In this document: positions 1-64,000 of the stretch, one piece after another
Position numbering within the stretch: position 1 is the first letter of the stretch
Layout: each line of letters starts with the position of its first letter
NCBI RefSeq assembly: GCF_016793225.1
Contig: NZ_JAEUMN010000162.1
Location: 1 to 64,000, forward strand
Length of the DNA: 64,000 nt
Direction: 5' to 3'
From: Phenylobacterium sp.
GTDB lineage: Bacteria > Pseudomonadota > Alphaproteobacteria > Caulobacterales > Caulobacteraceae
Made by a program: the position numbers and the translations under genes
Notes under the pieces: model-generated
The model's database searches: none
The model's input: only the letters and a program-made list of their open reading frames with translations
Told to the model about the DNA's origin: nothing

Positions 1-1
1 C

Positions 2-298
2 GCGCCCGCCTTCGGAAACACCGTGAAGGCGCTCTATCCGGACGGCCGGGCGCAGCGCCTTTGGTTCAAGGCGGACGGCACCTGGGAAGCCATCGGGCGG
101 CGCGGCAAGTGGTCGGCCGGGAAATGGAGCCTGAAGGACGACAAGGTCTGCCTGAAGCAGTCCAAGCCGTTCCCGGCGCCGTTCAAGTACTGCACGGTCT
201 TCCCCGCCAAGGGCGGCCCGGGCGTCGTCTGGACGTCCCGCGACATGAACGGCGAACCGATCCGGCTCACGCTGGTTAAGGGCATCGAACGACCCTAG
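2..298 (+). CDS. Hypothetical protein, 5'-truncated by the window edge
   Basis: The frame is open from the first bases of the window, so the true start lies upstream and only the last ~98 codons are visible. The visible part is rich in Trp, Lys and Gly, with a repeated G-x-W pattern and two Cys (in KVCLKQ and KYCTVF). This resembles small exported beta-rich proteins, but I do not recognise the family. ATG at 23 is an internal codon. The gene ends 70 bp before the convergent beta-lactamase-like gene. Confidence 0.55.
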   Translation, partial: APAFGNTVKALYPDGRAQRLWFKADGTWEAIGRRGKWSAGKWSLKDDKVCLKQSKPFPAPFKYCTVFPAKGGPGVVWTSRDMNGEPIRLTLVKGIERP

Positions 299-367
299 GT
301 GGAACCGGGCGCCGGCATTGCCGACCGGAAGCTGTTGAAATCGGTGCTGTCGGATCGAGGCCGGGCC

Positions 368-1480
368 CTAGTCGGCCGATCGTGCGTCCCCGTTCCACTC
401 CTCGGCGACGGCGCGCGTGACCGCCTGCATGAGCGCGAGCCGCGCCGGCACAGCCTGTCGGGTGTGCCGCAGCATCACCGCCACGGCATAGGTGCGGCCG
501 TCGGGCGCCGTGATCAGGCCGACGTCGTTGATGCCGACCGATGCGCCGCGGAAGTCCTGCCCGGTTCCGGTCTTGTGGGCGATGGTCCAGCCGGGGGGAA
601 GGCCGCCCTTGAGCCGCCGCGGTCCGGTCCTGGCCTGGGTCATCAGACCGATGACGTACTGCGTGGACGCGGGCGAGAGCAGTTCGCCGCGGTGCAGGGC
701 GGCCAGGGCGGCCGTGATCGCCGCGGGCGAGGCGCCGTCGGGAGGGTCGGCCAGGTAGGCGTCCATGGCGGCCTGCCGGGTCTCCAGCGGCAACGCCTGC
801 CGCGCCGCCTGGAAGTTCCAGCCGAAGCCGTACGAGGCCTGCCACACGAGGCCCGCAGTGCGCGCCTGCAGGTCGCGCTCGTAGGCGCCCACCTTCACCT
901 GGGTGAGGCCCATATCCTCCAGCACGGCCGACACGGCGTCGGGCCCGCCCAGCTCCCGCATCAGCCGGTCGTTGGCGGCGTTGTCGCTCTCGACCAGCGC
1001 CCGGCGCAGGAGCCCGGCCAGCTGGGTCTGGTAGCCCGACGCGCCGATATTGTAGGCGACCGGCTGGAAGAAGACCGAGCGGTCCTCGTCGGTGAGCGTC
1101 ACCCACGCCTCGGTGTCCAGCCGCCCCTCGTCGACCGCCTTCATGATGGCGATGGCGACCCAGAGCTTGGACACGCTCTGCTGCGGGTAGGGTCTGTCCT
1201 GGTCGACGCCGGCGGTCCAGCCCGCCTGCACGTCGGTCACGGACACGCCGACCTCTTCCCCGTAGGCCGCCACGAGCTCGCCGAGGCGGGCCTGGAGCGC
1301 CGCGGGCGCAGGCGGGGCCTTGGTCTTCAGGATGTCGAAGCGGGTCTCGGTCAGCGCCCCGGAGGCCAGCCGCGCCGCCTTGTCCGCCGAGACGAGTCCG
1401 CCCGCGAGCCCGGCGGCGATGACGGCCGCGGCGACGGCCAGGCCGCGGCCGCCCCGCAAATGACGCCTCCAGCCGGCCAT
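368..1480 (-). CDS. Class A beta-lactamase-like serine hydrolase
   Basis: Predicted 370-residue exported serine beta-lactamase or related penicillin-recognising enzyme. A hydrophobic signal or anchor lies at ~14-30. The catalytic SxxK is S102-V-S-K105, the SDN loop is S165-D-N167 and the KTG triad is K303-T-G305, in class A order and spacing. The usual omega-loop E-x-x-L-N is not obvious. Glu201 in YERDLQ sits where the general base is expected, as in divergent A2-type enzymes. It is longer than the usual ~290 residues, with an extended N-terminus. It is transcribed away from the CDF exporter upstream. The family call is firm; actual beta-lactam hydrolysis is an inference. Confidence 0.85.
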   Translation of the reverse strand: MAGWRRHLRGGRGLAVAAAVIAAGLAGGLVSADKAARLASGALTETRFDILKTKAPPAPAALQARLGELVAAYGEEVGVSVTDVQAGWTAGVDQDRPYPQQSVSKLWVAIAIMKAVDEGRLDTEAWVTLTDEDRSVFFQPVAYNIGASGYQTQLAGLLRRALVESDNAANDRLMRELGGPDAVSAVLEDMGLTQVKVGAYERDLQARTAGLVWQASYGFGWNFQAARQALPLETRQAAMDAYLADPPDGASPAAITAALAALHRGELLSPASTQYVIGLMTQARTGPRRLKGGLPPGWTIAHKTGTGQDFRGASVGINDVGLITAPDGRTYAVAVMLRHTRQAVPARLALMQAVTRAVAEEWNGDARSAD

Positions 1481-1496
1481 CCAAGCTCCTGCCTAC

Positions 1497-2465
1497 TCAG
1501 TGGACATGACCATGGTGATGGTCGTCCGGTTCCCCGCTCGTCCGCACCTCGACCGTCACATGCGAGATCCCCGCAAGTCCAGCCAGTCGGGCGCGGTATG
1601 TCGCCACGGGCCGCGGTTCGCGGGCGGCGATGACCGCGATCACCGCATGATGCCCCGGTCCGAGGCGCCAGAGATGCAGGTCGATCACCCGTTCGCCCTC
1701 ATGCGAGAGCCGGCGCCGGACCTCGTCGGTGAGTTCGCGCGAGGGATTCACGTCGAGCAGGGCGGCGCCGGCGCGGCGCACCAGCGTCCAGGCGAACCGG
1801 GCCACGAGCACCGCGGCGAGCACCCCGGCCAGGGGATCGGCGAAGCGCCAGTCCAGCCACTGCCCGGCCAGCACCGCGGCCAGCGCCAGCAGCGAGACGG
1901 CGGCGTCGGCGGTCAGGTGGAGGTGCGCGGCCGAGAGGTTCAGGTCGCCCTGGGGATCGTTGCGCGCCGCCGCGGCGCCCGTGGGCCGCAGCAGCCAGAT
2001 GCAGACCAGGTTCACCAAAAGGCCGCCGACCGCGATGGGCAGGGCGTCGCCGAAGGCCACCGCTTCCGGCTCGAGCAGCCGGCCCGCGCTCTCCAGTCCG
2101 ATGAGCGCCGCGGTCACCGCCAGGACCACGCCGTTGGCGAAGCCGGCCAGGTATCCCACCTTGCCGGTGCCGAAGCTGAAGGCCGGGTTCGTGGCGTGGC
2201 GGCGCGCCAGGGCGTAGGCGCCTGCGGCGACCAGCAGCGCCACCACGTGGGCGCCCATGTGCAGGCCGCTCGCCACCAGCGCCATGGATCGCGTGGCCGC
2301 GCCGCCCACCACCAGCACGGCCAGCGTCGCCGCGCAGATGGCCGTGACGATCCACGTGCGGCGTTCGTTCCGCCGGTGGTCCGCGCCCAGGTAGATGCGG
2401 TCCGCCCGGAACGCGTCCAGGGCGTCCTGCGGTTCCGTCCGGTCCGGGCTGGCGGTTGAGCTCAA
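1497..2465 (-). CDS. Cation diffusion facilitator, DmeF-like
   Basis: Inner-membrane divalent metal/proton antiporter that exports ions such as Co, Ni or Zn. It has six predicted membrane spans, with the characteristic H-x-x-x-D metal sites in the membrane region (HMGAH and HLTAD) and a cytoplasmic C-terminal domain ending in a His-rich tail (DDHHHGHVH). The loop SFGTGKVGYLAGFANG is typical of the DmeF branch. An ATG at 2507 is in frame, but a TTGACC-N17-GATAAC promoter (2493-2521) covers it. I therefore prefer the TTG at 2465, which follows an AGGA Shine-Dalgarno; this gives ~322 residues. The metal is not decided by sequence. Confidence 0.85.
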   Translation of the reverse strand: MSSTASPDRTEPQDALDAFRADRIYLGADHRRNERRTWIVTAICAATLAVLVVGGAATRSMALVASGLHMGAHVVALLVAAGAYALARRHATNPAFSFGTGKVGYLAGFANGVVLAVTAALIGLESAGRLLEPEAVAFGDALPIAVGGLLVNLVCIWLLRPTGAAAARNDPQGDLNLSAAHLHLTADAAVSLLALAAVLAGQWLDWRFADPLAGVLAAVLVARFAWTLVRRAGAALLDVNPSRELTDEVRRRLSHEGERVIDLHLWRLGPGHHAVIAVIAAREPRPVATYRARLAGLAGISHVTVEVRTSGEPDDHHHGHVH

Positions 2466-2492
2466 GGGTCGTCCTGTGTCCGAAGGCCGCGC

Positions 2493-2521
2493 GTTATCTT
2501 GTAACATATGGGGGTGGTCAA
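2493..2521 (-). promoter_or_regulatory. Candidate promoter of the CDF exporter
   Basis: On the minus strand, TTGACC (2521-2516) and GATAAC (2498-2493) are separated by exactly 17 bases, close to the sigma-70 consensus. The spacer holds a C-tract flanked by AT (ACCCCCATATG). This recalls CsoR/RcnR/DmeR-type operators, which use a G/C tract between inverted repeats. The operator reading is inference only. Confidence 0.5.
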
Positions 2522-2600
2522 GCGTCTGCGCCGGGCGTCGGCGTGCGCCGATTCACCCTGGACGGCGGAGCTTGTCGAGTCGAGGCCGGGCTGAAACCGG

Positions 2601-2630
2601 GGTCGGTCGGTCGGTCGGTCGGTCGGTCGG
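2601..2630. repeat. Tetranucleotide repeat (GGTC)7
   Basis: Seven uninterrupted copies of GGTC plus a trailing GG lie between the end of the GGDEF-EAL gene (2643) and the promoter of the CDF exporter. Tracts like this slip during replication. It lies outside both coding regions, so any effect would be on transcription or on the 3' end of the upstream gene. Confidence 0.9.
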
Positions 2631-2642
2631 GGGCGGCGCGTG

Positions 2643-4025
2643 TCAGCTCGCGACGGCGAGGCGCAGCTCGGGCGTATTCATCTCCCGCAGGAGCGCCTCC
2701 ATCTCCCTGGCCGGCATCGGCCTGGCGAAGAAGTAGCCCTGCATCCGGTCGCAACCGGCGGAGCGCAGGAACAGCGCCTGCCCCTCGTCCTCCACGCCCT
2801 CGGCGGTGATGCACACCCCGAGCGCCCGGGCGGCGTGAAGCATCGAGGCCACCAGCTTGGACACGCGCGGATCGCGCCCGACGTCGTCGATCAGCGAGCG
2901 GTCGAGCTTCACCGTCTGGATGGGCAGGTGCATCAGCGCGCGCAGGTTCGAGTAGCCGGTGCCGAAGTCGTCCAGCGCGACCCGCACGCCCTTCGACGCG
3001 AGCCGCTCGATGTGCCGCCGGGCGAGGCTGAGGTCCGACACCAGGAACGTCTCGGTGATCTCGACGCAGAGCGCCGTGGCCGGCAGCGCCGTCCTGGAGA
3101 GCCGTCCGATGAGCTTGCGCGAAAAGCCCGGGTCCAGCAGGTCGCGGGGACTGACGTTGCAGGCCACCAGCTCGATCAGGCCCTCGGCCACCCACGGCGC
3201 CGTACGGGCGCAGGCCGCCTCGAAGACCGCCTCGTCGATGGCGCGGATCAGGCCCAGCTCTTCGGCCATGGGGACGAAGGACGCCGGGCTCAGCAGCCCC
3301 TGGGTCGGATGCCGCCAGCGCGCCAGGACCTCGACGCCCACCATGCGGCCGGTCATCGCGTCCACGATCGGCTGGAACCAGGGTTCGATCTCGCCCGCGG
3401 GGATCGCCCGCCGGAGTTCGGCCTCGAGGTTGCGGCGCCGTTCGCTCTCGGCGCGGAGTTCCGCGTCGAAGGCCGACCAGACGCGGCCGCCGCGCGACTT
3501 GGCGCGGTAGAGGGCCATGTCGGCGAACCGCTGCAGGTCGGCGGCGTCCTGGGCGTCGCGCGGGAAGACCGCCACGCCGACGGAGCCGCCCGGGCTGACC
3601 TGGCGGCCGTAGATGGTCTGCTGCTGGCTGAGCGTCGCCACCAGCCGTTCGGCCCGCGTCGCGACCTCGGCGGTGTCGGAAACGACGGCGAACTCGTCGC
3701 CGCCCAGGCGCGCCACGAGTTCGCCGGGCAGGGCGTCCTCGTGCAGCCGCCGTCCCAGCTCGGCCAGGAGGATGTCGCCGGCATGGTGGCCGAGGCTGTC
3801 GTTGAGGTTCTTGAACCGGTCGAGGTCGATGACGAAGAGCGAGACGGTCCCGCCGGCGTCCCGCGCCGCGTCCAGCCGCTCGCACAGGCCCGAGGTGAAG
3901 GCGCCGCGGTTCACGAGCCCCGTCAGCGAGTCCGTCTGCGCCAGGCGCAGCGTCATCTCGCGCTCGGCCTCGAGCTCGGCCACGCGCGCGGCGAGCTGGT
4001 CCAAGGTGGGGCTGGGGTCCTTCAC
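2643..4025 (-). CDS. Soluble GGDEF-EAL cyclic-di-GMP enzyme
   Basis: 460-residue cytoplasmic protein with a short coiled-coil start, a GGDEF domain (~30-190) and an EAL domain (~200-450). There is no membrane span or PAS sensor. The cyclase site is intact (RLGGDEFAV) but the RxxD inhibitory site before it is absent (LPGE there). The phosphodiesterase motifs are EVLARW (in place of EALxRW), NVSPRD, EITE, DDFGTGYS, KLDRSLI and AEGVE, so hydrolysis of c-di-GMP looks possible. The start is GTG at 4025 with a poor Shine-Dalgarno. It lies 87 bp behind the dicarboxylate symporter on the same strand. Which activity dominates cannot be read from sequence. Confidence 0.92.
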   Translation of the reverse strand: MKDPSPTLDQLAARVAELEAEREMTLRLAQTDSLTGLVNRGAFTSGLCERLDAARDAGGTVSLFVIDLDRFKNLNDSLGHHAGDILLAELGRRLHEDALPGELVARLGGDEFAVVSDTAEVATRAERLVATLSQQQTIYGRQVSPGGSVGVAVFPRDAQDAADLQRFADMALYRAKSRGGRVWSAFDAELRAESERRRNLEAELRRAIPAGEIEPWFQPIVDAMTGRMVGVEVLARWRHPTQGLLSPASFVPMAEELGLIRAIDEAVFEAACARTAPWVAEGLIELVACNVSPRDLLDPGFSRKLIGRLSRTALPATALCVEITETFLVSDLSLARRHIERLASKGVRVALDDFGTGYSNLRALMHLPIQTVKLDRSLIDDVGRDPRVSKLVASMLHAARALGVCITAEGVEDEGQALFLRSAGCDRMQGYFFARPMPAREMEALLREMNTPELRLAVAS

Positions 4026-4112
4026 GGAGCGGCGGCTTCGGGGGTTCCTGGTGAAGCCGCCAGCTTGTCGGGGTGCGCCTAACGCCGCGTTGAGCGACGT
4101 GGTTTACGCCCC

Positions 4113-5360
4113 TTAAGCCCTGGCGGGCTCGGCCTGTGGCTCCTGGATCTCCTTCTCCCATTTGGCGACCACCGCGCTGGCGATGGAGTTGCCCACCACG
4201 TTGGTGGCCGAGCGGCCCATGTCGAGCAGGTGGTCCACCGCCAGGATCAGCGCGATCCCGGCCTCGGGCAGATCGAAGTAGGCGAGGGTGGCGGCGATCA
4301 CCACGAGCGAGGCGCGCGGCACCCCGGCCATGCCCTTCGACGTGACCATCAGCAGGCCCAGCATGGTCACCTGCTGGGCGAGCGAGAGTTCGATCCCGTA
4401 GACCTGCGCGATGAAGAGGGTCGCGAAGGTGCAGTACATCATCGAGCCGTCGAGGTTGAACGAGTACCCCAGCGGCAGGACGAAGCTGGCGACCTTGCGG
4501 CTCACGCCCCACCTCTGCAGCTCCTCGAGCGTGCGGGGATAGGCGGCCTCGGACGAGGCCGTGGAGAAGGCCAGGAGGGTGGGGGCGCGGATCTGCGCGA
4601 CCAGCTTGAGCACCCGCGGGCCGATGATCACCACGCCGGCGACGATGAGCAGGCCCCAGAGGATCCCCAGGGACAGGTAGAAGCCGCCGACGAACTTGGC
4701 GTAGGTGAAGATCACCTCGATGCCGCGCGTGCCGATCGAGGCGGCCAGGGCGGCGAAGATGGCGAAGGGCGCCGTCTTCATGACGTAGCCCGTCACCTTC
4801 AGCATGATCTGCGCGCCCTGCTCGACGGCCGCGAGCACCGCCGGCGCCCGGTCGTCGATCGCCGAGACGGCCACGCCCACGAACACCGAGAACACCACGA
4901 TCTGCAGGATCTCGTTGCGCGCCATGGCGTCGAAGATCGAGCTCGGCACCAGGTGGGTCACGAACTCGCGGAGGGTGAACTTCGACATGTCGACGGCCGT
5001 CGCCGCCGCCGCCTCGCCGGGGGCCAGGTTCATGCCGACGCCGGGCTGCAGCAGGTGGACCATGACGAGGCCCAGCGTCAGCGAGACGATCGAGGCCACG
5101 ATGAACCAGGAGATGGTCTTCACGCCGACGCGGCCGACCTCGGAGGCGTCGCCCATGTGCGCGATGCCGGCCACCAGCGTGGTGAAGACGAGGGGCGCGA
5201 TGATCATCTTGATCAGCCGCAGGAAGATGTCGGTGATGATCGTGAGGTTGTCCGCGACCGCCTTCGCCTCGTCGGCCGGAAGGTTCACGTTGATCAGCCA
5301 GCCAACGAGGACGCCGAGCACCATCGCGCCCACGACAAGCCAGGTGAAGAGACGGTTCAT
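4113..5360 (-). CDS. Dicarboxylate/amino acid:cation symporter (DAACS family)
   Basis: 415-residue inner-membrane carrier of the GltP/DctA fold, importing C4-dicarboxylates or acidic amino acids with Na+ or H+. It has eight membrane helices plus two re-entrant loops. The serine-rich hairpin is AFSTASSEA, the NMDGT-like motif is NLDGSM, and the substrate helix reads DMGRSATNVVGN. The Arg that pairs with a side-chain carboxylate is kept, and the GN ending followed by VVAKW is DctA-like. ATG 5360 is preferred over GTG 5366 because GAGG lies five bases before it. It is divergent from amn with a 102-bp shared promoter region. Confidence 0.9.
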   Translation of the reverse strand: MNRLFTWLVVGAMVLGVLVGWLINVNLPADEAKAVADNLTIITDIFLRLIKMIIAPLVFTTLVAGIAHMGDASEVGRVGVKTISWFIVASIVSLTLGLVMVHLLQPGVGMNLAPGEAAAATAVDMSKFTLREFVTHLVPSSIFDAMARNEILQIVVFSVFVGVAVSAIDDRAPAVLAAVEQGAQIMLKVTGYVMKTAPFAIFAALAASIGTRGIEVIFTYAKFVGGFYLSLGILWGLLIVAGVVIIGPRVLKLVAQIRAPTLLAFSTASSEAAYPRTLEELQRWGVSRKVASFVLPLGYSFNLDGSMMYCTFATLFIAQVYGIELSLAQQVTMLGLLMVTSKGMAGVPRASLVVIAATLAYFDLPEAGIALILAVDHLLDMGRSATNVVGNSIASAVVAKWEKEIQEPQAEPARA

Positions 5361-5425
5361 GCGCACCTCAGGTCAATCCGGGGGTCTTTGTCGCCGGGTT
5401 GGGCGCGTCCGTAAAGCGAAGCGGA

Positions 5426-5455
5426 TTCGCAAGCGTCACAAGCGGGCGCTATATA
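5426..5455 (+). promoter_or_regulatory. Candidate amn promoter, possibly leaderless
   Basis: TATATA at 5450-5455 lies seven bases before the ATG of amn at 5463, so transcription would begin at or next to the start codon. TTCGCA at 5426 is a weak -35 with an 18-bp spacer. No Shine-Dalgarno precedes the ATG, consistent with a leaderless transcript. Such transcripts are known to be common in Caulobacter. Confidence 0.45.
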
Positions 5456-5462
5456 CGGGCCG

Positions 5463-6908
5463 ATGAAGAAGACAGAAGCAGCCGGCATCGTCGATCGGCT
5501 GGAGACCGAATACCGCAAGAGCGTCGAGAGTCTCCGCACCGCCCTCAGGACATTCCTCACCGGCGGACCGCCGCCCGACCCGGCCGTTCGCCGTTCGGGG
5601 GCCTACGTCTACCCCGAGCTCCGGCTCACCTGGCCGCCGGGCCTGCCGTACCCGCGCACCAGCCGCGCCTACGCGCGCATCCCGTCGCCCGGCCGCTACG
5701 CGGTGACCGTGACGCGGCCCGAACTCTACCGCGACTACCTGGTGGAGCAGCTCAGCCTGCTGCAGGAGGACTTCGAGATCGAGCTGGAGGTGGGCCGCTC
5801 GCAGCAGGAGATCCCGTTCCCCTACGTGCTGGACGCCGCCGACCTGGCGATGGCCGACGTCAGCTCGGTCGAGATCGCCCGCCACTTCCCGACCACCGAG
5901 CTCGCCTACATCGGCGACGAGATCACCGACGGCGCCTGGGTGGGCCTGGAGGACGAGCCGCGCCCGCTGGCGCTGTTCGACGGCCTGCGCACCGACTTCT
6001 CGCTGGCCCGCCTCAGCCACTACTCGGGCACGCCGGCCGAGCATACCCAGCAGTACATCCTCTTCACCAACTACCACCGCTACGTGGACGAGTTCGTGGC
6101 CTGGGGCTGCTCGCAGCTGAAGGCCGGCGGGCCCTACACCGCGCTGTCGGCCGCCGGGCACGTCTATGTGACCGCCGAGACGCCCGACCCCGTGGCGGCG
6201 GTGGCCGCCGGGACATGGCGCAAGCACCAGATGCCGGCCTACCACCTGATGGCCCCCGGCCGGACGGGCATCACCCTGGTCAACATCGGGGTGGGGCCGT
6301 CGAACGCCAAGACGGTCTGCGACCACCTCGCGGTGCTGCGCCCCCAGGCGTGGCTGATGATCGGCCACTGCGGCGGGCTGCGGGGCAGCCAGAAGATCGG
6401 CGACTATGTGCTCGCGCACGCGTACCTGCGCGACGACCACGTGCTGGACAGGGTCCTGCCCCCCGAGATCCCGATCCCGCCGCTCGCCGAGGTGCAGGTG
6501 GCCCTGAACGGCGCCGCCGAGCGGGTCACGGGCGAGACGGGCGACGTGCTGAAGCGGCGCCTGCGCACGGGCACGGTGGTGTCCACCGACGACCGCAACT
6601 GGGAGCTCAAGTACTCGTCGAGCGCGCTGCGGTTCAACCAGAGCCGTGCGGTCGCCATCGACATGGAAAGCGCCACCATCGCCGCCCAGGGCTATCGCTT
6701 CCGGGTGCCCTACGGGACGCTGCTCTGCATCTCGGACAAGCCGCTGCACGGCGAGATCAAGCTGCCGGGCCAGGCCAACGCCTTCTACGACCGCGCCATC
6801 GCCCAGCACCTGCAGATCGGGATCGCCGCGGTCGACTTGCTGCGGCAGGAGGGGAGCCGGCTCCACTCCCGCAAGCTGCGCAGCTTCGACGAGCCCCCGT
6901 TCCGGTAG
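5463..6908 (+). CDS. amn: AMP nucleosidase
   Basis: Cleaves AMP to adenine and ribose 5-phosphate in the cytoplasm, adjusting adenylate pools. At 481 residues it matches the E. coli enzyme (~484). It has an N-terminal AMP nucleosidase domain (~1-170) and a C-terminal nucleoside-phosphorylase fold (~220-450). The latter carries the GHCGGLRGSQKIGDYVLAHAY stretch and the IDMESATIAAQGYRF motif that binds ribose. The start is at 5463, directly downstream of a TATATA box with no Shine-Dalgarno. It is monocistronic: a repeat-bearing gap follows. Confidence 0.95.
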   Translation: MKKTEAAGIVDRLETEYRKSVESLRTALRTFLTGGPPPDPAVRRSGAYVYPELRLTWPPGLPYPRTSRAYARIPSPGRYAVTVTRPELYRDYLVEQLSLLQEDFEIELEVGRSQQEIPFPYVLDAADLAMADVSSVEIARHFPTTELAYIGDEITDGAWVGLEDEPRPLALFDGLRTDFSLARLSHYSGTPAEHTQQYILFTNYHRYVDEFVAWGCSQLKAGGPYTALSAAGHVYVTAETPDPVAAVAAGTWRKHQMPAYHLMAPGRTGITLVNIGVGPSNAKTVCDHLAVLRPQAWLMIGHCGGLRGSQKIGDYVLAHAYLRDDHVLDRVLPPEIPIPPLAEVQVALNGAAERVTGETGDVLKRRLRTGTVVSTDDRNWELKYSSSALRFNQSRAVAIDMESATIAAQGYRFRVPYGTLLCISDKPLHGEIKLPGQANAFYDRAIAQHLQIGIAAVDLLRQEGSRLHSRKLRSFDEPPFR

Positions 6909-7302
6909 GCCGCGTCTCGCGGGAGCGGGAGCCTCGCGCCGCCTTGCCCTGTCATCCCGGTTGCCACGCAGCGGAACACCGGGGCCCATAGACTCCGCCT
7001 TTCCGGATGAAGCGCGCCGCCGCCGCTCGGGGCCCGGGCCCACATCGGGCGCGTATGGGTCCGGTCTTCGCCTGCGGCGAAGCCGCGATGACAGCCGAGG
7101 CCGTGTGTAGGCCGATGGCCGCAGCAGGCGCTCGATTGAACCGCGGAAGACGCAGAGAAAACGCAGAGCGCGCGGAGATCTACGCGCCCTGCGCACCTCC
7201 CGCCGCAACCCGACCGGCTTGATGTCAGCCGGGGGGCTTGCGCAGTCCCTGACGTAGGGACCGCCTCGAATTCGTTGCGGAAGGCGGTTAGAAAGACGCC
7301 CC
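6909..7302. other. Non-coding gap with repeat element and leader hairpins
   Basis: I see no gene in these ~390 bases. They hold the 146-bp inverted-end repeat at 6949-7094 and a one-sided copy of a CGCGGAA-rich repeat at ~7137-7180 that is related to the one at 18311-18385. Just before the phosphatase gene there are two small perfect hairpins: GTCCCT/AGGGAC at 7245-7261 and ACCGCCT/AGGCGGT at 7260-7288. Confidence 0.6.
6949..7094. repeat. Dispersed intergenic repeat, copy 1 (inverted ends)
   Basis: 146-bp element that begins CTGTCATCCCGG and ends CCGCGATGACAG, so the ends are near-perfect inverted repeats. Each end is a REP-like unit with an internal hairpin (TTCGCCTGCGGCGAA near the right end). 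The closest relative in this window is the 147-bp element at 12895-13041. It has no coding capacity, so it is better seen as a paired REP (BIME-like) unit than as an insertion sequence. Confidence 0.75.
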
Positions 7303-8076
7303 ATGACCCGGCGCATCGTCTTCGAAGGCATCGACAACTTCCGCGACTTCGGCGACTACGCCGCCGGCCACCGGCGGCTGCGCCCGGGGCTGCTCTACCG
7401 CTCGGCCGGCCATGGGGCCGCCACCGACGCCGACCTCGAGCGACTCGCCGCCATGAACCTGCGGGTCATCGTCGACCTGCGGCGCGCCAACGAGCGCGAG
7501 CGCCAGCCCAGCCGCCGCTGGCAGGGCTTCGCCGCCGAGGTGATCGAGAACGACATCGGCCAGGACTCCGCCGACGAGTGGACGAGCTTCATCCAGAGCT
7601 CGGACCTGACCGTGGCCGCGTTCCACGACTACATGCTCGACTACTACCGCAAGGCCCCGCACCAGGCGCGGCACATCGACCTCTACACCCGCTACTTCCG
7701 GGCGCTCGCGGCGACGGACGGCCCGATCCTCGTCCACTGCTCGGCGGGCAAGGACCGCACGGGCATCGCCTGCGCCCTGACCCACCATGTGGCGGGGGTC
7801 CACGACGACGACGTCATCGACGACTACATGCTCACCAACGATCCCGAGCGCCTGGAGCGCCGCCTGCCGATGATGCGCGAGGTGATCCGCGAGGCGACCG
7901 GGCGCACGGCCGACGACGCGGCGCTGATGGTGGCGATGCGGGTCGAGCCCGAGTACCTCGCCCAGGCCTTCCAGGTGATGCGCGAGGCGCACGGGTCGCT
8001 CGACGGCTACCTGGACGAGGTTCTCGGCCTGAGCCCGGCCACCCGCGAGCGCATCCACGACCGCCTGCTGGCGTAG
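7303..8076 (+). CDS. Tyrosine-protein phosphatase family protein
   Basis: 257-residue cytoplasmic phosphatase of the Y_phosphatase3 (bacterial dual-specificity-like) family. The P-loop is HCSAGKDRTG, with nucleophilic Cys and Arg in C-x5-R spacing, and an upstream Asp-rich segment could supply the general acid. The N-terminal FRDFGDY segment is typical of this family. Substrates in homologues include phosphotyrosine and phosphoinositides; none can be assigned here. The ATG at 7303 follows a leader with two hairpins. The MFS carrier gene begins 80 bp downstream and may be co-transcribed. Confidence 0.88.
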   Translation: MTRRIVFEGIDNFRDFGDYAAGHRRLRPGLLYRSAGHGAATDADLERLAAMNLRVIVDLRRANERERQPSRRWQGFAAEVIENDIGQDSADEWTSFIQSSDLTVAAFHDYMLDYYRKAPHQARHIDLYTRYFRALAATDGPILVHCSAGKDRTGIACALTHHVAGVHDDDVIDDYMLTNDPERLERRLPMMREVIREATGRTADDAALMVAMRVEPEYLAQAFQVMREAHGSLDGYLDEVLGLSPATRERIHDRLLA

Positions 8077-8156
8077 CGTCACCATCGACAACAGGCCTTT
8101 GCCCGCTACGGTGTGGCCGAAGGCCGACGAGAGAGCGGCGCCGGGGGAGTCGTCGC

Positions 8157-9614
8157 GTGCAGGACCCAGTCGCCGCCGAGATCCAAGGCGCCGCCGCCGT
8201 CGTCGACCCGCCCCTGGAGGCGGACGTCGTCGGGGACGGAAAGCTCGATCGCGGCGCGGTCTCCTGGGCCGTCTTCGAGGGCGGCCGCGACCCGCAGGTG
8301 ATCCTGATCACCATCTACATCTTCATGCCCTACGTGGCCGCCGTGATGGTGGGCGACGCCGTGCGCGGGCAGGAGGTGATCAGCCAGTGGAACCAGTGGG
8401 CCGGCTGGGCGGTGATGGCCACCGCGCCGTTCATCGGGGCGTCGATCGACAAGCTGGGCGGGCGGAAGATCTGGCTCGCGCTCATCGTCGGCCTGATGAT
8501 CCCGCTGACCGCCGCGCTCTGGTGGGCCAAGCCCGACGGGACCGGGCTCTCCATCGCGACGACCATGCTGTTCGCCATGACGGTGCAGGTGCTGTTCGCC
8601 TACTCCGAGATCCTGCACAACTCGCTGCTGGTCCGCGCCGCGGGCCTGGAGGGGGCGCACAAGGCCTCGGGGCTGGCCCTGTCGCTGGGCAACCTTTTCT
8701 CGGTGCTGGCCCTGGCGTTCACGGCCTGGGCCTTCGCCCTGCCGGGGCAGGTGGACTGGTCCTGGGTTCCGTCGACGCCGCTCTTCGGCCTCGACACGGC
8801 CATGCACGAGCACGAGCGGGTGGTCGCCTGGATGGCGGCGGGCCTGCTGCTGGTGGGGTCGATCCCGCTGTTCCTGTTCACCCCCGACGCGCCCCGGACG
8901 GGCATCCCCGTGGCGCGCGCCTTCGCGCAGGGGGCCGCCGAACTCGGCCGCATGCTGAAGACGATCACCCACTATAAGGATGCAGCGGTCTACGTGGGCT
9001 CGCGCATGTTCTTCGTCGACGGCATGAACGGCGTGCTCGTCTACGCGGGCGTCTATGCGGTGGGCGTGATGAAGTGGGGCGCGCTGGAGATGCTGGCGTA
9101 CGGCATCCTGCTCTCGATGTTCGCCGTCCTCGGCGGGTTCGTGGCCCGCTGGCTCGACGCGGGCCTCGGGCCCAAGAACGCGCTGCGCATCGAGATCCTG
9201 ATGTCGATGGTGGGCCTGGTGGCGTTCCTCGGGATGCGCCCGGACATGATCCTCTTCTTCTGGCCCTACGACGCGGCGGCCCACGCGCCGCTGTGGAACG
9301 GCCCGGTGTTCCAGCACCTGCCGGACGTGGTCTTCGTGATCGTGGGCTTTTCGAACGCCGTCTTCATCACGGCGCAGTACGCCACCAGCCGCACGCTGCT
9401 GACCCGGCTCACCCCGCCCGACCAGACGGGCACGTTCTTCGGCGTCTATGCGCTCTCGGGCGTCGCGACGGCGTGGCTCGCGCCCACGATGGTCAACCGC
9501 GGCACGGCCTGGACGGGGACGCAGCAGGGGGGCTTCGCGATGCTGCTGATCCTGCTGGCGATCGGGCTCGTCGGCCTAGCCTTCGTCCGGGGCGGCGGGC
9601 CTCGGCGCGCCTGA
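8157..9614 (+). CDS. MFS transporter, UMF1/Atg22-like
   Basis: 485-residue inner-membrane carrier with about twelve membrane spans. The N-terminal ~45 residues are soluble. The first helix region reads VSWAVFEGGRDP, and the D-K-L-G-G-R-K loop between helices 2 and 3 is the MFS signature. The overall pattern fits the UMF1 (vacuole effluxer Atg22-like) branch, whose bacterial substrates are unknown. GTG 8157 is chosen because GGGGGAG lies about seven bases before it. A hairpin followed by a T-rich run (9623-9649) closes the unit. Confidence 0.85.
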   Translation: MQDPVAAEIQGAAAVVDPPLEADVVGDGKLDRGAVSWAVFEGGRDPQVILITIYIFMPYVAAVMVGDAVRGQEVISQWNQWAGWAVMATAPFIGASIDKLGGRKIWLALIVGLMIPLTAALWWAKPDGTGLSIATTMLFAMTVQVLFAYSEILHNSLLVRAAGLEGAHKASGLALSLGNLFSVLALAFTAWAFALPGQVDWSWVPSTPLFGLDTAMHEHERVVAWMAAGLLLVGSIPLFLFTPDAPRTGIPVARAFAQGAAELGRMLKTITHYKDAAVYVGSRMFFVDGMNGVLVYAGVYAVGVMKWGALEMLAYGILLSMFAVLGGFVARWLDAGLGPKNALRIEILMSMVGLVAFLGMRPDMILFFWPYDAAAHAPLWNGPVFQHLPDVVFVIVGFSNAVFITAQYATSRTLLTRLTPPDQTGTFFGVYALSGVATAWLAPTMVNRGTAWTGTQQGGFAMLLILLAIGLVGLAFVRGGGPRRA

Positions 9615-9622
9615 GCCGCCCA

Positions 9623-9649
9623 GGGTTTACCGGCGTAAACCCTTAATTT
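9623..9649 (+). terminator. Hairpin terminator after the MFS gene
   Basis: A perfect inverted repeat, GGGTTTAC-CGGC-GTAAACCC (9623-9642), is followed by TTAATTT. It lies nine bases after the MFS stop codon, so it probably ends that transcript and insulates the pilin gene. Confidence 0.65.
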
Positions 9650-9730
9650 CCGTAGAGAATGAACTTGAGTTAGGCATTCGGATTCAGCGCTCCTTAAAGG
9701 CGGCGGCCCACTCTCGCTCCTGTGCTTAGG

Positions 9731-9782
9731 GGCGAGCAGGCGATGAGCTTGAAGCCCCGTCAAAGTCTGCTCGCCAAAGGAG
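9731..9782 (+). promoter_or_regulatory. pilA leader hairpin next to the Shine-Dalgarno
   Basis: GGCGAGCAG (9731-9739) and CTGCTCGCC (9767-9775) are perfect 9-bp complementary arms around a 27-base loop. The right arm abuts the Shine-Dalgarno AAAGGAG at 9776-9782. In RNA, the stem would sit directly against the ribosome-binding site of the pilin gene and could tune its translation or mRNA stability. Confidence 0.5.
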
Positions 9783-9790
9783 AAAACACC

Positions 9791-9967
9791 ATGTCGAAGT
9801 TCGTGACCCGCTTCCTGAAGGACGAATCCGGCGCCACCGCCATCGAGTATGGCCTGATCGCCGCGCTGATCGCCGTCGTGCTCGTCGGCGCCCTGCAAGC
9901 TGTCGGCGGCAGCCTCGGCGGCGCGTTCGACACGATCTCGAGCGAAGTCGACGGCGCGGTGTCGTAA
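9791..9967 (+). CDS. pilA: Flp/Fap-type pilin subunit
   Basis: 58-residue major subunit precursor of a Tad (type IVb) pilus. The prepilin site is ESG|ATAIEYG: cleavage after Gly leaves Glu at +5 and Tyr at +6 of the mature protein, followed by a hydrophobic helix (LIAALIAVVLVGAL) that anchors the subunit and packs the fibre core. ATG 9791 is chosen because AAAGGAG lies eight bases before it and it gives the standard short leader peptide. A strong terminator follows, so pilA has its own abundant transcript. It is close in size and sequence type to Caulobacter PilA. Confidence 0.95.
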   Translation: MSKFVTRFLKDESGATAIEYGLIAALIAVVLVGALQAVGGSLGGAFDTISSEVDGAVS

Positions 9968-9989
9968 GCCGGCTCGCATCGCGAAATCA

Positions 9990-10020
9990 GGGCCCCCGGC
10001 GGCGACGCCGGGGGCCCTTT
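9990..10020 (+). terminator. Strong rho-independent terminator after pilA
   Basis: Twelve-base perfect arms GGGCCCCCGGCG (9990-10001) and CGCCGGGGGCCC (10006-10017) with a GCGA tetraloop, followed by TTT. It lies 22 bases after the pilA stop codon, separating pilin expression from cpaA. Confidence 0.85.
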
Positions 10021-10089
10021 CGATTCCAGCTTGGCTGCAACGATGTGTTCACGCGCGGGCGGGCATAACGCCCGGCAGGAAGGACTCCG

Positions 10090-10620
10090 ATGTTTCCGCC
10101 GATCGCCGCCGCCGCTGCCGCCTTCGCCTTTCCGGCGCTGATGCTCGTGGCCGCCGCCAAGGATGCGACGTCCTTCACCATTCCGAACCGGATCTCGGTC
10201 GCGCTGCTTGGACTGTTCCCGCTCGCGGCCTTTGCGGCCGGCCTGCCGCTGGAGACGATGGCCGTGCACCTTGCCGTCGGTTTCGCCGGGCTTGTGGCGG
10301 GCATGGTCATGTTCTCGCTCCGGTGGGTGGGCGGCGGCGACGCCAAGCTCTTCGCCGCGGCGGCTCTCTGGCTCGGCTGGCCCGCCGTCATGACCTTCGT
10401 CCTGGCCGCCGCGGTCGCCGGCGGCGCCCTGGCGATGGCGCTGCTCACCGCGCGCTCGACCCTGGTGCGCCCGATCATGCTCATGGGGCCCAGCTGGGTC
10501 GCCCGCCTGGCGGAGCCGGGCGAGAGCGTGCCCTATGGGGTGGCGATCGCCGCGGGAGCCCTGTGGGCGCTCCAGGCCTCGCCGTTCGCCGCCGTGCTCG
10601 CGCGGGCTGGAGGCCTCTAG
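10090..10620 (+). CDS. cpaA: Prepilin peptidase CpaA (A24 family)
   Basis: 176-residue inner-membrane aspartic protease that removes the leader peptide from Flp prepilin. Both catalytic Asp motifs are present: D25 in AAKDATSFTIPNR and D84 in GGGDAK. About five or six hydrophobic helices surround them. The length suits the short TadV/CpaA class, which lacks the methyltransferase domain. It follows pilA as in Caulobacter, but the next gene is an aminopeptidase, not cpaB, so the remaining pilus machinery is elsewhere or missing. Confidence 0.93.
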   Translation: MFPPIAAAAAAFAFPALMLVAAAKDATSFTIPNRISVALLGLFPLAAFAAGLPLETMAVHLAVGFAGLVAGMVMFSLRWVGGGDAKLFAAAALWLGWPAVMTFVLAAAVAGGALAMALLTARSTLVRPIMLMGPSWVARLAEPGESVPYGVAIAAGALWALQASPFAAVLARAGGL

Positions 10621-10659
10621 CTTGCGGCCGCGTCCCACATGGGCGACAGGAGAGGTCGC

Positions 10660-12036
10660 ATGTCGGACGTGATCCTCGACGCCTGGGACGGCCCGTCCGT
10701 CCCGGTCCACGCCTTCACCGAGGCCGAAACCGCCGCGGCCCTGGAGGCCGACTCCTTCGCCGCGGCCCTCGCCCGCATCTCCGACTTCAAGGGCAAGGCC
10801 GGGCAGCTGCTGCTGGTCCCCGACGCGAAGGGCGACCTGGACCGGGTGCTGCTCGGCCTGGGCGAGGCCGAGCCCGAGGCGGCGTTCCGCGCCCTGGCGG
10901 CCCGGCTGCCGGCGGGCGTCTATCGCCTCGCCCGGGCGCCGCAAGGCGCGTCGCCCGACCGCGTCGCCCTGGCCTTCGCGCTCGGCGGCTACCGGTTCGA
11001 TCGATACAAGAAGCCCGGCGGAGAGCGGCCCCGGTTGCTGGTCGAGGGCTGCGACGCTGCGGAGGTCCGTCAGGTCGCCCAGGCCTGCGCGCTCGCCCGC
11101 GACATGATCAACACGCCGGCCAACGACATGGGCCCGCTGCAGATCGAGACCATCGCCCGCGAGATCGCCGAACAGCATGGCGCGCAGATCACCGTCATCG
11201 AGGGCGAGGGCCTGCTCGAGGCCAACTACCCGGCGGTCCATGCCGTGGGCCGCGCGGCCGACCCCTCGCGCGCGCCGCGCTTCATCGAGATGCGCTGGGG
11301 CGAGGCGGGCAAGCCGCTGATCTGCGTGATCGGCAAGGGCGTGGTCTTCGACACCGGCGGCCTCGACATCAAGCCGTCGGCCGGCATGCGGCTGATGAAG
11401 AAGGACATGGGCGGCGCGGCGCACGCCCTGGCCCTCGGGCGGATGATCATGGCCGGTCGGCTGCCGGTCAGCCTAGCGGTGCTCGTGCCCGTGGTCGAGA
11501 ACGCGATCTCGGGCGACGCCATGCGTCCCGGCGACGTGCTCGCCTCGCGCAAGGGCCTCTCGATCGAGGTGGGCAATACCGACGCCGAGGGGCGCCTCAT
11601 CCTCGCCGACGCGCTGACCCGCGCCTGCGAGCTCGAGCCGGCGCTCACCATCGACCTCGCCACCCTGACCGGCGCCGCCCGCATCGCCCTGGGTCCGCAG
11701 CTTCCGCCGTTCTTCACGGAGGACGACGAACTCGCCGCGCAGATCGAGGCTGCGGCCCGGGCGGAATCGGACCCCCTTTGGCGCATGCCGCTCTGGAAGC
11801 CCTACGCCGACGCGCTCGACAGCGACGTGGCGGACATCAAGAACGACCCCGACGGCTGGGCCCAGGCGGGCTCGGTGACCGCCGCGCTGTTCCTGCAGCG
11901 GTTCGCGCCGCCGTCGCCCTGGGTCCATCTCGACATCTTCGCGTGGAACCCCCGGAATCGTCCGGGATTCCCTGCTGGCGGAGAGGCGCAGGCCGTCCGT
12001 GGCCTCTACCGCATGATCCGTGAGCGTTTCGCATGA
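10660..12036 (+). CDS. M17 leucyl aminopeptidase family protein
   Basis: 458-residue cytoplasmic di-metal aminopeptidase that removes N-terminal residues from peptides. The catalytic half carries GKGVVFDTGGLDIKPS, MKKDMGGAAH and the family signature NTDAEGRLILADAL, which bind two metal ions and the bicarbonate or Arg site. The N-terminal ~150 residues form a divergent macrodomain-like half. ATG 10660 is used because AGGAGAGG precedes it. The stop overlaps the start of the NlpC/P60 gene by four bases (ATGA), so the two are translationally coupled. This pairing of genes is common in Caulobacterales. Confidence 0.93.
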   Translation: MSDVILDAWDGPSVPVHAFTEAETAAALEADSFAAALARISDFKGKAGQLLLVPDAKGDLDRVLLGLGEAEPEAAFRALAARLPAGVYRLARAPQGASPDRVALAFALGGYRFDRYKKPGGERPRLLVEGCDAAEVRQVAQACALARDMINTPANDMGPLQIETIAREIAEQHGAQITVIEGEGLLEANYPAVHAVGRAADPSRAPRFIEMRWGEAGKPLICVIGKGVVFDTGGLDIKPSAGMRLMKKDMGGAAHALALGRMIMAGRLPVSLAVLVPVVENAISGDAMRPGDVLASRKGLSIEVGNTDAEGRLILADALTRACELEPALTIDLATLTGAARIALGPQLPPFFTEDDELAAQIEAAARAESDPLWRMPLWKPYADALDSDVADIKNDPDGWAQAGSVTAALFLQRFAPPSPWVHLDIFAWNPRNRPGFPAGGEAQAVRGLYRMIRERFA

Positions 12037-12866
12037 AGCACGATCCGCGCATCACGCCCTGGCGCGACGGGATCGCCGCGCGCAGCCTGGAGGGCGTGGT
12101 CGAGGCCGAGGTCTACCTGGACCCGCGCGCCATGAGCTGCGGCGTCGCGGCCGCGGCCATCCGCTCGGCGCCCGACGCCGAGGCCGAGCAGGTCGATCAG
12201 CTGCTGTTCGGCGAGCGGTTCGAAGTCATCGAGGAAGAGGGCGACTGGCTCTGGGGCCAGGCGGCCCGCGACGGATACGTCGGGTTCGTGCAGGCCACGG
12301 CGCTCGCTCCGGCCGGCGCTGCGCCGACCCACCGCATCTCCGCGCTGCGGACCTATGCGTTCGCCGGACCCAGCATCAAGTCGCGCGCGAGCGGTCCATA
12401 CTCGATCAACAGCCTGGTGACCGTCGAGGCCACCGAGGGGCGGCTCGCCAAGGTGACAGGCGCCGGCTGGATGACGGCCGATCACCTGTCGCCGATCGGG
12501 GTCTTCGAGGACGACTGGGCGGACGTGGCGCAGCGCTTCCTCGGCGCCCCCTACCTGTGGGGCGGCCGCGAGAGCCTCGGCGCCGACTGCTCGGGGCTCG
12601 TGCAGCAGGCCCTCTTCGCGTGCGGCCGCGCTTGCCCGCGCGACACGGACCAGCAGCAGGCGCTCGGCGCCCCGATCGAGGCCGCCGACTTCGGCCGCGG
12701 CGACCTGGTGTTCTGGAAGGGCCATGTGGCCATGGGCGTGGGCGAGGGCCGCATCGTCCACGCCAACGGCTTCCACATGGCCACGGTGGTGGAGCCCCTG
12801 GCCGACGCCGTCGCGCGCATCGCGGCGGCCGGATCCGGCGAGCCCACGGCCTACCGGCGGCCCTAG
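12033..12866 (+). CDS. NlpC/P60 family peptidase with SH3-like domains
   Basis: 277-residue cysteine peptidase, probably cleaving gamma-D-glutamyl-diamino acid bonds of murein peptides. Two bacterial SH3-like segments (~20-95 and ~100-155) precede the catalytic domain. The nucleophile is C186 in DCSGLV and the His is H231 in KGHVAMGV. There is no clear signal peptide, so it may act on recycled muropeptides in the cytoplasm; coupling to an aminopeptidase fits peptide recycling. It overlaps the previous gene by four bases. Confidence 0.92.
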   Translation: MKHDPRITPWRDGIAARSLEGVVEAEVYLDPRAMSCGVAAAAIRSAPDAEAEQVDQLLFGERFEVIEEEGDWLWGQAARDGYVGFVQATALAPAGAAPTHRISALRTYAFAGPSIKSRASGPYSINSLVTVEATEGRLAKVTGAGWMTADHLSPIGVFEDDWADVAQRFLGAPYLWGGRESLGADCSGLVQQALFACGRACPRDTDQQQALGAPIEAADFGRGDLVFWKGHVAMGVGEGRIVHANGFHMATVVEPLADAVARIAAAGSGEPTAYRRP

Positions 12867-12894
12867 CGCCTTAGCCGCGAAGAGCCACCCTGAG

Positions 12895-13041
12895 CTGTCA
12901 TCCCGGCTTCGGCGAAGCCGAAAGCCGGGATCCATACGCGCCGGCTGGCGGGGGCGGCCCGCGGGGGCGGCGCTGCGCCTCTTCCGGAACCGCGAAGTCT
13001 ATGGGTCCCGGTGTTCGCCTTTGGCGAAACCGGGATGACAG
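12895..13041. repeat. Dispersed intergenic repeat, copy 2 (inverted ends)
   Basis: 147-bp element with perfect 12-bp inverted ends, CTGTCATCCCGG and CCGGGATGACAG. Each end contains a hairpin (GGCTTCGGCGAAGCC on the left; TTCGCCTTTGGCGAA on the right), and each end-unit is roughly the reverse complement of the other. It sits between the convergent nlpC and cytochrome c genes. It matches copy 1 at 6949-7094 in length, ends and internal blocks such as TATGGGTCC. Confidence 0.8.
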
Positions 13042-13099
13042 CCAAAACGCAAATGGCCGGGACGAGCCCGGCCACTGCAGTCCGATGTTCAGAGACGTC

Positions 13100-13852
13100 T
13101 CAGCGCTTGGGCTGGGAGTCCGCGCCGGCCGTCGTCGGGGCGCCGGCGGTGGCGCCCTTCTGGACGGGCGCGGCGCCCGGGCCCTGCCCGGCGGCGCCTT
13201 GCGTCGCGGGCGCGGCCGTGACGCCGGTGGGTTCGCCAGCCGCGGCCGGAGCCGCCGCGTCCGCCGCCGCGGGAGCCGCGGCTGCGGCCGCGCCCGGCTG
13301 GCGGGTCGGATCGGGCGCCGGGATCGGCAGGGTGCCGCCCTGGGCGCGCAGGTAGGCGATCACGGCGACGCGCTCTTCCTGCTTCTTCAGGCCCACGAAC
13401 GTCATCTTCGTGCCCTGGATGTGCTTCTGCGGGGCCTTCAGGAAGGCGTCGAGCTCATCGTAGGTCCAGACCGGATGGGCGCCGGCGTAGGCGGTCATCG
13501 CGGGCGAATAGGCGAAGCCGGCGTGGCTGGCGGGCTTGCGGCCGACCACCGCGTGCAGACCCGGGCCGGTGCCGTTCGCGTTCGACGCATCGGCCACGTG
13601 GCACGACTTGCACTTGGCGAAGGCGGCCTCGCCGGCGGCGACGTCGGCCGTCGGCAGCAGCGTGCCCCAATCCGGCGGGAGCTCGGCTTCGCCGCCGCCG
13701 CCGCCCGCCTCTTCGGCGACTTCCACGGCATAGCCGGCCTTGGTCGGCTTGCTCGGCTCGAACACCCCGATCGAGAGCTCGCGAAGGCCAACGATGGCGA
13801 GCCCGGTCGCCAGCACTGCGCCGAAGATCTTGTTCAACGTCAGGTCGCTCAT
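13100..13852 (-). CDS. Membrane-anchored class I cytochrome c
   Basis: 250-residue electron carrier held to the periplasmic face by an uncleaved N-terminal helix (~8-25). The haem site is CKSCH, followed by the NGTGPGLH stretch typical of mitochondrial-type cytochrome c, and the axial Met lies in GTKMTFVG. Homologues such as CycM pass electrons from the bc1 complex to terminal oxidases. The last ~70 residues are an Ala/Pro/Gly-rich tail without structure, probably a periplasmic spacer. It is divergent from kdsB. Confidence 0.92.
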   Translation of the reverse strand: MSDLTLNKIFGAVLATGLAIVGLRELSIGVFEPSKPTKAGYAVEVAEEAGGGGGEAELPPDWGTLLPTADVAAGEAAFAKCKSCHVADASNANGTGPGLHAVVGRKPASHAGFAYSPAMTAYAGAHPVWTYDELDAFLKAPQKHIQGTKMTFVGLKKQEERVAVIAYLRAQGGTLPIPAPDPTRQPGAAAAAAPAAADAAAPAAAGEPTGVTAAPATQGAAGQGPGAAPVQKGATAGAPTTAGADSQPKR

Positions 13853-13978
13853 AGTCCCCTGGTCACGCCTCTCAAACGGCCACGGGTCGAAGCCCCGCGC
13901 GCGCGCGGGAATCCCGCCCCTTGTTGCGTGCGGCTCTCTTACACGCTACCGGCGCTCGCGCAACCTGCCACGACACCC

Positions 13979-14716
13979 ATGAACCCGATCGTCCTCATCC
14001 CGGCGCGCATGGCCGCGACCCGCTTGCCGGGCAAGCCGCTCGCCGACATCGGCGGCACGCCCATGATCGTGCGTGTCCTGCGCCAGGCGCTGGCCGCGGA
14101 CATGGGTCCCGTGGTCGTGGCCGCGGGCGATCCCGAGATCGTCGCGGCGGTGGAGGACGCCGGCGGCCGGGCGGTGCTCACCGATCCCGGGCTGCCATCC
14201 GGGAGCGACCGGATCCTCGCCGCCCTGGCAGAGGTCGATCCGGCCGCACGCCATGACGTGGTCATCAACCTGCAGGGCGACATGCCCTTCGTGGGGGCCT
14301 CGGTGCTGCTGGACTGCGGCGCACTCCTGGCCACCCACGCCAGCTGCGACATCGCGACACTGGTCGCGCCCGAGACGTCGGCGGCCGACCGCGCCAACCC
14401 CGATGTCGTGAAGGCCGTCCTGGCCATGGAGCCCGACGGCCGCAGCGGCCGGGCGCTCTACTTCACCCGCTCGACCCTCTATGGCGAGGGCCCGGTCTGG
14501 CGGCACATCGGGATCTACGGCTACCGCCGCGGCGCGCTGCAGCGGTTCAACGCCGCCCCGCCGTCGCCCCTGGAGCGGCGCGAGAAGCTGGAGCAGCTCC
14601 GCGCCATGGAGCTGGGCCTCACCATCTGGGCGGCCGTGGCCGACGCGGCGCCCATCTCCGTCGACAGCCCCGCCGATCTCGAGCGGGCGCGGGAATTCGC
14701 AAGGACCGTGGCATGA
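13979..14716 (+). CDS. kdsB: 3-deoxy-manno-octulosonate cytidylyltransferase
   Basis: Activates Kdo with CTP to CMP-Kdo for lipopolysaccharide inner-core synthesis in the cytoplasm. The 245 residues equal the usual KdsB length. It starts with the nucleotide-binding motif IPARMAATRLPGKPLADI. NLQGDMPF is the conserved metal/nucleotide loop and HIGIYGYRRGAL the sugar-binding segment. Its stop overlaps the pheA start by four bases (ATGA), so the two are translated together. Confidence 0.96.
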   Translation: MNPIVLIPARMAATRLPGKPLADIGGTPMIVRVLRQALAADMGPVVVAAGDPEIVAAVEDAGGRAVLTDPGLPSGSDRILAALAEVDPAARHDVVINLQGDMPFVGASVLLDCGALLATHASCDIATLVAPETSAADRANPDVVKAVLAMEPDGRSGRALYFTRSTLYGEGPVWRHIGIYGYRRGALQRFNAAPPSPLERREKLEQLRAMELGLTIWAAVADAAPISVDSPADLERAREFARTVA

Positions 14717-15555
14717 GCAAGCAACGCATCGCCTTCCAGGGCGAGCTGGGCGCCAACAGCCATGAGGCCTGCGTGGCGGCGTTTCCCGACATGGAGCCCG
14801 TGCCGCACGCCACCTTCGAGGAGGCGTTCGAAGCCGTCCGCGGCGGCGACTGCCAGCTGGGCATGATCCCGGTGGAGAACTCGATCGCCGGCCGCGTCGC
14901 CGACGTGCACCACCTGCTGCCCTCGTCGGGGCTGAAGATCATCGGCGAGCGGTTCAAGCCGATCCACTTCCACCTCATGGCCAACCCCGGGGTGACGCTG
15001 GACCAGGTGACCACCGCCGTCTCCATGCCCATCGCGCTCGGCCAGTGCCGCCGCACGCTGCGTCGCATGGGGCTGAAGACTGAGGCCGCCGGCGACACGG
15101 CCGGCGCCGCGAAGCGTCTGGCCGAGCAGCCGGACCCGACCCGCGCGGCGGTTTCTCCGGCCCTCTGCGCCGAGATCTACGGGCTGGATATCCTCGCGCG
15201 CGACATCGAGGACGAGCACCACAACACCACGCGCTTCCTGGTGATGACGGCCGACGCCAACCCGCCGCCGCCGCCGTTCACCCAGCCCTGCGTCACCAGC
15301 TTCATCTTCCGGGTGAAGAACCTGCCGGCGGCGCTCTACAAGGCCCTCGGCGGGTTCGCGACCAACGGCGTCAACATGACCAAGCTCGAGAGCTACATGG
15401 AGAACGGCGCCTTCACGGCCACCTTCTTCTACGCCGAGGTGGACGGGCGGCCCGAGGACATCGGCCTGGCCCGGGCGTTCGAGGAACTGTCGTTCTTCTC
15501 CGAGCGGTTCGAGATCCTGGGCGTCTATCCCGCCGACCCGTTCCGCAGCCGCTGA
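14713..15555 (+). CDS. pheA: Prephenate dehydratase
   Basis: Converts prephenate to phenylpyruvate in phenylalanine synthesis. It is a 280-residue monofunctional enzyme with no chorismate mutase domain. The catalytic domain runs to ~185 (IAFQGELGANSHEAC, PVENSIAGRV, HNTTRFLV). A C-terminal ACT domain (~200-275) with a GALYKAL-like segment and the ESY motif (KLESYMENG) binds phenylalanine for feedback control. Pairing with kdsB is the usual arrangement in related alphaproteobacteria. Confidence 0.96.
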   Translation: MSKQRIAFQGELGANSHEACVAAFPDMEPVPHATFEEAFEAVRGGDCQLGMIPVENSIAGRVADVHHLLPSSGLKIIGERFKPIHFHLMANPGVTLDQVTTAVSMPIALGQCRRTLRRMGLKTEAAGDTAGAAKRLAEQPDPTRAAVSPALCAEIYGLDILARDIEDEHHNTTRFLVMTADANPPPPPFTQPCVTSFIFRVKNLPAALYKALGGFATNGVNMTKLESYMENGAFTATFFYAEVDGRPEDIGLARAFEELSFFSERFEILGVYPADPFRSR

Positions 15556-15596
15556 GCGGCTTGCCTGCCGCCCCGGCAGGGGCGGAGCATGCCGCC

Positions 15597-16352
15597 ATGT
15601 CCGAACCCGTCCTTCTCTCCGAGCGCCGCGGCAAGGTGGCGCTCATCACCCTGAACCGGCCCGAGAAGCGCAACGCGCTGAACGCCGAGCTCTCGCAGGC
15701 GCTGTGCGACGCGGTCGCCGCCGCCCAGGACGCGGGCTGCATCGTCATCACCGGCGCCGGCCCCGCCTTCTGCGCCGGACTGGACCTCAGGAACCTGGGC
15801 GCCGAGCGGCTCGCCGACTTCCCGTCCTACACGCACGCCATGGCGGCCTCGCAGATCCCGATGATCGCGGCAGTGAACGGGGCGGCGGTGACGGGCGGAT
15901 TCGAGGTGGCGCTGCTGTGCGACTTCATGATCGCCTCCGAGCGCGCGGTCTTCGCGGACACCCACCTGCGGGTGGGCGTCTATCCGGGTCCGGTGGTCGT
16001 CGACCTGCCGCGCCGGGTGGGCGAGGCGTGGGCGCGGCAGATTTCGCTGTCCGGGAACTTCGTCGACGCCCAGACCGCGCTGCGCATCGGCCTTGTCAAC
16101 CAGCTCGTCCCGCACGACCAGCTCATGGCGGAGGTGATGAAGGTCGCCGACGCCATCGCCGAGCAGCCGCGCGACATGGTCGTGGCCCTGAGGGCGGACT
16201 GGAACGAGAGCATGGGCGTGCCCGTGGCCGAGGGCCGTCGGGTGCACGCGCGCCACGCCGTCTCCGGCGGTTTCGGGGGCAACCGGGGCGAGGAGATCGC
16301 CGCGCGCCGCGAGGCCGTGCTGGCGCGCTCGCGCGAGCAGCGGAGCGGCTGA
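15597..16352 (+). CDS. Enoyl-CoA hydratase/isomerase family protein
   Basis: 251-residue crotonase-fold enzyme. The CoA-binding and oxyanion motif FCAGLDLRNLG and the second oxyanion loop NGAAVTGGFEVALLCD are clear. In place of the usual catalytic Glu pair there is FADTHLRVGVYPGP, so hydratase activity is not certain; it could be an isomerase or hydrolase of the superfamily. ATG 15597 follows GGAG by ten bases. It is convergent with nudC, four bases away. Confidence 0.85.
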   Translation: MSEPVLLSERRGKVALITLNRPEKRNALNAELSQALCDAVAAAQDAGCIVITGAGPAFCAGLDLRNLGAERLADFPSYTHAMAASQIPMIAAVNGAAVTGGFEVALLCDFMIASERAVFADTHLRVGVYPGPVVVDLPRRVGEAWARQISLSGNFVDAQTALRIGLVNQLVPHDQLMAEVMKVADAIAEQPRDMVVALRADWNESMGVPVAEGRRVHARHAVSGGFGGNRGEEIAARREAVLARSREQRSG

Positions 16353-16356
16353 ACCC

Positions 16357-17286
16357 TCAGCTCTCCCCGAACGCCCAGGCCTTGATGAGCTGGTGGGCGA
16401 TGGCCATCGGCTGCGGGCAGAAGGTGTCGGGGATCTCGCCGCGGATCAGGGCGCGGGCCTCGTCGCGGCTGAACCAGCGCACCTCCGACAGCTCGGTCTG
16501 GTCGGGCCGGGCGTCCTCGTCCTCCACTTCGGCGATGAGGCCGATCATCAGCGACGACGGGTAGGGCCACGGCTGGGTGGAGTGGTAGCGGACGGAGACG
16601 GTCTTCAGCCCCGCCTCCTCGGCCAGCTCGCGCGCGCAGGCCTCCTCGATGGATTCGCCGGGCTCCAGGAACCCCGCCAGCGCCGAGAACATCCCCTTGG
16701 GCCAGATCTCCTGGCGGCCGACCATGCACCGGTCGCCGTGCACCGCCAGCATGATCACGACCGGGTCGGTGCGCGGGAAGTGCTCGGCCTCGCACGCGGG
16801 GCACTGCCGCTTCCAGCCGCCCTCGCGCGGCTCCGAAGGCTGGCCGCAGGCGGCGCAGTACTGGTGGCGGCGGCGCCACTCGAACATGGACTTGGCGGTG
16901 GCCAGGATGGCGGCGTCGGTGTCGGGCAGCCGCAGCGCCACCTGCCGCAGGTCGGCGAACTCCCCCAGCCCCTGCAGCGGCCCGAGCGCCGGGTCGGACG
17001 TGCCCTCGAGGTCGACGGCGAAGACCGCCGTCTCCTTCCACAGGCCCATGAAGAGGAGCCGCTCGGGACCACCAGCCAACTCGCCGGCGAGCTTCGCCGG
17101 CAGATAGGCGATCTGGACGCCGCCCTCCTTGGTCTTCTCCACGAACGGCTTGCCGTTCCAGAGCGCCAGCCCGAGCGACTCGGACGACGCCAGGCGCGAC
17201 GCCAGCCAGTCGGCGTCGCCGCGGCGGTCGGACGCGCGGTCCAGGGGGTTTCCGGCGAAGGTGTTCTGGAAGAAGGAGAGAGCCAT
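16357..17286 (-). CDS. nudC: NADH pyrophosphatase / NAD-cap hydrolase
   Basis: 309-residue Nudix hydrolase that cleaves NADH to NMNH and AMP and, in homologues, removes NAD caps from RNA. Residues ~1-130 form the N-terminal domain. A four-Cys zinc ribbon follows (CAACG ... CPAC). Next is the Nudix box GFLEPGESIEEACARELAEE, with the REAEE-type catalytic glutamates kept. Its length and domain order are those of NudC. It faces the enoyl-CoA hydratase and is divergent from yghU. Confidence 0.94.
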   Translation of the reverse strand: MALSFFQNTFAGNPLDRASDRRGDADWLASRLASSESLGLALWNGKPFVEKTKEGGVQIAYLPAKLAGELAGGPERLLFMGLWKETAVFAVDLEGTSDPALGPLQGLGEFADLRQVALRLPDTDAAILATAKSMFEWRRRHQYCAACGQPSEPREGGWKRQCPACEAEHFPRTDPVVIMLAVHGDRCMVGRQEIWPKGMFSALAGFLEPGESIEEACARELAEEAGLKTVSVRYHSTQPWPYPSSLMIGLIAEVEDEDARPDQTELSEVRWFSRDEARALIRGEIPDTFCPQPMAIAHQLIKAWAFGES

Positions 17287-17375
17287 GGCCGTGTTCTAAG
17301 CGCCAAGCTGCGGACTCGCCAAACCCGTCGTTCTGCCCCACATCGTCGGATGAAGAGGAAACGGGAGCGCCCACC

Positions 17376-18257
17376 ATGGCCGACGACGCCGCACCGCCGC
17401 AGAACCACCCCGCCGACTACGTCCCGCCCAAGGTCTGGCAATGGAACAAGGGCAGCGGCGGACGCTTCGCCAACATCAACCGGCCGATCGCCGGGCCCAC
17501 GCACGAGAAGGTCCTGCCGGTCGGCGAGCACCCGTTCCAGCTCTACTCGCTGGGGACGCCCAACGGGGTGAAGGTGACGGTGATGCTCGAGGAACTGCTG
17601 GCCGCCGGACACAAGGGCGCCGAGTACGACGCCTGGATGATCAACATCGGCCAGGGCGACCAGTTCGGCTCGGGCTTCGTCGAGATCAACCCGAACTCCA
17701 AGATCCCCGCGCTGCTCGACCGCTCCAACCCGGACAAGCCGTTCCGCGTGTTCGAGTCGGGCGCGATCCTGCTGCACCTGGCCGAGAAGTTCGGCGCCTT
17801 CCTGCCCACCGAGCCGGCGGCGCGGGCCGAGGTGATGTCGTGGGTGATGTGGCTGATGGGCTCGGCGCCCTACCTGGGCGGCGGCTTCGGCCACTTCTAC
17901 GCCTACGCGCCGTTCAAGATCGAGTACGCCATCGACCGCTTCGCCATGGAGGCCAAGCGCCAGCTCGACGTGCTGGACCGGCGGCTGGCCGAGGTCGAGT
18001 ACCTGGGCGGGTCGGACTACACCATCGCCGACATGATGGTCTGGCCCTGGTATGGCCTGCTGGCCAAGGGCGGCGCCTACGAGGCCGGCGAGTTCCTGGA
18101 CACCCAGAGCTACAAGAACGTCCAGCGCTGGACCGACCAGATCGGCGCCCGCCCGGCGGTGAAGCGCGGCCGGGTCATCAACCGCGCGCTGCCCGAGCGC
18201 CACTCCGCCGCCGACATCGACAAGTTCCTCGCCGATCAGGACGCGGCGAAGAAGTAG
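17376..18257 (+). CDS. yghU: YghU-type glutathione disulfide-bond oxidoreductase
   Basis: 293-residue glutathione-transferase-fold protein of the Nu class, acting as a disulfide reductase with two bound glutathiones. The N-terminal extension (YVPPKVWQWNK ... NRPIAGPTHEK) is diagnostic of the YghU/YfcG group. A thioredoxin-like domain (~50-135, with NPNSKIPAL and the ESGAIL glutathione motif) and an all-helical C-terminal domain follow. CGGGAG-type Shine-Dalgarno before ATG 17376. There is no obvious operon partner. Confidence 0.93.
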   Translation: MADDAAPPQNHPADYVPPKVWQWNKGSGGRFANINRPIAGPTHEKVLPVGEHPFQLYSLGTPNGVKVTVMLEELLAAGHKGAEYDAWMINIGQGDQFGSGFVEINPNSKIPALLDRSNPDKPFRVFESGAILLHLAEKFGAFLPTEPAARAEVMSWVMWLMGSAPYLGGGFGHFYAYAPFKIEYAIDRFAMEAKRQLDVLDRRLAEVEYLGGSDYTIADMMVWPWYGLLAKGGAYEAGEFLDTQSYKNVQRWTDQIGARPAVKRGRVINRALPERHSAADIDKFLADQDAAKK

Positions 18258-18310
18258 GCGTCATCGGGAGCGCCGGGTCCGAAGCCGCGGAGCGGCGCTT
18301 CCCTTCAACC

Positions 18311-18385
18311 AACCGTGGAACACGCGGAACTTCGCGGAAGGATGCCCGGGCCGGCGTTCCGCGTGGTTCCGCGCATTCCGCGGTT
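18311..18385. repeat. Imperfect long inverted repeat (CGCGGAA-rich)
   Basis: Two ~29-bp arms (18311-18339 and 18357-18385) are imperfect reverse complements built from CGCGGAA units, around a 17-base loop. A one-armed relative lies near 7137-7180. It is located between yghU and the SDR gene, where it could form a large hairpin in RNA reading from yghU. Confidence 0.65.
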
Positions 18386-18446
18386 CAAGACCGACTGAGC
18401 CTCCGCCCGTGCGAGGGCTCGAAGAATCCTCCGGGGAGAGAACGCC

Positions 18447-19211
18447 GTGGAACTCAAGGACAAGATCGTCGTCGTCACCGGCGCGGCGAGCGGGATCGGG
18501 CGGGCGCTGTGCGTGCGCTTCAAGGCCGAGGGGGCGAAGGCCATCGTCTGCGCCGACCGTGACGAGCCCGGCGCCAAGGCCACCGCCGAGATGGTGGGCG
18601 GCCGGGCTTTCAGGACCGACGTCTCGAAGGAAGCCGACATCAAGGCGCTGATCGACACGGTCGAGGCCGAGGTCGGGCCCATCGACCTCTTCTGCTCCAA
18701 CGCCGGCATCGGCGTGGGCGGCGGCGCCGAGGCCCCGAACGACGACTGGCAGCGCATCTGGGACATCAATGTGATGGCCCACGTCTGGGCCGCGCGCCAC
18801 CTCGTGCCGCTGATGGCCGCACGGGGCGGGGGCTACCTGCTCAACACCGCCTCGGCGGCGGGCCTGCTCTCACAGATCGGCTCGGCCCCCTATGCGGTCA
18901 CCAAGCACGCGGCGGTGGGCCTGGCCGAATGGCTGGCCATCACCCACGGCGACCAGGGCATCAAGGTCTCGGTGCTGTGCCCGCAGGCCGTGCGCACGGC
19001 GATGACCGCGGGCAATCCCGACGGCGTGGCTTCGATCGACGGCATGATGGAGCCCGAGGTGCTGGCCGAGAGCGTGGTCCGCAGCCTGGAGAAGGAGGAG
19101 TTCCTGATCCTGCCGCATGCCGAGGTGCTGCAGTACATGCGCAACAAGACCAACGACTACGATCGCTGGATCGGCGGCATGCGCAAGCTGAACCGGCGGT
19201 TCGCTGGCTGA
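18447..19211 (+). CDS. Short-chain dehydrogenase/reductase
   Basis: 254-residue NAD(P)-dependent oxidoreductase of the classical SDR family. The cofactor motif is TGAASGIG (~11-18), the NAG motif is CSNAGIG, and the active-site Y-x-x-x-K is in [11 protein letters not shown]. An acidic residue after the second strand (CADRDE) suggests NAD rather than NADP. The start is GTG 18447 behind GGGGAGAG. The substrate cannot be read from sequence or neighbours. Confidence 0.9.
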
Positions 19212-19276
19212 CCTGCGGGCGCGCCGGCCGGGGAACCGACCGGCGCGCGCGAGGCTGGCGACCCTGCCCGCGCCGC

Positions 19277-20431
19277 TCAGTCCGCTCCGGACTTGGCCTT
19301 GCCCTTGCCGGCCGGCGCCGCCTTGGCGGCGGCTGCGGCGGCGTCGGCGGCGGCCTTCGCGGCGGCCTCGGCGGCTTCCTTCTCCTTCACCCGCGCGCCG
19401 GCGAGGATGCCGGGCAGCGCGTAGTTCCCCTCGTGGCAGGCGTACTCGTAGACGCGGCCGTTCAGGGTGTTGAAGGTGTATTCGCCGCCCCAGGGCGCGT
19501 CCCAGAGCTCGGGATCCTCGAGCTGGAACCGGTAGAGGATCTTGTCGGGCGCGACCCGGGTGAACCACTCGGTGATCTTGAGGGTCTTCCACGAGCCCAT
19601 GAACTGCTGCGACTCGGGCAGGTTGGTGGTTTCGACCACCAGGGTGTCGCCCTCGTAGCGGCCGATGGAGTCGCCCATGTACGGCCGCAGGCCGTCGGTC
19701 CGGTGCTGCCCGCCCAGGCGGATGATCCGCGCGTCGTGGATCAGCTCGACCTCGATCACCACGGCGTCGGGCGTCTGAATGATCTGGTAGTTGTTGTTGT
19801 AATAGCCGTTCGGCAGCATGGGCGGGCCGGTGTTGCGGCCGAACCCCGTGATGCAGCGCTCGCCCAGCGAGCGGGTCTCGTAGCTGGTGTAGTCGTCGCG
19901 GAACGACCGCGGCGCCGCCGGCGGCGCCCCGGCCTTGCGGGCGGGCGGCATGCCGTTCGCGGTGGTCAGGATCGAGGTCCGGTACTGGCCGTCGATCTGC
20001 ACCAGCTTGGTGCCCGGGTCGATCCAGAAGGTGTTGTAGCCGCCGGTGTCGCCGCCCGCGGCGGCGAAGTCGGGCCGGATCTCGAGGAGCTTTGCGAAGG
20101 CGGCCGTCTGCTCGACCGTCGCCGGCCCGGCGTTCTCCTTGGTGGGCTCGTTGGCCGCGGCCAGGGCGGTCGTCCAGATCTTCTCGAAGGCCTGGGCCTC
20201 CTCGGGCGTCAGCGTCGGCTTGTTCGAGATCCGCGGGTTGCGGAAGAGCGGCGTGAGCGTGGCGTTCGACCAGAACCCGGAAAGGTCCGGCTGGCCCATG
20301 GCGTTGCGCGGCGCCTTGTAGGCCTTGGCCGCCGCGGCCGCCTTCGCGGCCGGCTCGGCCGACTGCGCCGTCAGGGGCAGGCTGGTGATGGCGAGCGCTG
20401 TTCCCAGCGCCAGGACGGTCAATCGACGCAT
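19277..20431 (-). CDS. Exported protein of unknown function
   Basis: 384-residue protein with a Sec signal peptide (~1-25, ending in AQSA) and GGGAGG before its ATG. The mature part has DLSGFWSN, a GERCITGFGRNTGPP segment, YNNNYQIIQ, and a beta-rich EGDTLVVETTNL region that reads like a lipocalin or beta-sandwich. The C-terminal ~45 residues are Ala/Lys-rich low complexity. I have the impression of such proteins in sphingomonads and Caulobacterales but cannot name a function. It is tail-to-head with the downstream kinase gene on the same strand. Confidence 0.8.
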   Translation of the reverse strand: MRRLTVLALGTALAITSLPLTAQSAEPAAKAAAAAKAYKAPRNAMGQPDLSGFWSNATLTPLFRNPRISNKPTLTPEEAQAFEKIWTTALAAANEPTKENAGPATVEQTAAFAKLLEIRPDFAAAGGDTGGYNTFWIDPGTKLVQIDGQYRTSILTTANGMPPARKAGAPPAAPRSFRDDYTSYETRSLGERCITGFGRNTGPPMLPNGYYNNNYQIIQTPDAVVIEVELIHDARIIRLGGQHRTDGLRPYMGDSIGRYEGDTLVVETTNLPESQQFMGSWKTLKITEWFTRVAPDKILYRFQLEDPELWDAPWGGEYTFNTLNGRVYEYACHEGNYALPGILAGARVKEKEAAEAAAKAAADAAAAAAKAAPAGKGKAKSGAD

Positions 20432-20530
20432 GGCGGCCTCCCAATTCGCGAGTCTCTGAAGGACCCTCGCGCGGAGGATACTACGAGCGGGCGGGTGACG
20501 TCAGGGCAAGGTTGCAGCCGGCCGGGCGGC

Positions 20531-22195
20531 TCAGGCGTCGGCCAGCATCCGGGTGACCCGGGACGTCAGTTCCTCCATCGGGAAGGGTTTCGTCAGCAGC
20601 TCCATGCCGTGGGCGATGTGGCCGTGGTTGAAGGCGGCGTTCTCGGCGTAGCCGGTGATGAACAGCACCCGCAGGTCGGGCCGGCGCGCACGGGCGGCGT
20701 CGGCGACCTGGCGGCCGTTGAGCCCGCCCGGCAGCCCGACGTCGGTGACCAGCAGGTCGATCTCCTGGCCGGCCGGCGATTCCAGGATCTTCAGGGCCGT
20801 CGGGCCGTCCGCGGCCTCCAGTCCGGTGCAGCCGATCTCGGCCAGGGCGTCGAGCACCACCATGCGCAGCGTCGGCTCGTCGTCCACCACCAGCACCGTC
20901 CATCGGCCCGACGTCGCCGGCCGGACCGGGGGCGGCGCGACGAAGTCGATGTCCTCCTCGCCGAGGTGCCGGGGCAGGTAGAGGCAGACCATCGTGCCCT
21001 CGCCCACCTCCGAATAGATCCGGACGTGCCCGTTCGACTGGCGCGCGAAGCCGTAGACCATCGACAGGCCGAGGCCGGTCCCCTGGCCGATCGGCTTGGT
21101 GGTGAAGAAGGGGTCGAACACCCGGGCGAGGGTCGCCTTGTCGATGCCCGTCCCGGTGTCCGACACGCAGACCGTCACGTACTGGCCGGGGTCGAAGCCG
21201 TGCTGGGCGGCCGCGTGCGCGTCGAGCCAGCGGTTGGCGGTCTCTATGGTGATCCGGCCGCCGTCGGGCATCGCGTCGCGCGCGTTGATGCAGAGGTTCA
21301 GGAGGGCGCTCTCGAGCTGGTTGGCGTCCACCAGGGTGCGCCACAGCCCCGAGGCGGCGACGGTCTCGAGGTGGATGCCCGGGCCCACCGTGCGCCGGAC
21401 CAGTTCCACGAAGTCGGGCAGCAGCCGGTTCACGTTCAGGGATCGTGGGGAGAGCGTCTGGCGGCGGGAGAACGCCAGCAGGCGGTGGGTCAGCGCCGCA
21501 GCCCGCCGCGCCGCGCCCTGGCCCGCGGCGAGGTAGCGCTCGACGTCGCCGTGGCGGCCCTGGGCCAGCCGCGCCTCGATCATCTCGAAGGCGCCGGAGA
21601 TCCCGGCCAGCAGGTTGTTGAAGTCGTGGGCGAGGCCGCCGGTCAGCTGGCCCACCGCCTCCATCTTCTGGGCGTGGCGCAGCGCCTCCTCGGTTTCGCG
21701 GAACCGCTCCTGCTCGCGCCGCTGCTCCTCAAGCGCCGCCTGGATCCGGGCCTCCAGCGTCTCGTTGAGCTGGCGCAGCGCCTCCTCCGCGCGATTGCGG
21801 GCGGTGATGTCCTGGAAGAGCACCGCCACCTGCTTCAGGTCCGGCGGCTCGATGCGGAAGGCGGAGAGCTCGAGGAAGCGCCCGGTGGCCACCAGTTCAC
21901 GCTGGAAGCGGATCGGCTCGCCCGTGCGCAACACGCCGCCGTACAGTTCGACCCAACCGTCAGCCTCGTCCGGGACCATTTCGCGGACCTTCTGGCCCAC
22001 CACGTTCGAAATGCCCGCGTGGCGCTCGTAGGCGGGGTTCGCCTCCACATGGATGTAGTCGGACAGGGGACCGTGTGGTCCGTCGAAGAACTCGATGACG
22101 CAGAAGCCCTCGTCCATCGAGTCGAAGAGCGCGCGGTAGCGCACAAGGTCCTGAGTGACCTGCGCCTGATCCAGGCCTTGTGTCGTTCCGCGCAT
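20531..22195 (-). CDS. Hybrid PAS sensor histidine kinase with receiver
   Basis: Cytoplasmic two-component protein of about 554 residues with no membrane span. A PAS domain ([17 protein letters not shown] to [14 protein letters not shown]) is followed by a coiled coil. The HisKA box is [14 protein letters not shown] (phospho-His in HDFNN), the ATPase has [10 protein letters not shown] and [11 protein letters not shown], and the receiver at the C-terminus has the phospho-Asp in [10 protein letters not shown]. The partner and signal are unknown. ATG 22195 is preferred (GGGGGA just before it); an upstream in-frame ATG at 22261 lacks a Shine-Dalgarno. Confidence 0.92.
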
Positions 22196-22377
22196 CGCGT
22201 CCCCCGAAGCCAGGACAGGCTTCCGCCTTCCGGAAATGCGCAGCTTGGCAATTGGATGCATGGCGCGCGCACGAACGCGCGGTCGCCGCCAAGGGCGGGC
22301 GGCGGGTCGGGGGATCGAAGAGATGGACCGCGGTCAGCGGCCGGCGGCGAGCCGGCCGTCCGGGCGGGCGGCAGCCG

Positions 22378-23948
<1,571 letters not shown>

Positions 23949-23982
23949 GGTTCTCCGATGCCCAAAAGTGACACTGGCGTCA

Positions 23983-24030
23983 ACTTGCGCCGCGGGTTCA
24001 CGCCCCGTGCGGCGCGCAAGAGCGCTTGCG
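23983..24030. promoter_or_regulatory. Dyads in the CYP153 divergent promoter region
   Basis: CGCAAG-AGCG-CTTGCG (24015-24030) is a perfect dyad. Its left half also pairs, with a two-base bulge, with CTTGCGCCGC at about 23984-23993, so alternative stems are possible. It lies between the reductase (start 23948) and P450 (start 24086) genes, where an operator serving both would be expected. No binding protein can be named. Confidence 0.35.
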
Positions 24031-24085
24031 AAACAGCGTTTGGATAGGCCCCATCCTCATCGGGAAACGCCGATGGAGAGCGCTC

Positions 24086-25360
24086 ATGGACGACGGATCG
24101 CTGGATTTCAAGCAGGCCGCCGAAGCTGAGGCCTGGTCGACGCCCATCGAGGCCCTGAACCCGGCGCAGGCCGACCTGTTCGCCCATGACGCCATGTGGC
24201 CGATCTTCGATCGGCTGCGGAAGGAGGCGCCCGTCCACTGGAGCGCGCCGAACGAGGAGTTCGACGGCTACTGGTCGGTCAGCCGATACCAGGACATCAT
24301 GGCCGTGGACACGAACCACGAGGTCTTCTCCTCGGCCGACGGCATCGTCCTGCAGACCCGCGAAGCCAAGATCGAGGCCGACAAGCGGCCGCGCGGCAAC
24401 AGCTTCATCGGCATGGACCCGCCGGGCCACGACGTTCAGCGCAAGACCGTCAGCCCCGCCGTGGCGCCGGCCAACCTCCAGGCGCTGGCGCCGCTGATCC
24501 GCGAGCGCGCCGGCAAGATCCTGGACGGACTGCCGATCGGCGAGGAGTTCGACTGGGTCGACCTCGTCTCCAAGGAGCTCACGGCCATGACCCTGGCCAC
24601 GCTCTTCGACTATCCGCAGGCGCGGCGGCGGGACCTGACCTTCTGGTCCGACATGTTCACCAACGCCCCGGGCTTCGGGCCGGCCAAGAGCTGGGAGCAC
24701 AAGCGGGAGCAGGCCGACGCCTGCTTCGCCGCCTTCGACGACCTGTGGGCCGAGCGGGTGAACGCGGCGCCGAAGTTCGACCTGGTCTCGATGATGGCCC
24801 ACGCCGAGGCCACCCGGAACCTCTCGGCCACCGACTATCACTCCAACGTCGTGCTGCTGATCATCGGCGGCAACGACACGACCCGGAACACCATCTCGGG
24901 TTCGGTCTACGCGCTCAACAAGAACCCCGACCAGTACGACAAGCTGCGGGCGAACCCGTCGCTGATCCCGTCGATGGTGTCCGAGACCATCCGCTGGCAG
25001 ACGCCGCTGGCGCACATGGCGCGCACCGCGACGCGCGACTTCGAGCTCCAGGGCAGGACCATCCGCAAGGGCGACCGTGTCGTCATGTGGTACGTCTCGG
25101 GCAACCGCGACGACGCCCAGATCGAGAACCCCAACGCCTACGACATCGAACGCGCGCGGCCCCGCAACCACCTCTCGTTCGGCTTCGGCATCCACCGCTG
25201 CGTGGGCAATCGCCTGGCCGAGCTGCAGCTCACGATCATCTGGGAAGAGATCCTCGCCCGCTTCCCCGAGATCCGCCTGGTCCGCGAGCCCCTGCGCACC
25301 CACTCGGTGTTCGTGAAGGGCTACGAGACCCTCCCGGTGGTGATCCCGACGCGGAACTGA
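24086..25360 (+). CDS. Cytochrome P450, CYP153 alkane hydroxylase type
   Basis: 424-residue soluble P450. The haem-binding loop is FGFGIHRCVGNR with ligand C372, the I-helix oxygen site is GGNDTTRN (261-268), and ExxR is E300-R303. Stretches such as WSVSRYQDIMAVDTNHEVFSS, MDPPGHDVQRKTVSP, IIRWQTPLAHM-like and MWYVSGNRD closely fit the CYP153 family, which hydroxylates the terminal carbon of medium-chain alkanes, fatty acids or limonene-like molecules. ATG 24086 follows GGAG; an upstream in-frame ATG at 24026 is not preceded by one. The ferredoxin and reductase needed for activity are next door on the opposite strand. Confidence 0.93.
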   Translation: MDDGSLDFKQAAEAEAWSTPIEALNPAQADLFAHDAMWPIFDRLRKEAPVHWSAPNEEFDGYWSVSRYQDIMAVDTNHEVFSSADGIVLQTREAKIEADKRPRGNSFIGMDPPGHDVQRKTVSPAVAPANLQALAPLIRERAGKILDGLPIGEEFDWVDLVSKELTAMTLATLFDYPQARRRDLTFWSDMFTNAPGFGPAKSWEHKREQADACFAAFDDLWAERVNAAPKFDLVSMMAHAEATRNLSATDYHSNVVLLIIGGNDTTRNTISGSVYALNKNPDQYDKLRANPSLIPSMVSETIRWQTPLAHMARTATRDFELQGRTIRKGDRVVMWYVSGNRDDAQIENPNAYDIERARPRNHLSFGFGIHRCVGNRLAELQLTIIWEEILARFPEIRLVREPLRTHSVFVKGYETLPVVIPTRN

Positions 25361-25361
25361 A

Positions 25362-25553
25362 AAATCCTCTCCCCCGCGCGCCGCCAGGCGCGACGAGAGG
25401 GAGAGGGTCGGGAGAGGGCGGCTGGGCGACGCTGTCGGTCCGGCGAGGGCCCGCCTGTGCTGCGGAGTTCGGGCCGCCGCCCTGCGGCCGCCTCGACAGC
25501 GCCGCCCTCACCCTTCCCTCTCCCTCTCCGCTTCGCGGGGGGAGAGGAGAATT
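25362..25553. repeat. Inverted intergenic repeat rich in CTCTCCC/GGGAGAG
   Basis: The left arm (~25362-25423) and right arm (~25500-25553) are imperfect reverse complements dominated by CCTCTCCCC, GAGAGGGAGAGGG and GAGGGCGGC blocks, around a ~75-base centre. It fills the gap between the P450 and the TetR gene and could form a large hairpin at the end of P450 transcripts. It is non-coding. Confidence 0.7.
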
Positions 25554-25576
25554 GCGCGGCGCGCGTCAGCCTGACC

Positions 25577-25582
25577 TATAGT
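25577..25582 (+). promoter_or_regulatory. -10 box of a probably leaderless tetR gene
   Basis: TATAGT ends six bases before ATG 25589, placing transcription start on or next to the A of the start codon. No Shine-Dalgarno is present. TTGCGC at 25552-25557 could serve as a -35 with a long 19-bp spacer. Confidence 0.4.
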
Positions 25583-25588
25583 CGCCGC

Positions 25589-26161
25589 ATGGAAGCGGGT
25601 CGGAAGTACCACGTGGGGGAGGTGAAGAGCCGGCTGCTGCGCGAGGCGCGGGGCATGCTCGAGGAGGGCCAGCCGCTGCACCTACGCGCCCTGGCGGCGC
25701 GGGCCGGGATCACCGCCGGGTCCATGTACCACCACTACGAGAACAAGACCGAGCTCCTGGGCGAACTGGCGGCCGGCGGGTTCAGGGAGCTGCGCCGCGA
25801 TCTGGAGGCCGCCGAGCGCGCCGCGGTGGACGGCCAGCGCCTGCGCGCCTGGGCGACCGGCTATTTCCGCTACGCCCGCGCGGAGCCCGCGCTCTTCGCG
25901 CTGATGTTCGATCCCGAGGTGGCCGAGCTGGAGCCTGTGGCCGAGGCGCGGGCGGCCATGCTGGCCAGCCTCCACGCCCTCGTCGCCGACGTCGCCGCCG
26001 CCCTGGATCGTCCCGGCGCCCCGCTCGACAAGATTACGCTGGCCGTCTGGGCCGCCTCGCATGGGGCCGCCTCGCTGAGCCCGGCCGCCCGCGCCCAGTC
26101 CGACCTCATCGACGACGTCATCGCCGGCCTCGACGCCCTGTTCAGGCCGGAACGGGGATGA
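25589..26161 (+). CDS. TetR family transcriptional regulator
   Basis: 190-residue one-component regulator. The N-terminal helix-turn-helix reads LRALAARAGITAGSMYHHYENKTELL (~27-52), the rest being a helical ligand/dimer domain. It lies downstream of the CYP153 gene in the same direction, separated by a repeat, so control of the alkane hydroxylase is possible but unproven. Its ATG lies just after a TATAGT box, suggesting a leaderless message. Confidence 0.9.
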   Translation: MEAGRKYHVGEVKSRLLREARGMLEEGQPLHLRALAARAGITAGSMYHHYENKTELLGELAAGGFRELRRDLEAAERAAVDGQRLRAWATGYFRYARAEPALFALMFDPEVAELEPVAEARAAMLASLHALVADVAAALDRPGAPLDKITLAVWAASHGAASLSPAARAQSDLIDDVIAGLDALFRPERG

Positions 26162-26267
26162 CCGTAGAGCAGTTGAGCCTTCATTCGCCCAGGGGGCGAA
26201 GCTTGTTGTCGGCGCTCCGCGTTCGATCAAGGGTGGCCCGGAAACACGCATTGAGTGGGGATGACCT

Positions 26268-26948
26268 ATGCGCAAATTCGGGTTCGCCGCGGTGGCGATC
26301 GCGGCATCACTGCTGGGCGCGGCTCCGGCCGGCGCGGCGGCGCTTCTGACGTCAGACGCCGGTTACACGGGGCCGATCCTGGACTTCGGCGCCTACAGCG
26401 GCCAGTTCTACGTCTTCACCGCCGGCCCGCTCTCGCTGCCGGGCGGCATCACCTATTCCTCCGAGAGCCCTGGTTCCGTTCTGGGGATCGGCGGCTACGG
26501 ACTCAACGGCAACGGGAGCAGCGAGACGACCAACATCATCGGCACGAACGATCCGGGCGCGTTCGTGACCCTGGAGTTCGACACCGCCGTGGCGATGTTC
26601 GGGGGCGGCTTCAACTACGCCGCGGATGGCAACGGCACGCCCCTGTACGACGCCGTCATCATGCGGGCCTTCGACGACGCCGACGTGCTGATCGCCGAGT
26701 ATGACATCGGCGATCTGGCGCCCATCTCGACGCCCGGCGCGGTCGACGCCTTCGCCTTCCGCGGGATCGACGGCGGTGGCCGACTGATCAAGCGCTTCGA
26801 ATTCGGCGGCTCGTACGCGATCCTGGCGGCCCAAGCCACGGAAACGGGCGGGGTGCCCGAGCCGGGGACCTGGGTGCTCATGATCCTGGGCTTCGGCGCC
26901 GCGGGCGCCATGCTGCGCCGCCGCCGCCTGGCGCCGACCGCCGCCTGA
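26268..26948 (+). CDS. PEP-CTERM sorting domain protein
   Basis: 226-residue exported protein with a signal peptide (~1-25, ending in AGAAA-like Ala-rich residues) and a C-terminal PEP-CTERM signal. The latter is VPEPGTW, then a hydrophobic helix (VLMILGFGAAGAML), then RRRRL. Such proteins are cut and released or anchored by an exosortase or archaeosortase-like enzyme. The middle part is beta-rich, with Gly/Asn/Ser patches, and gives no enzyme signature. No exosortase is in the window. GGGGA precedes the start. Confidence 0.88.
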   Translation: MRKFGFAAVAIAASLLGAAPAGAAALLTSDAGYTGPILDFGAYSGQFYVFTAGPLSLPGGITYSSESPGSVLGIGGYGLNGNGSSETTNIIGTNDPGAFVTLEFDTAVAMFGGGFNYAADGNGTPLYDAVIMRAFDDADVLIAEYDIGDLAPISTPGAVDAFAFRGIDGGGRLIKRFEFGGSYAILAAQATETGGVPEPGTWVLMILGFGAAGAMLRRRRLAPTAA

Positions 26949-27029
26949 TCCGGTCCGGACGCGGCGGGCCAGCCTGCCGCGTCCGTCGCGATCCGCCCGG
27001 CCTCGACGCGCTGCTCAGGCCGACCGCGG

Positions 27030-27938
27030 CTAGCGTCGCTTGCGCATCACCCCGGCCAGCTGCCGGGCAAGGTCGCGGCGTTCGGCGGCTTCCTTGCGCT
27101 CGCTCGGGGCGCCCGCCTCGGCCGCCTTCGCATACCACTCCGCCGCCTCGTCCAGGCCCGACGGATCCCAGGCCTTCTCGCCGCGCTGGCTCAGCACCCA
27201 CGCCGCGTTTCCGAGATGGAAGGTCGCATCCGCCCGCCCGCCTTCGTAGGCCAGCAGCCAGAGCTCCCTGGCCCTGCGCACGTCGCGGGGCACGCCGTCG
27301 GCGTTCCAGTAGATCTGGCCGAGCACGAAGGCCGCGTTGACCTGGCGCTGGGCGGCGGCCTTCTCGTACCAGGACCGCGCCAACGCCACGTCCTGCGCCA
27401 CGACCTCGCCCATCAGATAGAAGTTGCCGAGGTCGGTCTGGGCGTCGCGGTCGCCGGCCTCCGCCCCCTCACGGCACAGCTGGACGGCCCGAGCCTTGTC
27501 GCCGCCGGTCTCCAGCAGAAGGTTGCCCTCGGCGCAGCGGGACTTGGGGATGCCCATGTCGCCGGCCTTGCGAAACGTCGCGATCGCCTTCTGGAGATCC
27601 TTCGGCCCACACTTGCCGTACTGATAGGCCTCGCCCAGGAAGTGCATGGCGTCGCCCCGCTGCTGTGCGGCGGTCTCGAGCCAGGCGCAGCCGCGGGCGG
27701 CTTCCGCCGCCGGGCGCGGCTCGAACGCCATGCGCAGGCCGGCGAACATCTGCGCCTCCGCCGCGCCGCCTTCGGCCAGCCGCAGCAGGCTGGACTCGTC
27801 GCCCGCCCGCGCGCGCGCCAACGCGGCGTCGACCTCGGCGCTGACGGGGCGTGCGCCGGCCATCAGAGACGTCTGCGCCGCCGCCGGCGCGGCCGCGACC
27901 CAGAGCGCGAGGGCGAGGATCGCGGCGGCCGGCCGCAT
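27030..27938 (-). CDS. SEL1-like tetratricopeptide repeat protein
   Basis: 302-residue exported protein with a signal peptide (~1-22, ending in AAAQ) and about five SEL1-type helical repeats. Examples are DAMHFLGEAYQYGKCGPKDLQKAIATFRKAGDMG and AAFVLGQIYWNADGVPRDVRRARELW. SEL1 arrays act as protein-binding scaffolds, often in the periplasm. Its ATG overlaps the sdhB stop by one base (TGATG), so it is translationally coupled to the succinate dehydrogenase operon. A role in that complex is only suggested by this coupling. Confidence 0.88.
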   Translation of the reverse strand: MRPAAAILALALWVAAAPAAAQTSLMAGARPVSAEVDAALARARAGDESSLLRLAEGGAAEAQMFAGLRMAFEPRPAAEAARGCAWLETAAQQRGDAMHFLGEAYQYGKCGPKDLQKAIATFRKAGDMGIPKSRCAEGNLLLETGGDKARAVQLCREGAEAGDRDAQTDLGNFYLMGEVVAQDVALARSWYEKAAAQRQVNAAFVLGQIYWNADGVPRDVRRARELWLLAYEGGRADATFHLGNAAWVLSQRGEKAWDPSGLDEAAEWYAKAAEAGAPSERKEAAERRDLARQLAGVMRKRR

Positions 27939-28723
27939 CAGACCACCCGGTCGACCAGCATCTTCTTGATCTCGGCGATGGCCTTCGCCGGGTTCAGGCC
28001 CTTCGGGCACACCTGCGCGCAGTTCATGATGGTGTGGCAGCGGTAGAGCTTGAAGGGGTCCTCCAGCTCGTCCAGCCGCTCGCCGGTGGCCTCGTCGCGC
28101 GAGTCGATGATCCAGCGGTAGGCGTGCAGCAGCGCGGCCGGCCCCAGGTACTTCTCCTGGTTCCACCAGTAGCTCGGGCAGCTGGTCGAGCAGCAGGCGC
28201 AGAGGATGCACTCGTAGAGGCCGTCGAGCTTCTCGCGGTCCTCGGGAGACTGCTTCCACTCCTTCTGCGGCTCGGGCGTCTCGGTCTGCAGCCAGGGCTC
28301 GACCGACGCGTACTGCGCGTAGAACAGCGTCAGGTCCGGGACCAGGTCCTTCACCACCGGCATGTGGGGCAGGGGGCTGATCTGGATCTTCTCGCCGGGG
28401 CACTCCTCGTGGCCGTGGGTGCAGGCCAGCGTGTTGCGGCCGGCGATGTTCATGGCGCACGAGCCGCAGATCCCCTCGCGGCACGAGCGGCGGAACGTCA
28501 GCGTCGGATCGACGGTGTTCTTGATGTGGATGAGGATGTCGAGGACCATCGGGCCGCACTGGCTGGTGTCGACCTCGTAGGTGTCCCAGCGCGGGTTCTC
28601 GCCGGAGTCCGGATCGTAGCGGTAGATCCTGAAGGTCTTGACCTTCGAGGCGCCCGCCGGCGCCGGGTAGTGCTTACCCGTCGGCTTGATCTTCGAGTTC
28701 TTGGGAAGGGTGAGCTGGACCAT
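27938..28723 (-). CDS. sdhB: Succinate dehydrogenase iron-sulfur subunit
   Basis: 261-residue subunit carrying the three clusters that move electrons from the flavin to ubiquinone. The [2Fe-2S] ligands lie in [12 protein letters not shown] plus a later Cys, the [4Fe-4S] ligands in CACCSTSCP, and the [3Fe-4S] ligands in [11 protein letters not shown]. It is the last classical gene of sdhCDAB and overlaps the SEL1 gene. Confidence 0.97.
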
Positions 28724-28738
28724 TCGTCTATCCCTTCC

Positions 28739-30526
28739 TCAGTAGACCCGCGCCTTGGGCGGGAACGGCGCGATCTCGTTGGTCATGGTGTAGTCGTGCA
28801 CCGGCCGGTAATCGATCTTCACCTTGCCGGTGGGGTCGTCGAACCAGGCCAGGGTGTGCTTCATCCAGGCCTTGTCGTCGCGGTCGGGGAAGTCCTCGTG
28901 CGCGTGGGCGCCGCGGCTTTCCTTGCGGTTCTCGGCGCCCACCACCGTGACGACCGCCTGGCCGATCAGGTTGTCGAGCTCGAGGGTCTCCATCAGATCC
29001 GAGTTCCAGACCATGGAGCGGTCGGTCACGCCGAGGTCCTTGCGCTTGGCTTCGACCGCGGCCATCCGCTTGACCCCGCTCGAGAGCGCCTCGCTGGTGC
29101 GGTAGACCGCCGCGTCCTCCTGCATGGCCATCTGCATCTCGAGGCGCAGCGCCGCGGTGGGCACCGGGCCCGACGCGTTGCGGAAGCGGTCGAGGCGGGC
29201 GAGGTGGCCCTCGGTGTGGTGCGGCTTCAGCTCGGGCTGGGTCGCGCCGGCCTTGAGCGTGTCGGCCGCGCGCAGCGCCGCCGAGCGCCCGAACACCACC
29301 AGATCGATCAGGCTGTTGGAGCCCAGGCGGTTGGCGCCGTGCACGCTGACGCACGCCGCTTCGCCCACGGCCATCAGGCCGGGCACCACCTGGTCGGGGT
29401 TCTTGCCGGCCTTGGTGACGACCTCCGAGTAGAAGTTCGTGGGGATGCCGCCCATGTTGTAGTGCACCGTGGGCAGCACCGGGATCGGCTCCTTCGTCAC
29501 GTCGACGCCGGCGAAGATCTTGGCGCTCTCCGAGATGCCCGGGAGGCGCTCGGCCAGGATCTTCGGATCCAGGTGGTCGAGGTGCAGGAAGATGTGGTCC
29601 TTCTTAGGACCCACGCCGCGGCCCTCGCGGATCTCCATGGTCATGGCGCGGCTCACCATGTCGCGCGGGGCCAGGTCCTTCACGGTGGGCGCGTAGCGCT
29701 CCATGAACCGCTCGCCCTGCGAGTTGGTCAGGTAGCCGCCCTCGCCGCGGGCGCCCTCGGTGATCAGGCAGCCCGAACCGTAGATGCCGGTCGGGTGGAA
29801 CTGCACGAACTCCATGTCCTGCAGGGGCAGGCCGGCCCGCAGCGCCATGCCGCCGCCGTCGCCGGTGCAGGTGTGGGCGCTGGTGGCCGAGAAATAGGCG
29901 CGGCCGTAGCCGCCGGTGGCCAGGATCACGAGCTGGGCCTGGAAGCGGTGCAGGCTGCCGTCGTCCAGCTTCCACGCCGTGACGCCGCGGCAGACGCCCT
30001 CGTCCATGATCAGGTCGAGGGCGAAGTACTCGATGAAGAACTCGGTGTCGTGCGCCAGCGACTGCCCGTACATGGTGTGCAGCATTGCGTGGCCGGTGCG
30101 GTCGGCCGCCGCGCAGGTGCGCTGGATCGGAGCCTCGCCGTAGTTCTTGGTCATGCCGCCGAAGGCGCGCTGGTAGATCTTGCCGTCCGCCGTGCGGCTG
30201 AAGGGCACGCCCCAGTGTTCCAGTTCATAGACGGCGGCCGGCGCGTTGCGGCACAGGTACTCGATGGCGTCCTGGTCGCCCAGCCAGTCCGACCCCTTGA
30301 CGGTGTCGTACATGTGCCAGCGCCAGTCGTCCTCGCCCATGTTGCCCAGGCTGGCCGAGATGCCGCCCTGCGCCGCCACCGTGTGCGACCGCGTGGGGAA
30401 CACCTTGGTGATGCAGGCGGTCTTCAGCCCCGCCTGGGCGCAGCCCAGCGCCGCGCGCAGGCCCGAGCCGCCGGCGCCGACGACGACGACATCGAACTTG
30501 TGATCGGTGAATTCGTAAGCCGCCAT
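28739..30526 (-). CDS. sdhA: Succinate dehydrogenase flavoprotein subunit
   Basis: 595-residue catalytic subunit that oxidises succinate to fumarate in the TCA cycle and respiratory complex II. The FAD motif is [15 protein letters not shown]. The covalent-flavin His lies in [13 protein letters not shown], and the active-site segment includes [21 protein letters not shown]. The C-terminal region has the [18 protein letters not shown] motif. Length and motifs are those of SdhA. It lies 15 bp before sdhB. Confidence 0.97.
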
Positions 30527-30530
30527 GGGA

Positions 30531-30914
30531 TCAGGCGCCCCCCAGCGCGACCTTGAGGACCGAGAAGATGGCCAGCGCCCCGGCCAGCCATCCGACGAAG
30601 AGGTTGAGGAGCAGGCAGGCCGCCTTGTTCAGGTGGCTGTAGACATAGTCCTCGATGACCACCCGCAGCCCCGAGATCATGTGCGTGGTCGAGATGAAGA
30701 TGGTCAGGATCACCAGGGTGGCGTTCACCGGCGAGCCGATCCACTCGACGGCGCTGTAGTAGTCCATCCCGGCCAGCAGGATGACGCTGTAGACGCCCCA
30801 GAGGACCAGCGGAACGAGCGCGATCGCGCCGACGCGTTCGCCCACCCAGTGCCCGACGCCGTGCTTGGCCGAGCCGAGCCCGCGGGCGCGGGAAAGCGGA
30901 GTGCGGTAGCTCAT
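30531..30914 (-). CDS. sdhD: Succinate dehydrogenase membrane anchor
   Basis: 127-residue protein with three membrane helices that, with SdhC, holds haem b and the quinone site. [14 protein letters not shown] contains the conserved His and Arg/Asp region for haem and quinone. It overlaps the end of sdhC by four bases and ends four bases before sdhA. Confidence 0.92.
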
Positions 30915-31321
30915 GCCAGGGCTCCCGTCATGAAGGCGATCGCCCAGGCCGCCGCCGTGGCCGCGATGGTGAAGCCGAAGACCGTCCAGGCCGAGCCGTT
31001 GGCGCTCTTGATGTCCAGGCCGTGGCCGAAATCCCAGACCAGGTGCCGGACGCCGTTGGCGAGGTGGTAGAAGACCGACGCGGTCATCCCCAGCATGACG
31101 AGCTTGCCCAGCGGCGAGCCCAGCAGGCCCATGAAGGCCTGGTAGGCCTCGGGCCCCATCGCCAGCGAAACCGCCCAGGCCGACACGATCAGGCCGGCCA
31201 GGTAGAGCCCGACCCCGGTGACCCTGTGCAGGATCGAGGTGAGCATGGTGACGTGCCAGCGCCAGATCTGCAGATGCGGCGACATGGGGCGGTCGGCGGG
31301 ACCGCGTGGAACGCTTGTCAT
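30911..31321 (-). CDS. sdhC: Succinate dehydrogenase cytochrome b556 subunit
   Basis: 136-residue membrane subunit of complex II. The quinone-binding signature RP-x-SPHLQIWRWHVTMLTSILHRVTG is at the N-terminus, the haem-ligand region is FYHLANGVRHLVWDFG, and three membrane helices are predicted. It is the first gene of the sdhCDAB-SEL1 unit; the ~350-bp gap before LysR must hold the promoter. Confidence 0.95.
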   Translation of the reverse strand: MTSVPRGPADRPMSPHLQIWRWHVTMLTSILHRVTGVGLYLAGLIVSAWAVSLAMGPEAYQAFMGLLGSPLGKLVMLGMTASVFYHLANGVRHLVWDFGHGLDIKSANGSAWTVFGFTIAATAAAWAIAFMTGALA

Positions 31322-31671
31322 GGCTTTAGCCGTGCCTCCCCAAAAGCCGTCGGCGAACCTGTTCTTAAGCGCCCGACGAAGGGTGTCAACGAACGGCGGC
31401 GCTTGGAGGCCGCCTGGGCATGTCGATCCGACCCTGCGGGGGCGGCGGGCGCCCGATAGTGCGCCACCACGGGCGGGCGGCGCCTGCCGCAGACACAGGC
31501 CGCCTGCGGCCGGCGGCCTCGCCCGCCGCCAGCGGCGGCGTCACCTCGCATCGGTGCGGCGTGCATGGGAAACGGCAGGGCTCCACGCTTCGGATGACGC
31601 GAAGTTCTGCCGAGCCCTGGCGCTGACGACAATGCGTTCTTGCTGTAGCCTTCCTTCGCGAAAGGCGAAGG
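31322..31671. other. Divergent non-coding gap between sdhC and lysR
   Basis: This 350-bp gap carries no convincing gene; short open frames in it lack start signals and codon bias. It must hold the sdh promoter. At its right edge CCTTCGC-GAAAG-GCGAAGG (31653-31671) forms a hairpin whose right arm contains the only purine-rich stretch before the LysR start codon. Confidence 0.6.
31653..31671 (+). promoter_or_regulatory. Hairpin touching the lysR start codon
   Basis: Seven-base perfect arms CCTTCGC and GCGAAGG with loop GAAAG end exactly one base before ATG 31672. The arm GCGAAGG is the only Shine-Dalgarno-like sequence, so the folded leader would hide it. Alternatively it is part of a DNA operator for autoregulation. 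Confidence 0.4.
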
Positions 31672-32553
31672 ATGCGTTTCGATCTGACGGACCTCAGGCT
31701 GTTCTGCGACGTGCTCGACGAAGGCTCGATCACGGCCGGCGCCGCCAAGAGCGCGCTGGCGCTGGCGGCCGCCTCGACGCGGATCCGCAACATGGAGGCC
31801 GCCCTCGGCGCCGAACTCCTGACGCGGTCGCGCCACGGGGTCACGCCGACGGCCGCCGGACGCATGCTGCTCAAGCACGCGCGGACGATGCTCTCCCAGG
31901 CGGCGCGGATGCGGGAGGACCTGTCGGCCTTCGCGGGCGCGCTCTCGGGCGAGGTGCGGCTGCTCGCCAACACCAACGCCCTCACGGAGTTCCTCCCCGA
32001 GGCCCTGGCCTCGTTCCTCGCGGCCCATCCGCACGTGAGCGTCGATCTCGAGGAACGGCTTTCGGACGAGATCGTGGGGCTCATCGCCGAAGGCGTGGGC
32101 GACGTGGGCATCGTCGCCGGCACGGTGGAGGTGGGCGCGCTCGAGACCTATCCGTTCCGGCAGGACCGTTTCGTCGTCGTGGCGGCGCGCGGGCATCCGC
32201 TGTCGCGGCGCACGCGCGTCGCCTTCGCCGAGGTGCTGGACTACGACCTGATCGGCCTGGAGCGCTCGGCCTCGCTGCAGCGGTTCCTGACGGGGAAGGC
32301 GGCGCGCCTCGGCGTGCCGCTGCGGCTGCGCGTGCAGCTTCGCAGCTTCGACGCCGTCTGCCGGATGGTCGAGGCGGGCGTCGGCGTGGGCGTGGTGCCC
32401 CAGACGACGGCCGCGCGGGCGGCCAGGACCATGAACCTGGCGGTCATCGACCTGGCCGACGACTGGGCCCTGCGCGAGCTCACCATCGTTGTCCGCGCCG
32501 CGGCGGACCTGCGCCCCTACGCCCGCGAACTGGTCGAGAGCCTCAGGGCGTGA
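31672..32553 (+). CDS. LysR family transcriptional regulator
   Basis: 293-residue regulator with an N-terminal winged helix-turn-helix (LRLFCDVLDEGSITAGAAKSALALAAASTRIRNMEAALGAELL) and a C-terminal periplasmic-binding-like effector domain (~90-290). It is divergent from sdhCDAB across 350 bp, the usual position for a LysR protein controlling its neighbour, but no target is proven. The start codon abuts a hairpin that includes the purine-rich ribosome site. Confidence 0.92.
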   Translation: MRFDLTDLRLFCDVLDEGSITAGAAKSALALAAASTRIRNMEAALGAELLTRSRHGVTPTAAGRMLLKHARTMLSQAARMREDLSAFAGALSGEVRLLANTNALTEFLPEALASFLAAHPHVSVDLEERLSDEIVGLIAEGVGDVGIVAGTVEVGALETYPFRQDRFVVVAARGHPLSRRTRVAFAEVLDYDLIGLERSASLQRFLTGKAARLGVPLRLRVQLRSFDAVCRMVEAGVGVGVVPQTTAARAARTMNLAVIDLADDWALRELTIVVRAAADLRPYARELVESLRA

Positions 32554-32566
32554 CCCCGGACGGGCG

Positions 32567-32770
32567 CTAGGAGCTGCGCCGCATCGAGGAATCGCCGCGC
32601 CGGGACTGGGCGTTCAGGACGCTGGCCATGTGCCGCGCGTCCTCCTCGGAAAGGCCGCTCTGCGGCACGCCGCCGACCACGGCAGGCTCGCCGGTGAAGA
32701 TCAGGAAGGTGGTGTAGCCCGCGGGGTCCCTGCGGACGGCGTAGCGGTCGGTCTTGCGTTCGTCAGGCAT
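32567..32770 (-). CDS. Small hypothetical protein
   Basis: 67 residues if begun at ATG 32770 (a longer in-frame start at 32824 is possible). The sequence has DRYAVRRDPAGYTTFLIFTGEPAVVGGVPQSGLSEEDARHMASVLN, a compact alpha/beta pattern and a Ser/Arg tail. I do not recognise the family; codon use is like its neighbours. It is convergent with lysR and divergent from the DUF2945 gene. Confidence 0.6.
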   Translation of the reverse strand: MPDERKTDRYAVRRDPAGYTTFLIFTGEPAVVGGVPQSGLSEEDARHMASVLNAQSRRGDSSMRRSS

Positions 32771-32856
32771 GTCGGGGGCGAGATTGCCCGAACCCGGACG
32801 CGTGTCCAACCGGAACAAGGACACCGGCGGCTCGCTTTGCGTCTCACGGAGCGATC

Positions 32857-33069
32857 ATGACCGACAAGTCCTTCAAGCCGGGCGACGCCGTCGCCTGGGA
32901 CCACAGCCAGGGAACCACGCAGGGCAAGGTCGTGCGCAAGCAGACGTCGCCCACCCGGATCAAGGGTCACAAGGTGGCGGCCTCGCCGGACAATCCGGAA
33001 TACATCGTCAAGTCCGACAAGACGGGCGCGATCGCGGCCCACAAGCCGGGAGAGCTGCGCAGGCGCTGA
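32857..33069 (+). CDS. DUF2945 (HVA1-type) small protein
   Basis: 70-residue protein with the DUF2945 pattern: FKPGDAVAWDHSQGTTQGKVVRK ... GHKVAASPDNPEYIVKSDKTGAIAAHKPGEL. The fold is a small TUDOR/SH3-like barrel. The function is unknown; homologues are often near stress genes. ACGGAGC lies well placed before the ATG. Confidence 0.88.
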   Translation: MTDKSFKPGDAVAWDHSQGTTQGKVVRKQTSPTRIKGHKVAASPDNPEYIVKSDKTGAIAAHKPGELRRR

Positions 33070-33072
33070 GCC

Positions 33073-33498
33073 TCAGCGCAGGCCGTGGATCTGCGCCGAC
33101 TCCTCGGCCAGGCTCTTGATCTCCCGGATCGCTTCGTCATGCGCGCCGCTGAGCGCGTTGGCGTGCTCCGGGGGGAGGGGACCCGTCGTGAACGCCAGCC
33201 GCGTCCTGTCGTCGATGGACTCGATCTCGAAGACCTCGGCGAACGGGCCCCGCGGGTCGTCGGCGTAGTCGAACCGGAGGAGCCGCTCGGGCCGGAAGGC
33301 CGTGACGGTGCCGCAGGCGCGGGTCGCCCCGTCCGGGGCCTTCCACGCGATGGGCTCGCCTTCGCGGAACGTCGTGCGCACCGAGATTCCTTCCAGGTAG
33401 GCCGCCGCCCACTCCTGGATCAGCTCTGGCGTGGTCAGCACGCGCCAGACCTCCGCGGGCGGGGCGTCGATCTCGAGGCTGCTTTTGATCAGGGGCAT
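33073..33498 (-). CDS. SRPBCC/AHSA1-like domain protein
   Basis: 141-residue START/Bet v1-fold protein. The first strand LEIDAPPAEVWRVLTTPELIQEW and the repeated beta strands with the long C-terminal helix are typical of the AHSA1-like group, which binds hydrophobic ligands or acts as co-chaperone-like proteins. It is convergent with the DUF2945 gene (3 bp apart). The 237-bp gap upstream to 33735 holds no gene I can support. Confidence 0.85.
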   Translation of the reverse strand: MPLIKSSLEIDAPPAEVWRVLTTPELIQEWAAAYLEGISVRTTFREGEPIAWKAPDGATRACGTVTAFRPERLLRFDYADDPRGPFAEVFEIESIDDRTRLAFTTGPLPPEHANALSGAHDEAIREIKSLAEESAQIHGLR

Positions 33499-33735
33499 GA
33501 AAGGCTCGACTGGATGGGAATTTCACCGTTGCGATCAGCAGCCTCGCGAGACCGGATGCGTCGCGTCTGATCGCTATGGTTGAGTTCGAACGCTGAGACT
33601 TCGACCAGAGCCGACCCGGTCCCGCAATTCGATTCAACCCTGGGGTAGTCTCGTCCCGGAACAGGGCGACTTTTGGGAGAAGCTCGGCCGTACAGCGGGC
33701 TGCCAGAGGACGAAACGCTGCGGCCCGGCGTCGCG

Positions 33736-34107
33736 CTAGGGTCTGGCGGATGGCGCGCCGTAGCGCCGGCGGGCCAGGGCTATGGGGGCCAGCGCCGCGG
33801 CGACGCCCCCGACGTTCGCGGCGACGTCCTTCCACTGGAACGTGCCCGAGACCAGACCAAAGACCTGCATGAGCTCGAAGGTCATGGCGACGCCCAGGAA
33901 GCCCGCCCCGATCAGCCAGGGGCTCACCCGGGGCAGCGATACCGCGGTAAGCAGCGTCAGCAGGTAGCCGAAGGCGACATGCTCCACCACGTCCGGGGGC
34001 GGGGCCATCGCCGCGGCGCTGTGGTGCGGGTCGAGCGCCCCTTTCACCGCGACCGCGAGGACGACGAGGAGGGCGGCGCGTCCGACCCAGGTCAGAAGGC
34101 TTTGCAT
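33736..34107 (-). CDS. VanZ-like membrane protein
   Basis: 123-residue protein with four predicted helices. It shows the VanZ-like pattern: DVVEHVAFGYLLTL, then FELMQVFGLVSGTFQWKDVAANVGGVAAAL. Members of this family are linked to glycopeptide or lipoglycopeptide resistance in Gram-positives, while Gram-negative members have unknown roles. It follows htpX on the same strand with a 27-bp gap. Confidence 0.82.
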   Translation of the reverse strand: MQSLLTWVGRAALLVVLAVAVKGALDPHHSAAAMAPPPDVVEHVAFGYLLTLLTAVSLPRVSPWLIGAGFLGVAMTFELMQVFGLVSGTFQWKDVAANVGGVAAALAPIALARRRYGAPSARP

Positions 34108-34134
34108 CGTCGCGTCTTAGGCGACATCGGCGGC

Positions 34135-35061
34135 CTATGACCAGGGCCCGACCCGGCGCGTGGCGCCGGTGAGCGGAACGGCCGTCTCGCGGCGTCCGCC
34201 CAGTCGCGCGGCGTGCTCCATCAGGGCCGCCACGCGGTTCTCGGTCGAGGGGTGGGTCGAGAACAGATTGTCCGCGCCGCCTCCGGCGAGCGGGTTGATG
34301 ATGAACATGTGCGCCGTCGCCGGATTGCGCTCGGCATCCGGATTGTAGACCCCGCCGCGGGCATAGGCGTCGATGCGGCGGAGCGCGGAGGCGAGCGCCT
34401 CCGGGTCGCCGGAAAGCGCGGCGCCCTCGCGGTCGGCCTCGTATTCGCGGCCGCGGCTGATCGCCATCTGCACCAGGGCGGCGGCCATCGGGGCGACGAT
34501 CATCATCACCAGCATGCCGACGACGCCGGTCGGCCGGCCGTCCTCATCGCGCCCGCCGAACAGGAAGGCGAAGTTGGCCAGCATGCCGATGGCGCCCGCG
34601 ATCGTGGCGGTGACGGTCATGGTCAGGGTGTCGCGATGCTTCACGTGCGCGAGCTCGTGGGCCATGACGCCGCGGATCTCGCGGCGGGACAGCATCTGCA
34701 GCAGGCCGCGCGTGGCGGCGACCGCGGCATGGCTCGGGTCGCGGCCGGTGGCGAAGGCGTTCGGCTGGTCCTGGTCGATGATGTAGATCTTCGGAGCCGG
34801 CATCCCGGCGCGCTGGGCAAGCTCCAGCGTGTCGGTCACATAGTTGCGGATCAGCGGCTCGGGGTGAGAGTCGTCCACCTCCTGCGCCCGGTACATGGAC
34901 AGGACGATCTTGTCCGCGTTCCAGTAGCTGACCAGGTTCATCACGCCGGCCAGGGCGAAGGCCACGACCATGCCGGTCGGCCCCCCGATCAGGTAGCCGA
35001 TGCCCACGAACAGCGCCGTCAGCGCCGCGAGCAGCATGAAGGTGCGAAGGTGGTTGCGCAT
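34135..35061 (-). CDS. htpX: Membrane zinc metalloprotease HtpX
   Basis: 308-residue M48 protease that degrades misfolded inner-membrane proteins. Two N-terminal helices (~10-50) precede the zinc motif [10 protein letters not shown] (HExxH with Glu base), two more helices, and the downstream Glu ligand in the [10 protein letters not shown] segment. ATG 35061 is chosen over an upstream TTG because GGAG precedes it. It is divergent from cobW across a region with a CATACGCGTATG palindrome. Confidence 0.95.
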
Positions 35062-35107
35062 GGTCTCCGTCAAGCCGTCAGAACTTGCCGAGAGATATGG
35101 TGCGCAT

Positions 35108-35119
35108 CATACGCGTATG
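35108..35119. promoter_or_regulatory. 12-bp palindrome between htpX and the CobW gene
   Basis: CATACGCGTATG is a perfect palindrome located 47 bp before htpX and about 115 bp before the CobW start. It may be an operator for either gene; it does not match a metal-regulator site that I can name with confidence. Confidence 0.35.
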
Positions 35120-35233
35120 CAACCGCGTACGAGCGGCCGAGAATGCGGGCCTCGCGTCCGGGAGGCGGATCCGCCGCAGGGCTGATGCAACGCGGAGCGT
35201 TTGCCCGTTCCTATCCCGCGTTCTTGGCACTAC

Positions 35234-36334
35234 ATGACCGGCATGAGCGAAGCCGCGACCAAGACCCCCGTCACCGTCCTCACCGGCTATCTCGGCGCGG
35301 GCAAGACCACGCTCCTGAACCGTATCCTGTCGGAGGACCACGGCCGGAAGTACGCCGTGATCGTGAACGAGTTCGGCGAGATCGGGATCGACAACGACCT
35401 CATCGTCGGGGCCGACGAGGAAGTCTTCGAGATGAACAACGGGTGCGTCTGCTGCACGGTGCGCGGCGACCTGATCCGGGTCCTCTCGGGGCTCATGAAG
35501 CGCAAGGGCCGGTTCGACGGCATCATCGTCGAGACCACGGGCCTCGCCGACCCGGCGCCCGTGGCGCAGACCTTCTTCGTGGACGACGACGTGCGCGCGC
35601 GCACCGAGCTCGACAGCGTCACCACGGTGGTCGACGCAAAGCACCTGCCGCTCCGGCTCAAGGACTCCCGCGAGGCGGCCGAGCAGATCGCCTTCGCCGA
35701 CCAGATCATCCTGAACAAGACCGACCTGGTCTCCGAGGCGGAACTGGCCGAGGTGGAGAAGGCCATCCGGACGCTGAACCCCATGGCGCCGATCCGGCGC
35801 GCGCAGCGCTCGAACGTGCCGCTCGACGCCATCCTCGGGCGGCACGCCTTCGACCTGGCTCGGGTGACCGAACTCCAGCCCGACTTCCTGAACCCCGCCC
35901 ATGGCGAGCCGGGGCACGTGCATGACGAGCACTGCGATCACGATCACGGGCACGAGCACCATCATCATGACCATGAGCACCACGACCATGGTCACGCGCA
36001 CGATCACGGCCACATCCACGACCACGTGGCCGAGAGCGGGATCCGCTCGGTCTCGCTGAGATCGGACAAGCCCATCGACGCCAATCGCGTCACCGCGTGG
36101 CTCAACAACGTGTTGCAGACCCAGGGCGTCGACATCCTGCGCGCCAAGGGCATCCTGGACATCAAGGGCGAGGAGCGGCGGCTGGTCTTCCAGGCGGTGC
36201 ACATGATCCTGGAGGGCGACTTCCAGGGCGAGTGGAGGCCGGGCGACCAGCGCTACTCCCGTCTGGTCTTCATCGGCCGCAAGCTCGACGAGGCCGCGCT
36301 GAAGGCCGGGTTCGAGAGCTGCATCGCCGCCTGA
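35234..36334 (+). CDS. CobW/COG0523 family GTPase with His-rich metal loop
   Basis: GTP-dependent metallochaperone of ~366 residues. Walker A is GYLGAGKTTLL, the metal motif is CVCC (in NNGCVCCTVRGD), followed by ETTGLADP and the guanine motif NKTD. Between the GTPase and C-terminal domains is a long His/Asp/Glu stretch (positions ~235-275) typical of zinc-handling members. No B12 genes are nearby, so zinc delivery is more likely than cobalamin synthesis. ATG 35234 or 35243 could be used; neither has a good Shine-Dalgarno. A WD40 gene lies 1.5 kb downstream on the same strand. Confidence 0.9.
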   Translation: MTGMSEAATKTPVTVLTGYLGAGKTTLLNRILSEDHGRKYAVIVNEFGEIGIDNDLIVGADEEVFEMNNGCVCCTVRGDLIRVLSGLMKRKGRFDGIIVETTGLADPAPVAQTFFVDDDVRARTELDSVTTVVDAKHLPLRLKDSREAAEQIAFADQIILNKTDLVSEAELAEVEKAIRTLNPMAPIRRAQRSNVPLDAILGRHAFDLARVTELQPDFLNPAHGEPGHVHDEHCDHDHGHEHHHHDHEHHDHGHAHDHGHIHDHVAESGIRSVSLRSDKPIDANRVTAWLNNVLQTQGVDILRAKGILDIKGEERRLVFQAVHMILEGDFQGEWRPGDQRYSRLVFIGRKLDEAALKAGFESCIAA

Positions 36335-36353
36335 GGCGGCCGCGCGGCCTGGC

Positions 36354-36539
36354 TCAGGCCGCGATCGGCTCGCTGACGAGGCGCCGCAGGCAGTTGGCCG
36401 CGACGACGTCCGGCTTCAGCTGCCCGCACCAGGCGAAGCTGCGGCCGCCGCGCCATTCCAGTTCCAGCCGGCGCCCTTCGATCCGGTAGCGCCCGCGGTG
36501 GGTCCGGGGCCCCACCGACACCTCGATCAACTGCCACAT
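36354..36539 (-). CDS. Small hypothetical protein
   Basis: 61 residues: a beta-rich stretch (MWQLIEVSVGPRTHRGRYRIEGRRLELEW) followed by FAWCGQLKPDVVAANCLRRLVSEPIAA, with two Cys. Strand-turn alternation and a modest Shine-Dalgarno (AAGG) make it a plausible gene, but I do not recognise the family. It is convergent with cobW. Confidence 0.5.
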   Translation of the reverse strand: MWQLIEVSVGPRTHRGRYRIEGRRLELEWRGGRSFAWCGQLKPDVVAANCLRRLVSEPIAA

Positions 36540-36646
36540 GTCCGTGTGCGCCTTCGCGCTCTTTTCGAGGTCGTTCTGACCCCACCTGAGCCGACAGGAC
36601 TAAACGAAGGCGGTTACATGGCTGTTAATGCTGAATCTTCGGGTAG

Positions 36647-37072
36647 CTATAGCGCCTCGCCCACGAGGGCGACCTTGTGGTAGCCGGCCGCCTGCAGCGC
36701 GTTCATCACCGCGATGACCTTGCCGTAGGCCACGCCCTCGTCCCCGCGCAGGTAGATGCGGCCGGACGTGGGGTTCGGTCCGCCGATCGCGGCGCCCACG
36801 GCCGCCGGAAGATCTCCGAGCGTCGTCGCGCGGTCGCCCACGAAGGCGCGGCCGTCGAGGGTCACCGATACGACCACCGGCGGCGCCGAGACGGCGTTCG
36901 TGGATCCCACCGGCGGAAGGTCGACCCGCACCGACACGGTCGAGACGGGAAGCGCCACCATGAAGATGATCAGCAGCACCAGCATCACGTCCACGAAGGG
37001 CGTGACGTTGATCTCGGCGTTCTGGCGGATCGCGTAGGCGCCGTGGCTGTGGGAAGCGAGGGACGCGGCCAT
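36647..37072 (-). CDS. exbD: Biopolymer transporter ExbD (copy 1)
   Basis: 141-residue inner-membrane protein with one N-terminal helix and a periplasmic domain, part of the ExbB-ExbD motor that energises TonB. The essential Asp is in INVTPFVDVMLVLLIIFMV. AGGAGG lies before ATG 37072. No exbB or tonB is next to it. A 19-bp perfect palindrome covers the leader immediately upstream, so this copy is probably regulated separately from the second exbD. Confidence 0.92.
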   Translation of the reverse strand: MAASLASHSHGAYAIRQNAEINVTPFVDVMLVLLIIFMVALPVSTVSVRVDLPPVGSTNAVSAPPVVVSVTLDGRAFVGDRATTLGDLPAAVGAAIGGPNPTSGRIYLRGDEGVAYGKVIAVMNALQAAGYHKVALVGEAL

Positions 37073-37081
37073 GAGGACCTC

Positions 37082-37110
37082 CTGTCGTAGACTACGACAG
37101 TAATATATTA
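37082..37110 (-). promoter_or_regulatory. Operator-like palindrome and AT-rich promoter of exbD copy 1
   Basis: CTGTCGTAG-A-CTACGACAG (37082-37100) is a perfect 19-bp palindrome directly upstream of the Shine-Dalgarno. TAATATATTA (37101-37110), itself palindromic, lies just beyond and would serve as the -10 on the minus strand. A protein bound here would block transcription start. Confidence 0.6.
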
Positions 37111-37160
37111 CATCCATAACTTTTCGCAAGCCGACTCTGGCTTCCGGCGCCCCGGGCACG

Positions 37161-37191
37161 AAAAAGCCCGCCGGGGGCGACCCCGGCGGGC
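37161..37191 (-). terminator. Rho-independent terminator after exbD copy 2
   Basis: Eleven-base perfect arms GCCCGCCGGGG (37166-37176) and CCCCGGCGGGC (37181-37191), with a T5 run on the minus strand at 37165-37161. It ends transcription of the upstream exbD (37214-37657) before the first exbD's promoter. Confidence 0.85.
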
Positions 37192-37213
37192 GTGTTCGAA
37201 GCGATCCGAAGGC

Positions 37214-37657
37214 CTAGAGCTCTTCGTTGATCAGGGCCACCTGATAGAAGCCGTTGCCCTGCAGCGTGTTCATCACGGCCATGAAGTCGCCGTAGAGGAC
37301 GTCCCGGTCGGCGCGGATGTAGACGCGCTGTTCGGTCGGCGGGATCGCCGGATCGTCCTTCTGCAGCTGGACCGTCAGGTCGCCGGTCAGGCGGTCGAGG
37401 TTCGTCGGCGCTTCGCCGATGAAGACGCGGCCGCCGCGCTGGACGTTGATCAGCGTCGGCTCCTTCACCTTCGTGCCCGGAGGCGGCGGGATGGCCGGCG
37501 GCAGGTCGAGCTTGATCGACACCGTCGCGGCGGGGATCGACACCATGAAGATGATCAGGAGCACCAGCATGACGTCCACGAAGGGCGTCACGTTCATGTC
37601 CGAGTTCTGGCCGAGGTCGAACTTGCTGCCGCCCCCTCCGCCAACCTTAGCGCCCAT
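37214..37657 (-). CDS. exbD: Biopolymer transporter ExbD (copy 2)
   Basis: 147-residue ExbD with a Gly-rich start, a single helix containing the essential Asp (MNVTPFVDVMLVLLIIFMVSIPAATVSI), and a periplasmic domain ending in NTLQGNGFYQVALINEEL. It is a paralogue of the exbD downstream, with which it shares the helix and C-terminal pattern. A terminator separates the two, so they are independent transcripts. Paired ExbD subunits without ExbB suggest that the motor partner is encoded elsewhere. Confidence 0.92.
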   Translation of the reverse strand: MGAKVGGGGGSKFDLGQNSDMNVTPFVDVMLVLLIIFMVSIPAATVSIKLDLPPAIPPPPGTKVKEPTLINVQRGGRVFIGEAPTNLDRLTGDLTVQLQKDDPAIPPTEQRVYIRADRDVLYGDFMAVMNTLQGNGFYQVALINEEL

Positions 37658-37808
37658 AAGTCCTGGTTCCTTACCCTGTGCGCGCGCGCACCCGCGCTTG
37701 TCGTCCGACCATTGGCAAGCCGCCGGGGGCTTGTAAAGCGCGAATGCGCCGAACGCCGGTCCGAGCCGACGCTTGCCCCGCGGGCGCCCAAAGCACTAGG
37801 GGAAGCGC

Positions 37809-38780
37809 ATGCTTTCCGCCTTCGACGCCTACGTCACCGCCGCCTTCTTCGACCGCGCCGGCCGCGGCGTCTTCGCCCTGGGCGACGGCACGGTCCGCTT
37901 CGAGGGCGGCGAGGTCGTGGAGGCCCATCCCGACGGCGCGGCGCTGTCGGCCTGCCTTCCTCCGGCGGGCGAAGGCGTCCTCACGGGCGGCGACGACGGC
38001 CGGGTCGTCCTCTCGACGCCCTCGGAGGCGCGCGAGCTCGCCGCCGTCCCCGGCCGCTGGATCGAGGCGGTGGCGGCGAGCCCCGAGTCGGGCCTCGTCG
38101 CCTTCTCCGCCGCCCGCGACCTGCACGTGCGCGACCCGGCGGACGCCGCGTTCTCGCGCACCTTCACCCACGAGAAGTCGGTCGCCGGGGTGGCCTTCGA
38201 CCCCAAGGGCCGGCGCCTCGCGGTGGCGACCTACGGCGGCGTCGCGCTCTGGTACGCCCGCATCGCCGACCAGAAGCCGGTCTTCTTCAAGTGGGCGGGC
38301 AGCCACATCGCCGTCTGCTGGAGCCCCGACGGCAAGTTCCTGGTGTCGTCGATGCAGGAGAACCAGTTGCACGGCTGGCGCGTGGCCGATGAGAAGAACA
38401 TGCGCATGGGCGGCTACCCCTCGAAGGTCCGCAGCCTGGCGTTCCTGTCCAAGGGGCGGCTCATGGCGACCTCGGGGGCCAACGGCGCCGTCTGCTGGCC
38501 GTTCGCCGGACCGGCCGGGCCCATGGGCCAGCAGGCCGCCGAGATCGGCTACGACGAGGCGGCGCTCACCACCCGCATCGCCACCGCCCCCGACGCCACC
38601 TGGCTCGCGGCCGGGCTGGACGACGGCCGTGTCTGGGCTGCGGACGTCACGGGCCAGCGTCTCGTGCCGATCAAGTCCGAGAAGGGCGCCCCCATCTCGG
38701 CGCTGGCGATCTCGGCCGACGCCAGGCGGGTCGCCTGGGGCGACGAAGACGGCAACGCGGGCGTCGCGGACGTCGGCTAG
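37809..38780 (+). CDS. WD40 repeat protein
   Basis: 323-residue protein with about six or seven beta-propeller blades. Examples are HEKSVAGVAFDPKGRRLAVATYGGVALWYARI and SHIAVCWSPDGKFLVSSMQENQLHGWRV. It has no signal peptide, so it is probably cytoplasmic. Similar proteins sit near COG0523 GTPases in other alphaproteobacteria; here the CobW gene lies 1.5 kb upstream on the same strand. A direct functional link is inference. GGGGAAGC precedes the ATG. Confidence 0.85.
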   Translation: MLSAFDAYVTAAFFDRAGRGVFALGDGTVRFEGGEVVEAHPDGAALSACLPPAGEGVLTGGDDGRVVLSTPSEARELAAVPGRWIEAVAASPESGLVAFSAARDLHVRDPADAAFSRTFTHEKSVAGVAFDPKGRRLAVATYGGVALWYARIADQKPVFFKWAGSHIAVCWSPDGKFLVSSMQENQLHGWRVADEKNMRMGGYPSKVRSLAFLSKGRLMATSGANGAVCWPFAGPAGPMGQQAAEIGYDEAALTTRIATAPDATWLAAGLDDGRVWAADVTGQRLVPIKSEKGAPISALAISADARRVAWGDEDGNAGVADVG

Positions 38781-38830
38781 GCGCCCGAGGCGGTCTGTCC
38801 GCGTCGGGCAATGGGAACGGAGGGGCGTTC

Positions 38831-39133
38831 ATGACGGTAGTGGTGATTGGCTCCATGCGGTTTCCCGCCGACGCCATGGCGAACGTGCGGCCTCACCTCG
38901 CGACGCTCGTCGCGGAGACCCGGACGCACGACGGCTGCGTGGAGTACAACGCCGCCGAGGATATCGGCGACCCGGGGCTGGTGCGCTTCTCGGAAATCTG
39001 GCCCAGCCATGATCTGCTGACGGCTCATCTCCAGGCGCCGCATATCGCGCCGTGGCGAGCCGTGGCGGCGCGCTACGGCGTTTCCGACCGCACGTTCACC
39101 GCCTTCGACGCCTCGAACCCGCGCGAGGTTTAA
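38831..39133 (+). CDS. Antibiotic biosynthesis monooxygenase (ABM) domain protein
   Basis: 100-residue YgiN-like ferredoxin-fold protein. VVIGSMRFPADAMANVRPHLATLVAETRTHDGCVEYNAAED and FSEIWPSHDLLTAHLQAPH are the typical strands and His-containing loop. Family members oxidise quinols or act on aromatic polyketides as dimers. The substrate is unknown here. It has a GGAGGGG Shine-Dalgarno. Confidence 0.9.
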   Translation: MTVVVIGSMRFPADAMANVRPHLATLVAETRTHDGCVEYNAAEDIGDPGLVRFSEIWPSHDLLTAHLQAPHIAPWRAVAARYGVSDRTFTAFDASNPREV

Positions 39134-39155
39134 GGCCGCAGCCGCCGGCGCGAGG

Positions 39156-40268
39156 CTAGGCCCAAGCGCCGTAGGGGTCCTTGAAGGGCTTGCCCAGCGC
39201 TTCGGCGACGGCCGGATGGGTGAGGTGGCCGTCCAGCACGTTCAGGCCCCGCGCCAGGTGCTTGTTGGTCTTCAGCGCGTCCAGGCCCTTGTCGGCGAGC
39301 AGCAGGCCGAAGGGGAGGGTGGCGTGGCCCAGGGCCTCGGACGACGTCCGGGGCGCGGCGCCGGGCATGTTGGCGACGCAATAGTGCACCACGCCGTCCA
39401 CGGTGTAGGTCGGGTTCTTGTGGGTGGTGGGCCTGCTGGTCTCGAAGCAGCCGCCCTGGTCGATGGAGACGTCCACCAGCACCGAACCCGGCTTCATCCG
39501 CGACAGGTGCTCGCGCCGCACCATCTTGGGCGCCGCGGCGCCGGCGGTCAGCACGGCGCCGATCACCACGTCGGCCTTCAGGATCTCCTCCTCCACCGCG
39601 TCGATGGTGGAGTAGCGGGTGATCACCCGCCCGGCGAAGATGTCGTCGATGTAGCGCATGCGCGGGATCGATCGCTCGAGGATCACCACCTCGGCCCCCA
39701 GGCCCGCCGCCATCACCGCGGCGTTCGCGCCGACGACGCCCCCGCCCAGGATGCACACCCGCGCCGGCGGCACGCCGGGCACGCCGCAGATCAGGAGCCC
39801 CATGCCCCCGTTGTGCTTCAGCAGGGTCTCGGCCGCCGAGAAGACCGCGATCCGCCCGGCCACTTCCGACATCGGCGCCAGCAGCGGCAGGCCGCCGTTG
39901 ACGTCGGTGACGGTCTCGTAGGCCACCGCCGCGCAGCCGCTGGCCAGCAGGCCCTCGGTCTGCGCCGGATCGGGCGCCAGGTGAAGGTAGGTGAAAAGGA
40001 TGTGGTCCCTTGTGAGCTTCACCCACTCGACCGCCTGGGGCTCCTTCACCTTCACGATCATCTGCGCGCCCGAGAAGACCGCGTCGGCGTCGGCCACGAC
40101 CCGTGCGCCGGCCCGCTCGTAAAGGGCGTCCGCATAGCCCGCGCCCTCGCCGGCGCCCCGCTCGACGATCACCTCGTGGCCGTGGGCCACGTATTCCCGG
40201 ACCGCTGTGGGCGTCAGGCCCACCCGGTATTCGTCAGGCTTGATCTCGCGAGGCACGCCGACGCGCAT
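39156..40268 (-). CDS. ald: Alanine dehydrogenase
   Basis: Catalyses reversible oxidative deamination of L-alanine to pyruvate and ammonia with NAD. It has 370 residues, the normal length. It has the N-terminal substrate domain ([20 protein letters not shown], with Arg and Lys binding pyruvate), the NAD motif [21 protein letters not shown], and the AlaDH/PNT signature region. It is convergent with the ABM gene. A TGCCGT-T-ACGGCA palindrome lies 25 bp upstream of its ATG. Confidence 0.96.
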
Positions 40269-40293
40269 GACAAGTTCCTCCGGGGCAGGTTAT

Positions 40294-40306
40294 TGCCGTT
40301 ACGGCA
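40294..40306 (-). promoter_or_regulatory. Palindrome upstream of ald
   Basis: TGCCGT-T-ACGGCA is a perfect dyad with one central base, 26-38 bp before the ald start codon, overlapping where its promoter should be. It is a candidate operator, for example for an Lrp/AldR-type regulator; the assignment is a guess. Confidence 0.35.
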
Positions 40307-40378
40307 GCCTTTGGGGGAATGGCGTTGCGGGGTCAAGGGTTTCGCCCGGCCGGCCAGGCGTCGAGCGGGGGGCCCGCG

Positions 40379-42304
40379 CTAGGCGCGCTGGCGACGCCGG
40401 GTCTCGGCCTGGACCTTGGCGGCGGCGGGCCGGGCCAGACGGTAGAGGGGATAGACGCCGTAGCCCTTCGCCAGCGGGGTCTTGCCCACGTAGTTGCAGT
40501 CGAACGGGTGGTCAGCCTCCATCTCGAGCACCGCGGCGAAGGGCTCGGTGACGTAGACGCTTCCCGAGGGCGTGACCGGCTCGATCCGCGCCGTCCGCGA
40601 GACCTCCGTGCCGTAGTAGGTGGTGCGGCGGCTGACCGGGTCGTAGCCGGCGTAGGTGGCGCCGTAGTGCAGCGCGATGCGCATGCCCGTGCCCTCGGGC
40701 ACGCCCAGGGCCTTGCAGTCCACCTTCGCGAACTGCTCCGAAAGGTCGAGCGCGCAGGCGGCCGCCGAGCGCGCGTCCTCGAAGACGACATAGAGGGCGT
40801 CGCCCCAGGTGTTGCCCACGCGGATGACGTCGGAATAGTCCTCGAGCGTCACGGCGGCGCGGTGCATGACCTCGTCCCAGAAGACCGGCAGCACGCGCTC
40901 GTCCAGCGTCGTGAAGCCCGGGAAGTCGGTGAACATGATCCCGAAGGTCCCGCGTTCGACCTTCGACCGCGGCGGCGGCGGCGGCATCACCGGCCGCTTG
41001 AGCGGGCCGTCACGCACCACGTGGGAACGCCCGCCGGCCGCCTGCCAGGCCGAGATGTCGGAACCGGACAGCGTGCCCGCCCCGCCGGACTCCAGGACCG
41101 CGATCTGCACCGCCTCGCCGTTCAGGTGCCGCGCCCGGAGCCGCGCCATGCCCATGGTCACCTTGGAGCCGTAGGCGAACTGCATCATCTCGCCGACGTA
41201 GCTCATGTTGCTGGCGATGGTGAGAGACGTGGCGCGCTGGCGGCAGCTCACGTAGCGCCGCACCCAGTCGTCCCCGGCCGGCGCCACCGACTGGGCGATG
41301 AAGTCGGCTTCGGTGAAGGGCAGCACGACGTCCAGCTCGCAGCCGGCGGCCAGGAGTTCCTCGGCGATGAGGATGTCGCTGCCCGACGCGAGCGCGCCAT
41401 AGGCGAAGCCCACCTTCTCGCGCTGGATGATCTCGCGGACCTGGGCGGCGACGCGAGCTTCAAGCTCGGGGTCGGCCACGAAGATGTTGCCGCAGAACAT
41501 GGCCACCTTGGGCGGGCGCACATGGTGCAGCAGGCCCTCGATCCCCGCGGCGTCGCGGCTCACGGCCTTCAGGCGCTGCAGCTGCAGGAAGGTGGTCGAA
41601 CGCGAGCCGACGTCGGCGTCCGGCGCCTCGGTGGCCCGCTGCAGCACCTTGTCGGCGCCTTCCACGTCGCCAAGCACCACCATCGCCTCGGCCAGGGTGG
41701 CGAGCGTGTAGTAGTCCTGCCCGCCCCCGGCGAGGACCTGCTGGACCACGATGCGGGCGAGCCGCTGGGCGGTGGCGGGACGTCCGGCGATCTGCGCCAG
41801 CGTGGCCGCGTTGATGGCGGGATAGCTGGACCGTGTCCGACGATAGACGGCCGAATAGAGCCGGCAGGCCTGGAGCAGCTTGCCGCGGTTGGGCTCCGCA
41901 CCGGCGGCGAACGCCTGATCCTTGAGCAGCCGCGCCTTCAGCGACAGCGCGTCGACGTCGCCCTTCGCCTCGAGCTGGTACTCGTCGTAGAGACGCAGGC
42001 CGCGCTCGGTGTCGCCGAGCCGGGCGAGGGTCAGGACCTCGAGGTAGCCCAGCCCCTGATGGCCCATCTTCTTGCCGCGCGTGACTTCGTCGTAGGCCGC
42101 GAGAAGGTCTCCGCGCGCGAGTGCGGACCGGATCGAGTCGATAGTCTCGTCGCCGACCATTCCCGCGGCCCCGTGACGTCGGGCCCGGTCTGCGGCCCTG
42201 TCCCCCATGTTCGGGGTAGCCGCGTCCGTGGATGCAGGCAAGTTCTCTCGCCTCCTGCGGGATGGCCCCGTCGCCGCAACCACGAGCAAACCGCGACGCG
42301 ACAC
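40379..42304 (-). CDS. TPR - SLOG-like - class III nucleotide cyclase fusion
   Basis: 641-residue cytoplasmic protein in three parts. Residues ~50-260 are helical TPR-like repeats of the TRAFs-binding (DUF4071-like) type. Residues ~264-410 look like a Rossmann/SLOG nucleotide-binding domain (KVAMFCGNIF ... GALASGSDILIAEELLAAGCELDVVLPF). Residues 452-620 are a class III adenylate/guanylate cyclase domain. Both metal Asp are present (D460 in FTDF, D502 in NTWGDAL), but the usual substrate-selecting Lys is Asn and the transition-state Asn is Ser (EVSRTARI). Product and activity are therefore uncertain. GTG 42304 is the longest start; ATG 42160 would begin right at the TPR region. Confidence 0.82.
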   Translation of the reverse strand: MSRRGLLVVAATGPSRRRRENLPASTDAATPNMGDRAADRARRHGAAGMVGDETIDSIRSALARGDLLAAYDEVTRGKKMGHQGLGYLEVLTLARLGDTERGLRLYDEYQLEAKGDVDALSLKARLLKDQAFAAGAEPNRGKLLQACRLYSAVYRRTRSSYPAINAATLAQIAGRPATAQRLARIVVQQVLAGGGQDYYTLATLAEAMVVLGDVEGADKVLQRATEAPDADVGSRSTTFLQLQRLKAVSRDAAGIEGLLHHVRPPKVAMFCGNIFVADPELEARVAAQVREIIQREKVGFAYGALASGSDILIAEELLAAGCELDVVLPFTEADFIAQSVAPAGDDWVRRYVSCRQRATSLTIASNMSYVGEMMQFAYGSKVTMGMARLRARHLNGEAVQIAVLESGGAGTLSGSDISAWQAAGGRSHVVRDGPLKRPVMPPPPPRSKVERGTFGIMFTDFPGFTTLDERVLPVFWDEVMHRAAVTLEDYSDVIRVGNTWGDALYVVFEDARSAAACALDLSEQFAKVDCKALGVPEGTGMRIALHYGATYAGYDPVSRRTTYYGTEVSRTARIEPVTPSGSVYVTEPFAAVLEMEADHPFDCNYVGKTPLAKGYGVYPLYRLARPAAAKVQAETRRRQRA

Positions 42305-42425
42305 GACTCGTCGGCTCGGCTAGAGCGGGCAGGGCGGAGCGGGTGGGTTGCGTCCGGTTCGGTGCGGGTCGCGCCCACCCGAGCTTCGACGAGCACGGCG
42401 CGGGCCGCCGGAGAGGAGAACGACG

Positions 42426-42968
42426 TTGGCCCCTGATGGGCGGTCCGGGCGGCCGGGCGAGGAGAGTCCGCTGATCCGCGCCTTCTTCGAGAAGCGCGAG
42501 AACCTCGTCCTGTTCCTCGCCGCGCGCACGCGCGACCTCGCGACCGCCGAAGATCTGGTCCAGGACCTCTACCTCAAGATCGCCGCCCAGCCCTCGGAGG
42601 AAGTGAAGGCGCCGTCGGCGCTCCTCTACCGCATGGCCGGCAACCTCCTGATCGACCACGTCCGGAGCCGCCAGCGGGCCTCGCGGCGCGAAGGCCAGTG
42701 GCGGATGGACACGCGCGTGGCCGGCGGCGCGGAGGAACTGGCGCAGGAGCCCGCCGCCGACGAAGTGGTGATCGGCCGCGAGCGCGCCCGCCAGCTGGCG
42801 GAGGCCGTCGAGGCCCTGCCGCCCAAGATGGGCCAGGCCTTCCGACTGCATAAGATCGAGGGAAAGAGCCAGGCCGAGACCGCCCAGGCCATGGGGGTGT
42901 CGGTGAAGATGATCGAACAACACATCGCGGCGGCGCTGAAGCACCTGACCCAGAGGCTGCGCGGATGA
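42426..42968 (+). CDS. ECF RNA polymerase sigma factor, FecI-like
   Basis: 180-residue sigma factor. Region 2 contains DLATAEDLVQDLYLKIAAQ and LYRMAGNLLIDHVRSRQRA; region 4 contains ALPPKMGQAFRLHKIEGKSQAETAQAMGVSVKMIEQHIAAALKHL, with the helix-turn-helix. TTG 42426 is preferred because GGAGAGGAG precedes it. It is followed by FecR and a TonB receptor with a signalling domain, the classical cell-surface signalling order, so it should be released by FecR when the receptor binds its ligand. Confidence 0.92.
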   Translation: MAPDGRSGRPGEESPLIRAFFEKRENLVLFLAARTRDLATAEDLVQDLYLKIAAQPSEEVKAPSALLYRMAGNLLIDHVRSRQRASRREGQWRMDTRVAGGAEELAQEPAADEVVIGRERARQLAEAVEALPPKMGQAFRLHKIEGKSQAETAQAMGVSVKMIEQHIAAALKHLTQRLRG

Positions 42969-42984
42969 TGTGTGAAATGTCGGC

Positions 42985-43024
42985 TCGGCGACCTAGGGGC
43001 GTCCCGGCGCGGCGCCGTCTTACC
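42985..43024 (+). promoter_or_regulatory. Promoter-like element before fecR
   Basis: About 40 bp containing CTAGGGGCGTCC and, 10-11 bases later, GCGCCGTCTTACC, the GGGG...CGTCT layout seen before FecI-dependent genes. A copy with about nine differences and no gaps lies at 46444-46484 after the TonB receptor. I infer recognition by the adjacent ECF sigma factor. Confidence 0.5.
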
Positions 43025-43062
43025 AGCGGTTCGGCGCAATGGGCGTCGTTCGAGGCGGGCCT

Positions 43063-44019
43063 ATGACCAGCTTGGCGATGGACAGGGACGGGCAGGCGGC
43101 GCAAGCCAGCGCCTGGCTCGTGCGCCTTTCCGCCGGCGACGGCGGAGAGTCCGAGGCGCTGGCGTTCGACGCCTGGCTGGACGAGACGCCCGGCAACCGC
43201 GAGGCCTACGCCGCCGCGCTGGCGACCTGGCACGAGTATTCCGCAGGCGCGGACGCGGTGGGCGTGGAGATCGCCCGGCCGGCGCGCCGGCCCGTTTCGC
43301 TGTCCCGCCGGTGGATGGCGGGCGCCGGCGGCCTCGCCATCGCGGCGACGGTGGCCCTGGCGGTCCTGCCGGCTCTCACGACCACGACAGCGACCTATGC
43401 GACCACCAAGGGCGAGCACCGGCAGGTGGCCCTGGCGGACGGCTCGAAGATCGACCTGAACGCCGAGACGCGCCTCTCGGTGAAGTACGGCCTGCTCCGG
43501 CGCGAGGTCACCCTGACCGACGGCGAAGCGCTCTTCGACGTGGCGCACGACACGCGCCGGCCGTTCACGGTGGCGGCCGCGGGGCGGATGGTCCGGGTGC
43601 TGGGGACCCAGTTCGATGTCCGCAGCCGCTCGGGCGACGTCGTCGTGACAGTGGCCCGCGGACGGGTCGAGGTGCGGCCCAACGCCACGTCCACCCAGGC
43701 GTTCACGCTCGTGCGGGGCCAGCGGCTCGAGGTCGAACGCACCGGCCGGGCGCAGCTGCACACGGTCGACCCGCAGGAAGCCTACAGCTGGCGCGCCGGC
43801 CGCCTGGTGTACCGCAACCAGCCGCTCGCCGAGGTGGTGGCCGACCTGAACCGGCAGTTCGTCCAGCAGGTCGAGATCGGCGATCCGGCCCTGGCGCAGA
43901 CTCCGATCACCGGCGTGATCGTCCTCGACGATCCGCAGTCCGTGGTGGCGCGTCTGAGCTTGATGCTCCCCATAAGATCGGTACCTTCCGACCGGGGGCT
44001 GCTTCTGCTTCGGAAGTAA
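43063..44019 (+). CDS. FecR family anti-sigma / signal transducer
   Basis: 318-residue inner-membrane protein that holds the FecI-like sigma factor and relays the receptor signal. The N-terminal cytoplasmic DUF4880 domain has WLVRLSAGDGGESEALAFDAWLDETPGNREAYA, one helix follows (~95-115), then the periplasmic FecR domain (KGEHRQVALADGSKIDLNAETRLSV ... VLGTQFDVR). A C-terminal STN-like segment follows. ATG 43063 is chosen over 43039 for its GAGGCGGG. Confidence 0.92.
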   Translation: MTSLAMDRDGQAAQASAWLVRLSAGDGGESEALAFDAWLDETPGNREAYAAALATWHEYSAGADAVGVEIARPARRPVSLSRRWMAGAGGLAIAATVALAVLPALTTTTATYATTKGEHRQVALADGSKIDLNAETRLSVKYGLLRREVTLTDGEALFDVAHDTRRPFTVAAAGRMVRVLGTQFDVRSRSGDVVVTVARGRVEVRPNATSTQAFTLVRGQRLEVERTGRAQLHTVDPQEAYSWRAGRLVYRNQPLAEVVADLNRQFVQQVEIGDPALAQTPITGVIVLDDPQSVVARLSLMLPIRSVPSDRGLLLLRK

Positions 44020-44051
44020 GGCCGAAGGACAAGTCGGAGCTAACCATCCGC

Positions 44052-46433
44052 GTGCGTCGGGACCTGGTGGCCGCCACCACGTGCGTCGTGTTGGCGATGA
44101 GCGGCGGCGACCCCGCCCAGGCCGCAGGCGCGCGGGTCCAGTTCAAGGTCGCGCCCAAGTCCTACTCCGAAGCGCTGCTGGACATGGCCCAGCAGGCGAA
44201 CGTCACCCTGATCGGCGCGGGCGCCTGCATCGGACAGTCGCCGGGCGTGTCCGGGGTGCTGACGATCGAACAGGCGCTCGATCAGCTCCTGGCGGGGGCG
44301 CCCTGCACGGCGCGGCTGGTGGCCGCCGGCACTGTGGAGGTGGCGCCGATCCTGCGGCCCGAGGCCCCGCGCCCCTCACCGCCCGTGACCGTCTCGGAAC
44401 TGCTCGTGACCGCGACGAAGCGGGTGCGCGACCCCCGGCAGATCGCCGTGGCGGTGACGGCGATCCCGCGCGGGCAGCTGCTGTCCACCGGCGCCACCGA
44501 CGCCGGCGAAGCGGCCGGACAGCTCGCGGGCGTCCTCGCCACCAACCTCGGCCCGGGCCGCAACAAGCTGCTGCTGCGCGGGCTCTCGGACGGGGCCTAC
44601 ACGGGTCGCGCCCGCTCGATCGTGGCGACGTTCCTCGACGACATACCGGTCAACTACAACGCCCCCGATCCCGACCTGCGGCTGACGGATGTCGAGCGCG
44701 TGGAGGTCGCAAGGGGCCCCCAGGGCGCGCTCTACGGCGCCGGGTCGCTCTCGGGCCTCTACCGGATCGTCGCGCGCAAGCCCGACCTCGAAGCCTTCCA
44801 CGCCGAGCTGCGCGGGACCGCGGCGATCACCGAGAGCGGGGATCCGAGCTACGCCGTCGAGGGCTACGCCAACTACCCGCTGACGCTGTTCGGCCAGACC
44901 ATCGGCCTGCGCCTCGCCGCCTACCAGGAGGAACAGGGCGGCTACCTCGAGAACGTGCGGCTGATGCGCAGCAACGTCGACCGCACCGTGCGGCGGGGCG
45001 CGCGGCTCATCATGCTCTACGAGCCGACGGACGACCTGACGTTCACCGTCACGTTGGCGGGCCAGCACCTGCGTTCGGACGACACCCACTACACGACGCC
45101 CGGCATGAAGCTGACGCGGGACACGCGTTCGCCCGAGCCGCACGTCAACGACATCGAGCTCGCCACCGCCACGGTGCGGCGCTCGTGGGGGTGGGGCGAA
45201 CTGACCTCGGCGACGGGCGTGGTCCGTCACCGCTACGGCAGCCTGTTCGACTCGACGGCCAGCAAGGACCTCTACACACGCTTCGCCGAGACCGCGGCCT
45301 ATGCCGAGCGCACGCGCACCACCATGCTGGTGGAGGATCTGGTGCTCACCTCGCGCGGCGCCGGCCGCCTCGAGTGGCTCGCGGGCGTCTACGGCTCGTA
45401 CACGCGCGTGCATACGCCCACCGAGTTCCTGGCGCAGCTCTCGTTCTCGCCGGTGCTGATCCCGGTCTACGGCGACGACCGGCGCGATCGGATCCGCGAG
45501 CTGGCCGCCTATGGCGAGGTTTCCTACGAGGTGCTGCCCGGCTGGACCGTTGCGGTCGGCGCGCGCGCCTTCCAGATCGAGACCCGGACCCGCTCGTCGG
45601 TGGTGTCCGAACGCTTCCAGCCCCGCAGTTTTGACCGCGAGGTCAAGTTCAGCGGCGTCTCGCCCAAGCTCTCGCTCCAGAAGACCTTCGGCGGGGGAAA
45701 CCTGGCCTATGTGGTGATGTCCGAAGGCTACCGGTCCGGCGGCATAAACTCGGGCGGCGCCGTGCCTCTGCTGCCCGAACGCGAGGTCTTCGGCCCGGAC
45801 CGGCTCACCAACTTCGAGGCCGGCCTGAAGCTCGAGGCGTTCCGCCGGCGTCTGGGCGTGAACACGGCCCTCTTCTACGACCTTTGGGACGACATCCAGA
45901 CGGACCAGTTCCGGGACTCGGGAATTCCCTTCACCACCAATGCGGGCGACGCCCAGGTCATCGGCGTCGAGACCGAGGTCACCTGGCGCACCGACTTCGG
46001 TCTCACGGCGCAGCTGAACGCCCGGATCAGCCGCACCCGGACGGGCCGGCCGAACCCCGCCTTCATCCGCACGCCCCTCGCCGACGGCCTGCCGGGGGCG
46101 CCCCCCATCTCCGCTGGGGCCGTGCTCAGCTACGACACCGCGATCGGCGACGACTGGACGCTGCGGCTGATCGGCCAGGCCAGCTACGTCGGCCGCTCCC
46201 GGGTCAGCTTCGAGGCGGCGCAGCCGCGCACCCGCGAGTACGGCCGCGCGAAGCTGTCTGCGGAACTGACCAACGGCGCCTGGGGCGCGCAGCTCTTCGT
46301 GATCAATCCGCTGAACGACTACAGCGACACCTTCGCCTTCGGGAACCCGTTCACACAGAACCAGGCCAAGATCCGTCAGGTGACGCCGCAGCGGCCGCGG
46401 ACCATCGGCATCACCGTGTCGCGCGGGCTGTAG
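44052..46433 (+). CDS. TonB-dependent receptor with N-terminal signalling (STN) domain
   Basis: 793-residue outer-membrane receptor. A signal peptide (~1-26) is followed by a secretin/TonB N-terminal signalling domain (~30-97; VQFKVAPKSYSEALLDMAQQANVTLIGA). The plug then has a VTVSELLVTATKR TonB-box-like start and the ERVEVARGPQGALYGAGSLSG motif, and a 22-strand barrel ends in an aromatic-poor TVSRGL. The STN domain contacts FecR, so ligand binding should switch on the sigma factor two genes upstream. GTG 44052 is chosen with GGAG upstream. The ligand is unknown: ferric siderophore, haem or a glycan are all possible. Confidence 0.93.
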   Translation: MRRDLVAATTCVVLAMSGGDPAQAAGARVQFKVAPKSYSEALLDMAQQANVTLIGAGACIGQSPGVSGVLTIEQALDQLLAGAPCTARLVAAGTVEVAPILRPEAPRPSPPVTVSELLVTATKRVRDPRQIAVAVTAIPRGQLLSTGATDAGEAAGQLAGVLATNLGPGRNKLLLRGLSDGAYTGRARSIVATFLDDIPVNYNAPDPDLRLTDVERVEVARGPQGALYGAGSLSGLYRIVARKPDLEAFHAELRGTAAITESGDPSYAVEGYANYPLTLFGQTIGLRLAAYQEEQGGYLENVRLMRSNVDRTVRRGARLIMLYEPTDDLTFTVTLAGQHLRSDDTHYTTPGMKLTRDTRSPEPHVNDIELATATVRRSWGWGELTSATGVVRHRYGSLFDSTASKDLYTRFAETAAYAERTRTTMLVEDLVLTSRGAGRLEWLAGVYGSYTRVHTPTEFLAQLSFSPVLIPVYGDDRRDRIRELAAYGEVSYEVLPGWTVAVGARAFQIETRTRSSVVSERFQPRSFDREVKFSGVSPKLSLQKTFGGGNLAYVVMSEGYRSGGINSGGAVPLLPEREVFGPDRLTNFEAGLKLEAFRRRLGVNTALFYDLWDDIQTDQFRDSGIPFTTNAGDAQVIGVETEVTWRTDFGLTAQLNARISRTRTGRPNPAFIRTPLADGLPGAPPISAGAVLSYDTAIGDDWTLRLIGQASYVGRSRVSFEAAQPRTREYGRAKLSAELTNGAWGAQLFVINPLNDYSDTFAFGNPFTQNQAKIRQVTPQRPRTIGITVSRGL

Positions 46434-46866
46434 AAAAATTCTATCGGCGACCTGGGGGTTCCACCGTGCGGCGCCGTCTCCACCGCGACCTTCGATTTAT
46501 GGAGAGCGTAGGTCGAACAGCAGGCGCGTGTGACGAAGCGCCTCAGTCCGTGTGGCGTGTGATCCCGAGCCCAAGATCGCGCCACGCCTTGGCTCGGCGC
46601 GGTTTCGGCCCCTGATGGCGGCCGGGACCGCGCCTCCCCGCTCGCGCCTCGCGAGAACAGATTTGGCCGATCGAAGCTCTGGTGCTACCTTCTGCACGTT
46701 GACCGCGGTCGGCTCGGGCCGCGATCCACACGCGTCGGCTCTCCAGTCGCTGACACGAGACCACCGCCCCGGTCCGAGGACGTCACACCTCGGCCGGGGC
46801 TCCTCGTTTCTGGGCCCCCCTTTCCGAGACCCCTTTCCTTGACGCTCGAGACCCGCCGGCGCGCCG
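46434..46866. other. Non-coding gap with a second promoter-like element
   Basis: 433 bases with no supported gene. The promoter-like element at 46444-46484 points rightward into this gap. Open frames here (e.g. 46552-46842) lack codon bias and ribosome sites. Nothing else recognisable was found. Confidence 0.55.
46444..46484 (+). promoter_or_regulatory. Second copy of the fecR promoter-like element
   Basis: It aligns without gaps over ~40 bp to 42985-43024, sharing TCGGCGACCT, GGGG and GCGGCGCCGTCT. It lies 11 bp after the TonB receptor stop. It could drive an unannotated RNA, or be a remnant of a lost sigma-dependent gene. Confidence 0.45.
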
Positions 46867-47775
46867 CTACGGCGGCGGCCAGGCGCGCGCCAGGAAGGCG
46901 GCGATGCGGGCGACCGCCTCGTCCGCCTCGGGCAGGGCGCCGCCGAACATCTGCCAGACGTGGATCATGTCGGGCCAGACCTCGAGCTCGACCGAGACGC
47001 CCGCGGCCTCGGCGCGCTGCGCCAGGGTGACGGCGTCGTCGAGCAGGACCTCGTCCGACCCGGCCTGGACGAGGAGCCGCGGCAGGCCCGAAAGGTCGGC
47101 GGCCAGGGGCGAGGCCAGCGGGGCGGCCGGATCCTGGCCCTGGAGGTACTGGTCGGCCATCTCCAGCAGGATACGGCGCGTGAGCAGCGGATCGGCGCCG
47201 GCCCGGGTCTCGTACGAGCCGCCGGTGCAGGCGAGGTCGACCCACGGGCTCAGCGCGACCGCGGCGGCCGGCGCGGGCAGGCCGGCGTCCCGGATGGCGA
47301 TCAGCGCCGCGATGGCCAGCCCGCCGCCGGCCGACTCCCCGCCGATGGCGATGCGCGCGGGCTCCGCTCCGTCCGCCAGCAGCGCGCGATACGCCGCCAC
47401 CGCGTCCTCCACGGCGGCCGGGAACGGGTGGTCGGGCGCGAGGCGGTAGTCCAGGCTCACCACACGGGCGGCGGTGGCGAGGGCGAGCGCGGTGGTCAGG
47501 CCGCGGCTGCCGGCCGGGTCGCCCATCACGTAGCCGCCGCCGTGCAGGTGCAGGAAGACGTTCGGACCGCCGCCCGGCTCCCGTTCGAGGGTCTCGACCG
47601 GCCGTCCGGCCAGCGCGCCGGCGGCGACCCGTAGCCCCGGCGGCGGCGGCGGCTGCCCGGCGGCGAAGACCGCCGCCTGCGCGCGGCGGTGTGCGATGGA
47701 GGCGTCGGGGCCGCCCAGCAGCGACAGGAGCATCGCGCGCACGCCATCGATGGGGCGCTCGGGGCGCGCGCTCAT
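46867..47775 (-). CDS. Alpha/beta hydrolase, HSL-type carboxylesterase
   Basis: 302-residue esterase of the hormone-sensitive-lipase group. The oxyanion motif is HLHGGGYVMG, the nucleophile lies in GGESAGGGLA, Asp in the DEVLLDD region, and His in MIHVWQMF. It overlaps the Baeyer-Villiger monooxygenase gene by four bases (ATGA), and an ester or lactone made by that enzyme would be its natural substrate. It has no signal peptide. Confidence 0.93.
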   Translation of the reverse strand: MSARPERPIDGVRAMLLSLLGGPDASIAHRRAQAAVFAAGQPPPPPGLRVAAGALAGRPVETLEREPGGGPNVFLHLHGGGYVMGDPAGSRGLTTALALATAARVVSLDYRLAPDHPFPAAVEDAVAAYRALLADGAEPARIAIGGESAGGGLAIAALIAIRDAGLPAPAAAVALSPWVDLACTGGSYETRAGADPLLTRRILLEMADQYLQGQDPAAPLASPLAADLSGLPRLLVQAGSDEVLLDDAVTLAQRAEAAGVSVELEVWPDMIHVWQMFGGALPEADEAVARIAAFLARAWPPP

Positions 47776-49388
47776 CCGTTCGGCCCTGCGCCCAGCCGGA
47801 AGCCCTCGTACCCGCGCTGCGCCACCTCCAGGCAGCGCTCGCGGTAGGCCGCGAACCCGCCCACGTACACGCCGAAGCGGCGCGGCTTTCCGGGGATGTT
47901 GGCGCCGAAGTACCAGGACCCGTCCGCCTTCGGGTACAGCGTATGGGCGACCGCGGCGTCGGATTCGGCCACCCAGGCCGCCTCGGCGGTCTCGGTGGCC
48001 TCGACGGTGGCGACGCCGCGCGTGCGCATGTGCTCCAGGCAGTCGGCGATCCAGTCCACATGCTGCTCGACGGCCGTCGGCATGTTCGCCAGGACCGACG
48101 GGCTGAGGGGGCCCGTGACGGTGAACAGGTTGGGGAAGCCCGCGATGCCGAGGCCGAGGTAGCTCTTCGGCCCTTCGGCCCATCGGTCGGCCAGCCGGAC
48201 GCCGCCGCGGCCCCTCACGTCGATGGCGAGCAGGGCCCCGGTGATGGCGTCGAAGCCCGTGGCGACGACCAGGTCGTCCAGGTCGTACGCCGCGTCCGCC
48301 GTGCGCAGGACGTGGCCCGCAACCTCGCGGATCGGCGCGCTGCGCACGTCGACCAGCGTCACGTTGGGACGGTTGAAGGTCTCGTAGTAGTCGTCGTCCA
48401 GCGGCGGGCGTTTCACGCCGATCGGATGGTCGTTGGGGATCAGCCGCTGCGCGGTCGCCGGGTCGCGCACCGTGCGCAGGATGTGGGCGCGCACGAAGTC
48501 CTGCGCCGTGCGGTTGGCGCGCTCGTCGCTGAAGAGGTCGGTGAAGGCGCTGAAGAACCGCATGCCGCCCTGGTCCCAGAAGGCCTGGTAGGCCGCTTCC
48601 CGCGCCGCGTCGCTGACCTCCAGCGCCGACTGCTCCGGCGGGTCGAACGGCACCGCCCCGCCCGAGGCCAGGCAGCGGGCGCGGATCTCGGCGTAGTTGG
48701 CCTTCACCCAGGCGTCGAAGTCCGGGTCGGTCGGGCGGTTCCAGGCCGGCAGCACCCAGTTGGCCGTGCGCTGGAACACCGTCAGATGCTCGGCCTGCTC
48801 GGCGATGCGCGGGATCGCCTGCACCGCAGAGGCGCCGGTGCCGATCACGCCGACGCGGCGGCCTCGGAAGTCGACGGGGTCATGCGGCCACTGGGCGGTG
48901 TGGAACAGCCGCCCCTGGAAGTCGCGAAGGCCCGGGATGTCCGGCCAGTTCACCTGCGACAGGCAGCCCATCGCCGTCACCAGGGACCGCGTGGTCGTCT
49001 CGAACCCGTCCGTCGTGCGCAGCCGCCAACCGCCCAGGGACTCGTCGAAATGCGCCGCCGCCACCCTGGCGCCGAAGCGATAGCGCCGGCGCAGATCGAA
49101 GCGGTCGGCGACGTGCTTCAGGTAGCTGAGGATCTCGGGCTGCTCGGAGTAGCGCAGGCTCCAGTTCCAGTCCTGCTGCAGGCCGTCGTCGAAGGCGTAG
49201 CTGTAGTAGTAGCTCTCGCAGTCGCACCGCGCGCCCGGATAGCGGTTCCAGTACCAGACGCCCCCGACGTCGTCGGCCTGTTCCAGGCCCAGGACGTCGA
49301 GGCCCTGCTCGCCGAAGCGATGGACGGCGTAGAGCCCCCCGAAGCCCGCGCCGATGACGACCACGTCGTACTGCGGTTCCGCGCCCAT
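47772..49388 (-). CDS. Baeyer-Villiger monooxygenase (flavin-containing, type I)
   Basis: 538-residue FAD- and NADPH-dependent enzyme that inserts oxygen next to a ketone to give an ester or lactone. The FAD site is G13-A-G-F-G-G18, and the BVMO fingerprint FxGxxxHxxxW is exact (F157, G159, H163, W167; FQGRLFHTAQW). The NADPH site is GVIGTGASAVQ. ATG 49388 follows GAGGG; an in-frame ATG at 49412 lies inside the operator-like site and is unlikely. It heads the BVMO-esterase operon, with an AACRNNCGTTAT site 23 bp before the start. Confidence 0.94.
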   Translation of the reverse strand: MGAEPQYDVVVIGAGFGGLYAVHRFGEQGLDVLGLEQADDVGGVWYWNRYPGARCDCESYYYSYAFDDGLQQDWNWSLRYSEQPEILSYLKHVADRFDLRRRYRFGARVAAAHFDESLGGWRLRTTDGFETTTRSLVTAMGCLSQVNWPDIPGLRDFQGRLFHTAQWPHDPVDFRGRRVGVIGTGASAVQAIPRIAEQAEHLTVFQRTANWVLPAWNRPTDPDFDAWVKANYAEIRARCLASGGAVPFDPPEQSALEVSDAAREAAYQAFWDQGGMRFFSAFTDLFSDERANRTAQDFVRAHILRTVRDPATAQRLIPNDHPIGVKRPPLDDDYYETFNRPNVTLVDVRSAPIREVAGHVLRTADAAYDLDDLVVATGFDAITGALLAIDVRGRGGVRLADRWAEGPKSYLGLGIAGFPNLFTVTGPLSPSVLANMPTAVEQHVDWIADCLEHMRTRGVATVEATETAEAAWVAESDAAVAHTLYPKADGSWYFGANIPGKPRRFGVYVGGFAAYRERCLEVAQRGYEGFRLGAGPNG

Positions 49389-49410
49389 GGGCCCTCGCTC
49401 GTTCGATAGC

Positions 49411-49422
49411 ATAACGGACGTT
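49411..49422 (-). promoter_or_regulatory. Operator-like site A before the BVMO operon
   Basis: On the minus strand it reads AACGTCCGTTAT, immediately followed by GCTATC so that TATGCT could be the -10. AACG/CGTT arms flank two bases. It is also framed by GATAGC (49405) and GCTATC (49431). It is one of four sites of the same pattern in the island, and the only one in the BVMO/SDR divergent region. Confidence 0.55.
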
Positions 49423-49499
49423 ACGCAGACGCTATCGGCTTCTTCGGGCCTGTGTAAAGGTGCGGGCCGACACGAGGGGGTCGGAGCGGGAGGATGTCC

Positions 49500-50297
49500 G
49501 TGGGGCGGATGGCAGGCAAGGTGGCGCTGGTGACCGGCGCGGCGGGCGGCATCGGCCGGGCCTGCGCGCTGCTCCTGGCCCGCGAGGGCGCCCGGGTCTT
49601 CGCCGGGGATGTGGACATGGAGGGGCTCGCGGGCACCGCCGCGCTGGCCCGGGACGGCGACGCCGTCGAGACCGTGCGGCTGGACGTCACCTCCGAGGAC
49701 GATTGGGCCGAGGTCGTGGGCCGGATCAGCGCCGCCGCGGGGGCGCTGCACGTGCTGGTCAACAACGCGGGCCTCTGCATCAGCGCCCAGCTGCTCGAGA
49801 CGACGAACGATGTCTGGCGCCGGCAGATGTCGGTGAACCTGGACGGGGTGTTCTTCGGCACGCGGGCGGCCATGCCGCTCCTGGCGCGGGCCGGCGGCGC
49901 GGCGGTCGTCAACGTCTCGTCCGTGGCCGGCCTGGACGGCCTGCCGGGGCTCTCGGCCTACTGCGCCACCAAGGGGGGCGTGCGGCTGTTCACCAAGGCC
50001 GTGGCGCTCGAATGCGCGCAGGCGCGCAACGGCGTGCGGGTGAACTCGGTCCACCCCGGGGCCATCGAGACGCCGATCTGGGTGAAGATGCAGAACGACG
50101 GTCGGCTGGACCCCGGCTCGAATTCGGCCGAGGCGCTGATGGACGCCACACGCCAGGCGGCCGCGGAGGCCACGCCGCTCGGCTTCGCCGGTCTGCCCGA
50201 GGACATCGCCGAGGGCGTGCTCTACCTGTGCTCGGACGCCGCCCGTTTCGTCACGGGCGCCGAACTGGTGATCGACGGCGGCGTACACGCGGGCTGA
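49500..50297 (+). CDS. Short-chain dehydrogenase/reductase
   Basis: 265-residue NAD(P)-dependent oxidoreductase. TGAAGGIGRA is the cofactor motif, NNAGLC the NAG motif, and YCATKGG the active-site Y-x-x-x-K. In the island it could oxidise an alcohol to the ketone that the divergent Baeyer-Villiger enzyme uses, as in cyclohexanol and steroid pathways. GTG 49500, six bases after GGGAGG, is preferred over ATG 49494, which touches it. Confidence 0.92.
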   Translation: MGRMAGKVALVTGAAGGIGRACALLLAREGARVFAGDVDMEGLAGTAALARDGDAVETVRLDVTSEDDWAEVVGRISAAAGALHVLVNNAGLCISAQLLETTNDVWRRQMSVNLDGVFFGTRAAMPLLARAGGAAVVNVSSVAGLDGLPGLSAYCATKGGVRLFTKAVALECAQARNGVRVNSVHPGAIETPIWVKMQNDGRLDPGSNSAEALMDATRQAAAEATPLGFAGLPEDIAEGVLYLCSDAARFVTGAELVIDGGVHAG

Positions 50298-50345
50298 CGG
50301 CGCGGCGACCGTATTCGGCGCGGCGGCGCTGTGCTAACGCGCCAG

Positions 50346-50362
50346 TCGCGCAGGTTGCGCGA
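50346..50362. promoter_or_regulatory. Palindrome upstream of the island tetR gene
   Basis: TCGCGCA-GGT-TGCGCGA has perfect seven-base arms and ends 14 bp before the tetR start codon. It does not resemble the AACRNNCGTTAT sites. A TetR protein often binds its own promoter, so this is either its autoregulatory site or the site of a different regulator. Confidence 0.45.
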
Positions 50363-50376
50363 AGCGTGAGGACGTC

Positions 50377-51009
50377 ATGGCCCGGCAGGCTGACCACGAG
50401 CAGAGGAGGCGCCAGTTCGCCGCGGCGGCCCTGGCGGTGATCTCGCGCGACGGCCTGGAAGGCCTGACCATGCGCAACGTGGCCAAGGAGGCCGGCTTCA
50501 CGACCGGCGCGCTGACCCACTACTTCCAGTCCAAGGACGAGGTGCTGATCGCGGTGTCCGAACACGGCGCCGAGATCGTGCGGCCGATGATGGACGAGGC
50601 GGCCACCGGCGTGTCAGCGCGCGAAGCGCTTCGCGACCTGCTGCACACGATCCTGCCCGCCTCGGCCGCCATGAAGGCCCAGTGGCGGTTCTGGGTCGCG
50701 TTCTGGGAGCGCGGCGCCCACAGCCCCCAGGTGCAGCGCGTGATGCGCGAGCGGTACTTCGAGTACATGAACCGCGTGGCCAGCGTGATCCGCCGGGCCC
50801 AGGAGCAGGGCGAGGCGCCCCGCGACCTGGACGTCGACCAGGTGGCGCGGGAGATCGTGGCGACGATCGACGGGCTTGCGGTCCAGGTGCTGCTCGGCGC
50901 GGCGAAGTTCACCGGCGCGGCCCAGCGCCAGTTCGTGGACACGATGCTCGACGCGCGGCTCGGCGCCGTCGCGGCCTCGCCGCCGAAGGCGTCCCGCGCC
51001 GCCGGCTGA
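50377..51009 (+). CDS. TetR family transcriptional regulator of the island
   Basis: 210-residue regulator with helix-turn-helix LTMRNVAKEAGFTTGALTHYFQSKDEVL (~30-57) and a helical ligand-binding domain. It lies between the SDR and the VOC-TonB-amidohydrolase unit, so it is the natural candidate to control the island through the AACRNNCGTTAT sites at 49411, 51064, 51099 and 55210. Its own promoter has a different palindrome, so this link needs proof. GTGAGGACGTC precedes the ATG. Confidence 0.92.
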   Translation: MARQADHEQRRRQFAAAALAVISRDGLEGLTMRNVAKEAGFTTGALTHYFQSKDEVLIAVSEHGAEIVRPMMDEAATGVSAREALRDLLHTILPASAAMKAQWRFWVAFWERGAHSPQVQRVMRERYFEYMNRVASVIRRAQEQGEAPRDLDVDQVAREIVATIDGLAVQVLLGAAKFTGAAQRQFVDTMLDARLGAVAASPPKASRAAG

Positions 51010-51058
51010 GCGACGCCTGACGACCGGTCGGTCGGACGCGCCTCCGGCTTCATGCCAT

Positions 51059-51112
51059 TGCAGAACAAGCGTTATACGATCGCTTGCCCATTTTGCAGAA
51101 CGAGCGTTATGC
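51059..51112 (+). promoter_or_regulatory. Tandem operator-like sites B1 and B2
   Basis: A 19-bp block (51059-51077) is repeated at 51094-51112 with only two changes, 35 bp apart (start to start). Each has the core AACRAGCGTTAT (51064-51075 and 51099-51110) and runs into a -10-like sequence (TATACGAT; TATGCT). They precede the VOC gene by ~78 bp and are the strongest sign of shared control in the island. Confidence 0.6.
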
Positions 51113-51187
51113 TCGGCTCCAGAAGACGAGCGCCGGGGCGATCGCGCAGAGCGTGAGGCCGCCGCGCCACATGGGGAGTGTGCGGTC

Positions 51188-51709
51188 ATGTCCGACGCGG
51201 AATGGGCGCTGTCGCGCCTCTATCACACCGTCATCAACTGCCGCGATCTGGACGAGTCCGTCGCGTTCTACCGAAAGCTCGGCTTCGAGGTCCTCAACGA
51301 CCGCCGCAACGTCGACTGGCCCGACTTCGTGGCCGGGATCTTCGGCCTGTCGAAGGCGAAGGGGCGGGGCGTCCTGATGGTCCTGCCCTCGGACCCGGAC
51401 GGTCCCATGATGGACCTCATCGAATGGATGGAGCCCAAGGCCGCCTTCCCGGATCCTGCGGCGCGCAAGACCCAGGTGCCGCGGATCATCGCCTTCAGGA
51501 CCCAGAACGTGCATGCCGCCTACGAGGCGCTCAGCAAGTCGGGCGTGGTGTTCACCCAGGCCCCGCACGTGCCGGACGCGGCGCTCGGGATCGTGGGCAC
51601 GGCCTGCTGCTACGATCCGAACGGCAACATCATCGAGATGATCGAACTCCAGCCGGGCGTCCGGCACTCACGAGCCAACGAGGCGCTGGGCAACAAGGCG
51701 TCGAACTGA
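51188..51709 (+). CDS. VOC (glyoxalase/bleomycin resistance) family protein
   Basis: 173-residue protein of the vicinal oxygen chelate superfamily, with two beta-alpha-beta-beta-beta modules: LYHTVINCRDLDESVAFYRKLGFEVL and RIIAFRTQNVHAAYEALSKSGVVF ... YDPNGNIIEMIEL. The N-terminal His and C-terminal Glu are metal-ligand-like. Roles in the family include dioxygenase, isomerase and lyase; none can be chosen. It is the first gene of the unit that continues with the TonB receptor 57 bp downstream. Confidence 0.87.
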   Translation: MSDAEWALSRLYHTVINCRDLDESVAFYRKLGFEVLNDRRNVDWPDFVAGIFGLSKAKGRGVLMVLPSDPDGPMMDLIEWMEPKAAFPDPAARKTQVPRIIAFRTQNVHAAYEALSKSGVVFTQAPHVPDAALGIVGTACCYDPNGNIIEMIELQPGVRHSRANEALGNKASN

Positions 51710-51766
51710 ACTTCGGCCCGCGCGGGGCCGCAGATGACCAACGATAAATCGGGGAGGGATCGGCAG

Positions 51767-54058
51767 ATGGCCAGGATGTTCGGGCGCCAGGCGCGCCTTC
51801 TGGGCAGCGTGGCGGCGCTTGCGCTCGCGGGTGGAGCGGCGCAGGCCGCGGACCAGGCGGAAACCGCGATCAGCGAAGTGGTGGTCACGGCGCAGTTCCG
51901 CGAGGAGAACGTCCAGAAGGTCCCGATCCCGATCACCGCCGTAGGCGGCGAGGACCTCGAGAAGCAGGGGGTCGTCGGCTTCAAGGAACTGGGCATGCGG
52001 GTGCCGTCGCTGCGCTTCGGCGCGGGCGTCACGGGCGGTGAGAACGTGATCACCATGCGGGGCCTGGGCAGCCAGAACACCACCCCCGGCGGCGACTCGC
52101 CCGTCGCGTACAACATCGACGGCGTCTACGTGCAGCGCACCACCTCGATCGATCCCGAATTCTACGACATCGCCCGGGTCGAGGTGCTGCGGGGGCCCCA
52201 GGGCACCCTCTACGGCCGCAACTCGGTGGGCGGCTCGATCAATGTGATCACCAACAAGCCCACCGGCCAGTTCGGCGCCGGCTTCGACGCCATGGTCGGG
52301 AACTACGACGCACGCACCTTCCGCGGCTTCTTGAACGTGCCGCTGGTGACCGAGGGCGACATGCAGATCGCCGCGCGCCTGACGGCGGTGTCGGCCGAGC
52401 ACGATCCCTACACCAAGAACCTCTCGGCCAAGCCGACCGCCACGAACGAGCTGGACCGGCTCGACTACCAGATGATCCGGGCCCAGATCGCCATCGACTT
52501 CACCCCGCAGGCGCGCCTCCTTCTCGCGGCGCATCGCACGTGGGGCGAAGGCGTGGCCGCCACCGCGACGGCCTGGTGGCAGACGCCGGCGCGCTACACG
52601 CGGCCGCCGCTCGGGATTCCCGCCGGATCGGCGTGCGACTTCAGCACCGCGGCCAGGTTCGATCCCCGCCGGGTCTGCCACGACTACCCCGACGTCGGCA
52701 GCAACGACACCGAGCTCTACTCCGGCACGTTCGACGTCGAGCTTCCGTTTGCGAACCTGACGACCGTGACGGCCTACGGGACCAGCCACGTCGACCAGAT
52801 CAGCGACGGCGACGGCTCGGACCTCCCGATCTCGGTCGGCGAGGCGTGGCGCCTGGATGCGAAGCAGTTCTCCCAGGAGGTCCGCTTCGCGTCCAACCAG
52901 GAAAGCGCCCTGACCTGGGTGGTCGGCGGCATCTACTTCTACGGCAAGAACTTCCAGGACTTCGTCTACCGCGACCTGGGCTTCAACGACTTCGGCCCGA
53001 CCGCGCCCTTCAACCGCTTCAACTTTCTGAGCGAGGGCACGAGCAAGACGCGCTCCTGGGCCGCGTTCGGGCAGTTCGACTATGACTTCGGCAAGAACGG
53101 CGGGCCGCCGGTGATCCTGACCGCGGGTCTGCGCTACACCCACGACAAGAAGTCCGGCTTCAACCAGCTCGACTACCAGCTGCCGATCGCCTGCGGCGGC
53201 AGCTGCGGGGTCTTCTCGGGCCCCTTCAGCAAGACGTGGAACCGCATCACCGGCAAGGTCGGCCTGAGCTACCAGGCCAGCGAGGACACCATGTTCTTCG
53301 TCTCGGTGGCGCGCGGCTATCTGGCCGGCGGCAACATCACCGGCCTGGGCAACATCTACGATCCGGAGACGCTGACGTCGTTCGACGCGGGCGTGAAGTC
53401 CCGCTTCCTCGACGACCGGGTGCAGCTGAACATCGCCGCCTACCATCAGCGCATCAAGAATCTGCAGGTGTTCATCCAGAGCGCCACGCAGTCGGGCATC
53501 AACAACGTCGACGGCGCCACCAACGTGAACGGCGTCGAGGCCGAGCTCACGGCCGTGCCCGTGGACAACCTGCGGCTCAACGCGACCGTCACGCTGACCG
53601 ACGCGGAGTACGGCCGCTACATCACCCGCGCCGCCCGCTTCGGCGGACCGGGGCCGGGGTGCGATGCGGTGACCCTGCTCTGCAACTTCAAGGGCAACAA
53701 CCTCAACCAGACGCCGGACTACACGGTGAACCTGGGCGCGGAGTACCGGTTCGAGACGGAGATGGGCGCGATCACGCCGCGGATCGACGTCTATTTCTCG
53801 GGTCGGGTGGACTTCCTGGCGGACAACTTCATCACCTCGCGCCAGAAGGCCTACCACACCACCAATGCGCGGGTGACCTGGGAAAGCCCCGACAACCGCT
53901 ACCGGGTCGAGGCGTTCGTCGCCAACATCGAGGACGACGACATCATCTCGAACGACGGCCTGCAGTCGATCTCGCTGGGCCAGCAGGCCCTGCAGCCCGA
54001 CAACTTCGTCTACTATCCGCCCCGGACCTACGGGATCCGGATCGGCGCGAGCTTCTAG
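51767..54058 (+). CDS. TonB-dependent receptor of the catabolic island
   Basis: 763-residue outer-membrane receptor. A signal peptide (~1-27) leads to the TonB-box-like ISEVVVTAQ, a plug domain with DIARVEVLRGPQGTLYGRNSVGGSINV, and a large beta barrel that ends in the aromatic YGIRIGASF. It has no STN signalling domain. ATG 51767 follows GGGGAGGGA; an upstream ATG at 51734 lacks one. Its position between a VOC protein and an amidohydrolase suggests that it imports the substrate of this pathway, not iron. Confidence 0.94.
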   Translation: MARMFGRQARLLGSVAALALAGGAAQAADQAETAISEVVVTAQFREENVQKVPIPITAVGGEDLEKQGVVGFKELGMRVPSLRFGAGVTGGENVITMRGLGSQNTTPGGDSPVAYNIDGVYVQRTTSIDPEFYDIARVEVLRGPQGTLYGRNSVGGSINVITNKPTGQFGAGFDAMVGNYDARTFRGFLNVPLVTEGDMQIAARLTAVSAEHDPYTKNLSAKPTATNELDRLDYQMIRAQIAIDFTPQARLLLAAHRTWGEGVAATATAWWQTPARYTRPPLGIPAGSACDFSTAARFDPRRVCHDYPDVGSNDTELYSGTFDVELPFANLTTVTAYGTSHVDQISDGDGSDLPISVGEAWRLDAKQFSQEVRFASNQESALTWVVGGIYFYGKNFQDFVYRDLGFNDFGPTAPFNRFNFLSEGTSKTRSWAAFGQFDYDFGKNGGPPVILTAGLRYTHDKKSGFNQLDYQLPIACGGSCGVFSGPFSKTWNRITGKVGLSYQASEDTMFFVSVARGYLAGGNITGLGNIYDPETLTSFDAGVKSRFLDDRVQLNIAAYHQRIKNLQVFIQSATQSGINNVDGATNVNGVEAELTAVPVDNLRLNATVTLTDAEYGRYITRAARFGGPGPGCDAVTLLCNFKGNNLNQTPDYTVNLGAEYRFETEMGAITPRIDVYFSGRVDFLADNFITSRQKAYHTTNARVTWESPDNRYRVEAFVANIEDDDIISNDGLQSISLGQQALQPDNFVYYPPRTYGIRIGASF

Positions 54059-54099
54059 GAGAGGGGGTCGGGCCCCTCGGGTCCGGCCCCGCGACGCCC

Positions 54100-55143
54100 A
54101 TGTCGATGGAGTGGCCCGTACGCGCCGACTGGCTGGCCCAGGTGCGAGAAGCGCCCCTGGAGCCCGGGCTGCCGATCATCGACGCGCATCATCATCTCTG
54201 GAAGCTGCCGCACGACACCTATCTGCTCGACGAGTTCCTGGACGACGCAGACCCGCAGCGCGGCGGTCACAACGTGGTCGCCAGCGTCTTCGCCGAGTGC
54301 GCGGCCATGTACCGGCCGGACGGCCCTGCGCATCTTCGGTCGATCGGAGAGGTCGAGTTCGCCAACGGGGTGGGCGCGCAGGCCGCCAGCGGCGCCTTCG
54401 GCCCGGTCCTGGCCTGCGCCGCGATGTTCGGCTCGGCCGACCTCATGCTGGGCGAGCGCGTGGGCGAGGTGCTGGACATCCATCTGGCGCGGGCGCCCGA
54501 GCGCTACCGCGGGATCCGGCCTATCGTGTGCGCCGATCCCCATGGCGTGCTGGATCCGTGGCCCAGTTCGCCCTCGGACATGATGGAGAGCGCCGCGTTC
54601 CGGGCGGGCGCGCGGGAGCTGCAGCGGCGCAACCTCTCGCTCGACATCTGGGTGTTTCACCACCAGCTGGACCAGGTGGCCGGCCTCGCGGCCGCCCTGC
54701 CGGGGCTGACCGTGATCCTGGATCACATCGGCACCCCGCTCGGCATGGGCTGGTACGCCGGGCGGCGCGAGGAGGTGTGGGCGCGATGGCGCGCGGGGAT
54801 GGCCGCCGTGGCGGCCTGTCCGAACGTCCTGCTGAAGCTGGGCGGCCTGAACATGCACTTCAACGGCTTCGACTGGCACACGCGGCCGAAGCCGCCGTCC
54901 TCCGACGAGCTCGCCGCCGCCAACGGGCCCTACTATGCGGCCGCCATCGAGCTTTTCGGGCCGGACCGCTGCATGTTCGAGAGCAACTTCCCGATGGACA
55001 AGCGGGCGTGCAGCTACGGGGTCCTGTGGAACGCGCACAAGAAGATGGCCGCCGGCTTCAGCGCCGACGAGAAGCGCCTGATGTTCCACGATGTCGCGGC
55101 GCGCGCCTACCGGATCGAAGGTCTCCCGGAGCCGGCGACATGA
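54100..55143 (+). CDS. Amidohydrolase family 2 (lactonase-like) protein
   Basis: 347-residue TIM-barrel metal hydrolase. The first metal motif is IIDAHHHLW (H30, H32), a later His is in ILDHIGTP, and the terminal Asp is in FESNFPMDK, the pattern of the amidohydrolase_2 group. That group includes sugar lactonases and 2-pyrone-dicarboxylate lactonase. With a Baeyer-Villiger enzyme nearby, lactone opening is the likely role. ATG 54100 begins the frame 41 bp after the receptor stop, in the same unit. Confidence 0.9.
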   Translation: MSMEWPVRADWLAQVREAPLEPGLPIIDAHHHLWKLPHDTYLLDEFLDDADPQRGGHNVVASVFAECAAMYRPDGPAHLRSIGEVEFANGVGAQAASGAFGPVLACAAMFGSADLMLGERVGEVLDIHLARAPERYRGIRPIVCADPHGVLDPWPSSPSDMMESAAFRAGARELQRRNLSLDIWVFHHQLDQVAGLAAALPGLTVILDHIGTPLGMGWYAGRREEVWARWRAGMAAVAACPNVLLKLGGLNMHFNGFDWHTRPKPPSSDELAAANGPYYAAAIELFGPDRCMFESNFPMDKRACSYGVLWNAHKKMAAGFSADEKRLMFHDVAARAYRIEGLPEPAT

Positions 55144-55209
55144 CCTGACCACGCGGCATCACCTGACCGCGCCGGCGCGATTGACTCGGCTCGGAATGCC
55201 CGATTACGT

Positions 55210-55226
55210 AACGGTCGTTATATAAT
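55210..55226 (+). promoter_or_regulatory. Operator-like site C with exact TATAAT box
   Basis: AACGGTCGTTAT (55210-55221) runs directly into TATAAT (55221-55226). The operator thus fills the spacer and touches the -10 of the flavin monooxygenase gene. This placement fits a repressor. The -10 covers the upstream ATG at 55225, arguing for the GTG start at 55246. Confidence 0.6.
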
Positions 55227-55245
55227 GAACGGAAGGACGCCCAGA

Positions 55246-56436
55246 GTGAAGTTCGACATCTTCTGTGAGATCCAGCGGGCCTTCCCCTGGGAGGGCGGGC
55301 AGAACGAGGCCAGCCTGTTCCAGGAGATCCTGGAGCAGGCGCGCGCGGCGGACGCGGCGGGCTTCACCACCTGGTGGCAGGTCGAGCACCACGGCGCCCC
55401 CGAGTTCAGCTACTCGGCTGCTCCCGAGGTCGTCCTGACGGCGATCGCCATGTCGACGCGGCGGCTGCGGGTCGGGCACGCGGGCGTCCTTGCCCCCTTC
55501 GCCATCAACTCGCCGCTGCGCGTCGCCGAGCGCGGCGCCACGCTGGACGTGCTGTCGGGCGGACGCTTCGACATGGGCCTCGCCAAGTCGGGCGGGAAGG
55601 AGTGGGAGACGTTCGGCGTCGATCCGGAAAAGGCGCGCGACCAGACGCGCGACGCCATGCACATCCTGCCCCGCATCTGGACCGAGCCCGAGTTCTCGTG
55701 GGACGGGCCGGACTACAAGGTCCCGCCGCGCGAGATCGTGCCGAAGCCGGTGCAGTCGCCGCACCCGCCGCTGTGGCAGACCTGCGGGTCGCCGGAGAGC
55801 TTCTACATGGCCGGCGAAATGGGCGTCGGCGCGCTGGGCACCACGCTGCTGAGCCCCGTGAAGTTCCTGGGCGAGATGCTGCGCGAGCACGACCGCGGGC
55901 TGGCGGCGTGCAAGACCCCGGCCGGGAAGTTCGTCAACGGCGAGAAGGGCTGCTTCACCTTCGTCCACATCGCCGAGACGCGGGCGCAGGCCATCGCCAA
56001 CGGCGCCGCCTGGTCGGCCCTCTGGTACGTCAACGCCGCGCCGCGGGTGTTCAAGGTGCCGCGCCGGGTCTGGTACGACGTGATCAAGGCGGGTCTCCAC
56101 CCGAACTCCGCGCGCGACACCGCCGCCCTCGCCAAGCTCGATCCGAACGAGACGGTGATCCACGACGACGACCCGCCGGTGGTGGTGCTGCTCAAGCGGA
56201 TGGCCCAGGGCGAGGACATCAGCCACGAGGAGGCGCACGAGGTGCTGGAGCCCCTCGACTGCGTGGTCATCGGCGATCCCGACCACTGCGCCGAGAAGCT
56301 GAAGGGCTACGAGGCCATCGGGGCGGACCGGATGATGTGCATGATGCAGTACGGCTCGATCCCGCACGCGGCGGTGCTGAAGAGCATCGAGCTGGCCGGC
56401 CGCCTGCTGTTGCCCGCCTTCGCCCGCGCAGCCTGA
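55246..56436 (+). CDS. LLM class flavin-dependent monooxygenase
   Basis: 396-residue luciferase-like TIM-barrel enzyme using reduced FMN and oxygen. It has the FDIFCEIQ start, TTWWQVEHHG with catalytic-loop His, LRVGHAGVLAPFAINSPLRVAERGATLDVLSGGRFDMGL, and a C-terminal GDPDHCAEKL segment. Family members oxidise ketones, terpenes or alkanes. GTG 55246 is chosen because GGAAGGA lies 8 bases upstream and the earlier ATG is inside the promoter. It carries operator-like site C. Confidence 0.92.
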   Translation: MKFDIFCEIQRAFPWEGGQNEASLFQEILEQARAADAAGFTTWWQVEHHGAPEFSYSAAPEVVLTAIAMSTRRLRVGHAGVLAPFAINSPLRVAERGATLDVLSGGRFDMGLAKSGGKEWETFGVDPEKARDQTRDAMHILPRIWTEPEFSWDGPDYKVPPREIVPKPVQSPHPPLWQTCGSPESFYMAGEMGVGALGTTLLSPVKFLGEMLREHDRGLAACKTPAGKFVNGEKGCFTFVHIAETRAQAIANGAAWSALWYVNAAPRVFKVPRRVWYDVIKAGLHPNSARDTAALAKLDPNETVIHDDDPPVVVLLKRMAQGEDISHEEAHEVLEPLDCVVIGDPDHCAEKLKGYEAIGADRMMCMMQYGSIPHAAVLKSIELAGRLLLPAFARAA

Positions 56437-56451
56437 GGCGCGGGCCCGCCG

Positions 56452-58092
56452 TCAGTTGGCGCCTTCGAGCAGGCGGCGGGCGATGACCTGCGCCTGGATC
56501 TCGCCGGCGCCCTCGAAGATGTTCAGGATCCGGGCGTCGGCCAGCACGCGGCTCACCTGGCTCTCGAGCGCGAAGCCGTTGCCGCCGTGGATCTGCACGG
56601 CGTTGTCGGCCGCCGCCCAGGCGACCCGCGCGGCGACCAGCTTGGCCATGCCGGCCTCGAGGTCGCAGCGCCGGCCGGCGTCCTTCGACCGCGCCGCGAA
56701 CCACGTCAGCTGGCGCGCGCCCAGGAGCTCGGCGGCCATCATCGCCAGCTTGTTGGCCACGCGGGGGAATTCGGCGATCGGCTGGCCGAACTGCTTGCGC
56801 GTCAGGGCGTAGTCGAGGGCCAGGTCGAGGGCGTTCTGGCCGACCCCGATGGCGCGCGCCGCGGTCTGGATCCGGGCGCTCTCGAAGGTCGCCATGAGCT
56901 GGGCGAAGCCCTGGCCCTCCTGGCCGCCCAGGAGGTTCTCGTGCGGCACCTCGAAACCGTCGAAGCCGATCTCGTACTCCTTCATCCCGCGGTAGCCGAT
57001 GACCCCGATCTCGCCGCCGCTCATCCCGGGGGCCGGGAACGGGTTGCCGGGTTCGCCCCGCGGCTTCTCGGCGAGCAGCATCGACAGGCCGCGGTGGTCC
57101 TTCTTGCTCGCGTCGGTGCGCACGAGGAGCGTCATCAGGTCGGCGCGCGCGGCGTGGGTGATCCAGGTCTTGGCGCCGTAGATCCGCCAGCCCTTGTCCC
57201 ACCGCAGGCCGCGGGTCTTGAGGCTGCCCAGGTCGGACCCCGTGTCCGGCTCGGTGAAGACCGCCGTGGGGATGATGGCGCCCGAGACGACCCCCGGCAG
57301 GAAGCGCGCCTTCTGCTCCTCGGTCCCGTGCGCCAGGAGCAGTTCGGTGGCGATCTCCGACCGGGTCGCCAGCGAGCCGGCGCCGATCCAGCCCCGGGAG
57401 AGGGATTCGGTGACGACGCACATGGCCACCTTGTCGAGCCCGGAACCGCCCCAGGCCTCGGGCGCGGTCAGGCCGAACACCCCGAGGTCGCCCAGTTCCT
57501 GCAGCAGCTCCAGCGGGATCAGCTCGTCCTTCAGGTGCCACTGGTGGGCGAAGGGCGCGATCTTCTCCTGGGCGAAGGCGTGGAACTGGTCGCGCACCAA
57601 GAGCAGCGTCTCGTCCAGGCCGCCGTCCTCCAGGGCGGGACGCCCCCGCGCCTCGGCCAGAAGCTGTACGATGCGGCTCTTGGCGGCCTGCGAAACGCCG
57701 GGCCGAAGCCGCCCCAGGATATGTGTCAGGCGCTCGGCGGGGGCGAACACGTCCGCGGGGCGAAAGGTCTCGCCCTGGCTCATCGGGATGCCGCCCACGA
57801 GCTGGCTCAGATACTCGTGCGCGAGAAGCTGCGCGGGCAGCGCCTCGGCCTCGGTCATCCGCGGGCCCAGGTCGCGCGCCCAGGCCGCCACCTGCCGCAG
57901 GGTCTCGGCGTAGGACGCCGCCCACGCCAGCCCGTGCGCCACGTGCTGTTCGGCGTCCAGCAGCTGCCGGTCCAGGCGGTCGTCCCTGCGGACGCGGCTC
58001 GAGACGGCGGCGCCCACGGCGGACACCAGCGCGGCCGCCTCGTCGGAAGCCTGTTCCAGAAGTTCGGGAAGATTCGGCAGCGCTGGGCTCAT
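56452..58092 (-). CDS. mcd: Acyl-CoA dehydrogenase, methylsuccinyl-CoA dehydrogenase type
   Basis: 546-residue FAD enzyme with an N-terminal extension of ~150 residues before the acyl-CoA dehydrogenase domain. The extension (AHGLAWAASYAETLRQ ... LVGGIPMSQGE) and core blocks (HWHLKDELIPLELLQELGDLGVFGL, FTEPDTGSDLGSL, GGNGFALESQVSRVL) match (2S)-methylsuccinyl-CoA dehydrogenase of the ethylmalonyl-CoA pathway. The other pathway genes are not in the window. It is convergent with the flavin monooxygenase, so probably not part of the island. A general acyl-CoA dehydrogenase is the alternative. Confidence 0.8.
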   Translation of the reverse strand: MSPALPNLPELLEQASDEAAALVSAVGAAVSSRVRRDDRLDRQLLDAEQHVAHGLAWAASYAETLRQVAAWARDLGPRMTEAEALPAQLLAHEYLSQLVGGIPMSQGETFRPADVFAPAERLTHILGRLRPGVSQAAKSRIVQLLAEARGRPALEDGGLDETLLLVRDQFHAFAQEKIAPFAHQWHLKDELIPLELLQELGDLGVFGLTAPEAWGGSGLDKVAMCVVTESLSRGWIGAGSLATRSEIATELLLAHGTEEQKARFLPGVVSGAIIPTAVFTEPDTGSDLGSLKTRGLRWDKGWRIYGAKTWITHAARADLMTLLVRTDASKKDHRGLSMLLAEKPRGEPGNPFPAPGMSGGEIGVIGYRGMKEYEIGFDGFEVPHENLLGGQEGQGFAQLMATFESARIQTAARAIGVGQNALDLALDYALTRKQFGQPIAEFPRVANKLAMMAAELLGARQLTWFAARSKDAGRRCDLEAGMAKLVAARVAWAAADNAVQIHGGNGFALESQVSRVLADARILNIFEGAGEIQAQVIARRLLEGAN

Positions 58093-58177
58093 GAGTCCAA
58101 TATGACAGGCTTGCGGTGCATCGGGCGAGGCGGCCCTGCTGTACCCGGTTCGTCAAGCTCTACAAGGGAGACGCCGC

Positions 58178-58804
58178 ATGCTGATCGTCCATCACCTCAA
58201 CGACAGCCGCTCGCAACGCATCCTCTGGCTCCTGGAGGAACTGGGCGTTCCGTACGAGATCAAGCGCTACGAGCGCGACGCCACGACCCGGCTGGCGCCG
58301 GCGGCGCTGACGGCGGTCCACCCGCTGGGCAAGAGCCCCGTGATCAGCGACGGCGACAGGGTCGTCCACGAGTCCGGCGCCATCATCGACTACATCATCC
58401 GCCGCCACGGCGGGGGCCGCCTGGCGCCGCCCGTCGGCAGCGACGCCTACGAGACCTACAACCAGTGGCTCCACTACGCCGAAGGCTCGGCGATGCTGCC
58501 GCTGATGCTCAGCATGTACGTCGCGCGCCTCGGCGAGGCCGGCGCGCCCTTGCATCCACGCATCGAAAGCGAGCTGGACAACCACCTGGGCTATGTCGAG
58601 CAGAGCCTCGCCGGCCGCGAGTGGCTGCTGGACCAGGGGCTGACCGGCGCCGACATCAACATGTCGTTCGTGGGCGAAGTGGCCGGCGTGTTCGGCCGCT
58701 TCCCCAAGTACCCCGCCATCCAGGCCTGGGTGGAGCGCTTCCAGGCGCGCCCGGCCTACAAGGCGGCGCTGGAGAAGGGCGGGGCCTACAGCTTCGCGCG
58801 GTGA
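58178..58804 (+). CDS. Glutathione S-transferase family protein
   Basis: 208-residue GST with a thioredoxin-like N-terminal domain (LNDSRSQRILWLLEELGVPYEIKRYER, GKSPVI, ESGAIIDYI) and a helical C-terminal domain with the N-capping ADINMSF. A Ser/Asn-type catalytic residue near the N-terminus (NDSRSQ) suggests a beta/theta-like bacterial class. The substrate is unknown. It is convergent with the next hydrolase (the stop codons nearly touch). Confidence 0.9.
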   Translation: MLIVHHLNDSRSQRILWLLEELGVPYEIKRYERDATTRLAPAALTAVHPLGKSPVISDGDRVVHESGAIIDYIIRRHGGGRLAPPVGSDAYETYNQWLHYAEGSAMLPLMLSMYVARLGEAGAPLHPRIESELDNHLGYVEQSLAGREWLLDQGLTGADINMSFVGEVAGVFGRFPKYPAIQAWVERFQARPAYKAALEKGGAYSFAR

Positions 58805-59602
58805 CTACTCGAACGGCGGGAACTCGTCCTCGAGCAACCCGTCCAGGAAGTCGAGCACCGTCGCCTTGAACGCGGCGTGCGGGATCGCCGAGAAGTGGTC
58901 GCAGCCCGGCAGGGTGACGGCCTTGCCATAGGGGAACACCCGCGCCAGCGCCTCCGGGTCGCCGGCCAGGTCGTCGCCGACGCCGGCGACGACCAGCACC
59001 GGCATGTCCAGGCGGCCCAGGGTCTCGCGCGTCAGGGGCGGGCTCTGGGCCTGGGAGAAGGCGGCCAGCGCCTGGCGGTCCTCGCCCTGCTCGTCGGCGA
59101 ACTGGCGGAAGCTGCGCAGGAACTCGGTCTTGATCGTGGACGGGTCCTCGGCGGTCATGGCGGAGACGATCGTCTCGCCGTTCTCGGGCGCCCGCGGCGG
59201 ATCGAACAGCTTCCCGCCCACGCCGCCCAGCATCAGGTTGTTCACGCGGTCGGGATGGTCCAGGGCCATCTGCATCGCCGTGCGCGTCCCCATCGAGTAG
59301 CCCAGCACCTCGGGCTGGCGGACGCCCAGGTGATCCAGCAGGGCGATGGCGTCGCGGGCCAAGGTCTCGCGGCCGTAGGCGGCCGGATCGTGGCTCTTCT
59401 CGCTTTCGCCGTGGCCGCGCTGGTCCATCGCGATCACGCGGAATCCGCGTCGGCCCAGCGCCGCGTACCAGCCGGTCCGCTTCCAGCCCTCGTTCCGGTT
59501 CGAGGCGAAGCCGTGCAGCAGCAGGATCGTGCGCTCGGCCGGGCCGGGCGGGGCGATGTCGTCGTAGGCGATCTGGACGCCGTTCAGGGTCGCGGTGGGC
59601 AT
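58805..59602 (-). CDS. Alpha/beta-fold hydrolase
   Basis: 265-residue hydrolase with oxyanion region LLLHGFASNRNEGW, nucleophile elbow GYSMGTRTAMQ, acid in the VVAGVGDDLAG region and His in GCDHFSAIPH. It has no signal peptide, so it is cytoplasmic. The family includes esterases, C-C hydrolases and haloperoxidase-like enzymes; no substrate is evident. It sits 16 bp upstream-to-end of the VanY-like gene on the same strand. Confidence 0.9.
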   Translation of the reverse strand: MPTATLNGVQIAYDDIAPPGPAERTILLLHGFASNRNEGWKRTGWYAALGRRGFRVIAMDQRGHGESEKSHDPAAYGRETLARDAIALLDHLGVRQPEVLGYSMGTRTAMQMALDHPDRVNNLMLGGVGGKLFDPPRAPENGETIVSAMTAEDPSTIKTEFLRSFRQFADEQGEDRQALAAFSQAQSPPLTRETLGRLDMPVLVVAGVGDDLAGDPEALARVFPYGKAVTLPGCDHFSAIPHAAFKATVLDFLDGLLEDEFPPFE

Positions 59603-59618
59603 GGCGCGAACCGTACGG

Positions 59619-60539
59619 TCAGGGCGGCTCCCCCGTCCACTCCCAGTGCCACGGTTCGAAGGGGTAGTTCACGAAGCCGAAGCGCCGCGCATTGGCCACC
59701 AGCCAGCGGTAGGTCGGCGTGCGGCTCATGTGCAGCCGGTTTGCATCGGCGCTGGAGTCGGGGCCGAAGCCGGGCGCCTGGCCCACGTACATGTCCGCGG
59801 CGAGGCCGGTGCGGTGGGCCGAACAGCGGGCGCGCACGATGCCGTCGCAGTTGCCCTCGGCCTGGCAGCGGGCGGCGTCGGCCGCCGGGCTCCGGTAGCC
59901 GGAGAAGATCTTCAGGCTGTTCGGATCCTCGGCGATCGCGGGAACCTCGGCCTTGGCCGCCGCCACCATCTCGCGATAGGCCGCCAGCGCGCCGGGGCGC
60001 AGCCAGACCTGCTTGCCGCCGTAGCCTTCCTCGGGCCGTGCGGCGGTGATCCGGTCGGGCGTGTCCGGGCAGCCGCCGAACGAGGTGAAGCGCACGAACT
60101 CGCGCCGGGTCTGGACCGTCCCCTTCATGGCCACGAAGGTCGGCTCGCTCAGGACCCCGTCCGCGGCGGCCTGGGCGTTGTCCTCCTGCCAGGCCGCGAG
60201 CGCCGCGGCGAAGCCCTCGGAGTTCGCCGGGCAGGTCGTCCGGATCTCCTGCTGGATGAGCGGGACGTAGATTTCCCAGCCCGTCTCCGCGCGGCCGAAC
60301 GGCGCCCAGGCCAGCGTCGTGAGCGAATTCGCGTTCGCCTGGGCGGCGTTGCGCCAGCCCGGGTGGCGGCAGTCCGCGCTGACCGGCCCGGCGACGTCCG
60401 CGGCGCCGAGGGGCGCTTGCCGTCCGGGGGGATGCGCGGGCGCGCACGAGGTGACGCGCAGGACGAGGAGCCCCAGCAGCAGCAGGGCCGCCGCCGAGGC
60501 GCCCAGGAACCGCATGACGTCTCGAACCTTCATCCACAT
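59619..60539 (-). CDS. D-alanyl-D-alanine carboxypeptidase family protein (VanY-like)
   Basis: 306-residue envelope peptidase with an N-terminal membrane anchor (~8-28) and a C-terminal M15B domain. The zinc motifs are [11 protein letters not shown] (SxHxxGxAxD) and EPWHWEW. A middle segment (~60-130) with several Cys is unusual and may form disulfides. It likely trims the terminal D-Ala of murein stem peptides. It is divergent from an L,D-transpeptidase gene 40 bp away, so the two cell-wall enzymes share a control region. ATG 60533 is an alternative start. Confidence 0.88.
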
Positions 60540-60579
60540 CTCGCCGCCAGGAAGTCGCGGCGTAACGCGGAGGTCCAGC

Positions 60580-61680
60580 ATGAAGTTCGCCACTGTCCTG
60601 CTCGCCGGCCTGTCAACGACCGCCCTCGGCGCGTGCGACCTGCGCATCACGCCGAAGCCCGAGACGGAGACGGCGGCCGCGGCCGCCCCCGCCGCCCCCG
60701 CGCCGGCTCCCGTCACTGAGGCGCCGCCCCCGCCGGCGCAGAGGTCCGCCTCACCCCTGGCGACGGCCATCGACGAGGCGGTGTTCAGCGCCCAGCTTTC
60801 GGATCCGAAGGGCAGGCGCGACCTGCTGGTCCGGGCCCAGGTGCTGCTCGACCGCGCCCATTTCTCGCCCGGCGTCATCGACGGGCGCGACGGCGAGAAC
60901 ATGCGCAATGCGATCGCCGCCTACGAACGGGCGAACGACCTTCCCGAGGACGGCGTGCTCGATGTCCAGGTCTGGGATCGGCTGACCGCCGATGCAGGCC
61001 CCGTGCTCACCGACTATGTGATCACGGACGCCGACGTGAAGGGGCCCTTCACCCCGCGCATCCCCGAGGACTACGCCGAGATGGCTAAGCTCGAGCGCCT
61101 GGCCTACTCGGGGCCTCTGGAGGCGCTGGCCGAGCGGTTCCACATGGACGCGGCGCTGCTCCAGGCGCTGAACCCCGACGTCGACTTCCGCCGGGCGGAT
61201 TCGACGATCGTGGTGGCCTACCCGGCGCGCGAGGCGCTGCCGGGCCGGGTGGCGACGATCGAGGTGGACAAGGCGCGCAAGCAGCTTCGCGCCTTCGACT
61301 CGGCCGGCAAGCTGCTCGCCGCCTACCCGGCGACGGTCGGCTCGAGCGAGCTCCCGACCCCGTCAGGCGAGCTGGTGGTGACCACCGTCGCGCCGGCGCC
61401 CACCTGGACCTACGACCCGACAAAGCTGAGCTTCGGGGACCGCAAGGCCGGCAAGCAGACCATCGCGGCGGGCCCCAACAACCCGGTCGGCGCGGTCTGG
61501 ATCGACCTGTCGAAGGATACCTACGGTATCCACGGAGCGCCCGATCCGCGCCTGGTCGGCAAGGTGGCGAGCCACGGCTGCGTTCGCCTGACCAACTGGG
61601 ATGCGGTGCAGCTCTCCAAGGCGGTGACGCGGGGCACGCGCGTGGTCTTCACCGGGGAGGCGGCGCCGGCGAGCGCCTAG
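60580..61680 (+). CDS. L,D-transpeptidase (YkuD domain) lipoprotein
   Basis: 366-residue murein cross-linking or lipoprotein-anchoring enzyme. The leader ends in a lipobox-like ALGAC at ~18-19, followed by a Pro/Ala-rich linker. A peptidoglycan-binding-like domain (~75-135), a LysM-like segment (~160-210) and the YkuD domain follow. The catalytic motif is HG ... SHGCVRLTN, with the Cys nucleophile. GGAGG precedes ATG 60580. It is divergent from the VanY-like gene. Confidence 0.93.
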
Positions 61681-62768
61681 CTGCGCCAGCGCAGGAGGGC
61701 GGGCTCCACCGGGTTGACGAAGGGCCGGCCCTCGCGCCGGCTGGCGGACCACTCGCGCTTCAGGGCCTGGTACCACTTGGCCTGCCGGTCGGCGTCGTCC
61801 ACCCAGAGCAGGCTGGGATCCTGGCGCAGGCCGCGGTTCTGCAGGCGCACCATGTCGGCGTCCTGTCGCAGGAAGGTGCGGGCCATCGCGCCGATGACCG
61901 GCTTCAGGAGCGTGAAGGCCGGGTGATCCGACCAGACGATCTGCGTCACCTCGGTGCGCGTTTCGTCCAGTGGCGTGAGGCAGGTCAGCGACAGCACCTG
62001 GCGGCGGCCCACGACCACATGCTCCCAGCGCAGGCCCGGCAGCCGGAACGTGATCTCCGTCAGCGGCTGGCCGCCCAGGATGGCGTAGGCCCGGCTGTTG
62101 CGGCTGGGCTCATGACGGACCATGGCGAACCCCTGCTCGCGCGGCTCGAAGCGCTTCTGCTTGTCGTGCTCGCTGCCGGCCGTGCGCCACCACCACTGGC
62201 GGTGCACATAGGGACCGTGCGCCGGGTCCATCAGCCCCACCACCGCCTGGTCGATGTGGGCCTCGAAGACCATGCGGTCCACCAGCTTCGGCTGACCTCC
62301 GACGACGCCGGGGAACGTCGGCGGCGGCCCGTCGGGCTCGGAGCCGGGCGTGGCGCCCACCCAGAGGAAGACCAGCCCCTGACTCTCCGCGACGGGGTAG
62401 CGTCGCACGCGGATTCGGCCCACGTCCATCGCCTGGTCGGCGGTGAGGGACGGGATCGCGGTGCAGGCGCCGTCCGCTCCGAAGCGCCAGCCGTGGTAGG
62501 GGCAGGCCACCGTCTCCGCGCCCGAAGCGTCGCGGTGGAAGCGGCCGGCCGACAGCGGGGCGGCGCGGTGCGGGCACACGTCGTGCAGCGCGAACAGGCG
62601 GCCGCCGGGGCTGCGGCCCAGGACCACCGGCTCGCCGAGCAGCTCCCGGTGGACCAGCCTGCCCGGTCGCAGCTCGCTCGAAACGGCGGCCAGGTACCAG
62701 ACGTCCGTCAGGTATCCCCGCCCGAAACGGCCGTCCGCTCGGGCCGCGCGGGTCTCGCCGTCAGCCAT
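61677..62768 (-). CDS. Rieske aromatic ring-hydroxylating oxygenase
   Basis: 363-residue oxygenase subunit. The Rieske cluster motif is [13 protein letters not shown] ... CPYHGWRF (C-x-H ... C-x2-H). The mononuclear iron site is in [10 protein letters not shown] (D-x2-H-x4-H). The size and layout resemble the VanA/Phthalate-oxygenase-like group, with demethylase or hydroxylase activity. It needs a reductase, and none is adjacent. Its end overlaps the L,D-transpeptidase stop by four bases (convergent). Confidence 0.92.
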
Positions 62769-62906
62769 GGTCGGGTGCGCTCATGCTGAGTCCCAAGTAC
62801 CCGCCGCGCGCGGGCTGCGTCCACCGTAACACCTGCGGACGAGCTTTCTTTCCGCCGGGGAGGGCGCCTCAGACTGCCGGCGTTGCGGCGGAAAGGGAGA
62901 AGACCG

Positions 62907-63395
62907 ATGGCGCGCAAGACGATCGGCGACGCGTTCGGCGGCAAGGTCACGACCCTCGAGGAACAGCGCGCCATCTGGGCCGAGGCGCTGCACGAGGACG
63001 CCATCTGGGAGAGCCCGGTCTTCGAGCGCCCGATCCAGGTGATCGGCCGCCAGGCGACCGGCCGCTTCTTCGAGCTCCTGCTCAGCGTGGTTCCGCAGTT
63101 CTCGACCACCCTGGTCGCGGCCTATCCGACCCGCGATCCCGACACGACGATCATCGAGAGCCACGGCGGCGGGCCCACCGTCGATGGCGGGCGCTACACC
63201 CAGCGCTACTTCTCGCTGATCACCCAGAAGGACGGCCTAGCCTTCCGGATGCGCGAGTACTGCAACCCGTTCCAGACCTACAAGGCCTACGGCAAGGCCC
63301 GGTGGGAGGCCGCGGTCGACGAGATCATGCGCGGCAATGCGCCGTGGCCGGCCTCGCAGGCGCCCGATCCGATCAGCCTGCCGCCGACCGTCTGA
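62907..63395 (+). CDS. NTF2-fold (SnoaL/PhzA-B-like) protein
   Basis: 162-residue small alpha+beta protein. The patterns WAEALHEDAIWESPVF, IGRQATGRFFELLLSVVPQFSTTLVAAYPTRDPDTTIIESHGGG, and YFSLITQKDGLAFRMREYCNPFQTYKAYG match the SnoaL-like/PhzA-PhzB cone fold. The function is not known; family members are isomerases, hydrolases or ligand binders. AAGGGAGAAG precedes its ATG. It is divergent from the Rieske gene, and its end overlaps the GH13 gene. Confidence 0.85.
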   Translation: MARKTIGDAFGGKVTTLEEQRAIWAEALHEDAIWESPVFERPIQVIGRQATGRFFELLLSVVPQFSTTLVAAYPTRDPDTTIIESHGGGPTVDGGRYTQRYFSLITQKDGLAFRMREYCNPFQTYKAYGKARWEAAVDEIMRGNAPWPASQAPDPISLPPTV

Positions 63396-63999
63396 GGAAG
63401 CACGCGGCGTAGGGAGACAGGCCCACGGACTCGCCGCGCAGGTCGGCCTCGCCCGCGCGAAGGGGCAGCAGGTCGACCTCGCTCAGCGTCGGATGGGCGA
63501 ACACCTGCGGCGCGCCCGAGAAGTTGAAGACGCAGAGCACGTCGCCGCTCTCATGGCGCCTGACGAAGGCCACGAGCGGCTCCGCGACGCCCAGGAACTC
63601 GATGTCGCCGACGCCGAGGGCCGGCGTGGCCTTCCGGAGCGCGATCATCTCCCGGGCGAAGCTGAGGACCGAATCGGGGTCGGCGGCCTGCGCCTCGACC
63701 GAGAGCTCCCGGTGCTCGGCGGCGAGCGGCAGCCACGGCTCGCCGGTGGTGAACCCCATCTGTTCGCCGGTGGTCCACGGCATGGGCGTGCGGCACCCAT
63801 CACGGCCGCCGTCGTACGGCCAGTAGAGGTCGCCCACCGGATCGCGCAGCTGGTCGCGGGTCAGCGACGCCTGCGGCAGGCCCAGCTCCTCGCCCTGGTA
63901 GATCAGGGTCGTGCCCTTGAGCGCCACGAGCAGGGCGAACAGCATCTTCGCCAGCTCGGGCGAGGCGTCCCGGCCGCCGAAGCGGCTGACCGTGCGCGG
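63373..63999 (-). CDS. GH13 alpha-glucosidase, 5'-truncated by the window edge
   Basis: C-terminal ~208 residues of a cytoplasmic or periplasmic alpha-glucosidase. IYQGEELGLPQ is GH13 conserved region V-like, followed by DPVGDLYWPYDGGRDGCRTPMPW, the substrate-binding segment of bacterial alpha-glucosidases, then the C-terminal beta domain (FVRRHESGDVLCVFNFSG). The catalytic Asp/Glu residues lie beyond 64000. It overlaps the convergent NTF2-fold gene by 23 bp at their 3' ends. Confidence 0.92.
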   Translation of the reverse strand, partial: PRTVSRFGGRDASPELAKMLFALLVALKGTTLIYQGEELGLPQASLTRDQLRDPVGDLYWPYDGGRDGCRTPMPWTTGEQMGFTTGEPWLPLAAEHRELSVEAQAADPDSVLSFAREMIALRKATPALGVGDIEFLGVAEPLVAFVRRHESGDVLCVFNFSGAPQVFAHPTLSEVDLLPLRAGEADLRGESVGLSPYAACFLRRSAAG

Positions 64000-64000
64000 C

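Follow-up and report, generated by a model that had tools for sequence, protein, structure and literature searches.

The analyzed stretch of DNA (the window, 64,000 nucleotides) carries an island in which two monooxygenase genes, a short-chain dehydrogenase gene, and hydrolase genes are found together with those of a TonB-dependent outer membrane receptor and a TetR-family protein (Table 1). The nearest solved relatives of the Baeyer-Villiger monooxygenase (BVMO) are the steroid monooxygenase 4ap3 and the phenylacetone monooxygenase 1w4x; for the luciferase-like monooxygenase (LLM) and the amidohydrolase, only remote solved relatives were found. Genes of an acyl-CoA dehydrogenase, a glutathione transferase, and a hydrolase follow the LLM gene (56452-59602), and a second TonB-receptor-like ORF was recognized by eye at approximately 43900-46433. 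A link to a catabolic plasmid of a named pathway was considered and rejected, since a search of 72,556 plasmid records (E 1e-60) gave no match of the LLM protein.

Table 1. Genes, candidate operators, and probable promoter elements of the island. Scores refer to the distant-trained matrix described in the text.
Feature	Position	Strand	Basis and remarks
Alpha/beta hydrolase, hormone-sensitive lipase-type esterase	46867..47775	-	PF07859 2.7e-58; overlaps the BVMO gene by 4 bp
Baeyer-Villiger monooxygenase (BVMO)	47772..49388	-	nearest solved 4ap3 (1e-180), 1w4x
Candidate operator ATAACGGACGTTAC	49411..49424	.	between the divergent BVMO and SDR genes; score 18.1, window rank 3
Short-chain dehydrogenase (SDR)	49494..50297	+	PF13561 1e-57; upstream of tetR, same direction
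TetR-family repressor, probable binder of the sites	50377..51009	+	PF00440, PF13977, TetR fold
Candidate operator AGAACAAGCGTTAT	51062..51075	.	upstream of two at the VOC promoter; score 18.2
Probable -35 of the VOC promoter, TTGCCC	51084..51089	+	18 bp ahead of TATGCT (51108-51113)
Candidate operator AGAACGAGCGTTAT	51097..51110	.	downstream of two at the VOC promoter, overlaps TATGCT; score 16.4
VOC (glyoxalase/dioxygenase superfamily) protein	51188..51709	+	PF00903 4.7e-13
TonB-dependent outer membrane receptor	51734..54058	+	PF00593 2.8e-39, PF07715 8.3e-18
Amidohydrolase-2 family hydrolase	54100..55143	+	PF04909 7.4e-32
Probable -35 of the LLM promoter, TTGACT	55181..55186	+	conserved; 21 nt upstream of the operator
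Candidate operator GTAACGGTCGTTAT of the LLM promoter	55208..55221	.	score 19.6, window best
Luciferase-like (LLM) flavin monooxygenase	55246..56436	+	PF00296 4.5e-49; probable GTG start

An exact search of both strands found the motif AACRNNCGTTAT four times in the window, at 49411-49422 on the minus strand and at 51064-51075, 51099-51110, and 55210-55221 on the plus strand. These are the coordinates and strands given in a preliminary description of this DNA, and there was no fifth match. The description had put the expectation by chance at well under one match; from base composition, 0.028 matches would be expected for the window, 2.0 for the genome, and 0.0025 for the 5.8 kb spanned by the sites, and none was found in 100 dinucleotide shuffles of the window. 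A genome-wide search, suggested in the description as a check, returned only the same four matches in the own assembly (4,599,220 bp in 197 contigs, 97.5% complete), all of them in the island, with 0 for the reversed-pattern control. The form TAACNNNNGTTA occurred at two places in this genome, both inside the island. When one mismatch was allowed, the search yielded 21 strand matches, distributed over 18 places of which four are in the island, versus 12 control matches, and therefore no members of the group outside the island are claimed here. The bare 12-mer was rejected as a genome-wide marker: it was matched in 71 of 100 relatives, and in 51 same-genus genomes without the TetR it gave 40 matches versus 81 for the reversed control. 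Matches outside the island in related genomes, which the description had named as grounds for giving up its reading, thus do occur for the bare 12-mer, but at chance level.

As judged from the comparison of loci, the putative operator is the 14-bp palindrome ATAACRNNYGTTAT, because a dyad search that made no use of the motif ranked TAAC-N4-GTTA top. In this search, the 150 bp ahead of LLM were examined for every pair of 4-mers separated by a gap of 0-8 in the 41 loci with the LLM start present, out of 42 named loci encoding LLM relatives. TAAC-N4-GTTA with its shifted forms came first, being found in 33 of the 41 loci, where random windows taken as a control gave 0.8-0.9 on average. By the same comparison, the bare 12-mer covers the core and one of the halves of this longer palindrome. 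The palindrome is imperfect at the window sites, where CGTTAT forms the better half; this explains why an oriented motif had been noticed at first. A scoring matrix was then built from 16 sites of 15 of the 23 far loci (LLM less than 72% identical). With this distant-trained matrix, the four sites topped all 64,000 positions of the window (scores in Table 1), the next position reaching 8.3. No site of comparable score was found in the whole window for the genes that follow LLM, nor for the second TonB-receptor-like ORF.

Conservation was assessed at a cut-off score of 14 in the near loci, whose LLM is 72% identical or more and which had no part in the training. A site was present upstream of LLM in 18/18, of BVMO in 7/7, and of SDR in 8/8 cases, as well as upstream of VOC in 9/12, TonB in 4/7, and TetR in 8/16; a shared intergenic region may count for two genes, and the loci are not all independent, L102 and L136 coming from the same genome. 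In the far loci, the site preceded LLM in 17 of 23 (15 of these 17 had supplied the training sites), TonB in 10/12, TetR in 12/20, VOC in 5/8, SDR in 1/3, and BVMO in 1/1. In the six cases where a far locus had no site at LLM (L122, L123, L124, L127, L128, and L129), one preceded VOC, TonB, or TetR. The coding background, 212,673 bp of the same genes from the window and the loci, contained 0 sites. Hence, phylogenetic footprinting, likewise proposed in the preliminary description, found the sites kept at the orthologous promoters. Where TetR and TonB genes are divergent, the site lay between them in ten loci (L108, L111, L112, L114, L117, L118, L119, L124, L125, and L128) and not in L140, the best score in that interval being just 9.2.

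The sites had been described as merging with -10-like sequences, and the strings TATGCT, TATACGAT, TATGCT, and TATAAT are literally present at the four sites; the last one is doubtful. TATAAT at 55220 sits 33 bp from the -35 TTGACT of the LLM promoter, which is too far, so it is probably not the -10 of this promoter; we infer that the true -10 probably lies across the operator's upstream border. Of 36 operator-bearing LLM promoters, 10, all of the Phenylobacterium type, have TTGAC at a distance of 21-22 nt ahead of the operator. The LLM reading frame probably starts with GTG at 55246 and not with ATG at 55225, as suggested by the preceding GGAAGGA and by the LLM relatives, which start at the same residue; the ATG overlaps the TA-rich edge of the operator. 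At the VOC promoter, the tandem operators were spaced by 35-36 bp in 10/10 loci (the window, where the spacing is 35 bp, plus nine; score cut-off 5). TT[GT][AC]-N20-TATG was kept there in 9/10 loci, and therefore the second VOC operator overlaps the -10. In six Phenylobacterium-type relatives and in L113, both BVMO and SDR have an operator of their own close by in the interval between them; in the window, the BVMO-side operator is kept and the SDR-side one is missing. According to the preliminary description, the sites precede only three transcription units. Sites do stand at the BVMO, VOC, and LLM units, but the one at 49411 also borders a fourth, SDR-TetR.

The protein encoded between SDR and VOC matched PF00440 (6.9e-14; 51.8 bits versus the cut-off of 24) and PF13977 (7.4e-26), with the HTH at the N-terminus as in TetR proteins. 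Its predicted structure is the nine-helix, all-alpha standard TetR fold (pLDDT 91.4), which gave TM-scores of up to 0.82 (by query length) with solved TetR proteins. A palindromic operator at nearby promoters, a further mark of the family, is indicated by sequence and conservation. Around the recognition helix, residues T42, G44, A45, L46, and Y49 were invariant in 22 aligned members. The TetR was found in 36 of the 42 loci, which differ in gene order. In the six loci without it (L109, L110, L115, L120, L121, and L132), a contig end is close to the cluster; L120 extends for 10 kb on the other side, and TetR is absent there. The linkage of the site and TetR was also seen in other Alpha- and Gammaproteobacteria.

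Within the genus (101 genomes), the TetR was called at an identity of at least 45% in 16 genomes, and all 16 contained TAACRNNYGTTAT at most 6 kb from the TetR gene on the same contig; TAACRNNYGTTAT occurred anywhere in only 14 of the 85 genomes without it (Fisher P 9e-11, a value that ignores shared ancestry). One further off-island place each was noted in four of the 16 TetR-bearing genomes (G101, G050, G039, and G140). Among the 14 site-bearing genomes without the TetR, G121 and G122 have short contigs with the LLM promoter, a remote, profile-matching TetR of G056 starts 25 bp past the site's first base, G035 has a weakly matching TetR, and G016 has a 27%-identical TonB gene near the site; no match to an island protein was found near the site in the other nine.

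A search with a TetR profile at 1e-25, in which up to eight candidates per genome were scored, identified matching proteins in at least 25 of 385 class genomes and at least 5 of 398 phylum genomes, the own one included. Among 32 distant TetR loci, L155, L171, and L172 have the perfect ATAAC-N4-GTTAT dyad at most 200 bp upstream of their own tetR; most of the distant TetRs lack the exact dyad, and some show variants. Those without R33 of helix 2 (L154, L169, L179, and L180) have ATAAT-N4-ATTA-like dyads near the start, yet a similar dyad accompanies the R33-containing protein of L181, which is a counter-example. This comparison, made post hoc, gives a hint that residue 33 is linked to operator base 5 and that R33 might be a specificity residue.

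Conservation of the sites and their co-occurrence with TetR across the loci and the genus make the local TetR very probably the repressor of this system. We consider it highly likely that the four sites are its operators, from which it would be released by an inducer so that the units are switched together. The proposal of the preliminary description, one regulon with this TetR as the likely repressor, is thus strengthened by island confinement, footprinting, and linkage. Without the inducer, the TetR dimer would sit on the promoters and block RNA polymerase at the BVMO-esterase, VOC-TonB-amidohydrolase, and LLM units, and probably at the divergent SDR-TetR unit, which probably belongs to the regulon. 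It would occupy both operators of the VOC promoter, the second of which lies on the -10, as well as the LLM operator, which follows the -35 and precedes the start codon. A substrate or an intermediate of the pathway would then free TetR and turn the units on together. Autoregulation of SDR-TetR may operate via the 49411 site, which lies between BVMO and SDR-TetR; it is uncertain, since there is no site directly before the window's own tetR (best score -9.4) and the SDR-side operator is missing.

An alternative in which TetR binds the same sites as an activator or a dual regulator is unlikely. The operator positions do vary among the promoters, and a protein bound at the upstream VOC operator, approximately 33 bp ahead of the probable -10, could help the polymerase. 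The overlap of the second VOC operator with the probable -10, the placement of the LLM operator downstream of the -35 but ahead of the start codon, and the fact that TetR proteins are mostly repressors speak against such a role. It is quite improbable that the sites serve another regulator encoded elsewhere while the local TetR controls something else, even though no operator stands immediately before tetR in the window. Across 36 loci of varied gene order the site goes together with this TetR, as it does in 16/16 genus genomes; the divergent TetR/TonB arrangements hold it between both genes (in ten loci, L140 excepted), and the dyad recurs at the start of a few distant TetRs that match the profile. 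The notion of a lineage-specific promoter element, a form of the -10 region, draws on the location of all sites near probable promoters, where they run into TA-rich, -10-like strings; it is largely refuted and very improbable in view of four exact matches in 4.6 Mb, the two-sided palindrome, and the restriction to these clusters. Chance clustering of a short pattern, compatible with the roughly two matches expected per genome of such size and composition and with the genus genomes without TetR, where matches did not exceed the reversed control, is negligible given that all four fall where 0.0025 are expected and are kept at orthologous promoters.

Besides the local repressor, known TetR systems were considered. 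PaaR (TTHA0973) of Thermus thermophilus is a TetR-family repressor of phenylacetate genes with the published sites CNAACGNNCGTTNG and AACnAACGTTnGTT (PMC6651687, PMC9493321), and it provides the nearest published operator core found. Both are TetR-family proteins with a catabolic regulon, and the PaaR core AACGNNCGTT is also present in three of the four window sites, the one at 51064 having AACAAGCGTT instead. The likeness described here is one of the operator core; the flanks are C/G in Thermus versus AT-rich here, and no paa protein was named, among the matches listed, for the eight scanned island proteins. The TetR shares the C-terminal domain PF13977 with BetI, but its score with the BetI equivalog TIGR03384 was 81.7 versus the cut-off of 201.3 bits, and a scan of eight island proteins with family profiles revealed no choline genes. 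KstR and KstR2 are TetR repressors of mycobacterial steroid catabolism, with lipid-like substrates. A KstR2 structure, 4w1u, was among the fold matches (rank 20), and the score with the KstR family NF033703 was 34.3 versus the cut-off of 280 bits. The best sequence and fold matches (28-31% identity) were 2gfn and 2nx4, Rhodococcus TetR proteins of unassigned function deposited as structural-genomics entries, for which we know of no regulon.

Alcohol dehydrogenase, BVMO, and esterase together make up ketone routes, in which, as a possible general scheme, an SDR gives the ketone, a BVMO the ester, and an esterase its cleavage. SDR, BVMO, and esterase genes lie side by side in the island, and such a ketone route is plausible on general grounds; the island differs in adding LLM, VOC, amidohydrolase, and the TonB receptor. 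A hydrophobic, ketone-like compound might enter through the TonB receptor, be oxidized by SDR, BVMO, and LLM, and be hydrolyzed by the esterase and the amidohydrolase. In L124 and L139, the two variant loci scanned, LLM has a PF04199 cyclase-family protein as its neighbor, and no amidohydrolase match was seen in either. Of three hydrolase stretches scanned, the one in L111 (8980-9960, minus strand) gave no family match; the strand read was probably the wrong one.

A literature search, with many subscription papers outside its scope, found no description of this regulon, and comparison of the loci supports the view that the TetR-family regulator has a local regulon, apparently an undescribed one. 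On balance, we lean slightly toward an old, portable module in which a single clade of repressors, its recognition helix and its 14-bp palindrome both conserved, would have kept hold of an uncharacterized pathway in Alpha- and Gammaproteobacteria; this pathway would consist of LLM, VOC, the TonB receptor, and a hydrolase, either the amidohydrolase or the PF04199 cyclase, and BVMO, SDR, and esterase would have joined the same operator in some lineages. The regulatory mechanism itself is ordinary. What is gained is an operator, a repressor, and a gene set named for an apparently unstudied catabolic pathway: the operator may mark the pathway genes in other bacteria, and the inducer, and thence the substrate, can be sought through a simple promoter-release assay.

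Several observations were made alongside. L102 and L136 belong to one MAG (GL140_2_metabat_78_sub) with two paralogous LLM clusters, both with operators and each with its own TetR. The contigs of L134 and L114 are titled Klebsiella pneumoniae and Myxococcota, respectively, and their clusters look like Pseudomonadales and Phenylobacterium ones; these would be either mislabelled or misbinned MAG contigs or cases of transfer. A palindromic site was also noticed off-island in a regulon-bearing genome (L052, 9572-9585; G050 contig 27, 43571-43584), where it is flanked, as judged by eye, by an ORF resembling homoserine kinase and a Fic/Doc-like ORF.
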